Shown one piece after another: positions 1 to 64,000 of a stretch of DNA of 64,000 nucleotides. Under the pieces are notes generated by a model, which saw nothing but the letters and a program-made list of their open reading frames with translations, ran no database searches and was not told the origin of the DNA. The stretch comes from Candidatus Bathyarchaeia archaeon (GTDB lineage Archaea; Thermoproteota; Bathyarchaeia; Bathyarchaeales; Bathycorpusculaceae). The first letter of the stretch is position 1. Each line of letters begins with the position of its first letter. Both the position numbers and the translations under genes were made by a program. The stretch is from positions 834,490 through 898,489 of the forward strand of contig JAVZEV010000001.1 of the NCBI GenBank assembly GCA_038873195.1. The letters run 5' to 3'.

Positions 1-643
1 GTTTTACCTTTGCAAGTTCATTCATCAAGTTTCTGTTTGTCTGTATCCTACCTGCTGTGTCTATTAAAACAACGTTTATTCCGTGAGCCTTAGCATGGCT
101 TATAGCGTCGTAGGCTACTGCAGCAGGATCCGCACCATACTCGTGCTTAATCATTCGTATCCCTAAACGTTTTGCATGTTCTTCTAACTGTTCAATGGAG
201 CCAGCTCTGTATGTGTCGCTGCACGCAAGAACAACAGAGTAACCTTTTTTATTCAGTAGGCGTGCAACTTTGGCAATTGATGTAGTTTTTCCAGTGCCAT
301 TTATTCCAACAAAAACTATCACGAAAGGCTCGCCTTTTTTTCGTTTTTCTTCAATTGCCCTAAAAAAGTCTATTTTGTTATTTGTAAGCATAACTTCTAA
401 AAGTACTTCTCGCAAGTTCTTTTCTACAATTTTCTTGCGGTCTTCTAGACGCTTAACTTGAACGCCGTCTAAGCGTTTTTCCATTTCGTCACATATTCGT
501 TCTGCCACGGGAAAAGCGACGTCGTTTTCAACAAGGCTTATTTTGAAGTCAGAAAGCATTGGACGAAGATTTTCAGCCTTAAGCTCGGTTGTGGTGACCT
601 TGTTTACAAGTCCTTTTAATCCGGATTTAAGCCGTTCAAACAT
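1..643 (-). CDS. ftsY: Signal recognition particle receptor FtsY, 3' part cut by window edge
   Basis: GTPase that docks SRP-ribosome complexes at the membrane. Reading leftward from ATG at 641-643 gives an open frame of 214 codons running off the window. An N-terminal helical segment is followed by the G1 P-loop GINGTGKTTSIAKVA (near residue 110), the DTYRAGSIEQL motif and the G3 motif DTAGR. The DTYRAG motif and lack of an M domain favour FtsY over SRP54. There is no long acidic A domain. Its start overlaps the stop of pfdA by 8 bases, so it is the last visible gene of the eif6 operon. The missing C-terminus would hold G4 and G5. Confidence 0.93.
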   Translation of the reverse strand, partial: MFERLKSGLKGLVNKVTTTELKAENLRPMLSDFKISLVENDVAFPVAERICDEMEKRLDGVQVKRLEDRKKIVEKNLREVLLEVMLTNNKIDFFRAIEEKRKKGEPFVIVFVGINGTGKTTSIAKVARLLNKKGYSVVLACSDTYRAGSIEQLEEHAKRLGIRMIKHEYGADPAAVAYDAISHAKAHGINVVLIDTAGRIQTNRNLMNELAKVK

Positions 644-1082
644 CTTTTTTGGCTTTCTCCTCTCTGAGCGCTGCCACTAAAGCTTCAAATTTTTCTCTGT
701 CCTCGCCTATTCTTTCAGCTATTTGAGCGAGCTGTTGCTGAAGCGCTATTCTCGTGTTTTCCAAGTTTTCAAGGCGCTTTTTGATTATTTCTTTTGCTTC
801 TTTTAATGTCTTTTCAATTGATACTCCAGCACCCATTCCAACGATTATTTTGTCTGGGTTGTCAAGTCTTGCTTTTATGTAGGAGTTGCCGCCTATGGGA
901 ACCATGAGTTCAGAGTTTTCCTTTTCCTTTTCTAGACCTTCCAGTGTCATGCTCGCATAGGATAAGTCTGTTATGACGGCGTTTACCATGTTAATTCTTG
1001 ACTGGACTGTTTCTGCGTTGGCTTCGAGAACACGTATTTCTACGCTTAATTTGCGGAGTTCTTCTTCACTTTTGTTCGCCAA
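636..1082 (-). CDS. pfdA: Prefoldin alpha subunit
   Basis: Subunit of the hexameric prefoldin chaperone that hands unfolded proteins to the thermosome. Two long coiled-coil helices flank a short beta region around MVPIGGNSYIKARL, the usual prefoldin alpha layout, and 148 residues is the normal length. I chose TTG at 1082 because GAAGAGG lies 3 bases upstream and the family begins close to this point. TTG codons at 1103, 1100 and 1097 extend it by up to 7 residues but have no ribosome-binding site. It overlaps rpl20A by 17 bases and ftsY by 8, so translational coupling is likely. Confidence 0.9.
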   Translation of the reverse strand: MANKSEEELRKLSVEIRVLEANAETVQSRINMVNAVITDLSYASMTLEGLEKEKENSELMVPIGGNSYIKARLDNPDKIIVGMGAGVSIEKTLKEAKEIIKKRLENLENTRIALQQQLAQIAERIGEDREKFEALVAALREEKAKKDV

Positions 1083-1314
1083 GTTCCTCTTCTCCAACAA
1101 CAAGTTTTTTCAATAGCGGATTCTCGATGTCTTGAGGTTGAATTTCTTCTACATTTGCTATTTTTATGTGGTAACGTTTCACGCGGTGTTTACTTCCTAA
1201 TTCTGTATAAACCTTTTCGATAGCATGTTCTGGCTTCATTGCCACAACTTCTTTTTTGAACGAAGTTTTCAAGTTTGGCTTTTGAATTTCGCCGGATACT
1301 CTGAAAACCTTCAT
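1066..1314 (-). CDS. rpl20A: 50S ribosomal protein eL20 (L18Ae/LX)
   Basis: Large-subunit protein of archaea. The 82-residue protein starts MKVFRVSGEIQK and contains the EHAIEKVYTELGSKHRVKR block typical of LX; length is normal. ATG at 1314 shares ATGA with the eif6 stop, so the two are translationally coupled. The order eif6-rpl20A-pfdA-ftsY is a familiar archaeal arrangement, which supports all four calls. Confidence 0.93.
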   Translation of the reverse strand: MKVFRVSGEIQKPNLKTSFKKEVVAMKPEHAIEKVYTELGSKHRVKRYHIKIANVEEIQPQDIENPLLKKLVVGEEELGEQK

Positions 1315-1994
1315 GCAGTTTCCTCCTTCACAACATCCAGTGCGTTCCCAATTATAAACATCTCGGGTCCAGTTGTCATAGCTCCAGCCACAGCTGCATA
1401 ACTGTTACCGATTAAACCAGTACCAACGTAAGGTATGCCACAATTAATGGTGCCAACTTCAACCGGAACCTTTAACACTTCTTCCAAAAGTTTACGTTCA
1501 GAATCCTTCAACATCGGATGAACCAAAACACCTTTGTTAGTTGCAACTCCAAGCGAGCCTACATAAGGTAATCCAGCAATTTCGCCAGCTACAACTTCAA
1601 CGCCTAATGTTTCTGAGATTTTCTGAATTTCCGGCGTTTTTAATCTTGGGTCAACGATTGCTCCATGGTCATTTGTTAGAACCAAGTTTCCATATGCGGT
1701 TTTCTTTGTCTCCATGATGGTGATGTTTCCATCGAACGTGGATTTTATGGTGTCAAGTTCTTCTTCCTTAATGAAATGGGGAAGCAAAATTCCATTTGAG
1801 TTTGCACATGCAAGCGAGCCGACTAAGATTGAACCACCAATAGTTGTATGTACTAGTTTGACTTTCAACCATTCACGAAGCCGTTCAGCTTTTTTTAGAG
1901 GAACAATTCTGGGAACTATAACTATCTTATCTGTTGCAAGCGAATAAACGCCTATGCTTACGCTTCCAACGATTGTGGACAGGTAAATTGCCAA
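1311..1994 (-). CDS. eif6: Translation initiation factor 6 (anti-association factor)
   Basis: Binds the 50S subunit and prevents premature joining with 30S. The 227-residue protein shows the repeated pentein pattern of aIF6: internal repeats with NS/TN-G-hydrophobic-L-hydrophobic-P segments, including NSNGILLPHFI, TNDHGAIVDPRL and TNKGVLVHPML. The start is TTG at 1994, with GGAG 8 bases upstream. It is the first gene of the operon reading toward ftsY; the 5' spacer (1995-2405) separates it from the eL31 operon. Confidence 0.94.
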   Translation of the reverse strand: MAIYLSTIVGSVSIGVYSLATDKIVIVPRIVPLKKAERLREWLKVKLVHTTIGGSILVGSLACANSNGILLPHFIKEEELDTIKSTFDGNITIMETKKTAYGNLVLTNDHGAIVDPRLKTPEIQKISETLGVEVVAGEIAGLPYVGSLGVATNKGVLVHPMLKDSERKLLEEVLKVPVEVGTINCGIPYVGTGLIGNSYAAVAGAMTTGPEMFIIGNALDVVKEETA

Positions 1995-2200
1995 ACAATA
2001 GTCTCCTTTAGTCGTGTTAAGTTTGAGCGAAGATAATTATTTGTAGCTTCTTTTTAAAGGCTACCATAAAGAAGCGATGTGAATTTGTTTATGAATTAAA
2101 TTTCAATAATGCTTTACTGTGCTCTTATCATCGTAGCATATGACATTCTTCCTTTTTGGAAAATGCCCCAAAAAATTCTTAAAACGGTGAAAAACAAAAA

Positions 2201-2208
2201 CTTAAATA
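2201..2208 (+). promoter_or_regulatory. TATA box for a small RNA
   Basis: CTTAAATA preceded by an A-rich stretch (AAAAACAAAAA), a good archaeal BRE/TATA pair. Its centre is about 26 bases upstream of 2231, where a closed stem-loop structure begins on the plus strand. There is no protein-coding gene downstream on that strand, so it most likely drives an RNA. Confidence 0.5.
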
Positions 2209-2230
2209 TGCAATAGCGCCTATTACTGAA

Positions 2231-2300
2231 TGGGAGAGAGCCCAGTGAATTAGGACGACGCGAAGTCGCCCTTTTCCTTCCCTTCCCTCTTCTCCCACGT
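2231..2300 (+). ncRNA. Candidate small structured RNA, family unknown
   Basis: A terminal stem pairs TGGGAGA (2231-2237) with TCTCCCA (2291-2297). A second stem pairs GGACGAC (2253-2259) with GTCGCCC (2265-2271, one A-C mismatch) around a GCGAA loop. Between them lies a large internal loop whose 3' side is a pyrimidine tract. The predicted start of transcription coincides with the first paired base. It has no encoded ACA box or obvious K-turn, so it is not a clear H/ACA RNA, and it is not tRNA, SRP or RNase P RNA. No protein gene is visible in 1995-2405. Confidence 0.4.
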
Positions 2301-2405
2301 AATTATTCTCAGTTAGATAAACATGTTTGATGGTTGTTGGGACTGAAGAAGCATATCTCTAAATTTAGGATTACAAGTTTGTTTACGCGGTTGCTAAGCG
2401 CTTCG

Positions 2406-2975
2406 TTAATCTCCTTCAGCCAAATAAACTGTAACGTTGCCTTCTTTGTCTTTTGCAGCTCTTATTCGAATTTTTCTGGGGGGCTTTTCTATACCTCTGC
2501 TCCAAATAGCTTCGTTTACTTTGTTATCAAGGATTAATCTTTTAGGTTCTTCTTCCTCTTCTCCTTCTTTGCGTGCTTCAAGTTTCATGTGTTTTGTCAC
2601 AAAGCTTTTGATTATTCTGATAGCTCTTGGTGCTCTTTTTCGTGGCGGGGCAATCCATGCTCTGCTTAATGGAATGGTGTAGATTCGTTCTTCAACTATT
2701 TCCTCTTCTTCGCGTTTTTCTTCTTTTTCGGGTTTTGCCTCTTTTTCCTCTTCTGTCGTTAATGTTTCTTTTTCTGCTTCAACTGTTTCTTCTATTTTTT
2801 CTTCTGCTTTTACTTCGGCTTCTTTAGGTTCTTCTGTTGTTTCCTCTTCTATTTCGCTTTCAACTTCTTCAATGGTTTCCTCTGTTGCTTCTTTGGTTTC
2901 TTCTTCTTTCGAAGTTTCGGGTAACTCTTCGTGTTCTTCTTTGGTTTTTGGTTTTTCTTCGTTTTCTTCTTTCAA
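2406..2975 (-). CDS. rpl31e: 50S ribosomal protein eL31 with long acidic N-terminal extension
   Basis: Residues about 96-189 are a complete eL31 domain beginning ERIYTIPLSRAW and ending NVTVYLAEGD. Residues 1-95 are almost entirely Glu, Lys, Thr and Ala, strongly acidic and probably disordered. eL31 is normally 80-100 residues, so the extension doubles it. The start is TTG at 2975; AGGAGG 8 bases upstream overlaps the rpl39e stop codon, which supports translation of the extension. Last gene of the rnp4-yhbY-rps19e-pdcd5-rpl39e-rpl31e operon. An internal start near the domain cannot be excluded. Confidence 0.9.
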   Translation of the reverse strand: MKEENEEKPKTKEEHEELPETSKEEETKEATEETIEEVESEIEEETTEEPKEAEVKAEEKIEETVEAEKETLTTEEEKEAKPEKEEKREEEEIVEERIYTIPLSRAWIAPPRKRAPRAIRIIKSFVTKHMKLEARKEGEEEEEPKRLILDNKVNEAIWSRGIEKPPRKIRIRAAKDKEGNVTVYLAEGD

Positions 2976-2987
2976 TTTGTGTTCCTC

Positions 2988-3143
2988 CTATGCTCTTATC
3001 TTTCTGGTTCTCCATTGTCTTCTTTTTGGGTGTGTCCTGAATTTTCCTGCTGTTTTAGCCATTATCCATGATGGGACAGCTTTTTTCTGTTTTCCCGCTT
3101 TTGCTAATCTTCGTTTTTTTGCTGTTGGTTTGTTTCGCGCCAT
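2988..3143 (-). CDS. rpl39e: 50S ribosomal protein eL39
   Basis: A 51-residue basic protein, [17 protein letters not shown] then a Lys/Arg/Trp-rich tail containing PSWIMAKT and [14 protein letters not shown], the classic L39e sequence that lines the exit tunnel. ATG is at 3141-3143, one base downstream of the pdcd5 stop, and the TAG stop is at 2988-2990. The adjacency eL39-eL31 is conserved in archaea. Confidence 0.95.
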
Positions 3144-3144
3144 G

Positions 3145-3477
3145 TTATATTCTCCTTATTTTTGTTTCTCGCTTGTGGGTTTGAAGTTGGATGAGTAACT
3201 GTTTTAATTGTTCATCTGATAAGGGTATGGGCAGCTTTCCTGCTTGCGCCAGTTGGATTAGCTGTAGTTCTAGCTGTTCCGTGAAGTCTGGTCGGACCAT
3301 TTTTAGGTTTGTTAGTCTTTGTCTTGCTTCCGGAGTTAATATTTTTCTTAGTAATGCTTGCTTTTGCAGTTCCAACTGCTGCTGTAGTTGTTCTTGTCTC
3401 TGTTCTTCTGTAAGTTTTTGTTGTAAAGCCAAAAGTTTTCTTCTGCGAAGCTCCTCGAGCTCGTCTTCATCTGACAT
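3145..3477 (-). CDS. PDCD5-family DNA-binding protein
   Basis: A 110-residue, highly charged and Gln-rich helical protein matching the archaeal PDCD5/TFAR19 family: an N-terminal [10 protein letters not shown] helix, then the conserved core [17 protein letters not shown]. It is believed to bind nucleic acid; its cellular role in archaea is not settled. It sits between rps19e (1-base gap) and rpl39e (1-base gap) in the ribosomal operon, the usual archaeal position. Confidence 0.92.
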
Positions 3478-3478
3478 T

Positions 3479-3991
3479 TCAGTCGCCTTTCCTATACTTT
3501 TCTAGTTCAGGATTTTCTTTTGTTAAGTTCTTGTAAAGTTCTTCGGCGATTTCTTGCAAGAGCTTTCTTCCTTCACGTGTTATTCTTCTTCCTTTGGGTT
3601 TCAAGGTTTCAACCAAACCTGCGGCTTCCAGTTGTTGTAGGGCTTTTCTTATTATTGTTCCACCTGCTTTGACTACGTGTTCTGGTTTGACTCCGAAATC
3701 TTTTCTTCCACCGTAGTCTGCTCGTAGTTTTTCTATTCCTATTGGTCCGTGAACGTAGATTTTTCTCAGGAGGGATGCGCAGCGAATGTACCACCAGTTA
3801 GGGTTTTGTGGTTGCTTTTGAACGTGCGAGCCTGTTTTAGCTGCGTTTGCCCATGTTGGAGGGTTTATTGTTTCAACGTTTTCTTTTAGGTATTCGGCTA
3901 GTTTTTCGATGAGTTTTGATGCTGGGACGTCGTGGGGGGTTACCAAGATTCTTTTTCCTCTGATTTTTCCTTCAGTAAATCGGGAAGCCAA
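3479..3991 (-). CDS. rps19e: 30S ribosomal protein eS19
   Basis: Contains the S19e core VPASKLIEKLAEYLK, the Trp-rich NWWYIRCASLLRKIY segment, YGGRK and a C-terminal helix region, ending in KYRKGD. TTG at 3991 gives 170 residues, about 15 more than usual at the N-terminus. A TTG at 3946, preceded by AGAGG, would give the typical length with VTPHDVPA at the start. I report the longer frame because AAAGG also precedes 3991; the true start is undecided. Confidence 0.92.
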   Translation of the reverse strand: MASRFTEGKIRGKRILVTPHDVPASKLIEKLAEYLKENVETINPPTWANAAKTGSHVQKQPQNPNWWYIRCASLLRKIYVHGPIGIEKLRADYGGRKDFGVKPEHVVKAGGTIIRKALQQLEAAGLVETLKPKGRRITREGRKLLQEIAEELYKNLTKENPELEKYRKGD

Positions 3992-4003
3992 ATATAAAGC
4001 CTT

Positions 4004-4285
4004 TCACTTTTTGTGGTGCTTGTAAAGGATGAATGTGTGGCCTCTAACTTCGACTAGTTCTGCTTGTGTTTGTTCTGCTATTTGCTGTGCGATTTGTTTT
4101 GCTTCGTTTTCTCCTAATGCGGTTTTTAACAGTTTAATTTTTAGCATTTCTTTTTTGTCAAGTTGCTTTTCGATTTCTTTTAAAAGCTCTTGCGAAGCTC
4201 CGCTTTTGCCAATCCATATTGTGGGTTTTTCTTTGCTTAGTTTGTGTTTGATGCGGCGTTTGGCGCCTGCGCTGAGTTTGCTCAT
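4004..4285 (-). CDS. YhbY/CRS1-domain RNA-binding protein
   Basis: The 93-residue protein is a single CRM (YhbY) domain: KRRIKHKLSKEKPTIWIGKSG, with the GxxG-like IGKSG loop, and the C-terminal VRGHTFILYKHH. The bacterial relative binds pre-50S particles; the archaeal member is assumed to act in rRNA maturation or translation. Its ATG shares ATGA with the rnp4 stop. Confidence 0.9.
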   Translation of the reverse strand: MSKLSAGAKRRIKHKLSKEKPTIWIGKSGASQELLKEIEKQLDKKEMLKIKLLKTALGENEAKQIAQQIAEQTQAELVEVRGHTFILYKHHKK

Positions 4286-4686
4286 GTTTTTGTTTTCTCC
4301 TTTTTCTTGTTTTTTAGTGGTATGCGCATTTGGTTACCGCAATTGAGGCATGTTATTACTAGGTGTGGTTCTCTTTGCTGTTTTATGCGCACACGACAAT
4401 TTACGCCTGGTAGGATAAAGCTTTTACAATGTTTGCATATCTGTCGTTTGTATTCTGTGGGTAAGCGGATTTTGGCTGCCATGGCTATTTTTCTTGCTAT
4501 GTTTACGTAGCGTTGTGCTAGTTGTGGGTTGTCGTGGAAGGTTTCTTTTGCTAAACGGAAGAGTGTGTGGATGCGTTGTGTTGCGATGCGTTTTGTGTTG
4601 TCGTGCATTTGTTTACACGTTACCTTATTGAGGGAGATTATTTCGGTTTTAATGAGATTAGTCTTTCCATAGCAAAACTTGCCCAT
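4282..4686 (-). CDS. rnp4: Ribonuclease P protein component 4 (Rpp21/Rpr2)
   Basis: Protein subunit of the archaeal RNase P holoenzyme that trims tRNA 5' leaders. The C-terminal half has the zinc ribbon CKHC...CLNCG with the KR-rich surface typical of Rpp21, and a helical N-terminal part with RIHTLF and the ARKIAMAAKIRLP segment. ATG at 4686 gives 134 residues. An internal ATG at 4605 (MHDNTKRIATQRI) would give the usual length of about 107 and is a plausible true start. First gene of the operon running to rpl31e; promoter at 4757-4765. Confidence 0.9.
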   Translation of the reverse strand: MGKFCYGKTNLIKTEIISLNKVTCKQMHDNTKRIATQRIHTLFRLAKETFHDNPQLAQRYVNIARKIAMAAKIRLPTEYKRQICKHCKSFILPGVNCRVRIKQQREPHLVITCLNCGNQMRIPLKNKKKEKTKT

Positions 4687-4746
4687 TCATTTAAGGGTTT
4701 GATTGGTTGGATGAAGATTGTGTGTTTTTTGCTTTCTGTGTTGACT

Positions 4747-4773
4747 AGCCCCTCCCTTATAAATAGGTCGAAC
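4747..4773. promoter_or_regulatory. Promoter-like motif, copy 1 (rnp4 operon promoter)
   Basis: On the minus strand it reads CGACCTATTTATAAGGGAGG, a TATA box about 70 bases upstream of the rnp4 ATG. Over 22 bases (4751-4772) it matches the exact pair of motifs at 53046-53067 and 61772-61793 at 19 positions, including the flanks outside the TATA box. Confidence 0.55.
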
Positions 4774-4826
4774 CTTGAGTTTCTACACGTAAATGGAAAG
4801 GAACAGTGTGATACGGGGATATTTTT

Positions 4827-6182
4827 CTAATTCTTGTATCTGTTTTCTCTTCCAAAAGCTACATTGCGATAGTTTTTGTTGGAGGTGTAAGCCCACATTG
4901 CTGTTGTAAAGTTTTTAGTGGCACACCATGTCTTCATGAATTTTCTTCGAATTGCCCAGTGACTGTAAAGTTGGCGAGTGCTTTCTTGCATGGCTTTTGT
5001 GAGTTCTTCTGGGCTCATCGAGAGAGGCTTGTAGGTAGCTTCAGTCATGTCGTAATGAACCCAGTCAGACGGGAAATTGGTGTAAAGCAGTCGCCCTTCA
5101 CTTTTAAGTTTGTTAAATGTTTTGGTTCCTGGCAAAGGCGTCAAATAAGTTACTTGCATCACGTCAATTCCGGATTTTAGAATGTAGCGGGTACGTTGGT
5201 GTAACTTTTCTGGCGTGTCGCCGTCCATTCCATAGATGAAAGCTCCAAGTACAGCAATACCATGCTTATTAATGCGACGGAACGTTTCTTCATACGCGTC
5301 CACTCCCACTTTCAGGTTCATTCTTTTGTTCACTTCTTCTAGTGCGTCTGTCTTCTCAGCTTCCAATCCGAGAAACACCATGCGGCAACCACTCTTCGCC
5401 GCGTATTCCAACACTTCATCATTGCTAGCAAAGTTAATGGATGCTTGACAGAACCAATCCTTCTTAACGCCGCGTTTAATCATTCCCTTAAACAAAGCGA
5501 TAGCTCGTTCCTCATCCTCTTTGCCAAAGCCGATAATGTTGTCATCTACAAAGAAAACCATTTTTTGAGGAATCGTTTGGAGCTCATCCAGAACCATTTC
5601 CACAGGGCGCTTGCGATATTTATGACCGTTGAAGACTGTGACAGAACAGAATTCGCAATTCATTGGGCATCCTCGTGAGGTCTGAACTGAACCGAACATG
5701 TAGTTTGGATGGAACAAGTCACGGCGGGGTTGAGGCATCTCCTGCAAATCCAACCAGTCTCCTTTGTAGATTTCTTGCATTTTGCCTGCTTCAAAATCGG
5801 AAATGACGTCAGCCCAAACACTTTCTGCTTCGCCAATTACGATGGCGTCTGCATATTGCAAAGCTTCCTCTGGGCACATTGAAGCGTGAATTCCGCCCAG
5901 CACAGTCGGTATTCCTCTTTTTCTGTAAAGGCTAGAAATCTCATACGCTCTGCAAACATTTGCCGTAAAAGCTGTTAAACCTACTAAATCGGCTTCTTGA
6001 AAACTAAAAGAAGTGAAATTTTCATCAACAATTTCGACCTTCCAATCACAAGGCGTCAATGCGGCAATTATTCCCAGCCCTAATGGTTGAAAGCGAGAGC
6101 TTGGATTCACTGTTAACCCTACGCGGCTGGTGTTAACTGGATTGATAAGCAACAATTTCTTTGTCATTTCCTTGGTCCCCAC
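4827..6182 (-). CDS. B12-binding-domain radical SAM protein
   Basis: The N-terminal 130 residues form a cobalamin-binding Rossmann region (LLINPVN, PLGLGIIAAL, LGGIHASMCPEEAL, GEAE). The radical SAM domain has C172-x3-C176-x2-C179 in GCPMNCEFC, and a helical C-terminus follows. Class B members are mostly methylases or make C-C bonds, including lipid-modifying enzymes such as hopanoid methylase and archaeal tetraether ring synthases; which one this is cannot be read from the sequence. GTG at 6182 or ATG at 6167 are both possible starts; a TATA box (CTTTATAAT, about 6211-6219) precedes them. Stand-alone gene with no partner. Confidence 0.85.
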   Translation of the reverse strand: MGTKEMTKKLLLINPVNTSRVGLTVNPSSRFQPLGLGIIAALTPCDWKVEIVDENFTSFSFQEADLVGLTAFTANVCRAYEISSLYRKRGIPTVLGGIHASMCPEEALQYADAIVIGEAESVWADVISDFEAGKMQEIYKGDWLDLQEMPQPRRDLFHPNYMFGSVQTSRGCPMNCEFCSVTVFNGHKYRKRPVEMVLDELQTIPQKMVFFVDDNIIGFGKEDEERAIALFKGMIKRGVKKDWFCQASINFASNDEVLEYAAKSGCRMVFLGLEAEKTDALEEVNKRMNLKVGVDAYEETFRRINKHGIAVLGAFIYGMDGDTPEKLHQRTRYILKSGIDVMQVTYLTPLPGTKTFNKLKSEGRLLYTNFPSDWVHYDMTEATYKPLSMSPEELTKAMQESTRQLYSHWAIRRKFMKTWCATKNFTTAMWAYTSNKNYRNVAFGRENRYKN

Positions 6183-6337
6183 TACTATGAAAGAATTGTA
6201 AATGGGTCATTATAAAGCTTCAAAGAATACGTTAAGCAAATTCCGCTACAACTGTCCGTAATTATGCTCTATTGATGAAAAAACGCTCAAATCAAACTTA
6301 TTAAATCAAATAGATTCCTAAAAAAGCCAAAATATAG

Positions 6338-6459
6338 TGCGGGGGGTGGGACTTGAACCCACGAAGGCCTACGCCAGAGGATCTTAAGTCCTCCCCCTTA
6401 TCTTAGGCTTATGTGTTTTCTGGCCCACGCCTATTTAGACCTGGCTCGGGTACCCCCGC
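6338..6459 (-). tRNA. tRNA-Leu(UAA), with intron in the D arm
   Basis: Acceptor GCGGGGG (6453-6459) pairs with CCCCCGC (6339-6345); the discriminator A is at 6338 and CCA is not encoded. The T arm GTGGG-TTCAAGT-CCCAC and the anticodon arm GAGGA-CTTAAGA-TCCTC (anticodon TAA) are perfect, with the long variable arm expected of a leucine tRNA. Between the D loop and the 3' side of the D stem there are 37 extra bases (6398-6434). Removing them restores a normal D arm in which CCC pairs with GGG. Confidence 0.93.
6398..6434 (-). other. Non-canonical tRNA-Leu intron (37 nt)
   Basis: On the tRNA strand the exon part GTCT pairs with AGAT of the intron 3' side (one G-U). The bulges AAA and AAG lie where the splicing endonuclease would cut, after the second base of each. 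An inner helix TAGGC/GCCTA closes the intron. This is a bulge-helix-bulge with a weak outer helix, at a D-arm position instead of the usual 37/38. Confidence 0.7.
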
Positions 6460-6555
6460 CGCACCGCGTATTGTTGATTGCTTTGTGCAGTTTAAGTTTT
6501 TTGTGCCGTGTATGCATTAAGTTAAAATTCACATTTTGAGTAGGTATGCTTGTGT

Positions 6556-6630
6556 GGGCGGGTAGCTCAGTACGGATAGAGCACCGGCCTCCTAAGTCGG
6601 CGGTCGTGGGTTCAAATCCCACCCCGCCCG
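6556..6630 (+). tRNA. tRNA-Arg(CCU)
   Basis: Acceptor GGGCGGG/CCCGCCC, D arm GCTC...GAGC, anticodon arm CCGGC-CTCCTAA-GTCGG (anticodon CCT), T arm GTGGG-TTCAAAT-CCCAC and discriminator G. No intron, CCA not encoded. It is divergent from tRNA-Leu. Confidence 0.95.
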
Positions 6631-6776
6631 TCTACGCCGAACTCCCGGACGCTTTTAGGATCTGTTTTAGGGAGCCTCCGCCATCAATTCTGGAGTGCAA
6701 AGCCCACACTAGCATTTGTGCAGGTGTCAACAACCCTTAAATGTTGAAAAAGAGAATTAAGGAGAGGTTATGTTCC

Positions 6777-7211
6777 ATGTCATTGGAAGAGAATAAGGCG
6801 ATTGTTCGTGCGCTGTTTGAAGCTATTAATAAGCAGAACTTAGCTTTGCTGGACGAGTTGATGGCACCTGATTTTGTTCTGCATATGCATGCCCAACAAA
6901 TGAAGGGATGGGAAGTTAATAGACAAGTCGTAGAGGGTGAAATCAAGGCTTTTCCCGATTTATATGTAGCTATTGAAGACATAATCGCTGAGGGGGACAA
7001 GGTTTGTGTTCGTCTTCAAGAAACTGGAACACATAGAGGCGAATACCATGGATTAGCCCCAACAGGCAATAAACTCTCATACACGGTTATTGCTATCTGG
7101 CGTATCTTTGAGGGCAAGATTGTAGAAGGATGGATAGTCTATGACCAAATGGATTTCCTCAAACAACTCGGCGTCATCGAATGGGAAGGATTTCCCGATA
7201 AAGTCATGTAA
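6777..7211 (+). CDS. SnoaL-like / ester cyclase fold protein
   Basis: A 144-residue NTF2-like alpha+beta barrel protein. It has the pattern ENKAIVRALFEAINKQN, LLDELMAPDFVLH, the middle block DLYVAIEDIIAEGDKVCVRL, TGTHRGEYHGLAPTG, and IWRIFEGKIVEGW, matching SnoaL-like polyketide-cyclase relatives. The substrate is unknown; most archaeal members are uncharacterised. I chose ATG at 6777 (MSLEENK), preceded by AGAGG 9 bases away; an upstream ATG at 6741 adds a basic 12-residue leader unlike the family. Confidence 0.82.
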   Translation: MSLEENKAIVRALFEAINKQNLALLDELMAPDFVLHMHAQQMKGWEVNRQVVEGEIKAFPDLYVAIEDIIAEGDKVCVRLQETGTHRGEYHGLAPTGNKLSYTVIAIWRIFEGKIVEGWIVYDQMDFLKQLGVIEWEGFPDKVM

Positions 7212-7472
7212 CTGTTTCTGACTTAAAAAAAGGTTTTGCGGGAGTTTTCTCTTCCGAGAACGGGGAGCAAATCCTATTCGCCCGTCTACATGCGGTATTA
7301 TTCTCTCATAAAATTTGAAATGAACCATTAACATGATTCTTTCTTTCGTGATACGTGGTAAACCTTTTTATAAGGCGATTGATGCTCTGTAGTGTTGTCA
7401 CATTAATTCATGTAATTAACAAAGCTTTTGAAGCTTTCAACTAGATGCATGAAAAATTTTGTGGCAGGAGAA

Positions 7473-8591
7473 ATGAAACATATGCAAATACAAAACTTTA
7501 AAGACCTACCATTGAGCATGGAGGTTTTAAAAAGCATTGAAGAGCTTGGATTCCATAATCTTTTTCCAATTCAAGCTCAAGCCATAACACCGCTGCTTGA
7601 AGGCAAAGATGTTATTGGACAAGCGCAAACAGGAACCGGCAAGACTGCAGCTTTCGGAGTTCCAATGGTTGAACGATTGAATCCGAAAGATAGAAATGTG
7701 CAGGGTTTGGTGTTAGTGCCAACCCGCGAGCTTGCTGTCCAAGTCGCAGAGCACATTAGCCACCTAGGAAAGTATGCACGATTAAAAGTTTTGCCGGTTT
7801 ATGGAGGAGAACCAGTAGGAAAGCAGATACGCGCGTTGGAACAAGGCGTCCAAATCGTTGTTGGCACACCAGGCCGCATAATCGACTTGCTTAAACGCCG
7901 CATTCTAAATCTTTCTTCAGTGAAGACTGTAGTTCTTGATGAAGCGGATAGAATGCTTGACATGGGATTCATAGACGACATCGAATACATACTTGCGAGA
8001 GTGCCGTCAAACAGACAGACAAGCCTTTTCTCAGCGACAATAGACCAGTCAGTAATGAAAATATGTAATAAGTACATGAAAAACCCAGAAAAGATACTCG
8101 TAAGCAAAGATGAAATAGCCCTCACGCAGATAAGCCAATATTTCATGGTTGTAAACCCTCACGACAAATTCGAAACCCTCTGCAACATCTTAAACGAAAA
8201 CCACATAAACCGCGCAATAATATTCTGCAAAACACGCACAGACACAAGCACCCTCGCAGACAAACTAAGAACCAGAGGATACGACGCAAAACCACTACAT
8301 GCCGGTTTCACGCAGCCTCAAAGAGATTTCGTAATAAATTCTTTCAGAAACGGAAAACTGAAGTTGCTTGTTGCAACGGATGTTGCCGCAAGAGGCTTGG
8401 ATATTCAAGGAGTAACACATATAATAAATTATGATGTTCCACTGGATGCACTAGTCTATTTTCACAGAATCGGTCGTACAGCCAGAGTAGGACGCGAAGG
8501 AATAGCCATAACGCTTGTAGGCTACGGAGAACTTGCAGAGTTCAATAACATAAGAGCCTTAACTAAAACCACCATAGAAGAACTACAATGA
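7473..8591 (+). CDS. DEAD-box ATP-dependent RNA helicase
   Basis: All helicase motifs are present in order: Q motif (FKDLPLS...LGFHNLFPIQ), Walker A AQTGTGKT, PTRELAVQ, TPGR, DEAD, SAT, and C-terminal ARGLDIQ and HRIGRTAR. It stops shortly after motif VI, so it is a minimal helicase core without a basic tail. It probably unwinds RNA in ribosome assembly or decay. The start is uncertain: ATG at 7473 (MKHMQIQNF) or 7482 follow AGGAG; TTG at 7428 and ATG at 7449 would lengthen it. A TATA box lies near 7365-7375. Confidence 0.93.
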   Translation: MKHMQIQNFKDLPLSMEVLKSIEELGFHNLFPIQAQAITPLLEGKDVIGQAQTGTGKTAAFGVPMVERLNPKDRNVQGLVLVPTRELAVQVAEHISHLGKYARLKVLPVYGGEPVGKQIRALEQGVQIVVGTPGRIIDLLKRRILNLSSVKTVVLDEADRMLDMGFIDDIEYILARVPSNRQTSLFSATIDQSVMKICNKYMKNPEKILVSKDEIALTQISQYFMVVNPHDKFETLCNILNENHINRAIIFCKTRTDTSTLADKLRTRGYDAKPLHAGFTQPQRDFVINSFRNGKLKLLVATDVAARGLDIQGVTHIINYDVPLDALVYFHRIGRTARVGREGIAITLVGYGELAEFNNIRALTKTTIEELQ

Positions 8592-8763
8592 CAATTAGCT
8601 CCTCTTATTCATTACCCAAATTTGATGCGCCACATACTTTAGAATAGAAACAATCAAGAAATAGATGGTTGCGAAGGGATAAGTTTAAAGCAGTGTTGCC
8701 AGTTAAGCAAGGTGTGCAAAAACATTTTTTGCGCTAAATAGTATAAGGAGTTGAATCAGCAAA

Positions 8764-8901
8764 ATGTATGAGAAAGAGATGCATAAGGCAGTTTGTGCTG
8801 ATTGCGGAAGAGAATGTGAAGTTCCCTTCAAACCAGACGGAAGCAGACCAGTATACTGCCGAGAATGCTATTCAAAACGAAGACCCCCGAGAAGATATTA
8901 A
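8764..8901 (+). CDS. Small CxxC-x17-CxxC zinc-ribbon protein
   Basis: A 45-residue protein, MYEKEMHKAVCADCGRECEV..., with CADC and CREC separated by exactly 17 residues and a basic C-terminal tail KRRPPRRY. The spacing matches a known short family of presumed zinc-binding proteins of unknown function. ATG at 8764 is preceded by AAGGAG 12 bases away. Its basic tail suggests nucleic acid contact, which is inference. Confidence 0.8.
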   Translation: MYEKEMHKAVCADCGRECEVPFKPDGSRPVYCRECYSKRRPPRRY

Positions 8902-9003
8902 GCTTTTAGGCTAACATCTTTATTTCGTTCCCCAAACCTTTTTTTAAACCACTAACCATAATAAACAGAATGCACATGCTTAAGTGAGGTTAAGACTAAA
9001 ATA

Positions 9004-9147
9004 ATGCCTAAGGACCCAGTTTGCGGCATTGTTCTCGACGAAAAAACAGCAAAATTTAAGATAACCTATGATGGCGAAACCTACCATTTTTGCAGCTTGG
9101 CATGCAAGAAAAAATTCAAAAGACACCCAATGAAATTCGTGAAATAA
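9004..9147 (+). CDS. YHS-domain protein
   Basis: A 47-residue protein that is a single YHS domain: DPVCGIVLDEKTA, YDGETYHFCSLACKKKF and a basic end. YHS domains carry three Cys residues (DPVCG and FCS-AC) and occur in metal transporters and heavy-metal sensors; stand-alone versions probably bind a metal ion. ATG at 9004 follows AGTGAGGTTAAG. Confidence 0.85.
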   Translation: MPKDPVCGIVLDEKTAKFKITYDGETYHFCSLACKKKFKRHPMKFVK

Positions 9148-9257
9148 ATATTCGCCTATGCGGCTATTGTCAGAATATTGCACGCAATCGCGCTTACAGA
9201 TTCAATACTCTAAAAATTAATGAAAAACACACGCTATTCTAACCAATTTCCAATTGC

Positions 9258-9328
9258 CTTTATAAGCAAGGCTGACGATTATGTGTCAGTAACGTTCTGT
9301 CACCGACACAGTTTCACGGCAGCGTTAC
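9258..9328 (+). promoter_or_regulatory. alba promoter and structured leader
   Basis: TATA box CTTTATAAG at 9258-9266 places the start of transcription near 9288. The 75-base leader that follows can fold: GTAACG (9289-9294) pairs with CGTTAC (9323-9328), and inside this CTGT pairs with ACAG around TCACCGAC. An interrupted GTGTC/GACAC repeat overlaps the start site. This suggests an operator or leader control of alba, but no mechanism can be assigned. Confidence 0.4.
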
Positions 9329-9363
9329 ACACAACAAACAACAAATAAGGAGTGAAATGAAAA

Positions 9364-9651
9364 ATGACACAAAATAAAGATGTTATCTTCATCGGAAACA
9401 AACCACCAATGGCCTACGTTCTAGCAATAATTACAAGCCTCTCCTCAAGCAATGCCAAAGAAATAACCTTGAAAGCACGCGGACAAGCAATTACCACAGC
9501 AGTTGACGCAGCTGAAATAGCAAGAAGACGCTTCCTAAAAGACCTACAAATTAGCAAAGTATCCATAGGCACAATGGAAATGCCGCCGAGAGAAGGCGAA
9601 AACAGGTCAAGAATGGTTTCAACAATGGAGATAACGCTGACAAAAGAGTAG
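9364..9651 (+). CDS. albA: DNA/RNA-binding protein Alba (copy 1)
   Basis: A 95-residue chromatin protein: VIFIGNKPPMAYVLAIIT, the KARGQAITTAVDAAEIARRRF helix and the GTMEMPPREG loop ending in TMEITLTKE are the Alba fold signature. The conserved Lys of Sulfolobus Alba (IGKKPV) is Asn here (IGNKPP). Preceded by AAGGAG. Followed 7 bases later by an OB-fold protein, so both are probably co-transcribed. A second copy lies at 59516-59794. Confidence 0.95.
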   Translation: MTQNKDVIFIGNKPPMAYVLAIITSLSSSNAKEITLKARGQAITTAVDAAEIARRRFLKDLQISKVSIGTMEMPPREGENRSRMVSTMEITLTKE

Positions 9652-9658
9652 AAAAACA

Positions 9659-10294
9659 TTGCGAAACAAAGCATCCCCCGGCGAGTACCTCGCCTTTCTT
9701 TCAATAAAATACGAAGTTGACCCCGACAAACTTTTTTACGCGTTAATTTCAGCATGGGAAAATCAGAAGTCTTCTTGCGGAAAACTTTCAATAGAATGCC
9801 GCGGCAAACAAAAAAACAAGGCTATTTTTCTAATAACAAACGGTCAAAAAGTAGTTGCACAATTTCCCATACCAGGAGAATTTCTTCAAGAAGAGACTAG
9901 CTCAATCAAAAGTCTCAGAGAAACTGAAATGCTCCGCAGACATCTACTCAAGAGGCATAGTGAAAAGCGCTCCTTCCAGATTAAAGATTTGCGAATAGGA
10001 ATGAAAAAGGTCAATGTGAAAGCGAAAGTTTTGGAGATTGCAAAACCAAAATTGGTCATTACAAGATTTGGAAACTATGCCAGCGTAGCTAACGCTTTGA
10101 TAGCGGATGAAACAGGAGCAATCAAACTATGCTTATGGAATGAACAGATAAGTTCCATATCCACAGGAGACAATATCCAGATTGAAAATGCAAGCACATC
10201 AACGTTTAGAGGCGAAAGACAATTAAGAATTGGAAAAAAAGGAACTCTACGCAATATGGAAAACATGACTTCCAAAACTGCAAGAATTACGTAA
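9659..10294 (+). CDS. OB-fold single-stranded DNA-binding protein (RPA/SSB-like)
   Basis: Residues about 105-205 form one OB fold resembling crenarchaeal SSB: IKDLRIGMKKVNVKAKVLEI, ALIADETGAIKLCLWNEQ, GDNIQIENA and the FRGERQLRIGK ending. The N-terminal 100 residues are a separate helical/beta region that I do not recognise. The start is probably TTG at 9659, a few bases after the alba stop; no other good start was found. Pairing with alba suggests a nucleoid role in coating single-stranded DNA or RNA. Confidence 0.78.
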   Translation: MRNKASPGEYLAFLSIKYEVDPDKLFYALISAWENQKSSCGKLSIECRGKQKNKAIFLITNGQKVVAQFPIPGEFLQEETSSIKSLRETEMLRRHLLKRHSEKRSFQIKDLRIGMKKVNVKAKVLEIAKPKLVITRFGNYASVANALIADETGAIKLCLWNEQISSISTGDNIQIENASTSTFRGERQLRIGKKGTLRNMENMTSKTARIT

Positions 10295-10679
10295 ATCCCA
10301 AAAACATCCGACAAAAATAGGTTGCGAAGAGACAAGAAAGAAAAAGGTCAGGAAGATTATTGCCCTGGTGTAAAGGGGACCTTTGTCAGTTTCTTTTTTC
10401 GTTGTAGGGTAGTACACATTGCCCATTATGCCGTAGTAAACACGTTGAAGTCAGAATTAGCTTGTTATATCAACCGAGAAATTTAAATTATTAGACGATT
10501 TTGCAAATGATAGATTTAATGGGCAAGCGAATTTTTGTTCTATAATAAGTTTACAGAAACCTTTTATGCCATAGATAACCTAATACTTCATTTACAGACA
10601 TTTTCAGTTTAGTCTGAACCATCGTTTGGATTATTCTGAAACTGTTTGAATAGTAAAAAAAGGGAAAGGAGAAGGAAAA
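10295..10679. other. 385-base spacer
   Basis: No gene seen. A T-rich stretch near 10388-10399 (TTTCTTTTTT) could end transcription from the alba operon. A TATA-like AAATTTAAATTATT lies at about 10479-10492, too far upstream of the next start (10680) to be its obvious promoter. AAAGGAGAAGG just before 10680 is the ribosome-binding site of the next gene. Confidence 0.4.
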
Positions 10680-12563
10680 ATGCAGAAAATAACTGGAAAA
10701 ATAGTAGCGACTATGCTGCTTTGTTTCATGTTGACCATGCCGATAATCAGTAACATAAACGTACACGGACAAGAACCAGCAACACTTCGTGTTGACCCAC
10801 CAGAACAAGAAATTCCAGATGAACCGTTTTTCGATGTATTTGTTTGGGTAGATAGCTTTTTCGACGTTTATATGGACGGAATAATTTTGACCTACGACAC
10901 TTCAATTATTGACGCAGTAGATGTTGAAGCGGTTCCCCCCTTTTCGACTACAAACAAGATAATCGATGATGCGAACGGTTACATGCAAATAGAAAGCGTA
11001 GCTGAACCTCCCATTCATGGTTCCATACCGCTAGCACATTTCACATTCCGCTGTACTGGCGGAGGAATAAGCGACTTAACCATAGCACAATACTATTTAT
11101 TCGACCCATACCTAAACCCCATTCCAGTTAATAAAATTATAAATGGACGCGTTACACAAACCAGCTGGTACTTTAAACCACCATACCCCGATTACGCACC
11201 AAGCGGCGTTCCAGACTTCGACCAAAAACAATGGGGCACGCAAATGTGGATAAACCCGTTCCCACCAGTCGGCACATGGAGCTACTGTGGACCAGTAGCA
11301 ATAGCAAACTCATTATGGTGGCTTGACTCAGAACACGAACCAAACCCAATACCCCCACCGATAATCAATGACAATTTCCCATTAGTCCAAAGTTACGCAC
11401 CTGGAGTTTGGGACGACCATGACCCGCAAAACGTTCCACCCTTCGTCGAAGACCTTGCTTTTCTTATGGACACTAACGGTCAAAGATTCGGTCATCAACA
11501 TTGCGGCACGGAAGTGCATGAGATGACTATGGGGCTCAACGAATACATATCACGCCAAGGACTCGACTGGAAATTCTACGTGCACTTGCAGAAAGCTCCA
11601 GGCTTCCTCTGGATAGGAGAAGAAATCAAAAAGTGCCAAGACGTAGTACTGCTTCTCGGATTCTGGCAGTTTAATCCGTACATACAACAGTGGGTGCGTG
11701 TCGGCGGACACTACGTGACATGCGCAGGCGTTGACTCCGCAAATTGGAAGCTTGCAATAAGCGACCCATACATAGACGCTACGGAAATGGGACTTTCACA
11801 AGGAAGAGTATTGCCACCACCTCCACATCCACACACAGGAATACCCGAAACACTCCACAACGACGCACTATACGTTTCGCACGATTTCTATCCAATAGGA
11901 CCATCACCAAGCCCAGGCGGACCCTTCGGATTCTATGACTATCCAGCAGAATATATTATCGACAACTTCGGCTCATGTCAAAACACTCCAGACGAATTCC
12001 TTGAATTCGACGGCGAATACTTGCCTGGTGAACAACTCTTCACAGAGATAGAATATGCAGTTGTAACCTCATGCAAAACAGGAATCGTCGCCGCAGGCTC
12101 AGAAGACACGAACCTCTATGTCTGGGACTTCTTCGGTGCATTACAATGGCAACAACAGCTTGGAAAACCAGTAATATCAGTTGCGATGGACAACAACGGA
12201 ACATTTGTAGCTGCAGGAACAAGAACTTCCAGCGGAGTAGGCGACCTATGGCTGTTTGACGCTCTCGGCAATCTTCAATGGGTAAAATCAAACCTTAACG
12301 TGTCCACGAGCTATAATGGCGGCTGGGCGGGAACAGAATCCAAATCAGTCGACGTAAAATACAACGCCTATAGCGGCCTAGTCGTAGTAGCGGCCGCAAC
12401 AGATCAAGGTTTGTACTTGTTCGACCAGAATGGAAACCAAATATGGCAATTCTACCACCAAATAAGCGAAACATTAGTACGAATCTCACAAGATGGAAAC
12501 TACATAATATGCCTAGGAAACATCGACGGACAAGTGCATTACTTCTCGCACATGCGCAACTGA
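10680..12563 (+). CDS. Secreted cohesin/C39-like peptidase/beta-propeller protein, 5' part before in-frame TGA
   Basis: Signal peptide (residues 1-31, ending NVHGQE), then a cohesin-like beta domain (about 35-160). A papain-fold C39-like peptidase region follows, with Cys in YCGPVAIANSLWWLD, His in GGHYVTCAGVD and Asp in AISDPYID. The start of a WD/PQQ-like beta-propeller comes next (repeats such as AAGSEDTNLYVWDFFGALQW). It ends at TGA 12561-12563, but the same frame continues open for 410 more codons. The residue at the stop sits in RN-stop-IPGW, where Trp (TGG) would fit. Most likely one protein of about 1,037 residues. ATG follows AAAGGAGAAGG. Confidence 0.8.
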   Translation: MQKITGKIVATMLLCFMLTMPIISNINVHGQEPATLRVDPPEQEIPDEPFFDVFVWVDSFFDVYMDGIILTYDTSIIDAVDVEAVPPFSTTNKIIDDANGYMQIESVAEPPIHGSIPLAHFTFRCTGGGISDLTIAQYYLFDPYLNPIPVNKIINGRVTQTSWYFKPPYPDYAPSGVPDFDQKQWGTQMWINPFPPVGTWSYCGPVAIANSLWWLDSEHEPNPIPPPIINDNFPLVQSYAPGVWDDHDPQNVPPFVEDLAFLMDTNGQRFGHQHCGTEVHEMTMGLNEYISRQGLDWKFYVHLQKAPGFLWIGEEIKKCQDVVLLLGFWQFNPYIQQWVRVGGHYVTCAGVDSANWKLAISDPYIDATEMGLSQGRVLPPPPHPHTGIPETLHNDALYVSHDFYPIGPSPSPGGPFGFYDYPAEYIIDNFGSCQNTPDEFLEFDGEYLPGEQLFTEIEYAVVTSCKTGIVAAGSEDTNLYVWDFFGALQWQQQLGKPVISVAMDNNGTFVAAGTRTSSGVGDLWLFDALGNLQWVKSNLNVSTSYNGGWAGTESKSVDVKYNAYSGLVVVAAATDQGLYLFDQNGNQIWQFYHQISETLVRISQDGNYIICLGNIDGQVHYFSHMRN

Positions 12564-12614
12564 ATACCAGGATGGCAAGCTTCAGACGGCCTTCCTGTTT
12601 GGGAGTCCCCTGAC

Positions 12615-13793
12615 GTGCATGCTTTCTGGGCAGCCATCTCTGGAGACGGCAGCTACATAACCTATACTGGCGGATCATGGCCAGCACCTAACCAACTCAG
12701 CTTAATTAAAATGAAAACAACACCGCCCCTTCAAGTTTGGCAAGCCAACCTTCCACAATCAGCATTCTGGAGAGTTGACATGCCATGCCACGGAAAAAGC
12801 ATAGTAGTAGTTAACGACGACCCAAGCGATTCAGTCGGCGCCCTCGCCATCTATTGGAATGACGGCGGCAACGGCTGGGACGCCGGAGACTCAATACCAG
12901 TATGGACTTATTGGCCAGACAAGGACATAGGAAGCGCACAAAACCCCTTGGCAGACTTCTACACAGTAGCAATCTCAGAAAGCGGCAACTACATAGCCAC
13001 AGGCGGCACACCACACAACACCTACCTCCTAAAAAACGACGCAACCATTCAACAAAAAATCGGCATAATGCCAGGCTCGATTCAGTCAGTGGATCTTACA
13101 CTTTCCGGAAAATACGGAGTTGCAGGAGATAACACAGGCAACGTCTGGTTCTTTGACAAGGATACTGGATTTAAGTGGAGTTGGATGACCGGTGGAGCAA
13201 TTCATTCCGTAGCTATTTCTAAGGTATACCCATGCATGTTTCCATACCCAGACCATGATGTGGCAGTCACCAGCATAAAGCCAAACAAAACCATTGTAGG
13301 ACAAGGATACAACGCAAACATTAGCATAACCGTAACGAACGAAGGCGATTTCCAAGAAACCTTTGAAGTAACACTTTGCACAAATTCAACAGTTATCGGA
13401 ACTCAAACAGTTAACAACCTAGCCGCAGGAATGTCAATCATTCTGAACTTCTCTTGGAACACCAACAGCTACGAAAAAGGAATCTACACAGTATGGGCTT
13501 CCAGTTCGGTTGTACCCGACGAAATAGACGTATACGACAACCAACTCGTAGATAGTACTATAAAAGTGACTATTCCTGGCGATGTTGATGGTGATTTTAA
13601 AGTGAAGATGGATGATATAGTGCTTATTGTTGGTGCTTTCGGGTCAACGCTTAGAGCAGACGGATGGTACTGGCACACGCCACCCTGCATACTATGTCCC
13701 CATAATCCAAACTACGACGTAGACGGAAACAGCAAAGTAGACATGGGCGACATAGTCATAACATGCGGCAACTTCGGAAAAACCTACCCATAA
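12615..13793 (+). CDS. 3' part of the cohesin/beta-propeller/dockerin protein after the in-frame TGA
   Basis: In frame with the preceding gene (1,935 bases after its ATG, an exact multiple of 3). The continuous frame starts right after the TGA at 12564; GTG at 12615 is only the first possible start and has no signal peptide or good ribosome-binding site. It holds the rest of the beta-propeller, a CARDB-like domain (DVAVTSIKPNKTIVGQG...ITVTNEG) and a C-terminal type I dockerin with two calcium loops, DVDGDFKVKMDD and DVDGNSKVDMGD, ending NFGKTYP. On its own it would not be exported. Confidence 0.75.
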   Translation: MHAFWAAISGDGSYITYTGGSWPAPNQLSLIKMKTTPPLQVWQANLPQSAFWRVDMPCHGKSIVVVNDDPSDSVGALAIYWNDGGNGWDAGDSIPVWTYWPDKDIGSAQNPLADFYTVAISESGNYIATGGTPHNTYLLKNDATIQQKIGIMPGSIQSVDLTLSGKYGVAGDNTGNVWFFDKDTGFKWSWMTGGAIHSVAISKVYPCMFPYPDHDVAVTSIKPNKTIVGQGYNANISITVTNEGDFQETFEVTLCTNSTVIGTQTVNNLAAGMSIILNFSWNTNSYEKGIYTVWASSSVVPDEIDVYDNQLVDSTIKVTIPGDVDGDFKVKMDDIVLIVGAFGSTLRADGWYWHTPPCILCPHNPNYDVDGNSKVDMGDIVITCGNFGKTYP

Positions 13794-13794
13794 C

Positions 13795-13812
13795 CCTTTT
13801 TTCTTTTTAATT
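13795..13812 (+). terminator. T-rich terminator
   Basis: CCCTTTTTTCTTTTTAATTT right after the dockerin stop, followed by an AT-rich inverted repeat (TTTAAT/ATTAAA). T-tracts are the usual archaeal termination signal. Confidence 0.5.
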
Positions 13813-13878
13813 TAATATCGAATTAAATAATACACTTTTAAGGATCGAATACCAAACCAAAACTTGACATTAGAAGGT

Positions 13879-14397
13879 TTAGAGAAATTTTCGTTTAATA
13901 TAAACAGATAAAAAGAAAAGTGCTGTGCCTATTTCACAAAAAAGAATAGCATAATCTGCATACACATGTGCCACTTTTAATTCAAGTTTATAATGAGGGT
14001 TGGCGTTTGGTGTTACCCCAGCGGGTGGAGCAACGGAGCGAGGATCGAGAAATGTTCCAGCCAAATCATTAGATCGATAATATGCATACCCCCCTTGCGC
14101 TGTTTCAATCCACTCGTATTCAACGTTAACAAGGGTGTAGGTGATTATCGCTAGTGTTACAAAAAGTAAAGAGGCACATAAGATTGTGGCGAAGGCTTTT
14201 TCTTGAAAAGAACTCTTTCGAGAGATCTCAAAATGTAATGTAACAAAAATCGTCAGAAAAACGGCTCCTAAACTCAGAAAGGTAGTAGCTTCCACAGAAA
14301 AACCTAACGGTTTCAACAATGCTATGCCAAAAAATGTAAAGGTTGACCCAGTAAACGCAAATATTTTCGGAGCATGAACGCTTAATACGCTAAACAA
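13879..14397 (-). CDS. Membrane protein of unknown function
   Basis: 172 residues with about four hydrophobic segments (roughly 12-32, 38-56, 66-90 and 148-165). An extracytoplasmic stretch between the last two contains EWIETAQGGYAYYRSNDLAGTFLDPRSVAPPAG. I do not recognise a family. ATG at 14397. It is convergent with the dockerin gene and lies downstream of tRNA-Gly on the same strand. Confidence 0.65.
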   Translation of the reverse strand: MFSVLSVHAPKIFAFTGSTFTFFGIALLKPLGFSVEATTFLSLGAVFLTIFVTLHFEISRKSSFQEKAFATILCASLLFVTLAIITYTLVNVEYEWIETAQGGYAYYRSNDLAGTFLDPRSVAPPAGVTPNANPHYKLELKVAHVYADYAILFCEIGTALFFLSVYIKRKFL

Positions 14398-14476
14398 AGA
14401 GCCTATCTCTCCAAGAAATAATTAGGCCGCATGAAATATAAATTATTGCTGAAAAAAGGAAAGAAGCCGAGAACAG

Positions 14477-14550
14477 TGCGGTCGCCGGGATTTGAACCCG
14501 GGTTGTCGGCTTGGGAAGCCGATGTCCTAACCAGACTGGACTACGACCGC
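14477..14550 (-). tRNA. tRNA-Gly(CCC)
   Basis: Acceptor GCGGTCG/CGACCGC, D arm with GGTTAGGAC, anticodon arm TCGGC-TTCCCAA-GCCGA (anticodon CCC), T arm CCGGG-TTCAAAT-CCCGG, discriminator A at 14477. No intron and no encoded CCA. Confidence 0.95.
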
Positions 14551-14845
14551 AACTATTTTGATTATTGAAGCTTGATTCTTTAAGATTTAGGTCAATTGAG
14601 TCAATACTGCTTTTGGTCTGGTCGAGTGTTAACTCCATTAATGTATTATAGATTTTGCTTGTGGCACTCAAACTTGAGTTTGCCATTAGCTGAACCAAAA
14701 GTGTTGATTAGAATCATGAAAGTTAGATAACCCAAATTTCAAGCAATGTTATTTGTTAGATACAGAAAAGTGGCACGTAAGCTACGTATAATCGATTAAT
14801 CACAGTGACGAGTTAACGGTTTAGGGCGGAGAGAAAAAATGGGAA
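14551..14845. other. 295-base spacer
   Basis: No gene supported. Holds the upstream region of tRNA-Gly (CTTAAAG near 14578-14584 on the minus strand) and a short palindrome ACTCAA-AC-TTGAGT-like element near 14668-14680. No function assigned. Confidence 0.35.
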
Positions 14846-15625
14846 TTATGGGTAGGTTTTTCCAAAGTTCATTAATATGACAACTATATCTGCCATTGTT
14901 ATTCTGCCATTCAGGTCCAAATCCACGTGTGGATTCCATCTTAGGTGAGTTGGATATGAGCCAAAAGCATCTACGACTGCCATGACGTCATCGAATTTTA
15001 TAACTCCATCATCATTGATGTCGGGTATAGGTGAGAAATTAAGTATACAGAGATATGCAGACGTTGTGAAGACCGGCTTTTGTCCAAGTTCCAAGACGAC
15101 GAAAGTTTCTTGCTGTACGAACGTTATTTCTGTGCACAATACTTCATCGCTTGGAAGTTGTTGTATTGTAAAGTTGACTTGACATAACACTCCTTGATTT
15201 GTGACATCTACAGGTGTTTCTGGTAATAATGTTGCATTCACTTTTAAGTATCCAGTATCATCTACAACATCACTTGAAGCGGAAGTTATTAATGTGGCTC
15301 CGTCAATAGCAGAGGCAAAAACATTGCCGTCTGGTATCGAAACGTTTTGGAAGTTTACTATACTGTTGTTCCATGAAACAGAAATCTCCCATGCGACCAA
15401 TTTTTCAACGTGAGTTATAGAGAACACTGCTGTAAAAACACTGCCGATAGGGTATTCTGAAGCTTTCAGTATAAAGAAACTATCATTTGTTTCCGGGTTA
15501 AGCACTCTTATTGTCGCAACCTCACCTTCGGCTTTAACACTGACTCCGTTGCCTTTAAGTGCCAATACTAACATGCTCACTGACAACAACATTACCATTA
15601 TCTTGAAGGCCATTCTTGCAGACAT
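14846..15625 (-). CDS. Secreted cohesin-dockerin protein
   Basis: 259 residues: a signal peptide (1-31), a cohesin-like jelly-roll domain (about 35-170: VFTAVFSITHVEKLVAWEISVSW, VVDDTGYLKVNATLLP, VLCQVNFTIQ), and a C-terminal type I dockerin (about 198-259) with calcium loops DINDDGVIKFDD and DLDLNGRITMAD. It ends NFGKTYP, exactly as the larger protein at 12615-13793. Cohesins bind dockerins in cellulosomes; archaeal proteins carrying both are known, but their role is not. ATG is preceded by AGGGAG. Probably acts outside the cell. Confidence 0.82.
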   Translation of the reverse strand: MSARMAFKIMVMLLSVSMLVLALKGNGVSVKAEGEVATIRVLNPETNDSFFILKASEYPIGSVFTAVFSITHVEKLVAWEISVSWNNSIVNFQNVSIPDGNVFASAIDGATLITSASSDVVDDTGYLKVNATLLPETPVDVTNQGVLCQVNFTIQQLPSDEVLCTEITFVQQETFVVLELGQKPVFTTSAYLCILNFSPIPDINDDGVIKFDDVMAVVDAFGSYPTHLRWNPHVDLDLNGRITMADIVVILMNFGKTYP

Positions 15626-15814
15626 ATTTCTCCCTTCTCCGAAGAATCATAAAACAATTCTATGCAAAAAGATAAGACTTGTGGAAAAATCTTCTATTGT
15701 TAATGGAGTCTCAATGAGTCTACGAATGCAATCATAAAACATGCAAAGAAATAATTAACTTGAACTTTTATCTATTACTATCTTTCTACCACATAACGAA
15801 GGAAGTCAAAATTC

Positions 15815-16966
15815 ATGAAAATAGCCAAGCTGAATACTTATTTCTGGCAAGGAAACGAAGCATGTGCAGAAGCCGCCATAATTGCTGGATGTCGCTTTTT
15901 TGCAGGCTATCCAATAACGCCAGCCAGCGAATTATTTGAACATATGGCTAAACGTTTGCCACAAGTTGGTGGAATAACTATTCAAATGGAAGATGAAATG
16001 GCTTCTTTAGGCGCAGTTATAGGCGCAAGCTGGACAGGAAACAAAGCCATGACCGCCACATCAGGACCAGGCTTTAGCTTAATGCAGGAATTGATAGGTT
16101 ACGCGTTTATGACTGAAACGCCATGCGTGATAGCCGACATGCAAAGGGTAGGACCAAGCACTGGACAAGCCACAAAATGCGGGCAAGGAGACGTGATGCA
16201 AGCTCGCTGGGGCACTCACGGCGATTACTCAGCTATTGTGCTTGCGCCAAACTCCGTCCAAGAAATGTTCACGTTAACCATTAAAGCTTTTAACTATGCA
16301 GAAAAATATCGCACTCCAGTTATACTTCTTGCAGACGAAATAGTCGCTCACATGAGAGAACAGGTAACCGTGCCGCCAATAGAACGTATAGAAATAATTA
16401 ACCGCAGAAAACCAAAAACTGGAGAAAAAGCATTTTTTGGCAATGAAGAAGTCCCGCCTATGCCAGCAGTTGGCGAAGGCTACAATGTTATCGTTACTGG
16501 GTCAACCCATGACGAGTATGGTGTTAGGTCAACAGCCAACCCGATTGTGCATAGACGCCTCGTAGAGAGACTCAACAACAAAATACAGAACCACGCGGAA
16601 GAAATTGCAGATTACGAAAGCTACAATGTCGACAAGTGCAGAATAGGTATAGTCGCCTTTGGTTGCACATCACGCGCCATCTACGAAGCAGCAGAAAATG
16701 CGGAAAAAATGGGAATAAAAACTGGATATGTGAGATTGAGGACTCTTTGGCCTTTTCCGGAACAAATCATCAGAAGACTAGCAAAATCGGCTAAGAAGAT
16801 AATTGTGCCAGAAATGAATTTGAAACAAATATTTTACGAGGTAGAACGAGCCGCAAAGGGTTCAGCGGAGATAATCCCATTAAACAAAATTGGCGGTGGA
16901 GAATTAATCACGCCAGAAGAGTTAACAGCTAAAATTCAAGAAGTAGCGAAGGAGGAGAAGAAATGA
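15815..16966 (+). CDS. korA: 2-oxoglutarate:ferredoxin oxidoreductase, alpha subunit
   Basis: Converts 2-oxoglutarate, CoA and oxidised ferredoxin to succinyl-CoA, or the reverse in CO2 fixation. The 383 residues show the pyrimidine-binding domain signature GNEACAEAAIIAGCRFFAGYPITP, MEDEMASLGAVIGASWTG and TATSGPGFSLMQE, plus a C-terminal transketolase-like domain. The N-terminus resembles KorA more than PorA or VorB; the substrate is therefore likely but not proved. Shares ATGA with korB. No ferredoxin delta subunit follows. Confidence 0.88.
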   Translation: MKIAKLNTYFWQGNEACAEAAIIAGCRFFAGYPITPASELFEHMAKRLPQVGGITIQMEDEMASLGAVIGASWTGNKAMTATSGPGFSLMQELIGYAFMTETPCVIADMQRVGPSTGQATKCGQGDVMQARWGTHGDYSAIVLAPNSVQEMFTLTIKAFNYAEKYRTPVILLADEIVAHMREQVTVPPIERIEIINRRKPKTGEKAFFGNEEVPPMPAVGEGYNVIVTGSTHDEYGVRSTANPIVHRRLVERLNNKIQNHAEEIADYESYNVDKCRIGIVAFGCTSRAIYEAAENAEKMGIKTGYVRLRTLWPFPEQIIRRLAKSAKKIIVPEMNLKQIFYEVERAAKGSAEIIPLNKIGGGELITPEELTAKIQEVAKEEKK

Positions 16967-17793
16967 CGCAGCAATTCTCAATAAGAAAATATCTCCGAGA
17001 CATCGAGATGCCCTTCTGCCCAGGCTGCGGCATATTCACAGTTATGAACGCTTTTTTGAAAGCCGTCCATGAACTAGGCCACGAAGACCTGAGCAAATTC
17101 GTTTTTTGCAGCGGAATCGGTTGTTCAGCATGGATTCCATCACCACACTTCATTGCCGACTCAATCCATACACCACACGGAAGAAGCATACCAATCGCAA
17201 CAGGCGTAAAGCTACTCCGTCCAGACGTTAACGTGGTTGTTTTCGGTGGCGACGGAGACATAGTGGGTATAGGCCTAAGCCACTTTATCCATGCAGCCAG
17301 AAGAAACTTAGACATACTCGTCATAATGGTTAATAACATGGTTTACGGAATGACTGGTGGACAAGTCGCACCGACAACGCCATTTAAAATAAAGACTACA
17401 ACAACCCCTTATGGAAGTTTTGAGCAACCATTAGACGCCACGAGATTAGCCGTTGCGGCCGGAGCATGTTACGTTTCGCGCTGGACTACAATACATCAAA
17501 ACGAATTAAGAGAAACCATAAAAAAGGCGATGAAAATGAAAGGTTTCAGATTCATTGAGGCAGTAAGTCAATGTCCAACAGCTTTTGGAAGAAGAGTGGG
17601 TTTTAAAGATGCTGGAGAAATGCTAAAGTGGTTCAAAGAAAATTCTGTTTCGATAAAACAAGCAGAGAAACTCGATGAAGACAAGTTAGCCGAGAAGATA
17701 GTTGTAGGCGAATTTATCCAAAGACAACGCCCCACGTTTGTTGACAATGTATACAAAATGATTGAGGAGGCACAAAAAATCGATGAAAATTGA
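16963..17793 (+). CDS. korB: 2-oxoglutarate:ferredoxin oxidoreductase, beta subunit
   Basis: The TPP-binding subunit, 276 residues: CPGCG near the N-terminus, then CSGIGCSAWIP, HTPHGRSIPIATGVKLLRPD, the TPP/Mg motif GGDGDIVGIGLSHFIHAARRN with NNMVYGMTGGQ, all standard for 2-oxoacid oxidoreductase beta subunits. Start overlaps korA by 4 bases; end overlaps korC by 11. Confidence 0.92.
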   Translation: MTQQFSIRKYLRDIEMPFCPGCGIFTVMNAFLKAVHELGHEDLSKFVFCSGIGCSAWIPSPHFIADSIHTPHGRSIPIATGVKLLRPDVNVVVFGGDGDIVGIGLSHFIHAARRNLDILVIMVNNMVYGMTGGQVAPTTPFKIKTTTTPYGSFEQPLDATRLAVAAGACYVSRWTTIHQNELRETIKKAMKMKGFRFIEAVSQCPTAFGRRVGFKDAGEMLKWFKENSVSIKQAEKLDEDKLAEKIVVGEFIQRQRPTFVDNVYKMIEEAQKIDEN

Positions 17794-18325
17794 AGTTAGA
17801 ATAAGCGGACTTGGCGGGCAAGGCGTAGTTTTGGCAGGTCAAATATTAGGCAAAGCAGCAGTCTACGATGGAAAAAATGCTGTTCAAACTCAAAGCTACG
17901 GTGCTGAAGCAAGAGGAAGCGCAGCAAAAAGCGAAGTGATAATATCAGACAGCAAAATTGGTTTTCCTGCGGTAAGAAAAAGCGACATACTAATCGCAAT
18001 GAGTCAGCAAGCCCTCGAGAAACATCTCAGAGACTTGAAAGAAAACGGAGTGTTACTTGTCGACAGTACATACGTAAAGAAAATACCGGAGATAACAGCA
18101 AAAGTGCTTCAGATTCCAGCGACAGAGAACGCCGAAAAAATGTTCGGCGCCAAAGTATATGCAAACATAATTATGCTTGGCGCCTTAGTAAAAGCCACAA
18201 ACATCGTCAGTGAAAAGGCAATTCAGAACGCCATCAAAGATACTGTAACTAGGAACACTGTCGACACAAATAAACAAGCATACAAACAAGGGACACGAAT
18301 GATTTCACCAAAATCCATCATTTGA
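17783..18325 (+). CDS. korC: 2-oxoglutarate:ferredoxin oxidoreductase, gamma subunit
   Basis: 180 residues beginning MKIEVRISGLGGQGVVLAGQILGKAA, the gamma-domain signature, followed by QTQSYGAEARGSAAKSEVIIS. I chose ATG at 17783, with GAGGAGG 12 bases upstream inside the korB coding region. A TTG at 17762 would begin inside that site and gives a non-homologous leader. Third gene of the korABC operon, ending just before a hairpin. Confidence 0.92.
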   Translation: MKIEVRISGLGGQGVVLAGQILGKAAVYDGKNAVQTQSYGAEARGSAAKSEVIISDSKIGFPAVRKSDILIAMSQQALEKHLRDLKENGVLLVDSTYVKKIPEITAKVLQIPATENAEKMFGAKVYANIIMLGALVKATNIVSEKAIQNAIKDTVTRNTVDTNKQAYKQGTRMISPKSII

Positions 18326-18330
18326 GATAA

Positions 18331-18352
18331 TTTAGGTTTTTCATTACCTAAA
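18331..18352. terminator. Hairpin between convergent genes
   Basis: TTTAGGT (18331-18337) pairs with ACCTAAA (18346-18352) around a T-rich 8-base loop. It lies between the korC stop and the stop of the convergent beta-helix gene, so it could end both transcripts. Confidence 0.5.
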
Positions 18353-18371
18353 AGCCCTAGGGATACCAGTT

Positions 18372-19913
18372 TTATGTTAACTGTTCCTCTTCTACTTTTT
18401 TCTTAATCGAAGCGCTTACATGAGCACGTTTTGATAAGTAGACAGTGATAAGAAGAAAGATTGCTATAGTTGCCGCAAAAATATAGACTAGGTTTTGAAA
18501 ATTGCGTATACTTTCATTGTAAGCTGACAAATGTTCGAGGAAAGCATTGTTTAATTGATTGTAAATTTCTTGAAGATAAGAGTAGTTTTCGGAAAGAATG
18601 GTATAGTTGTCCAAGAATTCATAATATGATGCGTTCAAACTGTCAAAATCTGATTGCAGTTGGGCGTAATTGCCGAGAAGTTGAGTGTAGAGGTACATGG
18701 TTTTGGAAGAGATTATTTTGATTGTGTGTGTGCTGAAGGTATAGTTGACGTATAAAAAGCGGTGTGTTTCATTAGAGGGACTCAGCAAATTTGGTTGAAC
18801 TTCTTCGTTATCTATAGTAACAATAAGTGAATAGTTCATCAATTCCGTTAAAATAACAATTCTGCAGAAACCAGTAGTAGATTCTTTACCGGTAACATTG
18901 AATATTATCATTCTATCTGCTGTTTCAGTCGCAACCTCAAATTTGAAATTAGAAATTGTTGAATTACAAATAAAGGGTACAGCATACGCTTTACCTTGAA
19001 AATCAACATAGAAAATAGAAAACATACCCGTTAGTGGATAATTATCTTGAACCGTTGAATCCACGAGGTACGGATCATCGCCTATTCCATCATAATTCAA
19101 ATCACGACCAGAATACTCACTCCAATAGTTGCCTTCACTATTATAGCTCCAAGAATTCGTAGTGTCAGAATACACTTGCTGAGTGTTATTAAAATTGTTA
19201 TGATAAATAGTGTTCTCTCCGCTGAGTGTGAGATGTATTCCGTAGTAATTTGAGAGCACAGTGTTGCCAGAAATCATGTTGTTGCTAGAGGATAGAAGAT
19301 AGATGCCCGCATTTATGTTATAAGTAATTGTGTTATAAGATATCGTGTTACTACTTGAGTAATGCAAACTTAGTCCATTTAAGACGTTAGAAAATATTGT
19401 ATTGTTTAGAACTATGTTGTTGCTAGAGAAGCGAAGGCTAATTCCATTTGTGTTCTGTATTATTTTATTATAACTTACGACAACTCGGTTGGAATAATTT
19501 AATAGTATTCCGCAGTTCATCGCATCTTCTCCACTGTTTCTAACCGTGAAGTTTCTGATCGTCACGTTTTCAGCCGTTATAACTACCACGTTTTCGTTTC
19601 CAGAACCATCAATAATTGTAAGGTCTGTATGTTCGCCAATTAATGACACGCTTTTATTGATAAGTAAGTTTTCAACATATGTTCCATTTCGAACATAAAT
19701 GGTATACCCATCCAAGGCGTTTTTTAACGCGCTTGTTATGTTTCTATAGGGGTGCTCTATAGTGCCATCCCAAGGACCAAGAATGTTACGCGAGTCTACA
19801 TATATAACACTGGTTTCCGCTTTTACATCTGTCTTCCAAGCTAGTAGGAAGGGTAGAGATAATAAAGATAGAAATATAAACAAACTCGATATTGATGTTT
19901 TCAATTTAACCAC
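18372..19913 (-). CDS. Surface-anchored parallel beta-helix (NosD-like) protein
   Basis: 513 residues: signal peptide (about 1-32), then NosD-type right-handed beta-helix repeats (about 90-260) with recurring N-hydrophobic-I-x-x-N units such as SSNNIVLNNTIFSN and SSNNMISGNTVLSN. The typical archaeal closing block GNYWSEYSG...DGIGDDPY follows, then a beta region. A coiled-coil-like stretch near 410-470 is followed by a C-terminal membrane helix (about 475-497) and a basic tail. It probably displays a beta-helix outside the cell for carbohydrate or surface contact; the ligand is unknown. Confidence 0.82.
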   Translation of the reverse strand: MVKLKTSISSLFIFLSLLSLPFLLAWKTDVKAETSVIYVDSRNILGPWDGTIEHPYRNITSALKNALDGYTIYVRNGTYVENLLINKSVSLIGEHTDLTIIDGSGNENVVVITAENVTIRNFTVRNSGEDAMNCGILLNYSNRVVVSYNKIIQNTNGISLRFSSNNIVLNNTIFSNVLNGLSLHYSSSNTISYNTITYNINAGIYLLSSSNNMISGNTVLSNYYGIHLTLSGENTIYHNNFNNTQQVYSDTTNSWSYNSEGNYWSEYSGRDLNYDGIGDDPYLVDSTVQDNYPLTGMFSIFYVDFQGKAYAVPFICNSTISNFKFEVATETADRMIIFNVTGKESTTGFCRIVILTELMNYSLIVTIDNEEVQPNLLSPSNETHRFLYVNYTFSTHTIKIISSKTMYLYTQLLGNYAQLQSDFDSLNASYYEFLDNYTILSENYSYLQEIYNQLNNAFLEHLSAYNESIRNFQNLVYIFAATIAIFLLITVYLSKRAHVSASIKKKVEEEQLT

Positions 19914-19969
19914 GTTCTCTTATGTTAGAATGTAGAATTATTAAACGTTAAGGTAACATACGCAAATAA

Positions 19970-20584
19970 TCATATTTTTGCGAGCGATTTCCCAAGCATA
20001 ACTGAACATGCAGTAGCAAAAGAGAAAGCGAGAACAAAAATGATTGGATCAATGACAGGTTGTGTAATAGCCCATAAAGCTGCTGTGTATAACACAAATG
20101 CCATTAATGCAAATGCAAAAGCTTGAACCTTAATATTTACTATTTTTTTAGCCACGATAGCTTGTTGCCGAGCTAATGCTGTTTCAAGCAGTTCTTTTGC
20201 ATCCCTCATTTCCTGGTCGGTCACAAGAATTACTAGATTTTTATCGGTATCTTGAAACTTAAAACTTGAAAGAGCATATCTTTGTAGATCCCAAGGTCGC
20301 TTCTTTGGTAAAATTTTTACAATATTGCTTTTTTCCATTTTTTTCAGAATTGTTTGAATTTTCCGTATAAATTGAATATCATTTGCTTTTTCTTCCCCAT
20401 ACAATTTTTTCACGAGATCTTTCACATCTGGAAAATACAGTTCAAGCTGAAAAGATGCGATAGCTTTGGCGAGAGTATATTGATATTCGCCTTCACGCAA
20501 TCGAATATTGGCTATTTTAAGGTCCGCCCTTAGAGCTTCTTGTAAAAATCTTATTTCGTCTAATGTTGGTTTGTGCTGAGACAT
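19970..20584 (-). CDS. Membrane protein with cytoplasmic helical domain, function unknown
   Basis: 204 residues. The first 140 are charged and helical, with a possible winged-helix-like section around 55-125 (DLVKKLYGEEKANDIQFIRKI, MEKSNIVKILPKKRPWDLQRY). Two membrane helices follow (about 153-172 and 178-197). I do not recognise a family. It is divergent from the winged-helix gene at 20757, and the space between holds repeated elements, so the two may be linked functionally. Confidence 0.65.
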   Translation of the reverse strand: MSQHKPTLDEIRFLQEALRADLKIANIRLREGEYQYTLAKAIASFQLELYFPDVKDLVKKLYGEEKANDIQFIRKIQTILKKMEKSNIVKILPKKRPWDLQRYALSSFKFQDTDKNLVILVTDQEMRDAKELLETALARQQAIVAKKIVNIKVQAFAFALMAFVLYTAALWAITQPVIDPIIFVLAFSFATACSVMLGKSLAKI

Positions 20585-20594
20585 TTTTCTTCCT

Positions 20595-20684
20595 TTTCAA
20601 TAGTTTCAGTTGAAACAAGCTTAAAAAGTCTTCGCGTATTGGATGGTGATTTCAATAGTTTCAACAGTTTTTCGAGTATTTGAT
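20595..20684. repeat. Alternating direct repeats in a divergent promoter region
   Basis: TTTCAATAGTTTCA occurs at 20595-20608 and again at 20650-20663. Each copy is followed by a second shared element, CTTCGCGTATTGGAT (20630-20644) and TTTCGAGTATTTGAT (20670-20684). The A-B-A-B order in the gap between two divergent genes suggests operators for a shared regulator. Confidence 0.5.
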
Positions 20685-20756
20685 CTGCTTTTCAATGTAG
20701 TCTACCGAAAAAATCCGTAACTTATTCAATAGGGAGAGTATTATTGGGCGGAGAGT

Positions 20757-21158
20757 TTGGAACGTTATACTGTGAAGCTTTGTATTCCTTTGCTTAAAGA
20801 AAACGGTTTCAGATTTTACAGAAAGTACAGAAGCCGTATTGAAATCATAGCCTTGATGCTGGAGGCAATGAGAGAGAATGGCGCATCTAAATTTTTCATA
20901 ATGAAACATGCAAATACCAACTCTGCTCAGCTTAATAGATATTTAAAAACCTTAATCCAACTGGGCTTTGCAGAAGCTACCTTAAAAAATAACCGCTTTT
21001 TATATATCGCTAGCAAGAAAGGACTCGCGTTTCTGAAACAATACTACATTCTTCAAGAAATGCTGTTAGAAGCGTCAACAGAAACCAAATCACAAATCTT
21101 AACTTACGGAACATTAGCGGAAAGGCAAGCGGAATACCAGTCTATTTCACGCTTTTAA
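20757..21158 (+). CDS. Winged-helix DNA-binding regulator
   Basis: 133 residues. Residues about 24-100 fit the archaeal wHTH family that starts RSRIEIIALMLEAMRENGASKFFIMKHANTNSAQLNRYL and continues with a wing-like strand (NNRFLYIASKKGLAFL). TTG at 20757 is the annotated start; GTG at 20772 is an alternative. It is divergent from a membrane protein and may regulate both through the repeats upstream. The 3' end forms part of a large inverted repeat. Confidence 0.8.
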   Translation: MERYTVKLCIPLLKENGFRFYRKYRSRIEIIALMLEAMRENGASKFFIMKHANTNSAQLNRYLKTLIQLGFAEATLKNNRFLYIASKKGLAFLKQYYILQEMLLEASTETKSQILTYGTLAERQAEYQSISRF

Positions 21159-21198
21159 TCCCCTTCTCCTTTCGGCTTAAAAGCGAATTCCGCTTGCC
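21124..21198. repeat. Nested perfect inverted repeats at the end of the winged-helix gene
   Basis: GGCAAGCGGAAT (21124-21135) pairs with ATTCCGCTTGCC (21187-21198). Inside this CGCTTTTAA (21150-21158) pairs with TTAAAAGCG (21177-21185). Both stems are perfect, and the inner one contains the TAA stop codon. Confidence 0.75.
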
Positions 21199-21267
21199 CC
21201 GCCCAATAAACTTAGTTTTCGGAAAACAACTGGAGTTAAGTAGTGATTTTGGAAGCGCAATCTATCA

Positions 21268-21276
21268 CTTTATAAA
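21268..21276 (+). promoter_or_regulatory. purM TATA box
   Basis: CTTTATAAA; its centre is about 26 bases upstream of GTG at 21300, which points to a leaderless purM message. An in-frame ATG at 21276 falls within the box and cannot be the start if this promoter is used. Confidence 0.6.
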
Positions 21277-21299
21277 TGAATGTTGCTCACTGTAATTCG

Positions 21300-22394
21300 G
21301 TGCGATGTTGGTTGCCACGTGAATTTACATATACGCAAGCCGGAGTTGACAGAGAGTTAAGGGCAGAGTCGAAAAAGGCTTTGCAAGTTTTGCGGGAAAC
21401 TTACAGGTTTAGCGGCTATGGCGAGGTTGTTCAGCTTCCTTATGGGAACATTTTTCCTTTTGGTGCAGATCGTTACTTGGATTTGGTTATTGAAGGCGTG
21501 GGCACGAAGGTGCTTGTCGCGCAGTTAGCTGATAAATATGATACGATTGGTGTTGATGCTGTGGCGTTGGCTGTTAATGATGTTATAAGGTCTGGAGCTA
21601 AACCGTTAGCCGTCGCGGATAATATTCATGCGCAAGTTTCAGACCCTTATTTAGTTAGGGAGTGGTTGAAGGGTATAGCGGAAGGTGCGGTAGAAGCTGA
21701 ATGTGTGGTGCCGAGTGGAGAAATTGGCGATGTCGCTGAAGTAGTGAAGGGGCTGGTAGAAGGGAAAGGTTTCGACATGGTTGTGGCTACAATAGGCGTG
21801 GTGACGCGTGAAAAGATAATTTATGGGAGAAACATAAAGGCAGGCGACTCGATTATTGGCTTGCGGAGTTCTGGAGTTCACAGTAATGGCGTGTCTTTGG
21901 CTAGGAAGATTCTTTTCAAAAAGTGGGGTGGCATGTATGAGCCTCATGACATTCCAGAGGGGCTAGACCGTGAGGTTGTTTTGGAGGCTTTGGAGCCTAT
22001 GAAAATTTATGTTAAGCCATTGCTCAAAGTTGCTGATGTGCTTAAGGTGAAGGCGGCAGTGCATATTACGGGCGATGCGTATCTTAAATTTGACAATTTA
22101 GCAAGATTCTCGAAAGGCGTAGGCTTTGAATTTGACAACTTTAAGCCTCAACCAATCTTTGAGTTAATTCAGAAAACTGCTTCAAAGTTGGGCAAGACAA
22201 TAACTGATGAGGAGATGTTCAAGACGTTCAACATGGGTTGGGGTTTCGCAGTAATAGTGGATAAAAGAGACAAGGATGAGGCTGTGGATGTTTTGGAGAA
22301 GACAGGTGCGCAGGCGGAGCAAATAGGCAACGTGACCGACAACGCGGGCATAAAAATTCATTATAGAGACAAGAAAATAATTTTGAAGTGGTAA
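21300..22394 (+). CDS. purM: Phosphoribosylformylglycinamidine cyclo-ligase (AIR synthetase)
   Basis: Fifth step of purine synthesis: ATP-dependent ring closure of FGAM to AIR. Contains YTQAGVDRE, the IEGVGTKVLVAQ motif, DAVALAVNDVIRSGAKPLAVAD, SGEIGDVAE, GLRSSGVHSNGVSLARK and HITGDAYLKFDN, all PurM landmarks. I chose GTG at 21300 (364 residues) because the TATA box predicts transcription starting there; the ATG at 21276 would overlap that box. First gene of the purM-purS-purL-purQ block. Confidence 0.93.
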   Translation: MRCWLPREFTYTQAGVDRELRAESKKALQVLRETYRFSGYGEVVQLPYGNIFPFGADRYLDLVIEGVGTKVLVAQLADKYDTIGVDAVALAVNDVIRSGAKPLAVADNIHAQVSDPYLVREWLKGIAEGAVEAECVVPSGEIGDVAEVVKGLVEGKGFDMVVATIGVVTREKIIYGRNIKAGDSIIGLRSSGVHSNGVSLARKILFKKWGGMYEPHDIPEGLDREVVLEALEPMKIYVKPLLKVADVLKVKAAVHITGDAYLKFDNLARFSKGVGFEFDNFKPQPIFELIQKTASKLGKTITDEEMFKTFNMGWGFAVIVDKRDKDEAVDVLEKTGAQAEQIGNVTDNAGIKIHYRDKKIILKW

Positions 22395-22448
22395 TTTGCC
22401 TTGTTATTGATAAAAGCGTTTAAATTCCATAAAATTCAAACTTAACCC

Positions 22449-22700
22449 ATGAAATACCGTTTAAAAATTGAAGTTAACCTTAAACCTGGACATAGCGACC
22501 CCGAAGGCGAAACAACTGAGCGCTTGCTGAGAGAGCTTGGGTATAAAGTTAAAACGGTTAATGTGGGCAAAGTTTACCGTGTAATTCTTAATGCTGATTC
22601 GAGAAAGGAGGCTGAAGTGAAGGCTGATGAAATGTGTAGAAGGCTTCTGGCGAATCCAACAAAAGACAACTACACAGTAACGATTGAGGAAGAAAAATGA
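22449..22700 (+). CDS. purS: FGAM synthase small subunit PurS
   Basis: 83 residues: YRLKIEVNLKPGHSDPEGETTERLLRELGYK and VNVGKVYRVIL, the usual PurS fold. It bridges PurL and PurQ in the three-part FGAM synthase. A TATA-like GTTTAAATT about 28 bases upstream suggests this ATG starts a leaderless message of its own. Shares ATGA with purL. Confidence 0.93.
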   Translation: MKYRLKIEVNLKPGHSDPEGETTERLLRELGYKVKTVNVGKVYRVILNADSRKEAEVKADEMCRRLLANPTKDNYTVTIEEEK

Positions 22701-25078
22701 ACGGCAGCTTGTATATCCGCAGAAAAACGGCCTTTCCAATTTTTGAAATAAACGTGTTCGAGGCTACAGACCAGCAACTGTTGGAAATCAGTCGAGAACT
22801 TGGCATAGGATTAAATTTGCATGAGATGAAGGCAGTCCAAGAATATTTTAGGAAAAAAGGGCGTAATCCAACTGATGTGGAGCTTCAGACCATCGGGCAA
22901 ACGTGGTCGGAGCATTGTTTTCACAAGACATTTAAAGGCAAGATAAATGTGGGCGAAAAAGAGATTGACAGCCTCTTTAAAACATACATTGTAAGGGCTA
23001 CGGATGAGATTAATCCAAAATGGTGTTTTTCTGTTTTTGAAGATAATGCGGGTATTATACGATTTGACAGGGGCTATGGTGTAGCGGCTAAGGTTGAGAC
23101 GCATAATCATCCTTCTGCTGTAGAGCCGTTTGGCGGAGCCGCGACTGGTGTGGGCGGCGTCATCCGAGACATTTTGGGAGTGTGGGCTGACCCGATTGTA
23201 TGCACGGATGTTTTAGGTTTTGGACCATTAGATTTCGATTATAGTAAGCTTCCAGCTGGAGTGAAGCATCCAAAATATATTTACATGGGTGTCGTAGCAG
23301 GTATTGGAAGCTACGGCAACAACATGGGCATTCCCACTGTGAATGGCGCAATATACTTTGACGAAAGCTACACTGGAAATGTGGTTGTTTACTGCGGATG
23401 CGTAGGGTTGCTTCCGCTGAAAAAATTCAGGAAAAACGCTAAGCCTAATGACGTAATTGTTTTGGCTGGCGGAAAAACTGGACGCGACGGGATTCATGGA
23501 GTAACGTTTGCGTCTGCTGAGCTGACGGAGAAATCAGAGGAAGTTTCTAGACCGGCGGTTCAAATTGCAAATCCGATTGAAGAGGAAAAACTGAAAAGAG
23601 CCATAATCACGGTTCGCGACTGTGAGTTAGCGTCGGCGATAACAGACCTTGGAGGCGGTGGATTATCATCAGCTGTTGGTGAAACGGCGAAGAAGTTTGG
23701 TTGCGGTGCTGTTATAGAGCTTGATAGGGTTCCATTGAAGTATCCGGGATTGGCTCCGTGGGAGATTTATGTTTCCGAATCGCAAGAGAGAATGCTTTTG
23801 GCTGTTCCGTCTGAGAACCTCAGTAAGGTTTTGGAAATTTTTGAAAATGAAGATGTTGAGGCGACGGCTATTGGGAAATACACTTCAGACAAGCTTTTGC
23901 AAATCTATTATTGCGGCGAAAAAGTTGCTGAGATGGATATTTCCTTTCTCTTTGAACCGCCAAAAATTGTGAGAACCGCAAAGTATGAACCATCGAATTT
24001 TGAGGAGCCAGTTTTTCCAGAGCCAACAAACCTAACAAAGACTGTTTTGCAGCTTTTGTCTTCGCCGAACATTGCAAGCAAGGAAAGCGTAATTCGCAGT
24101 TACGACCACGAAGTGAAGGGCAACACGACGCTTAAGCCTTTGCAAGGAGAATACGGCGGACCTAATGACGCAGCGGTTATAAAACCTCTAGAAAATTCTT
24201 GGAAGGGCATAGCCATTTCGTGTGGGATGAATCCGAACTACGGTAAGATTGACACTTATTGGATGGCCGCGTCCGCGATAGATGAGGCTGTTAGGAATAA
24301 TGTAGCTGTTGGCGGAAGAAGAATCGCCTTGCTGGATAATTTTACGTGGGGCAACCCTGAAAAGCCCGAAAGACTCGGCAGTTTAGTTAGAGCGTGCGAG
24401 GCATGCTACAAGTTTGCAAAGGCTTTTAGAACGCCGTTTATTTCCGGAAAAGACAGCCTATACAATGAATCTCCGCTTGGTCCAGTGACACCGACTCTTT
24501 TAATCACAGCTTTAGGCATTATCCCAGACATTCGCTTGGCTGTTTCGATGGATGTTAAGGATGTGGGCGATTCGGTGTACATTGTTGGCAAGACATTTGC
24601 GGAGTTAGGCGGCTCGGAGTATTATAAGCTGAAAGGATTTGTTGGGAAGACTGTGCCAAAAGTGCGTGCAGCTCAGGCTAAGAAAACGTTTAGTGCTATT
24701 ACGAAGGCTGTTGATTTGGGTTTGATTAAGGCCTGCCATGACTTGTCTGAAGGTGGCTTGGCAGTGGGTGCTGCAGAGATGGCTTTTGCTGGTGGGCTTG
24801 GGTTGGAGTTGGATTTGCTAAAAGTTCCATGCGAGGCGTTGGCACGTGATGATTTTGTTTTGTTTTCGGAGTCTAACAGCCGTTTTCTAGTTGAAGTTTC
24901 AGAGAGGGATAAAGTGGATTTTGAGGTTCTAATGAAGAACACGGTTTGTGCGGAGATAGGCAAGGTCAGCGAAAATCCAAGGTTGCGCATCAAAGGGTTG
25001 GATGGAAAGGTTGTTGTTGACGCGTTGCTTGCAGAGTTGCTGGCAAGTTGGAAGAGAACATTAAGCAGCGGGGTGTAA
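22697..25078 (+). CDS. purL: FGAM synthase catalytic subunit PurL
   Basis: Amidates FGAR to FGAM with ATP, using ammonia from PurQ. 793 residues of the small PurL type (no fused glutaminase): IGQTWSEHCFHKTFKG, the KVETHNHPSAVEPFGGAATGVGG motif, DLGGGGLSSA, and the second half with NAAV-like GGPNDAAV and SGKDSLYNE. The first 25 residues are slightly longer than usual. Coupled to purS by a 4-base overlap and separated from purQ by 3 bases. Confidence 0.95.
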   Translation: MNGSLYIRRKTAFPIFEINVFEATDQQLLEISRELGIGLNLHEMKAVQEYFRKKGRNPTDVELQTIGQTWSEHCFHKTFKGKINVGEKEIDSLFKTYIVRATDEINPKWCFSVFEDNAGIIRFDRGYGVAAKVETHNHPSAVEPFGGAATGVGGVIRDILGVWADPIVCTDVLGFGPLDFDYSKLPAGVKHPKYIYMGVVAGIGSYGNNMGIPTVNGAIYFDESYTGNVVVYCGCVGLLPLKKFRKNAKPNDVIVLAGGKTGRDGIHGVTFASAELTEKSEEVSRPAVQIANPIEEEKLKRAIITVRDCELASAITDLGGGGLSSAVGETAKKFGCGAVIELDRVPLKYPGLAPWEIYVSESQERMLLAVPSENLSKVLEIFENEDVEATAIGKYTSDKLLQIYYCGEKVAEMDISFLFEPPKIVRTAKYEPSNFEEPVFPEPTNLTKTVLQLLSSPNIASKESVIRSYDHEVKGNTTLKPLQGEYGGPNDAAVIKPLENSWKGIAISCGMNPNYGKIDTYWMAASAIDEAVRNNVAVGGRRIALLDNFTWGNPEKPERLGSLVRACEACYKFAKAFRTPFISGKDSLYNESPLGPVTPTLLITALGIIPDIRLAVSMDVKDVGDSVYIVGKTFAELGGSEYYKLKGFVGKTVPKVRAAQAKKTFSAITKAVDLGLIKACHDLSEGGLAVGAAEMAFAGGLGLELDLLKVPCEALARDDFVLFSESNSRFLVEVSERDKVDFEVLMKNTVCAEIGKVSENPRLRIKGLDGKVVVDALLAELLASWKRTLSSGV

Positions 25079-25081
25079 ACT

Positions 25082-25903
25082 GTGAAGCGTGGAGAGATTA
25101 AGGTTTGTGTTTTGCGTGTGGGTGGAACTAACTGCGACGCGGAAACAAAAAGGGCGTTTGAAGAGTTAGGCGTGCATGCGGAAGTTGTGCATGTGAACGA
25201 GCTTGTCAAGCATGGCGGACTGCTTGAATATCACGCTTTGGTTTTTCCAGGCGGCTTCTCCTATGGAGATTATGTGCGGGCTGGCGCCATATGGGCTAAG
25301 TGGATACTGGCTAAGATGGGCAGGGAGTTGAAGACGTTTGTTGACGAAAACCGCCCCATTTTGGGCATTTGTAATGGTTTTCAAGTGCTTGTTGAGGCTG
25401 GTTTGCTTCCGGGTTTTGAGGGAATGAGTCCTTATCCTGAAGCGTCTTTGGCTACTAATGTTCCGCCGGGGTATAATTGTCGTTGGGTTTATCTTAAGCA
25501 TGAGAATAACGGAAAATGCTTGTTTACATCGAAAATACCGAAAGGGAAGGTTTTGCGTGTTCCAGTTGCGCATTCGGAAGGCAGATTTATATTTGCAAAA
25601 GAAAAGGAAAAGCGACTTTTAGAAAGGCTTTATGAGAATGACCAGCTAGTCTTTCGGTATTGTATGAAAGATGGAGCGTATGCGGATGGGCGGTATCCGG
25701 CGAACCCGAACGGTTCTTTCCATGACATAACTGGAATATGCAACCCAGAAGGAACAATATTTGGTTTGATGCCGCATCCAGAAAGAGCCTTCTACTGGTG
25801 GCAACAACCAAACTGGACGAGACAAAAGCAGATGCCACAACACGGCGACGGAAAACTAATCTTCGAAGGCTTGATAAACTACCTCGAAAAAAAGGATAAC
25901 TGA
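25082..25903 (+). CDS. purQ: FGAM synthase glutaminase subunit PurQ
   Basis: Class I glutamine amidotransferase, 273 residues, supplying ammonia to PurL. It has the FPGGFSYGDYVRAGAIWA oxyanion region, the nucleophile Cys in GICNGFQ, and the His-Glu pair in LMPHPERAF. It is longer than many bacterial PurQ and resembles the archaeal type. The start is GTG. Last gene of the block. Confidence 0.94.
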   Translation: MKRGEIKVCVLRVGGTNCDAETKRAFEELGVHAEVVHVNELVKHGGLLEYHALVFPGGFSYGDYVRAGAIWAKWILAKMGRELKTFVDENRPILGICNGFQVLVEAGLLPGFEGMSPYPEASLATNVPPGYNCRWVYLKHENNGKCLFTSKIPKGKVLRVPVAHSEGRFIFAKEKEKRLLERLYENDQLVFRYCMKDGAYADGRYPANPNGSFHDITGICNPEGTIFGLMPHPERAFYWWQQPNWTRQKQMPQHGDGKLIFEGLINYLEKKDN

Positions 25904-25967
25904 GAAATTCTTTCACTGTTTCCCGCATCTTAGGGCCTAATTATAATTCAAGCTCATTGATTCTCTT

Positions 25968-26561
25968 TTATTGAGAAACGTTAACAAGCGTATGCCGAGT
26001 TAAAGAAGATATGATAAGATGAGGTAGATAGCGTAGCTTATTAGGATTAGACCACTGGATTGCTCGGATTTTGCGGCGATGTTTGTAGGTTTTTCTGGTT
26101 AGTTTTGATGCAGAACCAGCGGCAATTCCGATGAAAATGAAAGGTAGTATTGCACCTAAACAGAAGAGTATCAGGGGAAATGTAAATTCGGAATTTTGAA
26201 GCATCACCAGCACGCTGAACAGGAATGGAGAAATGCAAGGATCTAGAAAGTAGAAAAGGAAACCAAGAGAAAAAAGCCCAGCATAAGTGAACACATATCT
26301 TTCTGTCAGTTTCTTCAGTAAGGATTTTGTTTGAAAGGGTAGTTTGAACAAACCCAACAGATTAAATCCGAAAATGATGACAAAAGCGCATATAATCCAA
26401 ACGAAGGCATTTTGAAGACTGGGTATTGAAAGTAATATTAGAGCAAAGGTTGCTCCAAGAAAAATGGCGGCAGAAACGAAGCCTATCCCAAAGGTCATAA
26501 CATATAGCATTCCTTCTTTGAAACGTGTTGCCTTTTTTGCGATCTTAACACTTTTTGGCAT
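25968..26561 (-). CDS. CcdA/DsbD-like membrane protein, probably lacking its first helix
   Basis: 197 residues with about five membrane segments. The CcdA-like Gly-rich turns (YVMTFGIGFVSAAIFLGATF, SLGFLFYFLDPCISPF) carry the second conserved Cys in DPCISP, where CcdA has PCxGP. CcdA normally has a matching first Cys in an N-terminal SPCxLP helix; that helix is absent here. The reading frame upstream stays open for 32 codons and encodes CKNCC but has no ATG, GTG or TTG. It may move reducing power across the membrane, or be a decayed copy. Confidence 0.55.
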   Translation of the reverse strand: MPKSVKIAKKATRFKEGMLYVMTFGIGFVSAAIFLGATFALILLSIPSLQNAFVWIICAFVIIFGFNLLGLFKLPFQTKSLLKKLTERYVFTYAGLFSLGFLFYFLDPCISPFLFSVLVMLQNSEFTFPLILFCLGAILPFIFIGIAAGSASKLTRKTYKHRRKIRAIQWSNPNKLRYLPHLIISSLTRHTLVNVSQ

Positions 26562-26606
26562 GCTTGTGGCTGGCAGACTTGTGGAAACACAACAATTCTT
26601 GCATAT

Positions 26607-26873
26607 ATGGTAACGACCGCTTTCATAGCATTGTCCTACTATGTTCGGACTACTTCCTCGCTTAGGTTATGGAGAATAATCTGGATAATAGCAGGCATAG
26701 GTGTGATTGGTTTCCCTCTTTTCATAATCATGAACTTCCTTGTGATAAAGGCGCTCAGCCCTATTATTGGATTCTGGATACCTTTCTCCATAACCATGGC
26801 AACATCGATATCAGTAGGAGCCTTCGTAGGAGATCATGTAGGCAAGAGACGAGATTATAAACCACTCGCATGA
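26607..26873 (+). CDS. Small membrane protein of unknown function
   Basis: 88 residues with two membrane helices (about 22-46 and 52-75), a positively charged start and the basic end DHVGKRRDYKP. No family recognised. It is divergent from the CcdA-like gene, with 45 bases between. Confidence 0.5.
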   Translation: MVTTAFIALSYYVRTTSSLRLWRIIWIIAGIGVIGFPLFIIMNFLVIKALSPIIGFWIPFSITMATSISVGAFVGDHVGKRRDYKPLA

Positions 26874-27044
26874 AATTAGAAAAAAGAAGAGAAGATAATA
26901 GAGACACAAACTTTCAGTTTTTAAGTTTGCTCAGCTGTTTAGAAAAGAAAGGATAAACTAGAATTTCTCATTGTTTTTCTTTCTCAAATTTTTTAGTAAA
27001 CTATATTTTATTGTTTTGTTTGAAATTGCAGAGGAGAAGAGACT

Positions 27045-27582
27045 ATGGAAGTTTCTGCTATTCATGTTTTGTTAATATTATTCTATGGTTTTCTTGTAAT
27101 TCTAGTTTTCTGGTTGTCTTGGAGGATAGGTAGAAAACTGAGATATTGGTCTCCTGCAACATTTTGTGAGCTTACTCGTTATGCTTTTCTTGGCTCCTTA
27201 ACTATGGGTATCGGATTGTCCGCAGCAGCTGGATTATTTTCAGTAATAGCAAATATCCTATATGATAAACCGCTAGAAAGAGCTTTTTGCGATGCACCAT
27301 TAATAGGATTTATACTTGGTTTTGTGGTTTTCTTACCGGGATTCATGATACTATTTAAAACCAAAAGACCTGAGAAGCGAGATGCTAATGGAATGAAAAA
27401 AAGTTTTAAAAGCGTTAATGGTTGCAACAATAACTTGGCTTGCTGCCTTCGCAGCGTACATTACAGCAGATTTGTTGGTATGGCGAAAAATGAACGTTCT
27501 CAATGCCTTAGCTACATCTACATCAATATTTTTAATAACTCTCTTTGGCTTGTTGTGGACAACTTTTAGGACAAAGAAATGA
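27045..27582 (+). CDS. Four-helix membrane protein with probable frameshift at an A7 tract
   Basis: The frame from ATG at 27045 encodes three clear membrane helices and reaches KTKRPEKRDANGMKK, then turns into non-membrane, Asn/Cys-rich sequence until a stop at 27569. If one A of the seven at 27396-27402 is removed, the frame becomes VLKALMVATITWLAAFAAYIT... with another membrane helix pair, ending in FRTKK at the TGA 27580-27582. The shifted reading is far more protein-like. Either a sequencing error, a recent mutation, or slippage. Family unknown. An ATG at 27418 could start a separate 54-residue product. Confidence 0.6.
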
Positions 27583-27615
27583 ACCACAGCAGATATATTA
27601 CTGCTGCATGAAAGT

Positions 27616-28131
27616 TTAGGTTAAGAATTTTGCCATTGTTACTTCGTCAACGTATTTCTCTCCAATCTTGTACTGTTTTTTCCTTACACCTTCAATTTCA
27701 AAGCCAAGTTTGCGGTAAAGGTTTATTGCAGGCTTGTTTGTTAAGAAAACCTCTAATGTGATTTTTTCTAAGCTCTCTTGCTTTTTTGCCCATTCGAGTA
27801 GGTGATTCATCATTGCTGTGCCGATGCCCATTTGCCTGTAACTCTTCAAAATAGTGATACCCAAAGACGCGACATGTTTGTTCTTCTCAAATTTTCCTCT
27901 AACTAGATATGCCATACCTACGATTTTATCTTTGACTTGTGCGACTATAATTACTCCTTTCCTTTTCTTTATCTCTTTAATAGTCTCATGCCAATCTTCT
28001 CTTGAATCTTCTGGAACAATGTAATATTTTTCGGCTGCAACGCTTTTAACGACATCTTTTATTGCAAAGTCATCAGTCTCATCTGCCTCGCGTATTATAA
28101 CTAGCTCCTTCCCTCTACTCATAAAAATCAT
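27616..28131 (-). CDS. GNAT-family N-acetyltransferase
   Basis: 171 residues: IREADETDDFAIKDVV at the start, the acetyl-CoA-binding motif A LKSYRQMGIGTAMMNHLLEWA, then LEVFLTNKPAINLYRKLGFEIEGVRKKQY, the RimI/RimJ-like pattern. Substrate unknown. Last gene of the purF-purD-HAD-ftr-pfkB-GNAT operon, sharing ATGA with pfkB. Confidence 0.87.
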   Translation of the reverse strand: MIFMSRGKELVIIREADETDDFAIKDVVKSVAAEKYYIVPEDSREDWHETIKEIKKRKGVIIVAQVKDKIVGMAYLVRGKFEKNKHVASLGITILKSYRQMGIGTAMMNHLLEWAKKQESLEKITLEVFLTNKPAINLYRKLGFEIEGVRKKQYKIGEKYVDEVTMAKFLT

Positions 28132-29048
28132 GCCAGCTTACCCTTTTCTAAATCTTCAAGGTGTGGAAGTCCCGTTCTAGCGCCCATTTTCATTATGCAT
28201 CTGGAAGCTACAAAATTGCCAAGTTTTCCACATTCGTAAAGGCTCTTGTTGCGGAGCAGTCCGTAGAGAAAGCCTGCGCAGAAAGCGTCGCCCGCACCTG
28301 TCGTATCGATGACTCGAACTTTGAAAGGCTCTATTAAGTGTTTTTCTTTTCCGTCCGTCACGTAGCAGCCTTTGCTACCGAGTTTTACGGCAACCACTCT
28401 TACGCCTTTCTCAAGCAACACCTCAGCACCCTTCTCATAATCATTCACTCTTGTTAACAGTTTAAGCTCAGCTTGATTTGGCATCAAAACAAACGCCTTG
28501 CTTATCATGGGCTCCAGCTTGGCGATTCCTTTTCGTGCATACAACTCTCCAGGGTCAAGACTTACCTTAACAGTTTTGGGAAGAACTTCAACTAGTTTTC
28601 TCTGAGTTTGGAAGGATTTCTCTCCGACAAAAGATGTTAAATGCAGAAATTTCGTTTGGAAAGCATACTTTTTATCTATTTCGTCAAAGCCTATCGTGTC
28701 GTTCACACCAGGGTCCACATACAATGCGCGTTCGCCTTTCTCGTCCACGAACCCCATCACCACGCCGCTTCGCCCGTTATTCACATGAATAATGCCGCTT
28801 GTGTCGACGCCTTCTCTGCGAAAATCTTCAACAAGCATCTTGCCCTCTCTGTCACTTGCTACTTTTCCAATAAAGCCCACTTTGCACTTAAGCCTCGCCA
28901 AACCCACGATTGTGTTAGCTGCTGAACCGCCGCAAGCTTCCTCGCATTCTATTATGAAGCCCTCCTCTTCCGCACCAGCTATCTTATTTACTCTGAAGAG
29001 TTTGTCTACGTTTAACGCGCCAAATCCAACAACGTCAAAATGTGTCAT
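28128..29048 (-). CDS. PfkB-family sugar/nucleoside kinase
   Basis: 306 residues with both ribokinase signatures: the [15 protein letters not shown] sugar-binding region and the catalytic [17 protein letters not shown] with the general base Asp. A hydrophobic N-terminal strand [13 protein letters not shown] is present. Family members phosphorylate ribose, nucleosides, fructose phosphates and similar; the substrate cannot be told here. Its place between ftr and GNAT in a purine operon favours a nucleoside or ribose derivative, which is inference. Overlaps both neighbours by 4 bases. Confidence 0.87.
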
Positions 29049-29956
29049 GCGAACAGCTCGCGCAAATAAATCTTATACTCACCCAGTTTTCCACCGTAGT
29101 TTCCAGCAGAAACCTTCACAACACCATCAACGTCCACAGCTGCTTCTATGCCGACTTTCATGGCCTTTTTCACCGCATCCAAAGAGACACCGTTAATCAC
29201 TATTTCAGGAATGTAGCCGACATCCTCGGGAACCTTCGATTCCTTACCCAACTTTTTCTTAAGCGATGGACAATAAGGATGATTTGTTGTCGGACCAATC
29301 CATGGAAAACGCGTTTCAGGCTTTGACCCAGCAGAGCAAATATCAAAGGAGGTTATTACGCCGTTTATCTTGTGTATGGCGCTTAAGGCTTTTGCACCAG
29401 CCTCTTTAAGCGCCTCTTTAGTTTTGCACATCACCCAAAAGTTTGCGCCCATCACACCATGCGCGTAGCCAATGTGGCGTTCAATTATGAAATCTGGAAC
29501 CATTATCGGCACGATTATCACTTCACGTCCATAACGCTTTTCAGTCCACTCGTAACCGTCGCCACAGTGTCCCACACGTTCCATCATGTCAATTTTTCCT
29601 TCAGCCTTGGACATCGCGTCAAAAACTGCGGTGAAGGGCTTAACGAGAATGTCTTGCCTTATCCTGTAAGAAAGCTCGATTTCAAATTTTTTTAATGATT
29701 CACTGAATGGTTTTTTTGGGTCTATTCCGCCCCAGAATTGCAGAACTACGCCTTTGCGTTTGTCTGGAGTTTCTTTTTCTTTCAGCCACTTCTCTATTCC
29801 GCCTTCAACTCTACCGATGACTATTGATGGCGTGGCTGTCGCATGCAACGCGGCTTTACGCAACGTTTCTTCATCATCAGCCGTCACAATTATTCGGCAA
29901 TAGATGCCTTCAAAAGCTTCCGCGTAAGTGTCTTCAATCAAACCTTTCTTGACCAT
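29045..29956 (-). CDS. ftr: Formylmethanofuran:tetrahydromethanopterin formyltransferase
   Basis: Moves the formyl group between methanofuran and H4MPT in the archaeal C1 (methyl) branch. 303 residues: [11 protein letters not shown] at the N-terminus, [41 protein letters not shown]...[16 protein letters not shown], and the highly conserved [23 protein letters not shown] ending. Length matches Ftr. Overlaps pfkB by 4 bases and is 1 base after the HAD gene, so it is part of a purine operon, away from other C1 genes. Confidence 0.92.
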
Positions 29957-29957
29957 T

Positions 29958-31040
29958 TTATCCCAACCGTCCGATGGCTTCTCCTCTCACTTTTTTTCTG
30001 AATTCGCTACTCTCTTTTGCCAGAGTTTCCATATTCTCGTTTGTTATTATTTTAACTTTAGGCAACTCGCGGGGATATAACCTAAAAAGATTAGTGAGCA
30101 AGGTTTTGTTTACTCCGCTTTTTGCCAATACTTCACGAGTCCAATTCTCAACAAGCCGTATAGTTTGCTCTTTTCCAAAAGTGGCAAAAGCATCTGCAAT
30201 AACAGTGGTTACTATGCTGTTCTCTGACAAAACCGCGATTTCAGCATTCTTCACAGCGTATTGGTTGCCATTGAAAGAAACTGCTAAGCCGCCGTGTTCG
30301 CGGACAAGTCGGAAGGCTTCGACGTCGGTTATGCTGTCGCCAACATACATAACATCCGCCAATGCAACGCCTACTTTCTGCGCCACATCATTTATCGCTT
30401 CAGCCTTCTCGCTGCCGCCAACAGGATTAACCTCGTCCAAAATCTTTCCAGACCCCATACTTGCCATTTCAGTCCAGAAAATCTCATCAAGCCTCCGAAT
30501 CGTTTCTTGGTCTTGTTCTGAAAAATCCTCAAGCGATTTTGCGTTTTTAGGAATAGCCATAAGAGGCATCTTGGCGATTTCCTTTGCAAGTTTTTTCAGT
30601 TTTGCCTTTTCCTCTTCCGTTATGTGATACTTGTCGATGTTTAGTTTTGTGCAGTAAGTGCTCTCGTATGGAAAAGCGATTGCTTTGCATAAGGCTTTCA
30701 TGTAATGCTCGTAGCTTGTGCTTACGATAAACGTGTAAGCTATTTTCTTAACGTGTTGTAGCGTGGCCTTCACGTTTGAGATTAAAATTAGATTTTGCGC
30801 TGAAAACTCGCGCATTTTGCTGTCTGTAACATCATAAGCTTTGAGGAAGGGCAAGATGAGCTTTAACGTGTCGCCAGCCTTGTAATGTGATTTCTTGAGA
30901 ACATCTGCCAAAACATCGTCATATTTGCTGATTACTGTGAAGAGTTTATCGCCGTCGGGAACAAAGTGCGCTGTCAGTTCGAAGGCATTATCGTTTTTGG
31001 ATATGGGTCCTTCACAGTCGGAAACGAAGACGCGCTTCAC
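29958..31040 (-). CDS. HAD-superfamily hydrolase of an archaeal family of unknown role
   Basis: 360 residues. Motif I is VSDCEGPIS, with Glu where phosphatases usually have the second Asp; motif II is probably IVSTSYEHY; motif IV is [15 protein letters not shown] large helical cap lies between residues about 45 and 190. The N-terminus resembles an archaeal HAD family sometimes labelled as a hydrogenase-associated subunit, but no hydrogenase is nearby. It overlaps purD by 4 bases and ends 1 base before ftr, so it probably acts on a purine or C1-carrier phosphate; the substrate is not known. Confidence 0.75.
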
Positions 31041-32446
31041 TTTTTGCGCCTCAACTCCTCCATGTGTTTTACGCTTTTTTCTATATGCTGCGGCGACGCT
31101 ATGTCTGTTCTGTGCCAGAGCGCTCCGCCTTTCACGGCTTTAACGCCTTCCAGAGATAGCTGCCGTGCTTCGCTGATGTCTTCGCCTATGCCGACAACGC
31201 CTACGGCTCGGGATTTAAGCGCGAAAGTTCCGCCGTCACGCAGTTCCATCGCTGCCGGATAAACACGAACTCTATCATGGTATTTTTTGGTCAGCGCGTA
31301 TGCTTTTGTCAAGTCAACAGGCGAGCCAATTTCCTTTTTGTCTACCAGATTTGGGAATACATCCATGTAGCCGCCGTAGTTTGGCGGAACCTTATAAGTT
31401 AAAACAGTCGCCGTCTTTTCCAGTTCTACATGTGTCAGGTTGCCTTCCAAAATTTTGAAACAAACATCCACAAAATCATCCTTCAAAATTGGCAGAATAT
31501 TAATTATTTCTGGGTCGCCGGGTCGACTGTTATTCTCAAGAATTTTAGGCTCTTTACCGGTGTGCATGAAAGCCACGTAGAAAGGAACACCCCATAAGCC
31601 AGTGTTATCTTTTCTTTTCCATTTTTCGAAGATTCTGTTAACGATTTCTATTTCTTTGGCTCTATCCGTTTTTGTTATGAAAGGCAAAACATCGTCAACA
31701 TCTTTGTAGGAGCCCATTCCTCCAGTGTTTGGTCCCTTGTCGTCGTCAAAGGCGCGTTTGTAGTCTCTTGTTTCTGGTAAGGGAACGAGGTGTTTGCCGT
31801 CGCAGAAAGCTTGAAAGCTTGATTCTTCGCCTTCGATTTTTTCTTCTATGATGACTGCGCCGTGTTGGAAATTGGCTAGAAAATGTTCCATGAGTTGTTC
31901 TCGAGTTGTGAAGTGGTCGCCCCACACGCCGACGCCTTTTCCCGCTGCGGGCTGGTCTGGCTTCACAACTGCCATATTGTTTAGTTCGTCAAGCCATTTG
32001 TAAACTGCCTTTTTCACTTCTTCTTGGTTTTTGTAGTCTTTTGGGTGGAAGATTTTGTAGCGAGGATTCGCGGTTGGCACGATTTCTTCGAAGAGCATGC
32101 GTTGCTGCACTTTGCTTGCTTCTATAGCGTAGTCTTTTGTTGGGCAAATCATGGGTATTCCAGCGCGCTTTTCCACGAGGTCGCGGACGCCTTCGATTAT
32201 GGGTTTTTCTGGACCAACAATGCCAAAGTCGATTTTGTCTTTGTTGTGTTCTGCGAATTTGCAGATTTCCTCAACATTCAAGTCTGGTATGACCACGATT
32301 TCTGTAGCGTTCTTCGCATTGAAGGGGTTTCGTTGTTTATCTGCAATGTAAAGGTGCACATTGTAGTTTTGGCTGCGCGCGAAAGCATCAACCATGGCGA
32401 CTTCTCTTGCGCCATACGATACTACGAGTATTCCTACTTTTTCCAT
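31037..32446 (-). CDS. purD: Phosphoribosylamine-glycine ligase (GAR synthetase)
   Basis: Second step of purine synthesis. 469 residues with the PurD N-domain (VSYGAREVAMVDAF), an ATP-grasp domain (VVKPDQPAAGKGVGVW, EEKIEGEESSFQAF, DDDKGPNTGGMGSY) and the LENNSRPGDPEIINIL metal-binding block. The variant loop VGPEKPIIEGV replaces the usual VGPExPL. Starts 61 bases after purF and overlaps the HAD gene by 4. Confidence 0.93.
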   Translation of the reverse strand: MEKVGILVVSYGAREVAMVDAFARSQNYNVHLYIADKQRNPFNAKNATEIVVIPDLNVEEICKFAEHNKDKIDFGIVGPEKPIIEGVRDLVEKRAGIPMICPTKDYAIEASKVQQRMLFEEIVPTANPRYKIFHPKDYKNQEEVKKAVYKWLDELNNMAVVKPDQPAAGKGVGVWGDHFTTREQLMEHFLANFQHGAVIIEEKIEGEESSFQAFCDGKHLVPLPETRDYKRAFDDDKGPNTGGMGSYKDVDDVLPFITKTDRAKEIEIVNRIFEKWKRKDNTGLWGVPFYVAFMHTGKEPKILENNSRPGDPEIINILPILKDDFVDVCFKILEGNLTHVELEKTATVLTYKVPPNYGGYMDVFPNLVDKKEIGSPVDLTKAYALTKKYHDRVRVYPAAMELRDGGTFALKSRAVGVVGIGEDISEARQLSLEGVKAVKGGALWHRTDIASPQHIEKSVKHMEELRRKK

Positions 32447-32507
32447 GATTTAATCCCGTCGAAACTGTGAAAAGATTAAGCGCAAAACCTAATTATCTTT
32501 TGGCTAA

Positions 32508-33995
32508 TCACATGTTTTGAACTAACTGTTCTATCTCGTAAAGGCGACCCTTTTCCTCGTAGCCTTCAAGGAAACGCTTTTTCATCTCATCGGCGATTTT
32601 CTGCGCAAGCGGCGTTGGATACTTACCAGTTATGCATGCCATGCAAAGCTGGTCTCGCGTGAAGCCCGTTGCCTTCACAAAGTTTTCTATTGACTGGTAA
32701 CACACTGCGTCTGCACCGATTATTTCAGCTATTTCTTCTGGCGTGTGCTTTGAGCCGATTAGTTGCCCGTAAGTTGCCATGTCTATTCCGTAGAAGCACG
32801 GTCCGATAATGCGCGGGAAAGTCACGAACAAGTAGACTTTTTTGGCGCCCATTCTTCGAAGCTTTTCTATAGCGACTTTTGTTGTGTCACCTCGGACTAC
32901 GCTGTCTTCGGTTATTATGACGCGTTTGCCTTCAAATTTTGTTGGTAAAATGTTGATTTTCTTGTCGATTGTCGCATACCGTTCTTTGTTTAGGAGAATG
33001 AAGGCTCTTTCGGTCACGTAACGGTGCCGCCGCGAAGCCCGTTCCCATCTTAACCCAGACTCTTCATGCGCTCCCAAAGCGGCGTCATCGCCTGTTTCTG
33101 GCAACGAGATGATTACGTCCGCGTTTTTAACTATGTCTGGGTTTTCTCTGACAAGGTTTCTTCCAAATTCTTCGCGAACTTCATAAACATACTTATCGTC
33201 AAACCGCGAGTCGGGACGAGCAAAATATGCAAATTCGAAAGCACAAAAAGCCTTATGGCTGCAACTGACTAGCTTTTCTTTTTGGAAGCCGTTTTTTGTC
33301 ACGGTTATGAGTTCGCCGGGTTCGATTTCGTGGTCTCGTTGGAAGCCATTTATGTCTAAGCCCACGGTTTCTGAGGAAAATGCAAAAATTGTTTTTTCCA
33401 TGTTGTATCCAGCGCATAACGGTCTTATTCCATGCGGGTCTTTGAAGGCGAAGAATTTGCCGTCTTTTGTTATTCCGGACACGGAGAAAGCGCCTTCAAT
33501 TTCTTGCATGCATGCTTCAACTGCTGACGTGAGGGATTTGCCTTTCATAAGTTCGATGAGGAGTTTGTGGCAGATGAGGCCTGCGTCGCATTCGTAAGAA
33601 AAACCTGGGAACTCTTTAGTTATTTCTTTTTTTATTTGGAATGTGTTGACTACGTTGCCGTTGAAGGAGACTGCGAGTTTGTGTCCGTTTTTTGTGGCTG
33701 TAACTGGTTGTGTGCCTTTTATGAGGGATTTCTCGTCGGTTTTTCCAGAAGTGGTGTATCTGACGTTTGCGATGCCAACATTGCCTGGTAACCGTCCAAA
33801 CCATTCTTGGATGGCGCTTGTTTTTATTTTAGGTATGAGGTCTAGGCTTCTGTGTACATGGAATTTGCCATCGTGGTATGTGAGAAAACCGTGTGATTGG
33901 TGTCCACGGTGATTTTGGGCGCGCATTCCCCAGTATATGTAAGGGAAGATTGGCTGGTTTTCGTAGTTTATTGCGGCGAAGACTCCGCAGCCTAT
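32508..33995 (-). CDS. purF: Amidophosphoribosyltransferase, apparently starting at ATA
   Basis: First committed step of purine synthesis: glutamine + PRPP to phosphoribosylamine. The N-terminal nucleophile domain begins CGVFAAINYEN and continues RAQNHRGHQSHGF; the C-terminal PRPP loop is VIITEDSVVRGDTT. The essential Cys is encoded at 33987-33989, upstream of the first ATG (33926), which would remove the active site. Between the upstream in-frame stop and that ATG there is no ATG, GTG or TTG. ATA at 33993-33995 lies 7 bases after AGGAGAGG and gives M-G-C-G-V-F, so I take it as the start (495 residues). A mutation of ATG to ATA is the alternative. Confidence 0.85.
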   Translation of the reverse strand: MGCGVFAAINYENQPIFPYIYWGMRAQNHRGHQSHGFLTYHDGKFHVHRSLDLIPKIKTSAIQEWFGRLPGNVGIANVRYTTSGKTDEKSLIKGTQPVTATKNGHKLAVSFNGNVVNTFQIKKEITKEFPGFSYECDAGLICHKLLIELMKGKSLTSAVEACMQEIEGAFSVSGITKDGKFFAFKDPHGIRPLCAGYNMEKTIFAFSSETVGLDINGFQRDHEIEPGELITVTKNGFQKEKLVSCSHKAFCAFEFAYFARPDSRFDDKYVYEVREEFGRNLVRENPDIVKNADVIISLPETGDDAALGAHEESGLRWERASRRHRYVTERAFILLNKERYATIDKKINILPTKFEGKRVIITEDSVVRGDTTKVAIEKLRRMGAKKVYLFVTFPRIIGPCFYGIDMATYGQLIGSKHTPEEIAEIIGADAVCYQSIENFVKATGFTRDQLCMACITGKYPTPLAQKIADEMKKRFLEGYEEKGRLYEIEQLVQNM

Positions 33996-34100
33996 TTGGG
34001 TTCCTCTCCTGTCTGATGGGCAATAGAAGTAAGTGGTTATTTATCAGTTTTTAGAACATTTTTAAATAAAAAGTCCATGAATTGTGAGCTACGCCTAATT

Positions 34101-34829
34101 TTATGGTTTTATGTCTAAAATTCCCTTTCGTTCTTTGCCTTTTAAGTCTCGAATTGCATAAAGCGTGATTACTGCAGAAACGCCTTTCTGTCTCAGTGAC
34201 TTCACGTAGCTGAGAACTTTTTCTCTGTCGCCGCGCATGCAATCTTTGAGTGTCCAGCCAACGCCTTTTCGCACCATGTCCTCTTTATCCCAAATTAGAT
34301 TGCCGCATAACGCTAGCGCTTTATCTGTAAATTTTCCGCTCATCCCAATTTTTCTTGTGAAAATAACAACGCTTGCTCTCCGTTTCCACAAATTGTCTGA
34401 TTTGTTCCATTTTTCTAAGAGATTAAGGGTTTCCTTTGGATATGCCACTAGCAAAGGCTGCATAACATAAAGGCTGAATCCGTCTGTGGTTCCCCAATTG
34501 TTGAGATAGTTAGCAATTTCATCCAGAAAACCGAAATCTGACGGTTTCATTTCTTTTGCGCCTTGCGCCAAAACTACAATTCCAAAAGTTGATTGTTCGG
34601 AATAGCCAGATTCAAAAAACATCCTTGACAAGCCAAGTTTTTCTTGTAAACTTAGTTGTTTGAAGGTGTTGCGGTGTTTTTTGATAAGTTCTTCGAGTTC
34701 TGCGGTTTTGATTCCGTAAGACTTGTGCCCCGCTGTTTTGTGATAATATTTGTCCAGTTTGGCTCTTTCAGCATCAGCTCTTTTTGTAAGTTCGCTGACA
34801 ATTTCCAAATACAAATCCTTTATTTTCAC
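34101..34829 (-). CDS. AlkD-like DNA alkylation repair protein
   Basis: 242 residues of HEAT-like helical repeats: YHKTAGHKSYGIKTAELEELIKK, the LNNWGTTDGFS segment and LWKRRASVVIFTRK, plus WTLKDCMRGDREKV near the end. These match the DNA alkylation repair (AlkC/AlkD) family, which excises alkylated bases. The catalytic Trp/Asp arrangement (NNWGTTD) looks conserved. Single gene, divergent from the MFS gene. Confidence 0.82.
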   Translation of the reverse strand: MKIKDLYLEIVSELTKRADAERAKLDKYYHKTAGHKSYGIKTAELEELIKKHRNTFKQLSLQEKLGLSRMFFESGYSEQSTFGIVVLAQGAKEMKPSDFGFLDEIANYLNNWGTTDGFSLYVMQPLLVAYPKETLNLLEKWNKSDNLWKRRASVVIFTRKIGMSGKFTDKALALCGNLIWDKEDMVRKGVGWTLKDCMRGDREKVLSYVKSLRQKGVSAVITLYAIRDLKGKERKGILDIKP

Positions 34830-34889
34830 ATGTAAACCCTTGTAAACTCTTTATGAAAGAAGTAACTGTTCTTATCGTTTTCGACAGCC

Positions 34890-34917
34890 AAAAGTGACCG
34901 AGTAATTGGTCACTTTT
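34890..34917. promoter_or_regulatory. Perfect 10-bp palindrome in a divergent promoter
   Basis: AAAAGTGACC (34890-34899) and GGTCACTTTT (34908-34917) flank an 8-base spacer, followed by more T. It sits 60 bases before the MFS start and after the start of the divergent repair gene, so it is more likely an operator than a terminator. Confidence 0.5.
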
Positions 34918-34976
34918 TTCCACAATGAATAATTGGGTTATCCACATGTTTAGTTTCTTTCAAGGAAGTGGAAAAG

Positions 34977-36233
34977 ATGCAAGTGCCATCTATGGAAACG
35001 AAGCCAGACTATGCTACATTTAGGCATTACTTGTTCTTCTGGTCTGGACAACTTGTTTCGTTGCTTGGCTCGTCTATTGCACAATTTATCATAATATGGT
35101 GGATAACAGTCACAACACAAAGCGCGTTATATTTGTCGCTTGCGTATTTTCTAGGTTTGGCTCCAATAGTGATTCTTGCTCCGTTTACCGGCGTTTTCGC
35201 TGACCGTTGGAACCGCAAAATGCTAATTGCAACAGTGGATTTGTTGCAAGCAGTGGCTACGGTGGTTCTTATAGTGTTTTTCTGGCATGGAAGCATCTCA
35301 ATCTGGATAGTGCTGCTTCTGCTTTGTCTTCGAGGCGTTTTCCAAGCTTTTCACGCGCCAACTGTCTCAGCAATCACTCCTTCAATGGTTCCTCAAGACA
35401 AGCTAAGCCGAATGAACGGGTTAAACTATCTCTTTTCTGGAGCAGTATATCTTGTTGGTCCCATTTTAGCGGCGATTTTGCTTCAAGCATGGCAAATCTA
35501 TCAGATTTTATGGGTAGATGTCGCAACCTTCTTAGTGGCAATAGTCCCTCTACTGACGATAAATATACCTGCTGTCAAAAAGAAAAGCGAGAACCGCTCT
35601 TTCAAAGCAGATCTCGCGGAAGGATTCAGCTTCATCAAACATGCAAGAGGCTTCATGCCTCTTATCGTATTAGCGACCGCCCTAAACTTCCTCTTCACGC
35701 CATTCTCTACTTTGCTTTCTTACTTCGTGGTTTTTGACCATTTTGGAGGAGCAACGGAGTTGGCTCTTGTCACTGCTTCGTTGCAAGCGGGAATTCTTGC
35801 TGGCGGCTTGTTCATGTCAGTTAAGAAGGAAATCAAAAACAAAATGGCAGTGTGCATGGCTTCGATTTTTGTTGCTTTTGTTGGATATGCACTTGCAGCA
35901 TTGACTCCTACGGGTATGTTTTGGTTCATGGCTTTAAGCGTATTAATCCTAACTTTGTGCCTTCCAGTGGCTAACGTTCTGATACAAACAATAACGCAGA
36001 CGGTTGTTCCTTTAAACATGCAAGGCAGAGTAAACGCGGTTACGATGGCGTTAGCCACCGCTGCTCAACCGGCTGGAATGATTATTTCAGGAGCCATAGT
36101 GCAGTTTGTTAGAGCATCATACCTGTTTATTGGATGCAGCCTTTCAGGCATGTTGATACTAATATTTTCTTGGTTCTTCACAGACGTTAAACACATAGAA
36201 GAAACAAAATCTATAGAATTAGGAACATCATAG
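34977..36233 (+). CDS. Major facilitator superfamily transporter (MFS_3-like exporter)
   Basis: About 418 residues and 12 predicted membrane helices. The N-terminal FRHYLFFWSGQLVSLLGSSIAQF and the loop motif GVFADRWNRKMLIATVDLL (motif A) resemble the enterobactin/macrolide exporter branch. ATG at 34977 has AAGGAA 9 bases upstream; GTG at 34968 would abut that site. The substrate is unknown; a palindrome upstream suggests inducible control. Confidence 0.87.
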   Translation: MQVPSMETKPDYATFRHYLFFWSGQLVSLLGSSIAQFIIIWWITVTTQSALYLSLAYFLGLAPIVILAPFTGVFADRWNRKMLIATVDLLQAVATVVLIVFFWHGSISIWIVLLLLCLRGVFQAFHAPTVSAITPSMVPQDKLSRMNGLNYLFSGAVYLVGPILAAILLQAWQIYQILWVDVATFLVAIVPLLTINIPAVKKKSENRSFKADLAEGFSFIKHARGFMPLIVLATALNFLFTPFSTLLSYFVVFDHFGGATELALVTASLQAGILAGGLFMSVKKEIKNKMAVCMASIFVAFVGYALAALTPTGMFWFMALSVLILTLCLPVANVLIQTITQTVVPLNMQGRVNAVTMALATAAQPAGMIISGAIVQFVRASYLFIGCSLSGMLILIFSWFFTDVKHIEETKSIELGTS

Positions 36234-36254
36234 CAATGCGTTTTTCAAGTTTGG

Positions 36255-36695
36255 CTATTCTACTGTGCTTGATGTGATGCTCAGCTCCGCGCCAGAAACT
36301 ACGTGTATCCACCAGTTTAGTGCAGTATATGAATCATTGTAGTATACTATAAGTCGCGCCACAGAATCTACTGGAGCATTGAATGGAACACGGCCATTCC
36401 ACGATAAAGTCTTGGTTTTGGAAGGCTTAAGCGTTAATGTTTGCTGTGTTCCGCTCCAATTCCAAGCGTTTCCCTCAAAAGCTATGTTGATAAACCATGT
36501 GCCTTCCGCCGTGCCGGTGTTTTTGAATGTAATCTTAACCGTAAAAGCCTCGCATGGCGTTTTATCAACTACGCCGCCTTCGCTTCCACATGCCAAGCAA
36601 GCAAACGATTGAGTGGCCCAATTGAAAAACGAAACAAGCAAAACAATAACCAGCGCAACTGCTGAGAGAGAACATAACGCAAACTTCTTATTCAT
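36255..36695 (-). CDS. Secreted or membrane-anchored protein with CARDB-like domain
   Basis: 146 residues: an N-terminal hydrophobic signal/anchor (MNKKFALCSLSAVALVIVLL...), a Cys pair in CLACGS, then one beta-sandwich of the CARDB/FxxG type (FTVKITFKNTGTAEGTWFINIAFEG...LTLKPSKTKTLSW). ATG at 36695 follows AAGGAG; an upstream frame to 36731 would add 12 residues. Function unknown; it resembles cell-surface adhesion or scaffold modules. Confidence 0.7.
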   Translation of the reverse strand: MNKKFALCSLSAVALVIVLLVSFFNWATQSFACLACGSEGGVVDKTPCEAFTVKITFKNTGTAEGTWFINIAFEGNAWNWSGTQQTLTLKPSKTKTLSWNGRVPFNAPVDSVARLIVYYNDSYTALNWWIHVVSGAELSITSSTVE

Positions 36696-36803
36696 TAGTC
36701 TCCTTCCTCCAAAAATACAAAAAAGGGACAAGTCCTCTTTATGCGTTCTGCAGTATACTTCTATAACATAATAATAGAACTTTCTATTAGAACCACGCGT
36801 CCA

Positions 36804-36825
36804 AGGTATATATAAGGGGGGGTAT
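36804..36825. promoter_or_regulatory. Promoter-like TATA with poly-C/poly-G flank
   Basis: On the minus strand CCCCCCCTTATATATACC, about 110 bases before the CARDB protein start. It shares the poly-C plus TTATATATA core with the motifs at 53046 and 61772 but not their GGTTGAA half. Confidence 0.45.
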
Positions 36826-36848
36826 AGAAACCCGAGAGCAACCAGCCT

Positions 36849-37382
36849 TCAACCTATCGTCTTAAGCAAATCAGAACGCGTCACAATACCAACAATCTCT
36901 TTCCCCCTCGCCACCAAAACACCCTGATGCTTCTCCAAAATCCGCCGAACAACATCAATACTCGTTTCTTCCTGAACCGTCGGCAAAGGACCACCCATAA
37001 CATTCTTAACCTTCTCTTCCGCCAAATTCGAACGCAAATTCCGAATAATAACCTCCTCAGTCACCGTCCCAACAACCCTGCCTCCACTCATAACAGGCAA
37101 CTGCGAAATAGCATGACGCATCATAACTTCACTCACCCGCAAAATAGTATCACTCGGCTTCGCAAAAAGCACACCCTTAGTCATTATGTCCCTACACTTA
37201 CTCTGCTTCGTCACAGTCAAAACCTGCAAAATCTTGTTAATCGTCGAAAGCCTAGGGTCAACCTTCCCCTGCTCAATCTTAGCAATATGCGCCTGTGAAA
37301 CGCCAACAAGCTCTGCCAATTTCTTCTGTGTTAAACCAGCCTCCACCCTTAATTTTTTAAGCGTAGTTCCCGTTATAGCCAA
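36849..37382 (-). CDS. HTH-CBS transcriptional regulator, probably of AdoMet synthesis
   Basis: 177 residues. Residues 1-55 form an XRE-type helix-turn-helix (LKKLRVEAGLTQKKLAELVGVSQAHIAKIEQGK). Two CBS domains follow (about 62-118 and 123-177: DIMTKGVLFAKPSDTILRVSEVM, VMGGPLPTVQEETSIDVV). CBS pairs bind adenosyl compounds such as AMP, ATP or AdoMet. The gene is divergent from mat with 98 bases between and probably controls it; inference. The start is TTG at 37382 with GGTGG 6 bases upstream, inside a palindrome. Confidence 0.87.
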   Translation of the reverse strand: MAITGTTLKKLRVEAGLTQKKLAELVGVSQAHIAKIEQGKVDPRLSTINKILQVLTVTKQSKCRDIMTKGVLFAKPSDTILRVSEVMMRHAISQLPVMSGGRVVGTVTEEVIIRNLRSNLAEEKVKNVMGGPLPTVQEETSIDVVRRILEKHQGVLVARGKEIVGIVTRSDLLKTIG

Positions 37383-37403
37383 AAATAACCACCAGTTATT
37401 TTT
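37381..37403. promoter_or_regulatory. Palindrome over the HTH-CBS start codon
   Basis: AAAAATAAC (37381-37389) and GTTATTTTT (37395-37403) are perfect 9-base arms around CACCA. It covers the ribosome-binding site and TTG start of the regulator, so it could serve in autoregulation by protein binding or an mRNA hairpin. Confidence 0.5.
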
Positions 37404-37422
37404 ATTTATAAATTAATACAGT

Positions 37423-37452
37423 AAAATATATATTTAATGGTGTGCATACACC
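37423..37452 (+). promoter_or_regulatory. mat promoter with operator-like inverted repeat
   Basis: TATA region AAAATATATATTTAA (37423-37437) is followed at once by GGTGT-GCAT-ACACC (37439-37452). The repeat lies between the TATA box and the expected start of transcription (about 37455), a standard site for an archaeal repressor. AAAGGA precedes the mat ATG. Confidence 0.55.
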
Positions 37453-37480
37453 CTAAACTTCACAATGGAGAAAGGACACA

Positions 37481-38689
37481 ATGCGAAACATAATCGTCGA
37501 AGACCTTAAACAAACACCCCTCGAAAAACAACGCATAGAAATAGTCGAAAGAAAAGGATTAGGACACCCGGACTACATATGCGACGCAGTAATGGACAGC
37601 ATCTCAATACGCCTAAGCAAAGAATACCTAGAAAAAGCCGGAACAATACTACACCACAACGTTGACAAATCACTCCTAGTCGCTGGAGAATCCGAACCAA
37701 AATTTGGAGGAGGCACAGTAAAACAACCAATGCTCTTCGTGTTCGGCGACAGAGCAACATCAGAAATCGGAGAAGTCAAAATAGACATCAACCAAATAGC
37801 CATACAAACAGCAAAAGAATGGTTCAAAAACAACATGCGCTTCATAGACCCAGAAAAACACGTAAAATACCAAGTAGAACTAAAACCAGGCTCAATAGGC
37901 TTAACAGACATCTTCAAGCGCAAAGGTAAAGTCCTAGGCGCAAACGACACATCCGCAGCAGTAGGCTACGCACCAATGACAAAAACAGAAAAAATAGTCA
38001 AAAAAACCGAACAATTCCTAAACTCAAAAGAATTCAAACAACGCTTCCCAGAATCCGGCGAAGACATAAAAGTAATGGGCTTCAGAAACAACAACCACCT
38101 AAAACTAACAATCGCCATGGCATTCGTCGACCAATTCATAAACAGCGAAGAAGACTACTTCGAAAAGAAAACAAAAATCCTCGAAGAAACACGCAAATTT
38201 GTAACAGCAAACACAGACTTTGACGACATCACAATCGAACTGAACACCCTAGACATACAAGGAAGAGGATTAAGCGGCTTATACCTAACAGTCCTAGGCA
38301 CAAGCGCAGACAGCGGAGACTCCGGACAAGTCGGCAGAGGAAACCGCGTAAACGGCTTAATATCCCTAAACAGACCATTCTGCTCCGAAGCCGCAGCAGG
38401 CAAAAACCCAGTAAGCCACGTAGGAAAAATCTACAACGTTCTCACATACAAAATCGCACAACACGTTTACGAAGAAGTGCCAGAAGTTGAAGAAGTCTAC
38501 ATTTGGCTTCTAAGCAAAATCGGAAGCCCCATAGACCAGCCAGCAGTAGCAGCAGCCCAAGTCATCATGAAAGGCAACAACAACCTAGACAAGGTCAGAC
38601 ATGAAATAAACGATGTACTTGACTGCGAACTGGAAGATATAGACAAATTCTGCTATGAACTAGCTCAAGGAAAAATCCAAACCTACTAA
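37481..38689 (+). CDS. mat: S-adenosylmethionine synthetase, archaeal type
   Basis: Makes AdoMet from methionine and ATP. 402 residues of the archaeal MAT family, distinct from bacterial MetK: VERKGLGHPDYICDAVMDSIS at the N-terminus, LHHNVDKSLLVAG, FGGGTVKQPM, SAAVGYAPMT, TSADSGDSGQVGRGNRVNGLI, and GKNPVSHVGKIYNVL. Divergent from an HTH-CBS gene and preceded by an operator-like repeat. Confidence 0.95.
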   Translation: MRNIIVEDLKQTPLEKQRIEIVERKGLGHPDYICDAVMDSISIRLSKEYLEKAGTILHHNVDKSLLVAGESEPKFGGGTVKQPMLFVFGDRATSEIGEVKIDINQIAIQTAKEWFKNNMRFIDPEKHVKYQVELKPGSIGLTDIFKRKGKVLGANDTSAAVGYAPMTKTEKIVKKTEQFLNSKEFKQRFPESGEDIKVMGFRNNNHLKLTIAMAFVDQFINSEEDYFEKKTKILEETRKFVTANTDFDDITIELNTLDIQGRGLSGLYLTVLGTSADSGDSGQVGRGNRVNGLISLNRPFCSEAAAGKNPVSHVGKIYNVLTYKIAQHVYEEVPEVEEVYIWLLSKIGSPIDQPAVAAAQVIMKGNNNLDKVRHEINDVLDCELEDIDKFCYELAQGKIQTY

Positions 38690-38758
38690 CCTAATTCCAC
38701 ACGCTAAAGCGTTTACTTGCTTAAACATAAATTTCTTGTTACTGTAACTTCTGTTTAG

Positions 38759-39880
38759 GTGTGCAAAGTGCAAACTAACTCGCTGAAGATACTAGCACTC
38801 ACTGTCGGCATCTTCTTTTTCACAAATAACCTCTCAACAAGTTTTCTACCAGTCTATTACATGGAAACAGGCTTAAGCGTAACCGAAATTACCCAACTTT
38901 TACTCTCAACCTTCATAGTGATAGGACTGCTCCCAATAACACTGCTCAAACTTGTGAAAAACTTTGAAAAAATAATAGCCTTCGGAATACTCTCCACCGC
39001 ACTCTTTTTCGCAACTCTAATCTACATAAAAAACCCCATAATTCTAGGATTAACCTACGGACTAGGCATAGCCACCTTCTGGCCAAGCTTTAACCTTTTG
39101 CAATTCCGCTTAAGCGAAACACAAATTCGCGCCAGAACCGTAAGTCTATTCTCCTCAATAATACCCTCCATTGCAAGCATCATCGGCCCAGCAGTTGGTG
39201 GTTTTGTCGCCTCAACTTTTGGTTTTCCAACACTCTTTGCAATCTCAATCCTCCTATACATTACTGCTTTCCTCTTCTCAAGACGCATAAAATTTCAATC
39301 AGAAACTCACAAATTCACAATTCCTAAAAACAGAACATTCAAAATATTCTTCATCTCCTTCATTCTTCTAGGCTTATCCGAAGCATATTGGCTCACTTAC
39401 CCATTATTCCTTAACAAAATTTCCGGAGGAACTTTTCAGATGGGACTAGTTCTAGCCGCAAGCGCCGTGTTAATCTGCACAGTAACCTTTCTTGTTAATT
39501 GGCTTTCAGACATCAAAAGAACACGCGTAAATTTCGCTATTGTCGGCGCAGTTCTAAACGCAGCATGGTATTTCAGTATATCTTTCGCATCTACACCGCA
39601 AGAAATTGTTGCTTTATCGCTTCTCTCAGGATTTGCAAGCGCCTTCTCCCTTTCATGGTTCGCCCATTACGGAGACTCCTTCAGCAAAGAATACCATGCA
39701 AGCATACTGGTCATGCTGGAAGCAGGATTAATGATTGGCAGAATCTTAAACCTCGCACCAACCAACATTTTCATATCAACTGCAAACTACACAAACTATT
39801 TCACACTCTTAGGTTTAGTGTGGCTTCTCCTAATCCCCATATACTTGATTGCCAAAAGAACGAAGACAAGCGCCACCTAG
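38759..39880 (+). CDS. Major facilitator superfamily transporter
   Basis: 373 residues, about 11-12 membrane helices, with MFS features such as YLPVYYMETGLSVTEI and ARTVSLFSSIIPSIASIIGPAVGGFVAS in the central region; it lacks a strong motif A. GTG at 38759 is the likely start and lies close to where transcription from TTAAACATAAA (38721) would begin. Substrate unknown. Its TAG stop overlaps, as CTAG, the stop of the convergent methyltransferase. Confidence 0.82.
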   Translation: MCKVQTNSLKILALTVGIFFFTNNLSTSFLPVYYMETGLSVTEITQLLLSTFIVIGLLPITLLKLVKNFEKIIAFGILSTALFFATLIYIKNPIILGLTYGLGIATFWPSFNLLQFRLSETQIRARTVSLFSSIIPSIASIIGPAVGGFVASTFGFPTLFAISILLYITAFLFSRRIKFQSETHKFTIPKNRTFKIFFISFILLGLSEAYWLTYPLFLNKISGGTFQMGLVLAASAVLICTVTFLVNWLSDIKRTRVNFAIVGAVLNAAWYFSISFASTPQEIVALSLLSGFASAFSLSWFAHYGDSFSKEYHASILVMLEAGLMIGRILNLAPTNIFISTANYTNYFTLLGLVWLLLIPIYLIAKRTKTSAT

Positions 39881-40758
39881 CCTTTCGGCTTATGCGCTTG
39901 CACTACCACATGCGAATATTCTTCGCCTTCCAAAGGCAACAAATCCATAGGATTATATGGCCAAATTCCAGAATATACTTTCTCAATCCAGTCAAGAACA
40001 AGTCCCGCTTTATCCAATGTCCTCTTAAGCCTCGCTTCACTTGCCATTTGCCCAAAACCATGCGTCTCAGCCAATTTCATGCTTTCTGAACCTTCCTTAA
40101 ACCACAAAGAAGAAAAGATTACTTTACCATTAGGTTGCAAAACACGCGCAGCTTCCATAAACGCTAAAGTTGCTTCAGGAACATTGTCAAAACCAAAATT
40201 TGACGTTACTGTCGATAAGACGTTGCTCTTGAAAGCTAAATGTTTAGCGTCAGTGACAACCAAAGAAATTTTCTGATAAGTATTCGCTCTTTTTGCTTTA
40301 CTCATAGCACCGCGTAAAGGTTTCTCATCTATATCCGTCCCAATAATAGAGACGCCTCTGGAACTTTTTTCAGCTAACGGTAGAATAAATCTGCTCATTC
40401 CAGTTGCAACATCCAAAACCGTATTACCAGATTCTTCACAAGAAGCAATTGTGCAACTTACTAGTTTGTCCATGAGCTTTTTCAACGCGTCTTTCTGGTC
40501 ATCTCTCAAATATGAAATGTACTGCCTCTGTATCTCATCATATCTTTTCTCATCTGCCACATTAACCTTCCACTCAAACTCGCCAGCCGAAACCTTCGCA
40601 TCCTTTAACAATCCAATTTCTTCCTTAACCTGAAACAAGTGCCCACGGCTACACTTGAAATGCCCATTAACAAAACGCTCATTCGATTCGTCGCCTTCAA
40701 AAATTAACTGACTCCGACAAAGTGGACACGCAATAAAATCTATAATGTCTTTGCGCAT
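39877..40758 (-). CDS. Class I SAM-dependent methyltransferase with N-terminal zinc ribbon
   Basis: About 293 residues. N-terminal ribbon with CPLC and CSRGH resembles the Trm112/RlmA-type start; the Rossmann core has VLDVATGMSRFILPLAE (motif I), IIGTDIDEKPL, VTDAKHLAF and ARVLQPNGKVIFSSL. This layout resembles ubiE/RlmA-like methyltransferases; the target is unknown. ATG at 40758 has GGAGGA 6 bases upstream; an upstream GTG frame to 40812 lacks support. Near mat but not in its operon. Confidence 0.82.
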   Translation of the reverse strand: MRKDIIDFIACPLCRSQLIFEGDESNERFVNGHFKCSRGHLFQVKEEIGLLKDAKVSAGEFEWKVNVADEKRYDEIQRQYISYLRDDQKDALKKLMDKLVSCTIASCEESGNTVLDVATGMSRFILPLAEKSSRGVSIIGTDIDEKPLRGAMSKAKRANTYQKISLVVTDAKHLAFKSNVLSTVTSNFGFDNVPEATLAFMEAARVLQPNGKVIFSSLWFKEGSESMKLAETHGFGQMASEARLKRTLDKAGLVLDWIEKVYSGIWPYNPMDLLPLEGEEYSHVVVQAHKPKG

Positions 40759-40903
40759 CACTGCTCCTCCAAAAACGAAAGAGCCATTTAATTCTAAAAC
40801 TTTGTCGTTCACAAAACAGAAAATTCAAAGATTATGTAGTGCAATAAGGGTTAAAACATTTAAATGGTTGAGGCGGGAAGTTATAGAGAAGGTGCCGTTA
40901 AAA

Positions 40904-41182
40904 ATGGTTGAGACAAGCGAAAAACTGCCAATATCTGAATTCTATAAAGTAGTGGACTATGTTACAATCTTCAAAAGCGAAAAATGGTGGGAAGCCATAG
41001 TCGTGTTCGAATCCTTTGGAAGACGTTCAATCGGCTTGTATCTTTGGCAAAAAAGGCTAGATAAAGAAAAGAATCAAGAAGTGTGGAGAAGAAAACACAA
41101 GTTTAACGTGCGCAATCTGGAAGAGTGGAACAAACTCAAGAATGCCATTGAACAGCTTACGCCAAAACTTGTTTCAAAATAG
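40904..41182 (+). CDS. Small conserved-looking protein of unknown function
   Basis: 92 residues, aromatic- and Lys-rich: FYKVVDYVTIFKSEKWWEAIVVFESFGRRSIGLYLWQKRL, then a basic helical C-terminus. ATG at 40904 is supported by a TATA box ACATTTAAATGG at about 40856-40867 and AAGGTG upstream. Its compact basic nature suggests a nucleic-acid or ribosome partner, which is inference only. Confidence 0.65.
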   Translation: MVETSEKLPISEFYKVVDYVTIFKSEKWWEAIVVFESFGRRSIGLYLWQKRLDKEKNQEVWRRKHKFNVRNLEEWNKLKNAIEQLTPKLVSK

Positions 41183-41287
41183 TCACAATTGCTAATTGCT
41201 TATTTTGAATTCACATTCTAAATAATAATCTAGAATTGAATAATTTTATTAATCGACACTTACAACAAAAACAAGAAGGCGAATACT

Positions 41288-41683
41288 ATGGCTGCTGAAC
41301 AACAGACGCAAGAAAATAATCAATACAAAGAAGAAGCAACCAGCGAAAATCCTCAGCCAGAACAAGAGATTGAACAACAAGAATACACGGAAACAGAAAA
41401 TCTACAAGAACAAAGGTTTCCAAAAAATTCAAAAATAAACAACGTTGGAGAAGACAGAAGCAGTTTCATACATGGATTAGCTGTTGGGCTTGGAATTGGA
41501 TGCATCGCCACTTTCGTAATTACGTGGATTGCAATTTTCTTCACGCCAATGCTGCCATCAGTAACATACGAAACTTTACTGTCAATATTCATTTATCCAT
41601 TAATCTACTTGTTAGCAGTAGGTTTAGTATCGCTTACAGCGGGCATAGTCAGAGAATATTACGCCAGAAAACCCCGCTTCTAA
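41288..41683 (+). CDS. Membrane protein with acidic Gln/Glu-rich N-terminus
   Basis: 131 residues: residues 1-55 are Gln/Glu-rich and likely disordered; two membrane helices follow (about 66-88 and 98-122), with a short basic tail (REYYARKPRF). No family recognised. Own promoter region, flanked by TTATTAATCG upstream. Confidence 0.6.
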   Translation: MAAEQQTQENNQYKEEATSENPQPEQEIEQQEYTETENLQEQRFPKNSKINNVGEDRSSFIHGLAVGLGIGCIATFVITWIAIFFTPMLPSVTYETLLSIFIYPLIYLLAVGLVSLTAGIVREYYARKPRF

Positions 41684-41763
41684 AACTGACCACGACAGAG
41701 CAGCAAATTTTTCACCTACAATAATTATAATAATTAACAAGATAATCTATAATTTGTGGAACT

Positions 41764-42390
41764 ATGCCTCACATGTTTAAGCAAGTTTTAGAAAAACTAT
41801 CAAGTGAAAAAGCGCCGGGTCCATCACCAACTTTCTCCGCATTGCATCTTCTCCACGCAATAGAGCTCATCTCTGAAAAAACAATTGGTCGCGGAAAACT
41901 AGCCGAGAAACTCAATGTAGGAGAAGGCACCATGCGCACTATAATAGAACGCTTAAAAAACGCTGATTTAATTGCCACATCTAAGATTGGATGCAGTTTA
42001 ACGAGCAAAGGCATGAAACTTTGGAAAGAATATGCGGACATAGTCAAAAAAGTTGAAATTGAAAAAAATGAGTTGACCCTTGCAGATTATAATTTCGCGA
42101 TTCTGGTAAAAAACCATGGAAACAAGGTTAAGTCAGGAATGGAACAACGTGATGCTGCTGTTAGAATTGGCGCAAAAGGAGCCATAACAATATTGTTCAA
42201 TAAAGGATGCTTAATAATTCCATCCGCAAGCGAGAATGTAGCCAAGGATTTTCCAAAAGCGGCAAACCAAATTTTTAAACTTCTGAAACCAGAAGAAAAT
42301 GATGTGATAATAATTGGAAGCGCTGATAATTTAGCAGATGCTGAGTATGGAACGTTAGCCGCTATGTGGACGCTAATTAGTGACTGCTAA
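41764..42390 (+). CDS. Transcriptional regulator: winged helix plus DUF4443
   Basis: 208 residues. The N-terminal winged helix is GPSPTFSALHLLHAIELISEKTIGRGKLAEKLNVGEGTMRTIIERLKNADLI, ending in a wing. The C-terminal 110 residues (RDAAVRIGAKGAITILFNKGCLIIPS...) match the DUF4443 type found in archaea next to such HTHs. The ligand is unknown. Convergent with the GPN GTPase gene. Confidence 0.8.
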   Translation: MPHMFKQVLEKLSSEKAPGPSPTFSALHLLHAIELISEKTIGRGKLAEKLNVGEGTMRTIIERLKNADLIATSKIGCSLTSKGMKLWKEYADIVKKVEIEKNELTLADYNFAILVKNHGNKVKSGMEQRDAAVRIGAKGAITILFNKGCLIIPSASENVAKDFPKAANQIFKLLKPEENDVIIIGSADNLADAEYGTLAAMWTLISDC

Positions 42391-42406
42391 CAACTGTCGG
42401 TTTGCT

Positions 42407-43168
42407 TTAGTAAGTGTATTTGTCTCCTTCAGCCAGTATACGTTCTAATGCCGCGTTAAAGTTTACCATTCCATCATTCGTTTTCGCAGAAACTGGAATT
42501 AACAAGTATCTCAAACCAAGCTGATAAATCGCCCGCATCATATTTCTACTCAATAAACGCCTTGTTCCCTCAAGTTTCTGCTCGATTGCCGTTTCTAAGA
42601 CATTCGGATTAGCTGACCAATCCACAATCTTGTCAACTTCTCCTTTAGGCAGTAAATCACATTTTGATAAGATATGCACTTGAGGAAGAAGAAAACGACT
42701 ATAAACCGCCGTTGATAGAAAGACATTTGAAACATAATTTAACGGGTTAACAGAAAAAACAGCATCAAACAAATAAACGATAGCCTTAGGCGCCTTTGTA
42801 AGCTCACTGGCAATGTATGGCCCACTTGCCCTAAAAGCAAACAGCTCCATCTGTCCAGGCGTATCTACCAAAACAATATCAGAGTTTAAATCTTCAATTT
42901 CCCTCGAAATATTCTCAACCTCGTCTGCAATTAAATCAGCAGCAAGTATCAACGCGCCATTAGGACCTAAACCATACTTCTCCATTAAATCTCCAACATC
43001 TACAAAATCCCGAACATCCACATCAGGAGAATATGGAAGCGACAAAACTCCAGGGTCCAGATTAACCACAGCAATATCCTGCTTTGACATTTTCAACCAT
43101 TCACTAAATGCTGCTGTCAACAGAGACTTGCCAGACCCTGCAGTCCCAATGATAAAGACTATAAACAT
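42407..43168 (-). CDS. GPN-loop GTPase
   Basis: About 253 residues. P-loop GTAGSGKS, the family-defining Gly-Pro-Asn in YGLGPNGAL, DTPGQMELFAFR (G3) and SKCDLLP (G4, with CKCD-like variant), as in PAB0955. Eukaryotic relatives assemble RNA polymerase; the archaeal role is probably similar assembly work. ATG at 43168 gives MFIVFIIGTAGSG, the usual start, with GGTG 9 bases upstream; GTG 43180 and ATG 43177 are alternatives. Confidence 0.92.
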   Translation of the reverse strand: MFIVFIIGTAGSGKSLLTAAFSEWLKMSKQDIAVVNLDPGVLSLPYSPDVDVRDFVDVGDLMEKYGLGPNGALILAADLIADEVENISREIEDLNSDIVLVDTPGQMELFAFRASGPYIASELTKAPKAIVYLFDAVFSVNPLNYVSNVFLSTAVYSRFLLPQVHILSKCDLLPKGEVDKIVDWSANPNVLETAIEQKLEGTRRLLSRNMMRAIYQLGLRYLLIPVSAKTNDGMVNFNAALERILAEGDKYTY

Positions 43169-43245
43169 TCTTTGCATCACCCTACTTTGACTTTGAAATC
43201 ATATTGCCTAGAAAAGCGTTCGTTGATTAGTAAAAGCTTTTCTTC

Positions 43246-44382
43246 TCAAGTGGGAGCTTGTGGTGGCTGTGGTTCCAACACTTGTGACTGTGCCTTTCTG
43301 GAGAAGACGAAAACAACCACGCCAACACAGATTAGGATTACGGTGACAACTATTAACAAAATAAAGAACATGGATAGAACTGTAATGGTTAAGGTTGGAC
43401 TGTCAGCTCCAGCGTAAACATCGTCTCCAGACCAGCTTGCACGCACATAATACATACCAGCAGTTTCAGCAACCCAAGAATATGAGAAACGTCCACTAGA
43501 ATCTGTTACAACCGTGCCTAAAACCGCCCAGGGAGAACTGTTTTCTTTAATGTAAATAATCACCGTCTTGTCTTGCAGATTTGGAAAGAGTTGCCCTACA
43601 AGAGAAATTGTGTTTCCTTGGATAATATAGGTTGCTGAAACAGTTAACGAAATAGAGGAAGACGCCAAAGTTGCATAGCTTGCAGAAACTTGTCCAGGAG
43701 CCCACTGTTCAGTAGTCCCAAGAGAAATTATCTTCACAGTCTTTAACGCTTGTCTCAATTCTTCGGGACACTCGCCGACTCTCCATCCAATTTGCCAGTC
43801 ATCACCTGTGCACTCAGCTACGTAATATTCTGCGCCGCCATATGTTATACTGTATGCTTGTCCTCTCGCATCATAAGGTTCATGAGACAGCCTAACGCCG
43901 ATGTTCATGTGCTCTTGGTCTTCATAGTAGAGAAGAACTGCATCGATTCCACCAGCTTCAATGATTGAGGCAGCGATAAAAGAAAAAAGGTCACAGTCAC
44001 CTTTGTTCTTCACCATTGTTTCCACCGGATAGCGCGCTGGAGCAGTTACTTCATAGGGTATCTGATGAACAATCATTAACACTCCATTTGCAAAGTCTTC
44101 ATCATCCTTGTAAATTTGCCAGAGGCTCTCCGCGATAGGTTCCAAAGCATAAGGCGTAACGAATTTAGCAAAGTCACTAATTGAGCTTACGCTATGGCTT
44201 TTTTCAGTATAATAATCATAAAGCGATTGAGGAATTACGACGTTAAGCCTATAATATGTTGAACCGTTTGGATGGTTCAAAAGCTGGTAAGTTTGAGCAT
44301 AATTTTCTGACAAGCAAGAAGGAAGCAAATGCAAAAAAATGAATAATATTGCCAGAGCTAGCATTACTTTTGTTTTTTTCAT
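43246..44382 (-). CDS. Secreted transglutaminase-like protein with C-terminal anchor
   Basis: 378 residues: signal peptide (1-25), a transglutaminase-like domain (about 75-225) with Cys in NKGDCDLFSF, His in EHMNIGV and a possible Asp in CTGDDW. A bacterial Ig-like or carboxypeptidase-regulatory beta domain (about 250-335: YATLASSSISLTVSATYIIQGNTISLVG) follows, then a membrane helix (about 335-360). It probably acts on the outer face as a cysteine protease or amidase; substrate unknown. Confidence 0.8.
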   Translation of the reverse strand: MKKTKVMLALAILFIFLHLLPSCLSENYAQTYQLLNHPNGSTYYRLNVVIPQSLYDYYTEKSHSVSSISDFAKFVTPYALEPIAESLWQIYKDDEDFANGVLMIVHQIPYEVTAPARYPVETMVKNKGDCDLFSFIAASIIEAGGIDAVLLYYEDQEHMNIGVRLSHEPYDARGQAYSITYGGAEYYVAECTGDDWQIGWRVGECPEELRQALKTVKIISLGTTEQWAPGQVSASYATLASSSISLTVSATYIIQGNTISLVGQLFPNLQDKTVIIYIKENSSPWAVLGTVVTDSSGRFSYSWVAETAGMYYVRASWSGDDVYAGADSPTLTITVLSMFFILLIVVTVILICVGVVVFVFSRKAQSQVLEPQPPQAPT

Positions 44383-44513
44383 AGAAAACTTTGTTGCAAA
44401 GTTGATTTAAGGCATTTATGAAATGCAAATCAATATGAGAAATTCTGACTTTCTTGTGTAATAACGATAATATCAAGCAGTAACGTAGCGGCAAAACTTT
44501 TTTGCAAAGGCTA

Positions 44514-45332
44514 CTACGTTCTTTTTAGCTTAACTTTTCCACCTTTCTTTTCAATCAATTCTGACAGTTGAATAATTGCCTTTCCCAAACGGTCTTTGGC
44601 AGTTTTTGATTCTTTCGCGGTTGTCGAGAAATGAATTTCTATGTGAGGCTTTTCTTCCTCGCCTCTGGGATGAGATTTTATATAAACGTGTGGATTATCA
44701 CGCATTGTTTGGTCAATTAAAGGCGCTAACGTTGACTCCATAATTTTGTCTGCGTATATGCTGGTTTCAAAAAACACCACGCCTTCTGCTGCTTTCTTGA
44801 GCAAAGGCACAATTGACTCGTCAAAAATAGCTTCCATTTCGGAGGGAACACCAGGCAATGCCGCTAGAAAAGTTTCATCAATTTGAATCATCACGCCCGG
44901 AGCAGTGCCAACTGGATTGGGTAATGGTTCAGCGCCTTTGGGAAGTTTCGCCATTTTGACCCTATGTGGTGTTAACTCAACTTGCTCTATTTTTTCTGCT
45001 TTTGCGTAAGCTTCATATTTTTCCTTAACCATTTTCAAAGCTTTCTCGCTGACTTCCAATTTGTTGTTTAAGGCTTTGGCGATTCCTTCCAAAGTTTTGT
45101 CGTCAAAAGTTGGACCCAATCCGCCAGTTGTTATTATGAATCTTGGTTTTCGTTGCAGAGCTTCTCGGATGGCGTTTGCAATTTCGCTAACATCATCGCC
45201 TACAACGGTTATACGTTTCACCGAAACACCCAGAGAAGTGGCGCGTTTAGCCATCCAATGTGCGTTTGTGTTCAAAGTTTTACCGATTAACAATTCGTTG
45301 CCAACACAGATTATTTCCATCTCCCTATTCAT
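44514..45332 (-). CDS. CinA/MoaB-like molybdopterin-binding domain protein
   Basis: 272 residues: MEIICVGNELLIGKTLNTNAHWMAKRATSLGVSVKR, ITTGGLGPTFDDKTLEGIAKAL, VELTPHRVKMAKLPKGAEPLPNPVGTAPG and AALPGVPSEMEAIF, all typical of the N-terminal CinA domain (COG1058). The C-terminal NMN deamidase domain of full CinA is absent, as in many archaea. Proposed roles are pyrophosphatase or cofactor recycling; unproven here. ATG at 45332 or 45320. Confidence 0.85.
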   Translation of the reverse strand: MNREMEIICVGNELLIGKTLNTNAHWMAKRATSLGVSVKRITVVGDDVSEIANAIREALQRKPRFIITTGGLGPTFDDKTLEGIAKALNNKLEVSEKALKMVKEKYEAYAKAEKIEQVELTPHRVKMAKLPKGAEPLPNPVGTAPGVMIQIDETFLAALPGVPSEMEAIFDESIVPLLKKAAEGVVFFETSIYADKIMESTLAPLIDQTMRDNPHVYIKSHPRGEEEKPHIEIHFSTTAKESKTAKDRLGKAIIQLSELIEKKGGKVKLKRT

Positions 45333-45429
45333 TTGTTACCACCGCACAGACAAACATGCTGTAAAAATAGGGTAACTCCACTTTTATGCTATTTGCTAAC
45401 ATACTCTTCAAAAAGCTGAGGCATCCGAC

Positions 45430-45636
45430 TTATTTTTTCTTGCTAAGCCACCATTTCAAGTATTCTTTTCTTCGCTGTTCCTCTTCCTCTTCTTTGGATT
45501 CCGTGCTTGGACGTAGTTTCTCTCTGAGCTCCATAAGTTCTTGCTGTGTTACGGATAAACCGCAGCTTTTGCAAACATAGTGCTTAGTTGCAATCATGTA
45601 ATGCATTTCGCCGCCGCATTCTGGACAATAGGGCAT
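45430..45636 (-). CDS. Small zinc-ribbon protein
   Basis: 68 residues: CPECGGEMHY and CKSCGLSV form one zinc ribbon of the transcription-factor type, and a charged helix follows (ELREKLRPSTESKEEEEEQRRKEYLKWWLSKKK). Function unknown. A stand-alone gene between the CinA-like and radical SAM genes. Confidence 0.75.
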   Translation of the reverse strand: MPYCPECGGEMHYMIATKHYVCKSCGLSVTQQELMELREKLRPSTESKEEEEEQRRKEYLKWWLSKKK

Positions 45637-45715
45637 TTTTTAATCACGATTCCGCCATTAAAATTGAACATTCTTTGAGAAATAGCTTTCTATTGCCGCC
45701 AACCAATTTTGCTAT

Positions 45716-46807
45716 CTACGTTATGATATTTGTTAGTTTTGCTTCTTTAGCCAGTTTCAGAGCTCTTTCCATCTCATCTCTAGTTAATCTTCTGCGTAGT
45801 TCAGGAATTTCGTAAGCTCGCCATTCTGGTCTGTACTGAAACATCACGTTTACTCTTGTTTCTACGCTTAAATTCTCGGCAATCCAATTCAACACTGGCT
45901 TCGTGCAACATTCCAAATGACCCGGTAAAACAAGCACGCGAATTATCAGTTCTCCATATTTTTTGGCGTCTAGATGGTTGCGTATGCACACTTCCCAATA
46001 GTGTGGAGCGTCAGAAATTTTGACGGCACAATCGCTTGGTCCATATTTGAAATCTAATAAGTAAACATCAGTAAATCCAGCTAACAGCTGAGCTGTTTCT
46101 GGACTATAATAACTGTTAGAATTCCACACAACTGGAATGTTAACGTTCACATGTTTAAATGTTTCAAGCCACTGCTCCAACCAAGGTGTTGGTTCACCGC
46201 CCACAAGATTTGCATTTCTGCAGCCACTTGCACGTAAGTTTTCAACTTCCCTAGCCAATTCTTCAGGGTGATAAATTTCGCCTCTCTCAATCCACTGCGA
46301 AATTGTCCAATTTTGGCAATGTTTGCAACGCATACTACAGCCCATAGTGAAAATTGTTCCAGAAGGCACAAGCTCCGGCTCTTCACCAACGTGTTCAAAA
46401 ATACTTGAAACTGTTATTTCATTGCCACACCCGCAAAACCCCAGTTCACCCGCAAGCCTGTTGACCCCACATCTACGAGTACAAAAATGACAACGCGAAA
46501 GCATACGCTTTGCAATTTCAATTTTCAAATCCAAATAAGACTCTCTTGGAACACGCATTTCTTTTAAGTTTCTCTGACCACTATCAATTTCTTTTTCCAG
46601 TCCATAGAACTCTTGCGTGAGCATTGCATGTTTCTGCCAAAGCTCCTCTAAAGAATCCCTTTCGCTGAATTCCGCTGGCAGTTTTTTGGCAATAAGGAAT
46701 TTCGCTGGCTTCTCATTTTGCATGACAGCGAAGTACCTACCTAAACTCTTCTTCGCTAATTTATCGTTTAGCACAGCAACAGCGTCTGAACGAAGAATCC
46801 TCCACAT
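45716..46807 (-). CDS. Radical SAM protein, PflA-like (COG1313 type)
   Basis: 363 residues. An N-terminal region carries extra Cys (C106, C109, C113, C125, C127) for a second metal site. The radical SAM cluster is C157-x3-C161-x2-C164 in GCSMRCKHCQN, followed by GGEPTPWLEQWL and VWNSNSYYSPETAQLL. It resembles pyruvate formate-lyase-activating enzymes of the archaeal uncharacterised type, though no glycyl radical enzyme is visible. Substrate unknown. Lies 138 bases from amrS on the same strand. Confidence 0.85.
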   Translation of the reverse strand: MWRILRSDAVAVLNDKLAKKSLGRYFAVMQNEKPAKFLIAKKLPAEFSERDSLEELWQKHAMLTQEFYGLEKEIDSGQRNLKEMRVPRESYLDLKIEIAKRMLSRCHFCTRRCGVNRLAGELGFCGCGNEITVSSIFEHVGEEPELVPSGTIFTMGCSMRCKHCQNWTISQWIERGEIYHPEELAREVENLRASGCRNANLVGGEPTPWLEQWLETFKHVNVNIPVVWNSNSYYSPETAQLLAGFTDVYLLDFKYGPSDCAVKISDAPHYWEVCIRNHLDAKKYGELIIRVLVLPGHLECCTKPVLNWIAENLSVETRVNVMFQYRPEWRAYEIPELRRRLTRDEMERALKLAKEAKLTNIIT

Positions 46808-46945
46808 TTCGTCTCAATAATTAGTTAATACAAACACCAATTTATACGATAAGATTTAGAAATCTTAAACATTAGCATCCTTCAAAACCTATTGGGCTTT
46901 AAATAGAGAGGTCTAACACAATCGCACGCGCACACAAACACAACA

Positions 46946-48001
46946 CTAAAACAACGCATAAGGATAAGAGTACCCACTTGCATGCAACTTACCCTTAATA
47001 GGAATCGCGTGCCCACACACTGGACAACGCATATCCCTTGTCAAGTTCCACCTTGCAATTTCAAAATTAAAACGCTTAACAAGCAACTCATTACAGTTTG
47101 GACAATAAGTGTTTCCACAAGGATGCCCAGGCACATTACCAATATAGACATAGTTCAATCCAGCTTCCTTAGAAGCCATGTACGCCTTCTCCAAAGTCTC
47201 AATCGGAGTAGACGAAACAGTCGTCAACTGATAATCCGGATGAAAACGCAACAAATGAAAAGGCGTATCGCCACCAAGATTATCCTTTATCCACAAAGCA
47301 AGCTCCCTAATTCTCTCAATTGAATCTCCAATCTTCGGCACAATCAAGTTCGTAATCTCAATGTGAATATCATTCTTCTTCATCTCTTTCAAAGATTCAT
47401 AAATCGGCTCCACAGAAGGAACCGCAGAATAACTTTTGTAAAAATCCGGATCTCCACCACCTTTAAAGTCCACAGTAGCTGCATCTAAATACGGCGCAAT
47501 AGTTTTAACAGCTTCCGGCGTCATATAACCATTAGTAACAAAAGTGTTAAAGAACCCCACTTGATGAGCGAGCTTAGCAGTCTCATAGGCATACTCAAAA
47601 AATATCGTCGGTTCCGTGTATGTGTAGCTTATTCCTTGACAATTGTTATCTCTCGTCGCTTTAACAACCTCTTCGGGAGGGAAATGTTTACCTTCTATTT
47701 TTTTCTCTTGACTTATCATCCAATTATCACAAAATTGGCAACGAAAATTACAGCCAACAGTAGCGACAGACATAACCAACGACCCAGGATTAAAATGTGA
47801 AAGAGGTTTTTTCTCTACAGGATCTATACACGCTGATATGGCTTTAGCATAAACAAGCGAAAAAAGCGTTCCACCTTCGTTTTTTCTCACTAAACAAAAG
47901 CCTGTTCCATTCTCGTTTATTAGACATCTTCTCCCGCATAAGTTGCATTTGACTTTTTTATCTTTCAACTTTTCATAGAGCATAGCTTCATGCAGAGACA
48001 T
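46946..48001 (-). CDS. amrS: AmmeMemoRadiSam system radical SAM enzyme
   Basis: 351 residues. N-terminal Cys set (C19, C22, C26, C36) then C84-x3-C88-x2-C91 in GCNFRCQFCDNW, GISYTYTEPTIFFEYAYETAKLA and VTNGYMTPEAV, closing with CPNCNELLVKR and CPVCGHAIPI ribbons. The sequence and length match AmrS, which is usually found with Memo and AMMECR1 proteins; neither is in this window. The overall reaction of this system is unknown. Confidence 0.88.
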   Translation of the reverse strand: MSLHEAMLYEKLKDKKVKCNLCGRRCLINENGTGFCLVRKNEGGTLFSLVYAKAISACIDPVEKKPLSHFNPGSLVMSVATVGCNFRCQFCDNWMISQEKKIEGKHFPPEEVVKATRDNNCQGISYTYTEPTIFFEYAYETAKLAHQVGFFNTFVTNGYMTPEAVKTIAPYLDAATVDFKGGGDPDFYKSYSAVPSVEPIYESLKEMKKNDIHIEITNLIVPKIGDSIERIRELALWIKDNLGGDTPFHLLRFHPDYQLTTVSSTPIETLEKAYMASKEAGLNYVYIGNVPGHPCGNTYCPNCNELLVKRFNFEIARWNLTRDMRCPVCGHAIPIKGKLHASGYSYPYALF

Positions 48002-48066
48002 TTAACCTTCCTTCAATTTCTTAGACTCAATCTTCCGTGTAAATCTTTGCCTATTTAAAACATCAC

Positions 48067-48684
48067 TTACTTATTTAACGCAGAACCTGGTTTTTCTCTT
48101 ATTTCAAAAACGAAAGGTGGAGCATCGGTTTTTACATCTAATTCTATACTAAGCAAGCCTTCCAAAAAACCAGCCCAAATATCAGTTTCATTAATAAAAG
48201 GCGTTTTAACAAGAAGGTATTTATCTTTCAGGTAGAAATCGCCAAATCCTTGCACTCTCAAACGTTTGAAAACTTCTGACCATTTTTCCCGTTCACCAGT
48301 TTGGATACCGAGGCTTGTTTCCATGGAAACTTTTGCAGCTTCACCCATTTTCCTGCCTATTTCGCGCCATTTTTCTTTTGGAATATGTTGTATTAGGATG
48401 TTGATTAATTCTACGTTCACGAAGGCTATGCGGCTTATGCCACAATAGTATTCGCCGGGAAAACGCCAATCGTAAATCATCATGCTTCTGTAAACGTCAA
48501 GCATTTTGGAAATTAGAGGTTTTATGCCTGGTTCTTTTCCTTCTCGAATTAGTGAGTCGATAAATTCGCGTTCTTCTTTTTCCAGAATTATTGTTGTCCG
48601 TTTTGTTGATTCTTCATCTTTTTTTATCATTTCTTCGAGCTTTTTCTCTTTATCCTCTTGCATAGAGGATATATCTTTCGACAT
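48067..48684 (-). CDS. Putative ribbon-helix-helix protein with unknown C-terminal domain
   Basis: 205 residues. The segment TKRTTIILEKEEREFIDSLIREGKEPGIKPLISKMLDVYRSM (about 27-68) fits a ribbon-helix-helix DNA-binding fold. A Lys/Glu-rich start precedes it, and the last 120 residues form an alpha/beta domain (ISRIAFVNVELINILIQHIP...WSEVFKRLRVQGFGDFYLKDKYLLVKT) that I do not recognise. Probably a transcription regulator. Confidence 0.65.
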   Translation of the reverse strand: MSKDISSMQEDKEKKLEEMIKKDEESTKRTTIILEKEEREFIDSLIREGKEPGIKPLISKMLDVYRSMMIYDWRFPGEYYCGISRIAFVNVELINILIQHIPKEKWREIGRKMGEAAKVSMETSLGIQTGEREKWSEVFKRLRVQGFGDFYLKDKYLLVKTPFINETDIWAGFLEGLLSIELDVKTDAPPFVFEIREKPGSALNK

Positions 48685-48919
48685 ATCATATATGCTTTAT
48701 GTCTCTATGCGCCAGATAAACAAATAGTTCATGAACGAATTATTACCAACATCCTCTTACACCGTTTTGTCGCCTAGACACTTTATGCTTTACTATTCAA
48801 TCACTGCAACCGAACGATTTTTAGCATTGCACTTACATGTAGATTATTGCCAATGACGAAAATAGGGTCTGAATGGATGATGCACCCTAGGGTATCTGAG
48901 GCACAAAACTACTTTCTAT

Positions 48920-49168
48920 TTAAGAAACAACCTTATTCCTAACCAAATACCATAAAAGCACTAACCCAATAACCAACAAGATAAATCCAGAGAGCATCGA
49001 AAAAACATAGCTCATATCAAGCACACCCATAAGCGCATAAACAACATATGTTGGTCCAGCAAATATCAAAAAAGCTGCCAACACAAAAAGAAATGCTCTC
49101 CAAAATTTCGAATTCAAATTCACCCTTGACGATTGACTGCTTTTACCCCTTTGCTCTTCCTCACTCAT
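48920..49168 (-). CDS. Small membrane protein
   Basis: 82 residues from ATG 49168 (MSEEEQRGKS): a polar N-terminus of about 25 residues and two membrane helices (about 26-46 and 53-76). The frame extends to 49189. No family recognised. Confidence 0.55.
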   Translation of the reverse strand: MSEEEQRGKSSQSSRVNLNSKFWRAFLFVLAAFLIFAGPTYVVYALMGVLDMSYVFSMLSGFILLVIGLVLLWYLVRNKVVS

Positions 49169-49203
49169 AAATTCACGCTCTAGTAACAATCTAAATTTTT
49201 CCC

Positions 49204-49965
49204 TTATAACCCTTCCTTAACTTCATTACCTAACGCTTTCATAAGAAACTTGAAAACAGAAAAACCTGCGCCGCGGTCCGCTTTGAAGCCTGCCGTTGCG
49301 CCTAGAAGGCATATGCCCTCAAGATTGCGTTCCTTTGCGAGGCCAAGCAGCAATCCGGTGGCGCCTACAATTCTGCCTTTGCTATATATCACGGCGCCTT
49401 TTTCCATAAACTCTAATGCGAGCCTCGGCGAAGTTGCAGCGACGTATACTTGTGTTTTCTCTTCTGAAATTGGCACTCCGCCTATTGTTATTAGGAAACG
49501 GCATCCTTGCTTTAATAGGAAATCTAGGATTTCGCTACAGACTTCATAATGCGCGAGCACGTCGTCAAAAGATGGTTGCGTGTCGCCAGTCATAATAATA
49601 AAATCATTCTCTTTCATCGAGGCAGCGTAGAACTCGTATTTCGGCAAACGACAAATGCCATCTGAATTAACTGAAACATAATCTGGAAAAGTAGGCGAAT
49701 ATAACTCAGCAAAAGGCTTCGCCCCACTAAACTTTATTAGAAGATGTGCTGCGATCTTTCCAACATTTCCAAATCCCGGAAGCCCTTGCACAAAAATTGG
49801 ATTTTCAAGGGCTGGATTGAACATGTAATTGAAATATGGTCTATCCATATGGCAACAACCAAAGTCAATAAGTAATTTGGATGCTAAAAAATGTTTTACT
49901 GAAAGAAAACCTATACCCAATGAAAGAGTATTCCCAAAAGATTTAAGAAAGTCTTCATTCAGCAT
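49204..49965 (-). CDS. PAC2-family protein (proteasome assembly chaperone-like)
   Basis: The PAC2 core starts at NPIFVQGLPGFGNVGKIAAHLLI and continues through FPDYVSVNSDGICRLPKYEFY, FIIMTGDTQPS, LLKQGCRFLITIGGVPI and IVGATGLLLGLAKERNLEGICLLGATAG. Members act as ATP-independent chaperones for proteasome assembly or as ligases; this protein has no sign of which. The first 50 residues look unusual; ATG at 49848 (MDRPYFNYMFNPALENP) is a plausible internal start and no ribosome-binding site decides it. Confidence 0.82.
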   Translation of the reverse strand: MLNEDFLKSFGNTLSLGIGFLSVKHFLASKLLIDFGCCHMDRPYFNYMFNPALENPIFVQGLPGFGNVGKIAAHLLIKFSGAKPFAELYSPTFPDYVSVNSDGICRLPKYEFYAASMKENDFIIMTGDTQPSFDDVLAHYEVCSEILDFLLKQGCRFLITIGGVPISEEKTQVYVAATSPRLALEFMEKGAVIYSKGRIVGATGLLLGLAKERNLEGICLLGATAGFKADRGAGFSVFKFLMKALGNEVKEGL

Positions 49966-49971
49966 AACAGT

Positions 49972-50065
49972 AGCGGGGTGGGGTAGCCAGGATTAACCCG
50001 CTGGGCTCATAAGCTTAAGCTGAAAGACCCAGAGATCGGTTGTTCAAATCAACCCCCCGCTACCA
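49972..50065 (+). tRNA. Initiator tRNA-Met(CAU), with intron and encoded CCA
   Basis: Acceptor AGCGGGG/CCCCGCT has the A1-U72 pair of archaeal initiators; anticodon stem CTGGG/CCCAG carries the three G-C pairs. Anticodon CAT in CTCATAA, T arm GGTTG/CAACC-like with TTCAAAT, and CCA encoded at 50063-50065. A 15-base intron follows position 37. Confidence 0.93.
50012..50026 (+). other. Canonical tRNA-Met intron (15 nt)
   Basis: AGCTTAAGCTGAAAG lies between positions 37 and 38. Exon bases TCA can pair with intron TGA, leaving bulges TAA and AGA, cut after their second base. Removing it restores a seven-base anticodon loop. Confidence 0.8.
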
Positions 50066-50152
50066 AAATTATTTATCTTAAAGTGATATGACTATGGCGT
50101 TTTTTCATCTATGAACTAAGGAAATAGAAGAAAGAGAAAGTATAGGGAAAGA

Positions 50153-50365
50153 CTATTTATTCACTGAAAACCCGCACAGTTGCTCGCCCATTCGGTAAAC
50201 AGTGTTTCCATTGATAACTATGTTTTCGGTTTCCAGTAGTGATTGCCAGAGTTTCTCTTCTATGATTCTTTGTTGAAGTTTTTCTTTTAATTCTTTGATG
50301 AGCTTAAGTCTTTCTGGATTGGGCAGTTCTAGTAGATTCTGTGGTTTTTTGTTTTTGGAGCCCAT
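50153..50365 (-). CDS. Small protein of unknown function
   Basis: 70 residues: Lys/Pro-rich start, a long charged helix (PERLKLIKELKEKLQQRIIEEKLWQSLLETENIVIN) and a short beta end GNTVYRMGEQLCGFS. No family recognised. It is divergent from the SPASM radical SAM gene. Confidence 0.5.
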   Translation of the reverse strand: MGSKNKKPQNLLELPNPERLKLIKELKEKLQQRIIEEKLWQSLLETENIVINGNTVYRMGEQLCGFSVNK

Positions 50366-50508
50366 TTTGATCCCTTTTATGTATTTTCGTGTATCTTAAT
50401 AAATCAGTTCTTTCTGTTCAAGAATATGTCGAAAAACAACATATGCCATTCAAGTCGTGATGAGAAAAATATATGTCTTATTTCTGGATTATAATAGTTT
50501 GATTTAGT

Positions 50509-52038
50509 ATGCAAGTTGACGCCGTCGAGAATACCCTATTTTCGGTGGCAGTCAATCCTATACTTAAATTGCTGATCAATCTTTTTGATAGGGAATGTCA
50601 AAAAGATGGAAGCTTGCTTTTAAATTCTCTAAAGGAGTTTCTTGGTCAGCCAGTTTCTTTATGTCGTTTATGTTACAACGTGAGCCATAAAATAGCCAAA
50701 CCGTTCTACGAAGTTGGTAGTCGTTTGTTACATGTAGATAGAGAATTCATGCGTAACCAGTTCTTAAATGAACAATATGGTGACGCTTGGCTTAGAGGTT
50801 TCGGTTTGATGATGAAAGGTATGAGAAAATATGGTGTCCGCATACCTTTTGTTCCAGCGGGGCCTTTCGAGGTTGTTTGGAATTTTACATATCAATGTAA
50901 TCTGAAATGTAAGCACTGTTATGAAAATGCTGGTGGGAAACGCTTTGAGTTATCAACGGAAGAAGCAAAACAGGTGTTAGATATCCTTTCTAAGTTAGTA
51001 GGGGTAGGTTTACCGGCTCTCTCTTTCAGTGGAGGAGAACCTCTCGTAAGGAAAGACTTCTATGAAATTGCTGCATACGCCAAAAAGCGAGTTAGTTATG
51101 TGAGTATAGCTTCTAATGGAACGCTCATCACAAAAGATAATGCGAAGCGAATTAAAGATGCGGGGGTGGATTATGTAGAAATAAGCATTGATGGGGCAAC
51201 TCCTCAAGTGCATGACACGTTTAGAGGGATACATGGAGCCTTCGAAAAAACTATGGAAGGCGTAAAAAATTGTATCGAAGAAGGATTAGATACGTGTATA
51301 GCAACAGTTTTGCACAAGAATAACATATTCGAACTTGACAAGCTAATTGAGTTTGCAAAGCAATTGAATGTTAGATTCATACATTTCAATTACATCCCTA
51401 CTGGAAGAGCAAAGGCACATGTTGAATTGGATTTAACCCCAGAAGAGAGATATGAAGTGCTTGAGACTATTGGAAAAGAAATAATCGAGTTATACTTACA
51501 AGCAAAAGAAGAGGAAATGAAATATGGAAAATCTCACAAAAAAGTTGACAAGTTTTTTAGTACTTGTCCACAATATGCAAGTGTGACCAAAGAAATTTCA
51601 CAAAGGCATGGACAAAATTTCCTTGTAGAAGCACATTATGCGGCAAAAAAGGGTGTAGAAAATGTTGCACACTTTTTAGGCGGTTGTGGGGCAGGACGGT
51701 TATACTGTTGTCTTGAGCCTAATGGAGACATAAAGCCATGTGTGTTTTTCCCCACCAACAAAGATACGGTTCTTGGCAACATCTTAACAGATAATTTTGA
51801 AGAAATATGGGATAATAATTCATTTTTGTGGAATCTGCGCGTGAGAGAAAACCTGCAAGATTTCATGGTAGATGGAAAAATAGTTGGGTGTGGAAGTTGC
51901 CCAGATAAGTACATATGTGGAGGTTGTCGCGCAAGGTCTTACGGGTACTTTGATGGGGATATAAACAAACCAGATATAGGGTGCATCTGCAACAGAGTTT
52001 TGTGGGAAAGAGTTGTTAAAAATAAAATAGTGGTTTGA
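50509..52038 (+). CDS. Radical SAM protein with SPASM domain and long N-terminal extension
   Basis: 509 residues. Radical SAM cluster C130-x3-C134-x2-C137 (CNLKCKHCYENAGG), then LSFSGGEPLVRKDFYE and SIDGATPQVHD. C-terminal SPASM domain with many Cys (CGAGRLYCCLEPNGDIKPCVF, CGSCPDKYICGGCRARSYG, CICN) for auxiliary clusters. Relatives modify peptides, haem or cofactors; no precursor peptide gene is visible next to it. Residues 1-120 form an extension without a recognised domain. Confidence 0.87.
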   Translation: MQVDAVENTLFSVAVNPILKLLINLFDRECQKDGSLLLNSLKEFLGQPVSLCRLCYNVSHKIAKPFYEVGSRLLHVDREFMRNQFLNEQYGDAWLRGFGLMMKGMRKYGVRIPFVPAGPFEVVWNFTYQCNLKCKHCYENAGGKRFELSTEEAKQVLDILSKLVGVGLPALSFSGGEPLVRKDFYEIAAYAKKRVSYVSIASNGTLITKDNAKRIKDAGVDYVEISIDGATPQVHDTFRGIHGAFEKTMEGVKNCIEEGLDTCIATVLHKNNIFELDKLIEFAKQLNVRFIHFNYIPTGRAKAHVELDLTPEERYEVLETIGKEIIELYLQAKEEEMKYGKSHKKVDKFFSTCPQYASVTKEISQRHGQNFLVEAHYAAKKGVENVAHFLGGCGAGRLYCCLEPNGDIKPCVFFPTNKDTVLGNILTDNFEEIWDNNSFLWNLRVRENLQDFMVDGKIVGCGSCPDKYICGGCRARSYGYFDGDINKPDIGCICNRVLWERVVKNKIVV

Positions 52039-52070
52039 CTTAAATCTTCAGGCATGGTCTACTTTGAGGT

Positions 52071-52268
52071 TTAGGCTTTTCCTTTTTCTTCTTTGCCAAA
52101 GTATGCTGTCCACTTGAGCTTGCGCGCATCTCTTCTGAGGTTCAATGAGCTTTTTCTGCACTTGCTTGAGCAGAACCATAGGATAGACCCATCATTTTTG
52201 ACGTACATCATTCCGGTGCCTATTGGGAATTCATTGCCGCAGAATGAACATTTTTTTGGTCTAGGCAA
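52071..52268 (-). CDS. rpl24e: 50S ribosomal protein eL24
   Basis: 65 residues with the four-Cys zinc ribbon CSFCGNEF...CSSKCRKS and the following [16 protein letters not shown], the diagnostic L24e sequence. Last gene of the rpl7ae-rps28e-rpl24e group, the standard archaeal order. Confidence 0.95.
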
Positions 52269-52300
52269 CTATGGTTCCTCCAGAGTGTGTTAGGTTTAGT

Positions 52301-52537
52301 TTAGCGTGTGATTTTCTTTGCTTCTCTTTCGGTTTCTCTCAGCATGAGAATGTCTTGTACGCGGATTGGTCCTTTAACGTTACGTGTTATTATGCGTCCC
52401 TTGTCTTTTCCTTCTAGAATACGCACTCTTACTTGTGTAATTTCGCCAGTCACGCCTGTGCGTCCGATTATTTGAATCACTTCAGCGGGTGTTAATTCTT
52501 CCTCTACTGCTTCTGCGGTTTTCTCTTCTTTACTCAT
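52301..52537 (-). CDS. rps28e: 30S ribosomal protein eS28
   Basis: 78 residues from ATG 52537: [56 protein letters not shown] is a complete S28e. The ATG overlaps the TGA stop of rpl7ae by one base (TGATG). The reading frame stays open to 52621, but that leader is antisense-like and unrelated. Confidence 0.95.
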
Positions 52538-52917
52538 CACTTTGTTCCTCTTTTCATCTGCTCGATTCTTGATACTATTTCTTTGACTAGTCCGGTTGCG
52601 TCTCCTTCTTTGATTATGCATGCAGAAGCGGCTGGCACGTCGATTCCTATTGCGGTGCCTATTTTTTCTTTATGTGGCACGAACACGTATGGGATTTTTC
52701 TTTCTTCGCATAGAAGTGGCAGGTGCGCTACGACTTCTGGTGGTTCTACATCTTCAGCTATTACTACGAGTTTTGCTTGGGCTCTTTCGATTGCTTTTGT
52801 TGTTTCGTTGGTGCCTTTTCTGACAGCGCCTGTTTTGCAGGCTATTTGCAGGGCTTCATAGGCCGCATCTGCGATTTCTTTCGGGACTTCAAATTTTACA
52901 TAGAATGGTTTGGACAT
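52537..52917 (-). CDS. rpl7ae: 50S ribosomal protein L7Ae
   Basis: Binds K-turns in 23S rRNA, box C/D and H/ACA guide RNAs and RNase P. 126 residues from ATG 52917: [55 protein letters not shown] and [15 protein letters not shown] at 52926 would add three residues but lacks a site. Promoter TATA at 52957-52967. Confidence 0.95.
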
Positions 52918-52956
52918 GAGCCTCACCCTTTAAATGCACAGTCTTATCAACTTTTC

Positions 52957-52967
52957 TTATTTATGAA
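52957..52967 (-). promoter_or_regulatory. rpl7ae operon TATA box
   Basis: Minus-strand TTCATAAATAAG, which predicts transcription from about 52936 and a 19-base leader ending in GTGAGG before the ATG. Confidence 0.5.
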
Positions 52968-53045
52968 TGTTTCGACTCTTGTAATGGCGTAATTTGTATC
53001 TTTGCGGGGGATATTAGGTGTTTGTGGGTGTGAAGAGGCTTTATA

Positions 53046-53067
53046 CCCCCCTTATATATAGGTTGAA
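53046..53067. promoter_or_regulatory. Promoter-like motif, copy 2
   Basis: A 22-base stretch centred on TTATATATAGG with six C before and TTGAA after, identical at 61772-61793. It lies in a 416-base spacer (52918-53333) that otherwise shows only the rpl7ae and gar1 promoters and no convincing gene. Because the TATA core is palindromic its direction is unclear. Confidence 0.5.
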
Positions 53068-53274
53068 TTTTTGGTTGTTTGCTTTGGGAGGTTTGCAGAG
53101 AATACCGAGTATCTTATTGGTTGTTGATATTGCAGTTCTGGTTGTTATATGGTATAGAGTAAAGAGAAGGAAGAGTTTGCGGGAGAAGTCTTCTGTTTTA
53201 TGTATGCATTTTTGTGAAGGTTTCGAGTAAAATTGTGTGCAGAAGAAGTTTCAGTTACAAATTAAAGTAGAAAG

Positions 53275-53284
53275 GTTTAAATAA
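53275..53284 (+). promoter_or_regulatory. gar1-tfb TATA box
   Basis: GTTTAAATAA, about 55 bases before the gar1 start; expected start of transcription near 53305. Confidence 0.5.
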
Positions 53285-53333
53285 AATGCTTCGTTTTTGA
53301 ACCATTCGTTTTTCGCGAGGGGAAATCAACATT

Positions 53334-53585
53334 TTGCAGAGACTGGGTCGGGTCCTTCATATAAGTCCAAGCCGAAGCATAATCATCCAAATTGATAAAC
53401 TTCCAAAAATCGGCGAAACAGTTGTTGATGAAAATTTAAAGCCTATTGGAAAAATCTTTGACATATTCGGCCCAGTATCCTCGCCATACGCAGCAGTAAA
53501 ACCGACATCACGAGAACTTGAAAAATTAGCTAACAAAACATTGTATGTAGTCCCCTCAAAAGGAGAGAGGAGAAGGCGTAAATGA
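53334..53585 (+). CDS. gar1: H/ACA RNP protein Gar1
   Basis: 83 residues: [53 protein letters not shown] is the Gar1 beta-barrel core. It assists pseudouridylation by the Cbf5 complex. The TTG start lies 13 bases after GAGGGGA. Shares ATGA with tfb, the common archaeal gar1-tfb pair. Confidence 0.92.
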
Positions 53586-54556
53586 GTAGTAACGAAGAAG
53601 GACATGAAACTGCTAATTCTCAATCATCTGCACCACATGCTGAACCAACAAAGGTTCAATGTTGCCCGGAATGCGGCAGCACAAGGCTCATGCGTGATTA
53701 TGAATGCGCAGAAATAGTATGCATGGAATGCGGCTTCGTAGTAGCTGCAAAAATAGCTGATAGAGGACCAGAATGGAGAGCTTTCGATGATGAACAAAGA
53801 ACAAAACGAACTAGAGTTGGAGCGCCATTAACTTACACAATTCATGATAAAGGCTTATCAACAATGATTGATTGGCATGACCGCGACATCTATGGAAAAA
53901 GCCTATCCCCTGGACAGAAAGCACAAGTTTATCGCCTCAGAAAATGGCAACGGCGAATAAGAGTCTCCGACGCAACAGAACGCAACCTAGCTTTCGCATT
54001 GTCAGAAATCACAAAAATCGCAAACAACTTAAACCTTCCCAAAAACATTCTGGAGACAGCGTCAGTCATATACCGAAAAGCCGTAAAAGAACGACTAATA
54101 CGCGGAAGATCAATTCAAGGCGTAACCGCGGCAGCGATTTATCTGGCTTGCCGACAATGCGGATTAGCTAGAACATTAGAAGAAATAGCACAAGCATCGA
54201 GCGTAAACAAAAAAGAAGTTGGACGCAGCTACCGCTTCCTAATAAAAGAACTTGACTATTCCATTCCTCCGCTTAAACCAGGACAATACATAACAAAGTT
54301 TTCAAATCAGTTAACAATGCAAGGAAAAGTTGAAGAAATAGCTCACAAAATTTTGGGTGCAGCAAAAGAGCTAAAACTTACCTCAGGCCGAGGCCCAACG
54401 GGCATCGCGGCAGCAGCAAGTTACATTGCCTCAGTATTAACAGGAGAAAGAAAAACGCAAAGAGAAATAGCTGAGATAGCGCAGGTAACGGAGGTTACTA
54501 TTCGGAACCGTTACAAGGAGCTTGTTGACCGCTTAATGTTTCAGATGGCTCTTTAG
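53582..54556 (+). CDS. tfb: Transcription initiation factor IIB (TFB)
   Basis: Recruits RNA polymerase to TBP-bound promoters. 324 residues: zinc ribbon with C28, C31, C47, C50 (CPECG...CMECG), the B-reader [10 protein letters not shown], the linker, and two cyclin repeats ([20 protein letters not shown]... and [36 protein letters not shown]). The last repeat ends with a helix that contacts BRE. Confidence 0.96.
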
Positions 54557-54584
54557 CTCCTTCCTTTTTTTATTTTCAACCTTT

Positions 54585-54869
54585 TTAGAGAAGCTCTTCT
54601 TCATCACAACTTGAGCATTGTTCTTCCTCTTCTTCCAAGAATTGAGAGGTCGCCTCACCGAGTTCTTGAAGAAGCTCGTGTGGAATTCTCTCTTTCAGAG
54701 TTTTAGCTTCTTTTTTCAGTTTATCAACTTCATTCTCTAAAACCTTCGCCTTTTCGCTTAACTCAACAACCTCTCTAAGCTGCTCTATCTCTTCCAAAAG
54801 CATGTTTTTCTCATTTTCTAACGCCTTAATCCTTTCTTCCAGCTTAGTCTTCATGCCTATAACTTGCAT
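54585..54869 (-). CDS. Coiled-coil protein with acidic Cys tail
   Basis: 94 residues: heptad-rich coiled coil (about 8-60), then an amphipathic helix and an acidic end EEEEEQCSSCDEEELL containing one CxxC. Function unknown. It is divergent from the coiled-coil zinc protein at 55001. Confidence 0.6.
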   Translation of the reverse strand: MQVIGMKTKLEERIKALENEKNMLLEEIEQLREVVELSEKAKVLENEVDKLKKEAKTLKERIPHELLQELGEATSQFLEEEEEQCSSCDEEELL

Positions 54870-55000
54870 ACGCTCTCCACCCTCTCAACATCTATTCTAC
54901 ATAATCAGCATTAATATTTTATCTTGTCCGTCACACCCTATGTTGCTTACAAAACACATTTTAGACTGTAACACGATAATTATAGGAAGGGGCTCATAGT

Positions 55001-55432
55001 TTGGTTAATTGTCCCAAATGCGGGAGCGAAGTAGCAACACCCATCAAAACCTGGCCAATTTCTATCCGAAAACCATTAAAAAAAGGCGAAGAAACCAAAA
55101 TGGCAATGGGAATTTTCGAATGTCCAAACTGTAAAGCTAGGTTCAGAGCCGCTGTTGAATTTGAAACCAAAGTCGAAGAGACAGTAAGCATTAAAAATAT
55201 AGTTGAAAGAATAAAAGGTATAAGGGGAGAACTAATGCAGACACTGAAAAATCTACGCGAAAAAATAAAAACCTTAGAAACAGAACGGGCAAACTTAATG
55301 ATTGAAATTGAAAAATTGAGGAAGGTAGCGGAATCAAAAGTCACAGCTCTCGAGAGCGAAGTCAGCATGTTAAGAGAGGAAGTAAAATCTTTAAGAGAAC
55401 TGCTAGGCTACAGCGAGAACCCAGAAAAATAA
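55001..55432 (+). CDS. Zinc-ribbon plus coiled-coil protein
   Basis: 143 residues: an N-terminal zinc ribbon (CPKCGSE... and CPNCKARF, residues 4-43) and a long coiled coil (about 65-135). Starts at TTG 55001. No known family, but similar two-domain zinc/coiled-coil proteins occur in archaea. Paired head-to-head with the acidic coiled-coil gene across 131 bases. Confidence 0.65.
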   Translation: MVNCPKCGSEVATPIKTWPISIRKPLKKGEETKMAMGIFECPNCKARFRAAVEFETKVEETVSIKNIVERIKGIRGELMQTLKNLREKIKTLETERANLMIEIEKLRKVAESKVTALESEVSMLREEVKSLRELLGYSENPEK

Positions 55433-55463
55433 CGCTAGCAGTTTCTTGCGCTTAATGAGAAGA

Positions 55464-55886
55464 TCAAGAGCTCTCTGCCGCTTGCACCAAATATTTCTTG
55501 TAATATTCTTGCGCTTTAGCAACGGCCTTCTCCGGATTTTTCAGTATCGTGTACCTTGTATTCGGCGAAAGTTTTTCAGCAGCACTAAAAAATTCCTCAA
55601 CTCTTTTGACGTCTCCTTCATAAATCGCCAAACCCCCAGCAATTTCATACCATACTTTGGCTCTCACAATGTCTTTAGCTTTTTCAAATTTCTTGGCATT
55701 TTCAGCAGCTTCTTTCATCGTCGTCCCAGTTTTTCTCGGATCAAGAAACATTGTGTTAAGCAATGCTTCATAAGTTTCTCTATCATCTCCACAAAGTCTT
55801 TCAAGAGCAGTTTTTTGTTGTACGGGTTGAACGGTTGCCTTCTTTTCCTTTTCTTTTCCTTTTCTAAATTTGCTAAGTATGCCCAC
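55464..55886 (-). CDS. Protein of unknown function with basic N-terminus
   Basis: 140 residues from GTG 55886, preceded by AGGAGG with 7 bases between. The N-terminus SKFRKGKEKEKKATVQ is basic; the rest is helical, possibly TPR-like (ENAKKFEKAKDIVRAKVWYEIAGGLAIYEGDVKRVEEFFSAAEKLS). The frame extends to 55928, but the ribosome-binding site picks the shorter form. No family recognised. Confidence 0.65.
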   Translation of the reverse strand: MGILSKFRKGKEKEKKATVQPVQQKTALERLCGDDRETYEALLNTMFLDPRKTGTTMKEAAENAKKFEKAKDIVRAKVWYEIAGGLAIYEGDVKRVEEFFSAAEKLSPNTRYTILKNPEKAVAKAQEYYKKYLVQAAESS

Positions 55887-55979
55887 GGTTAATCCTCCTC
55901 GATTATTGAGCGTTTTTATATTTAGCATTAGATATAAACATCAGTTAATTTTAAAGGTTTGTCTGTCTATTATGTGAAT

Positions 55980-56594
55980 ATGCCATACAAATTTGCCTTT
56001 GACCTTTCAAGGATTCCACGTTTCTTCTTTAAAGAAATCGCTATAGTGGGCTATCAAGCAAGCGTGCACAAAAAAGTTGGCAAAACCGCTCAGGAAATAA
56101 TAAAAAAATTCAAAATTGACGAGGCAACGGGTCTCAACTTATCTGACGCAGTGATTGTTATACAAGACCTAATAGACATGCAAGCGAGGAACATAAAAGA
56201 AAGAGAAAAATTCATGCAGACAAAGAAAAGAGCACTTTTTCTGCCCCACTGCTCAAGGAAATACATGGATAACCGTTGTAACGCAACCTTCGACCCTAAC
56301 ATTCCATCCTACGTCTGCGCTCACTGTTCTCCAGATTGCCTAATTAATAAAGCAACAACGCTTGCAAAGAAAAAGGGCTATGACGTTTACATTTTACCAG
56401 GAGGTTCATGTGTACCAAAAATCTTGAGCAGTAAACGCTATGAGGGCGTTGTCGGGATAGCTTGCGGTGAAGAAATAAGGCTTGGCGGAGAAATAACGCA
56501 ACATATGGACGTTGCCAGCCAAGCTGTTCCGCTAATAAAGAACGGTTGCGCAAATACAATTTTCAACATTGAAACTCTGATTAAAACTCTTTAA
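55980..56594 (+). CDS. DUF116-family Cys-rich protein
   Basis: 204 residues from ATG 55980, which sits where transcription from the TATA-like GTTAATTTTAAAG (about 55942-55954) should begin, so possibly leaderless. Conserved Cys pattern LPHCSRKYMDNRC...YVCAHCSPDCLI, then ILPGGSCVPKIL and VVGIACGEEIRLG, as in the DUF116 family (COG1852). It may bind a metal or an Fe-S cluster; the role is unknown. Confidence 0.75.
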   Translation: MPYKFAFDLSRIPRFFFKEIAIVGYQASVHKKVGKTAQEIIKKFKIDEATGLNLSDAVIVIQDLIDMQARNIKEREKFMQTKKRALFLPHCSRKYMDNRCNATFDPNIPSYVCAHCSPDCLINKATTLAKKKGYDVYILPGGSCVPKILSSKRYEGVVGIACGEEIRLGGEITQHMDVASQAVPLIKNGCANTIFNIETLIKTL

Positions 56595-56600
56595 AAGAAG

Positions 56601-56762
56601 CTATTTCACAATTTCTCGTTTCTTCCAACGAAGATTCTTGCTTCGGCACTTTCTACACTTTACTGCAGTCTCTGCGTTTCGCGCACCGCATTCTCTGCAG
56701 ATTTTCATGTATAGCCTATGTTTCTGAGCTATGGTCTTTTTGAGCGGGTCTAAGATTGGCAT
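56601..56762 (-). CDS. rpl40e: 50S ribosomal protein eL40
   Basis: 53 residues: MPILDPLKKTIAQKHRLYM followed by the zinc ribbon CRECGARN...KCRKCRSKNLRWKKRE, a complete archaeal L40e. ATG at 56760-56762, TAG at 56601-56603. Minus strand, convergent with the DUF116 gene and downstream of sucD's region. Confidence 0.93.
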   Translation of the reverse strand: MPILDPLKKTIAQKHRLYMKICRECGARNAETAVKCRKCRSKNLRWKKREIVK

Positions 56763-56826
56763 TTGTCAACATCTCTTTTTGACTAGAACACAGACTATTT
56801 GCTTGCACATATACTTTTTGTCTGCA

Positions 56827-57690
56827 TCAGACGTTTATGAGTTCAGCTACATCGCCCGGCTTTTCGGCGACTCTTACACCCGCTTTTCTGAGAGCGTCGA
56901 TTTTGCTCTCTGCAGTTCCTGCCTTGCCCATCACTATTGCCCCTGCATGACCCATACGTTTCCCCGGTGGCGCGGAACGCCCAGCAATAAATGCTACAAC
57001 TGGTTTTGGATATTTAGTTTCGGAGATGTATTTGGCTGCCAATTCTTCGAGGTTGCCGCCGATTTCGCCTATCAAAACCACCGCTTCTGTGTGCTTGTCT
57101 CTTTCAAACATTTTTAGTGCATCTATGAAGTTCAAGCCCGTTATTGGGTCTCCGCCCAGTCCAAGGCATGTTGATTGTCCAAGATTTTTTCTTGTTAGGC
57201 TTGCAGCTACTTCGTATGTGAGGGTTCCACTTCTAGAAACCATGCCAACTTTGCCGGGCTTAAAAATATGTGCCGGCATTATTCCAAGTTTGCTTTCTCC
57301 AGGAGTTATTATGCCGGGAGTGTTTGGGCCAATTATTGTTGCGTCTGCTTCTTTTGCACGCGCCATTATGTTGATTGCGTCTTTTATGGGAATGTGTTCA
57401 GTTATTATTACAACGGTTTTTATTCCGTTTTCTAAGGCTTCCAGAGTCGCGTCTGCAGCAAAGGGTGCTGGAACAAAAATTATTGCTGCGTTTGCTGAGT
57501 GTTTTTCTTGGGCTTCCTCTCCAGTGTCATAAACTGGAACGTTGAGGACTTGGGTTCCGCCTTTTCCGGGAGTTACGCCAGCGACGATTTTTGTGCCGTA
57601 TTCCAACATTAGCTTTGTGTGAAAGCTTCCTTGGGTTCCAGTGATGCCCCAAACGATTGCTCGAGTGTTCTTGTCAATTATTATTCCCAA
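56827..57690 (-). CDS. sucD: Succinyl-CoA synthetase alpha subunit
   Basis: 287 residues: ITGTQGSFHTKLMLEYGTKIVAGVTPGKGG at the N-terminus, IGPNTPGIITPGE, VSRSGTLTYEVA, and the active His in MGHAGAIVMG. Converts succinyl-CoA and ADP/GDP to succinate and NTP, or the reverse. Two bases downstream of sucC. With korABC it forms a ferredoxin-linked segment of a partial TCA cycle. Confidence 0.94.
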   Translation of the reverse strand: MGIIIDKNTRAIVWGITGTQGSFHTKLMLEYGTKIVAGVTPGKGGTQVLNVPVYDTGEEAQEKHSANAAIIFVPAPFAADATLEALENGIKTVVIITEHIPIKDAINIMARAKEADATIIGPNTPGIITPGESKLGIMPAHIFKPGKVGMVSRSGTLTYEVAASLTRKNLGQSTCLGLGGDPITGLNFIDALKMFERDKHTEAVVLIGEIGGNLEELAAKYISETKYPKPVVAFIAGRSAPPGKRMGHAGAIVMGKAGTAESKIDALRKAGVRVAEKPGDVAELINV

Positions 57691-57692
57691 CG

Positions 57693-58841
57693 TTATTTTC
57701 CTCCGCTTTTAGCGATTTCGACAACACGCTGCGCTGCTTCTTCCATGCTTTCTAATACGTGTATGCCAGCTTCTGTTAGTATTCGTTTTCCTTCTTCTTC
57801 ATTTGTTCCAACAAGTCTTATAACCATGGGTTTTGTTACTCCAACTCTCGTCTTTGCTTCGAGAATTCCACGTGCAACTTCGTCGCATCTGGTGATTCCA
57901 CCTAGAATGTTGATGAATAAGGCGTTGACGTTTGGGTCTGAAAGCACGATTTTTAATGCTGTGGCAATTTTGTCCGATGGAGCTCCGCCGCCTACATCTA
58001 AGAAGTTCGCTGGTTTTCCGCCATAATATTGGATTGTGTCAAGCGTCGCCATCACAAGCCCCGCTCCATTGCCAATAACGCCTATATTTCCGTCCAGTTT
58101 AACGTAAGCCAAATCGTTTTTCAGAGCCTCTATCTCTTGCGGAGAAAGCTCACTTTCTTCGCTTAAAAGTCTCTTTTTGTACTCTGGATGTCGGAAAAGC
58201 GCGTTATCATCTATTATTATACGGGCGTCTGCTGCAACAAATTTTCCTTCAACTGTTTCTACGATAGGGTTCATTTCAATCAGTTCAGCATCATAGTCCA
58301 TGCCTACTTGGTAAAGTCTTTCAAAAATTTTTCCAAGCTCAGAAAGTTGACCGCTGGCGTAGCCAAGTTTTCTAGCCACTTGCCGAGCATGAAAAGAACT
58401 AAAACCATGCCGAGGATTTATCAATAATTTAATGATTTTTTCTGGAGCTTGAGCGGCTACTTCTTCTATTTCCATTCCGCCAACTGCAGAGGCAATCACT
58501 ACGTAACTTTGGTTGAATCTGTCTGTGGTTATGCCGAAGTAAAGCTCCTTCTTAACTTGTATTTTCTCTTCAATCCAAACACTTCTGACGGGAATACCCT
58601 TTATCTGCATGCCTAACAGTTTTTCAACGGACTTCTCCGCTTCAGAGATGGAATCAGCGAAAAGTATTCCGCCAGCCTTCCCTCTCCCAGCAACCAATAC
58701 TTGTGCTTTGACGACGAATGGCGGTTTCAGTTTAGATAATATCTCATGTGCTTGAGTTTTGTCTGTTGCCAATCCACCTTGAGGCGTTGGAATTCCATAC
58801 TTTGCAAGTATGTTTTTAGCTTCATACTCGAACAGTTTCAC
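57693..58841 (-). CDS. sucC: Succinyl-CoA synthetase beta subunit
   Basis: 382 residues: MKLFEYEAKNILAKYGIPTP, ATP-grasp (VVKAQVLVAGRGKAGGILFAD), EMNPIVE, GNIGVIGNGAGLVMATLD and NILGGITRCDEVA. The start is GTG at 58841 with GAGGAG 9 bases upstream. Precedes sucD by 2 bases and follows the regulator by 13. Confidence 0.94.
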   Translation of the reverse strand: MKLFEYEAKNILAKYGIPTPQGGLATDKTQAHEILSKLKPPFVVKAQVLVAGRGKAGGILFADSISEAEKSVEKLLGMQIKGIPVRSVWIEEKIQVKKELYFGITTDRFNQSYVVIASAVGGMEIEEVAAQAPEKIIKLLINPRHGFSSFHARQVARKLGYASGQLSELGKIFERLYQVGMDYDAELIEMNPIVETVEGKFVAADARIIIDDNALFRHPEYKKRLLSEESELSPQEIEALKNDLAYVKLDGNIGVIGNGAGLVMATLDTIQYYGGKPANFLDVGGGAPSDKIATALKIVLSDPNVNALFINILGGITRCDEVARGILEAKTRVGVTKPMVIRLVGTNEEEGKRILTEAGIHVLESMEEAAQRVVEIAKSGGK

Positions 58842-58854
58842 ACTAATTCGCTCC

Positions 58855-59313
58855 TCACTTTATGCTTTCTATAGTAACGTAAGATTTTGTGTCTTGTATT
58901 CCCTCAATCGCAGATAACCTTTTCAGAACTTCGTCAAGTTTTTCACGGTCAACTATCAATAATGCGTCAACATCACCGGCTATTCTGAAAGCCCTTTGAA
59001 GAGTAAGCTCCTTAACCTTTTCATAAGCATACATTCTCTTGTGAGGAGACACCTTAAGAAAAACAAACGCGGGAGCCGACGTTATCCCAAGCGCATCCAG
59101 CCCTTTTTCGGTTACGTCTATGAACCCTCTGCCAGTGCGTATGTAATTTAAATCTCTAAGTTTCCTCAAGTGAACATTCAATGCTTGCCTACTTATGCCC
59201 AACTGCCTTGCCAACTCGTCCTGTTTCACATGTAACGTGTATGTGCTTGTGGACTTGCCTTTTTCATACAGCATCCGCAGAATTTTCAATGACCGTCTTG
59301 TTAATGCCTCCAA
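58855..59313 (-). CDS. Winged-helix regulator with Lrp-like C-terminal domain
   Basis: 152 residues. The N-terminal winged helix is RRSLKILRMLYEKGK...LARQLGISRQALNVHLRKLRDLNYIRTG. The C-terminal beta-alpha-beta part (PAFVFLKVSPHKR...RIAGDVDALLIVDREKLDEVLKRLSAIEGIQDTKSYVTI) resembles the Lrp RAM ligand-binding fold. It is directly upstream of sucC on the same strand, so it may be co-transcribed with sucCD and regulate it. TTG at 59313. Confidence 0.82.
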   Translation of the reverse strand: MEALTRRSLKILRMLYEKGKSTSTYTLHVKQDELARQLGISRQALNVHLRKLRDLNYIRTGRGFIDVTEKGLDALGITSAPAFVFLKVSPHKRMYAYEKVKELTLQRAFRIAGDVDALLIVDREKLDEVLKRLSAIEGIQDTKSYVTIESIK

Positions 59314-59515
59314 TATTTCTTCCTCTTTGTAACGTTTTGTTAAAGTGAAATTTTACAATAGTAGGGATTATTTAAAAGTTTAGCAAACAAAAAAGCACAA
59401 GGCATGAGCAGTTTTCAGCCGTTAACTAGAAGTATAAACCGTAATGTATTTATTTGTCGACAAAAATGGTTATGAAGCCATAAAAAATGGAAAAACTAGG
59501 AGTGAGGCGGTCAGT

Positions 59516-59794
59516 ATGTCAGAAAGCAACTCGGTATTGATCGGAAATAAGCCAGTAATGAACTATGTACTGGCTTGCATAACCCTCTTTCACGGCGGAG
59601 CAAAAGAAGTAAATGTTAAAGCAAGAGGGCGATCCATAAGTCGTGCCGTAGATGTCGTCGAAGTCGTTAGACGCCGATTCCTGCCAGACGTAAAGATCAA
59701 GAAAGTCGGCATTGGAACGGAACAAATGGCACCCAGAGAAGAGGGTAGCACGCCCACAAACGTAAGCACAATCGAGATAACCCTAGAACGCTAA
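59516..59794 (+). CDS. DNA/RNA-binding protein Alba (copy 2)
   Basis: 92 residues from ATG 59516: [38 protein letters not shown] and [23 protein letters not shown]. Close to copy 1 at 9364-9651. GAGG 8 bases upstream decides the start; the frame extends to 59444 with a leader that is not family-like. Confidence 0.94.
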
Positions 59795-59859
59795 ACAGCG
59801 TTCGCGTAAATGTTCAGAGCTCCGCCCCCCTCCTTTATTTGTGGAGGGCACTGTTTCAG

Positions 59860-60369
59860 GTGAAAACAGTATTATGTAGTTTCTGTTTAAAGAGTGGGAT
59901 ACTGTGTCAGAAGTGTTCGGCTAAATTAAAGTCTGGAGAAATTAGTGAGCTTGATTTGAGGATTGCCCGTTTGTTGTTGTCTTTGGAGGAGAAGTATCCT
60001 TCTCTTCAGAATGTTTATTTTCACGGCGCGGTTGAAGTGGACGGAACTTTGGCTTTGGTTGTTGGGCATGGTGATGTTCCTCGACTTTTGGGTTATGGTG
60101 GTAAAATTATGAGGGCGTTGAGTGAGGAAACTGGTAGGAAGGTTCGTGTTTTGGAGTATGGAGTTGATGATCGTAAGTTTTTGGAAGATTTGTTTGCGCC
60201 TTTGAGCATAATGACTATTAATACGATTTGGTTGCCTGATGGAACTACTGAGACGAGGGTGATTTTGAAGAAGCGGCGTGGCGCGCAGCCGCCTTTTGAT
60301 GTAAAGGCTTTAAAGGAGATTGCGCGTAAGGTTCGGAACATGGTCTTGCGTGTGGAGTTTGCGGATTAA
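59860..60369 (+). CDS. NusA-like KH-domain protein
   Basis: 169 residues from GTG 59860: an N-terminal zinc motif (CSFCLKSGILCQKC) and a KH-like region with VVGHGDVPRLLGYGGKIMRALSEETGRKVRVLEY, then a C-terminal basic part. Archaeal NusA-like proteins bind RNA and may assist elongation. TTG at 59839 overlaps the ribosome-binding site and is unlikely. Precedes aspS by 17 bases; probable operon. Confidence 0.82.
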   Translation: MKTVLCSFCLKSGILCQKCSAKLKSGEISELDLRIARLLLSLEEKYPSLQNVYFHGAVEVDGTLALVVGHGDVPRLLGYGGKIMRALSEETGRKVRVLEYGVDDRKFLEDLFAPLSIMTINTIWLPDGTTETRVILKKRRGAQPPFDVKALKEIARKVRNMVLRVEFAD

Positions 60370-60386
60370 GGTTTGGCGGTGGAATT

Positions 60387-61706
60387 GTGAAGTTGGATTC
60401 TCTTGGTGGGTGGCGTAGAACGCACTATACTGTTGAGATTAAGCCTGAAATGGATGGGGAGGAAGTTACTGTTTTTGGTTGGGTTCAAGATGTTCGGGAT
60501 TTAGGTGGTATTCGGTTTATTATATTGCAGGACCGAGAGGGCACTGTTCAAGTTACTGTTCCAAAGAAAAAGGTGTCTAGCGAAGTTTTGTCGAAGTCTG
60601 ATGTGTTGCAGAGAAGGTATAGTATAGGCGTGAAGGGTGTTGTGAAAAAGACAGATATGACGCCGAGAGGCATCGAAGTAATACCGAAGGAGATTAAGAT
60701 TTTCAGCACTGCTGCTTCTCAATTGCCTATTGATACAACTGGAAAAACGCCTGCAAATCTTGAGGTTCGATTGGATGCGCGTGCGTTGGACCTTTGCCAA
60801 GAAGAAAACACTGCAGTTTTCAAAGTGCAGCATGTAGCCGTAGAGGCAATACGGGATTTCTTATTCGAGAAGGGCTTTTTGGAGGTGCATACACCACGGA
60901 TAATTGCGTCCGCAACTGAAGGCGGTGCAGCTCTTTTTCAGGTTGATTATTTTGAGCGAAAGGCGTTTCTTGCGCAGAGTCCGCAGTTGTATAAGGAGCA
61001 GTTGGTGATGAGTTTGGAGAAGGTTTTTGAGGTTGGTCCTTTTTTCAGAGCTGAGGAGTCACATACGCGTCTTCATTCGAGCGAGTTTATTTCTGTGGAT
61101 ATTGAGCAGGCTTTTGCCGATGCTGAAGATGTAATGCAGTTACTTGAGCAGTTGATGCGGTATGTTTGCATAACCGTCCGTGAGAAATGTAAGAGAGAGT
61201 TAGCAGTGCTGAAATATTCTGTGGAAGTGCCGGAGTTACCTCTGAAACGCTTAAAGTATGATGAAGCATTGCGTGAATTAAAACGTGAAGGCATAGAGAT
61301 TCCATGGGGAGAAGACATACCTACACCAGCGCTTAGAAAATTGGGCAAGATTCATCCACATCTTTATTTCATAACTGAGTGGCCGACGCATTCTAAGGCT
61401 TTTTACATAAAGCCACGTGATGATGATCCTGAATTATGTGAAGGTTTTGATTTGATGTGGCGGTGGATAGAGCTTGTTTCTGGTGGAACGAGAATTGCTT
61501 CTAAAGAGCTTTTGATAGAGCGGTTGAAGGAGAAGGGCTTGAATCCGGAATCTTTTAGGTATCATTTACAAGCGTTTGACTATGGGATGCCTCCGCATGC
61601 TGGTTGGGCTATTGGGCTGGAGAGGTTGACTATGATGTTGACTGGGAAGAAGAATATTAGAGAAGTGACGCTTTATCCTCGGGATAAGTTTAGGTTGACA
61701 CCTTAA
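60387..61706 (+). CDS. aspS: Aspartyl-tRNA synthetase, archaeal type
   Basis: 439 residues. N-terminal OB anticodon-binding domain (VFGWVQDVRDLGGIRFIILQDREGTVQV), then a class II core: LEVHTPRIIASATEGGA, FRAEESHTRLHSSEF (motif 2) and GWAIGLERLTMML (motif 3). The short archaeal form; discrimination between tRNA-Asp and tRNA-Asn cannot be told here. Starts at GTG 60387. Confidence 0.95.
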   Translation: MKLDSLGGWRRTHYTVEIKPEMDGEEVTVFGWVQDVRDLGGIRFIILQDREGTVQVTVPKKKVSSEVLSKSDVLQRRYSIGVKGVVKKTDMTPRGIEVIPKEIKIFSTAASQLPIDTTGKTPANLEVRLDARALDLCQEENTAVFKVQHVAVEAIRDFLFEKGFLEVHTPRIIASATEGGAALFQVDYFERKAFLAQSPQLYKEQLVMSLEKVFEVGPFFRAEESHTRLHSSEFISVDIEQAFADAEDVMQLLEQLMRYVCITVREKCKRELAVLKYSVEVPELPLKRLKYDEALRELKREGIEIPWGEDIPTPALRKLGKIHPHLYFITEWPTHSKAFYIKPRDDDPELCEGFDLMWRWIELVSGGTRIASKELLIERLKEKGLNPESFRYHLQAFDYGMPPHAGWAIGLERLTMMLTGKKNIREVTLYPRDKFRLTP

Positions 61707-61738
61707 CGATTGTTTGAAGTGATAGCAAACTAGGTGAT

Positions 61739-61756
61739 AGCCTTATTTTTTAGGCT
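61739..61756 (+). terminator. Hairpin with T loop after aspS
   Basis: AGCCT (61739-61743) pairs with AGGCT (61752-61756) around TATTTTTT, about 33 bases after the aspS stop. Confidence 0.45.
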
Positions 61757-61771
61757 CTCTGTAGCTGTTAG

Positions 61772-61793
61772 CCCCCCTTATATATAGGTTGAA
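61772..61793. promoter_or_regulatory. Promoter-like motif, copy 3
   Basis: Exactly the same 22 bases as at 53046-53067 (poly-C, TTATATATAGG, TTGAA). On the plus strand it would place transcription near 61808, 136 bases before the M42 peptidase; on the minus strand it would read into the 3' end of aspS. Confidence 0.5.
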
Positions 61794-61943
61794 GTTGTGG
61801 TTAGGGTTTGGTTTGCACGTTTCTGTTTTGTTTTTGTGGAAAATTTTTGGGTAGATTTGGTGTAAACTTGTTTGGAACGTGGGAAAGTCTTTTATTTGTT
61901 GACTGTATAGTGCAAAGTTCTTGACATGTAAGGTGGAACTGGT

Positions 61944-63020
61944 TTGGAGAAGGAAATTAAGAGTCTTCTGGAACGTTTGACTCAGGCTCCGGGAGTTGCT
62001 GGGTACGAGATGAATGTTGGAAAAGTTGTCTATCAGGAGCTTGAGAAATGCGCGGATTCCATTGAGATGGATAATTTTGGGAATGTGATATCGCTTAAGA
62101 AGGCTTCTGTGAAGAATGCTCCGAAAGTTATGCTTGCGGGACACATGGACGAGATTGGGCTAATTGTTAAACATATTGATGATAAAGGTTTTCTGTACTT
62201 TGAAAAAGTCGGCGGGGTTTTTCCGAGAACTTTGTTTGCTCATCCCGCAATAGTCCACGGCAAGAAAGGCCCAGTCTATGGCTTAATAAACTGTAAATCA
62301 CCAGAAACGCCCGAAGAAGCCAATAAAGTGCCTGATTTGAAGACGTTTTTCATTGATGTAGGTGCAAAGAGTAGAGCTGAGGCTGAAAAGTTGGGCGTGC
62401 GAATAGGCGATTCGGTTACTTTTGAGCGCCCGTTCAGGGTTTTAGGTTCTGGGAATATTCTTGCGAGTAAGGCGTTTGACGACCGTGTGGGCGTTTGCGT
62501 GATTATTGAGACTATGAAGCGACTAGCGAAAGAGAAGGTTGAAGCGAATGTTTATGGCGTAGCGGACGTGCAGGAAGAGGTCGGCTGCCGTGGAGCACAA
62601 GTTGCAGCCTATAGGATAGCGCCAAACATGGCTATAGCCGTTGATATAACGCTTGCGGGAGACATTCCAGGCGTAGCCGAGAAGGATCAAGTCACGAAGC
62701 TTGGTGCGGGTCCAGCGATTAAGGTTATGGATGAGGCTGGTGGCGGTTTGGGTTTGATTTCTCACCCGAAAGTGAGGGAGCTTCTGGTTGCGACGGCTGA
62801 GGAAGAGAAGATTCCGTATCAAATGGAAGTCTTGCCCAGAGGTTCTACCGACGCAGCGACAATCCATTTGACAAGAGAAGGAGTCCCAAGCGGCGTAATA
62901 TCAATACCAACAAGATATGCGCATTCATATGAGGTTCTGGACGTTAACGATGTCGTCAACGCCGTAAAACTCCTAACAGCCACCATCAAAAAAATCAAGA
63001 AAAACATCAACTTCAAATAA
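61944..63020 (+). CDS. M42-family metallo-aminopeptidase
   Basis: 358 residues: LAGHMDEIGLIVKHID (metal His/Asp), ASKAFDDRVGVCVIIE, VADVQEEVGCRGAQVAA and DITLAGDIPGV; these supply the two zinc ligands. The C-terminal GSTDAATIHLTREGVPSGVISIPTRYAHS is typical of TET-type aminopeptidases, which form dodecamers. The start is TTG at 61944 with AAGGTGG 7 bases upstream. Probably cytoplasmic peptide breakdown. Confidence 0.92.
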   Translation: MEKEIKSLLERLTQAPGVAGYEMNVGKVVYQELEKCADSIEMDNFGNVISLKKASVKNAPKVMLAGHMDEIGLIVKHIDDKGFLYFEKVGGVFPRTLFAHPAIVHGKKGPVYGLINCKSPETPEEANKVPDLKTFFIDVGAKSRAEAEKLGVRIGDSVTFERPFRVLGSGNILASKAFDDRVGVCVIIETMKRLAKEKVEANVYGVADVQEEVGCRGAQVAAYRIAPNMAIAVDITLAGDIPGVAEKDQVTKLGAGPAIKVMDEAGGGLGLISHPKVRELLVATAEEEKIPYQMEVLPRGSTDAATIHLTREGVPSGVISIPTRYAHSYEVLDVNDVVNAVKLLTATIKKIKKNINFK

Positions 63021-63072
63021 CAGATATACACTGCCACCTTGACTCGCTCCTTTGCATAGAAAATAAGCGTTC

Positions 63073-64000
63073 TTAAGGAATATTCGCTAAATCTATTTCT
63101 ATGAAAAAAGATCTGCCGGTTCCTGTGCTGTTTACAATAAAATTACTGTCTCTGTCGTTGACATAAACTCTGTAGTAGGGCTCGGCTGGTTCTATGCCAG
63201 TGTTATTATAAGTTGAGGGGCCTAAATTCAATGTAAGCATACCATCAGGACCAGAATGAAATTCTGGTAAAGAAAATTCAGTGCCATGGAACATATGTTT
63301 AAAAATGATTCGGGCATTAATCACGGGCTCGCCATGTTCAGTTACTCTTATTGTTATCTTATCTGTTGTCACATAGTATGTGGTCAACTCTATCAACCCT
63401 TGACCCGTCTCTGCAACAACATAAGATAAGCCGCCCATCTCTGCAAGTCTTTTAGACGCTCTCTCCTCTCTTGTTACCAAATTATAGCTATAGCCTGGAT
63501 CGACAACCATCCAAGTGCCATTAAATTTGATTTCTACGAACATATGGTCTTCCCCAGACAGGTGCACTATACGTGATTCTATGCCTAGATTGTCAAGCAA
63601 AGTTTTTGCTGCATAAGCCATCTCTCCACAGTTTCCCACACCAAGCATTAGAAATTGCAAAAAGTTGCTTGAACATCGATGAAGATACACATACCAGCCT
63701 TCAATCCCATCAGGTCCTCCAGCCCAAATCGTGGAATTAAGAACATAAGACGAAACAAATTTCACCCTCTCTATGTCGCTCCGTATGCCTCTAGCATTTG
63801 AAAGAGTCACGCTGATGCCTATATATGTCATCACATAAGGCGCCAAAAGAGTAACAATTAGCATGAGAGCTGAAATCATTGAGGCTTTCTTTTTTGATAG
63901 CGAAAAATCATCAGGCTTTCTGAAATAGAAATACAAGCAAGCGACCGGAATGGAGACCAATGGAAGGTATACGTAAGGTAAAGACGTAGCAAAGTCATAA
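63073..64000 (-). CDS. Membrane-bound transglutaminase-like protein, 5' end beyond the window
   Basis: The frame is open to the window edge, so TTG at 63960 is unlikely to be the start. Visible: two membrane helices, then an external transglutaminase-like domain with Cys in GVGNCGEMAYAAK, His in EDHMFVEIKF and Asp in VVDPGYSY, and a C-terminal beta domain (ITIRVTEHGEPVINARIIF). A complete catalytic triad suggests an active cysteine protease or amidase on the outer face. The convergent M42 peptidase stops 52 bases away. Confidence 0.75.
   Translation of the reverse strand, partial: YDFATSLPYVYLPLVSIPVACLYFYFRKPDDFSLSKKKASMISALMLIVTLLAPYVMTYIGISVTLSNARGIRSDIERVKFVSSYVLNSTIWAGGPDGIEGWYVYLHRCSSNFLQFLMLGVGNCGEMAYAAKTLLDNLGIESRIVHLSGEDHMFVEIKFNGTWMVVDPGYSYNLVTREERASKRLAEMGGLSYVVAETGQGLIELTTYYVTTDKITIRVTEHGEPVINARIIFKHMFHGTEFSLPEFHSGPDGMLTLNLGPSTYNNTGIEPAEPYYRVYVNDRDSNFIVNSTGTGRSFFIEIDLANIP

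Follow-up and report, generated by a model that had tools for sequence, protein, structure and literature searches.

In a stretch of 64,000 nucleotides from a Candidatus Bathyarchaeia archaeon (hereafter, the window), the gene of a large secreted modular protein is divided by an in-frame TGA, which probably arose when a single base of a conserved glycine codon was recently mutated. The evidence comes from the orthologues of the gene, from the selection acting on its two halves and from the use of UGA in the rest of the genome.

The Interrupted Frame and Its Modules

The frame 10680–13793 on the forward strand translates into 1037 residues with one internal stop, the TGA at codon 628 of 1038, and the rest of the frame is open up to the TAA at 13791–13793 (Table 1). 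A ribosome-binding site, GGAG (10668–10671), lies eight bases before the start at 10680. As the first-pass annotation had proposed, a single frame runs across the TGA, and this was confirmed by translation and by the continuous alignment of the relatives. The full-length gene is in single copy in its own genome (1.63 Mb, two contigs), in which 13 more partial matches to the CARDB/dockerin end were found, none of them containing a stop.

Table 1. Position and content of the interrupted gene, of its modules and of the neighbouring gene in the window.
Feature	Position	Strand	Description
5' part	10680–12563	+	627-aa product ending at the in-frame TGA; signal-peptide-like N terminus (residues 1–31), N-terminal modules, protease-like module, first propeller half
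Protease-like module	11160–11999	+	Residues 161–440; invariant Cys203, His344, Asp362 (alignment columns)
Beta-propeller, WD type	12042–13229	+	Residues 455–850; interrupted about half-way by the TGA
In-frame TGA stop	12561–12563	+	Codon 628; glycine column in relatives
3' part	12564–13793	+	409 codons; remaining propeller, CARDB, dockerin-like C terminus
CARDB	13287–13493	+	PF07705, E 8.5e-07, above the curated cut-off
Dockerin-like C terminus	13575–13790	+	Two calcium-loop-like repeats
Neighbouring secreted dockerin-type protein gene	14846–15625	-	Intact in the window

The claim that the propeller continues past the TGA is borne out by WD-repeat protein profiles, which match at residues 454–545, 469–619 and 745–854, i.e., on both sides of the stop; propeller matches were also obtained at residues 461–623 of the 5' part. 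The other domains named in the first-pass annotation fared unequally. The dockerin-like C terminus gave a weak profile match to the cellulosomal family-48 dockerin chain 2y3n (E 0.011) and none that passed a Pfam cut-off, and CARDB, which was not in the original label, was clearly recognised; by contrast, the N-terminal region matched no family model for cohesin, with Pfam searched at E up to 1, and the proposed peptidase corresponds to no Pfam model. Since neither Pfam nor NCBIfam models matched the protease-like module, the term 'peptidase' is inferred from its motif only. Relatives of this module were retrieved from MAGs of Zixiibacteriota, Chloroflexi, Thermoplasmatota and Methanophagales by a profile scan of contigs with an alignment as query, while a single-protein query gave none, and on these results the module appears to belong to an undescribed, widely spread family. 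A structure prediction from a two-sequence alignment had a mean pLDDT of 27 and was left out of the domain assignment.

Glycine Occupies the Site of the TGA in the Orthologues

Full-length and intact orthologues, aligning through the site without a stop, were identified in a sister genome of the same genus (G001, 79% identical) and in a genome of the same family (G035, 66% identical). The column of the TGA is occupied by GGA in the former and by GGT in the latter, hence by glycine in both, and a glycine is found there also in a third, more distant relative (G003). The glycine codons of the orthologues are one or two bases away from TGA; GGA, which differs from it by one base, is also the commonest glycine codon of the interrupted gene (47 out of 93). 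The tryptophan (TGG) that the first-pass annotation had expected at this site is therefore ruled out by the glycine of the orthologues. The same annotation had considered that orthologues might truly end at this stop; instead, those of G001 and G035 run through it. Among the 163 genomes of the order, a strong match to the propeller version of the protein was found only in the genome of the window and in G001, G035 and G003, and a class-wide search of 257 genomes added nothing beyond weak matches.

Selection on the Two Halves of the Gene

The 3' part is conserved in the orthologues and is under purifying selection. Compared with the sister, both the segment preceding the stop (dN/dS 0.094/0.504) and the CARDB-dockerin part that follows the stop (0.075/0.534) have low ratios. 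The changes unique to the lineage of the window were 27 in the propeller after the stop, versus 41 in G001, and 4 in the CARDB-dockerin part, versus 5 in G001. Relaxed selection past the stop, which is expected only for an old lesion, was not found in these comparisons. Purifying selection and the lack of an excess of changes therefore indicate that the 3' half has been selected nearly since the two species parted. Judging from these rates, the stop would be either very recent, or absent or ineffective in the cells.

The propeller itself evolves far more rapidly than the modules that flank it. Its dN between the sisters is 0.43 past the stop, compared to 0.09 for the 5' part and 0.075 for CARDB-dockerin. 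At residues ~600–720, it resembles the propeller of G035 more than that of the same-genus G001, although G035 is the more distant of the two genomes. This pattern suggests domain exchange or diversifying change.

UGA Usage and Search for Recoding Elements

To follow the use of UGA on a larger scale, 700 kb of the genome of the window were compared with 610 kb of the sister genome, with a codon-position filter applied. Coding-like matches were obtained for 446 sister genes, corresponding to 145,440 aligned residues, and in this set no stop other than the TGA at 12561–12563 falls deep within a conserved gene; by our reading, the remaining stops listed are located either close to starts that had been extended too far or within short shadow frames. 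The further in-frame TGA codons at conserved Trp sites that the first-pass annotation had suggested looking for were thus not found deep inside any of the 446 genes. In the reverse comparison, TGA ends 128 of 455 genes (28%). UGA thus works as a normal stop here and, as no second deep stop is present among the 446 genes, it is not systematically recoded. A genome-wide reassignment of UGA (codes 4 and 25) was rejected on the same data, namely a common UGA stop and one deep in-frame TGA in the sampled stretches.

Selenocysteine was also ruled out. SepSecS, an enzyme of selenocysteine synthesis, is absent from the genome, and the same search does find it in M. jannaschii; the matches to tRNA-Sec remain below the cut-off and coincide with ordinary tRNAs; no SECIS, nor any other RNA family, exceeded the cut-off in the gene and its flanks (10400–14100); finally, the orthologues have Gly and not Cys at the site. 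No tRNA with a UCA anticodon is present among the 42 tRNA hits, a list that is incomplete, since the tRNAs for Trp, Tyr and His were not recovered. An odd tRNA reported by ARAGORN at 49972–50065 (+) turned out to be an intron-containing tRNA with a CAT anticodon (Met type), once introns were allowed.

A C following UGA makes a leaky stop context. Here, the base after the UGA is an A, and the RNA folding near the stop is unremarkable, with local z-scores from −1.6 to +0.8; neither a leaky context nor a stimulatory structure was found, and the stop is not conserved in the orthologues. No repeats that could sustain phase variation, by repeats or by inversion, were found near the gene.

Broken Genes in the Related Genomes

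Other breaks were observed in the related genomes. In G003, the corresponding frame is shifted ~9 codons upstream of the TGA column (L044 ~2755–2790; G003:C51, ~32254–32289). The site of this break has no evident slippery sequence and sits in a contig of ~5-fold coverage; a position so close to that of the TGA would occur by chance in ~2% of cases, according to a post hoc estimate.

In the sister genome, the counterpart of the neighbouring dockerin-type gene (14846–15625 in the window; L045:8978–9754, −) is interrupted in frame by a TAG that takes the place of a Trp codon; outside the TAG, its frame is open and 87% identical. Pyrrolysine was discarded as an explanation for this TAG, given that no PylB was found over the cut-off in G000, G001, G003 and G035. 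A second region of the sister (G001:C1 ~86041–86942, L127), which matches a 301-aa gene of the genome of the window, has a TAG at a Trp codon as well as a frameshift, and two matches to the dockerin end in other genomes also have a TAG inside. Dispensable, often-broken genes of surface proteins would explain the frameshift of G003 and the TAG of G001.

Discussion

The reading that we consider probable is that a single-base nonsense substitution hit the conserved glycine codon 628 and split the gene of a secreted modular protein. Translation would then stop at this codon, producing a secreted fragment of 627 aa with the N-terminal modules, the protease-like module and half of the propeller, which would be deprived of CARDB and of the dockerin-like end; the 3' part would not be produced as a secreted protein. 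Since no decay is seen in the 3' part, the mutation would be recent. We infer that the TGA is really present in the cells, and the truncated product is presumably non-functional, or partly functional at most. The finding of similar genes broken in the relatives, by the frameshift in G003 and, in G001, by the TAG of the adjacent gene, favours this explanation; against it, an undecayed 3' part is equally expected from an assembly error or from an effective suppression of the stop, and the list of tRNAs is incomplete. With regard to the four options listed in the first-pass annotation, sequencing error and recent nonsense mutation survive, read-through received no positive support and recoding is argued against by the results above.

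An appreciably less probable explanation, which nevertheless deserves attention, is that the TGA contains a wrong consensus base, or one contributed by a minor strain, and that the gene is intact in the cells. The genome is a draft in two contigs, 98.2% complete and with 2.2% contamination, probably a metagenome bin, and both the undecayed 3' half and the isolation of the event would be expected from a rare error in the consensus. On the other hand, almost no other broken genes were met in ~145,000 aligned residues, so that the consensus looks good, and the change is a base substitution rather than an indel, and does not lie in a homopolymer.

We regard as improbable that the UGA is leaky or suppressed at low level and that the protein is made in two forms, a major one without dockerin and a minor one tagged with it. 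The purifying selection on the 3' half would agree with it, as would the break of G003, only ~9 codons before the TGA column, and the TAG that the sister has in the adjacent dockerin gene; nonetheless, the two nearest orthologues do not have the stop, the base that follows is A rather than C, no significant RNA structure and no suppressor tRNA were seen, and the break of G003 is without an evident slippery site and falls on the contig of ~5-fold coverage. Even less credit can be given to the broader proposal that interrupted frames switch or dose secreted dockerin-type proteins in these archaea through low-level UGA suppression, with the breaks of G003 and G001 as parallel cases. If it were true, such switched or dosed reading would be an archaeal stop read-through beyond selenocysteine and pyrrolysine, the only ones demonstrated according to a review (PMC8211752).

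It is very improbable that the locus now consists of two functional genes. The earliest start-like codon of the 3' part, GTG 12615, would let the second gene re-initiate, and a GGAG is located ~9 bases upstream of it; however, this start and the cut fall within the propeller, the latter inside a blade, a protein made from the 3' part would lack a signal peptide, and the intact orthologue of G035 has GTT in place of the GTG. From our reading of the frame 12564–13793, the first-pass annotation was right in stating that the 3' half has neither a signal peptide nor a credible start of its own. Lastly, a UGA recoded or reassigned in this organism to selenocysteine, Trp or Gly can be practically dismissed: the frame does go on open past the stop, but the absence of SepSecS, the sub-threshold tRNA-Sec matches to ordinary tRNAs, the UGA that closes more than a quarter of the compared genes and interrupts no other conserved frame sampled, and the glycine of the orthologues, neither Cys nor Trp, all speak against it.

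Disrupted genes are common in archaea, and the demonstrated cases of recoding in this domain are limited to selenocysteine, pyrrolysine and −1 frameshifting (PMC8211752). The case described here resembles archaeal selenoproteins in having an in-frame UGA flanked by conserved sequence, and differs from them in that SepSecS, a tRNA-Sec over the cut-off and a SECIS are missing and the relatives have Gly, not Cys. A UGA at a glycine site formally fits code 25, used by Gracilibacteria and SR1 (UGA = Gly); unlike what is expected from this code and from code 4 (UGA = Trp), UGA ends 28% of the genes compared, no second UGA occurs inside a conserved gene of the sample and no UCA anticodon was found among the tRNA hits. 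The α-l-fucosidase gene fucA1 of Saccharolobus solfataricus, expressed by −1 programmed frameshifting (PMC8211752), is likewise a broken archaeal gene from which recoding could yield the full-length protein; in our gene, however, the interruption is an in-frame stop, with no frameshift and no slippery sequence. With the predicted archaeal pseudogenes (PMC8211752) it shares one lesion in a conserved frame that is intact in the relatives, even if the lesion is a substitution, whereas the emphasis of the review is on frameshifts in A/T-rich tracts, which in some cases are expressed. Automatic annotation will make two false proteins from the gene at 10680–13793, and the case invites caution: an in-frame stop in a conserved archaeal frame looked like recoding, but a single lesion is indicated by the orthologues, by the stop usage and by the comparison of the genomes.
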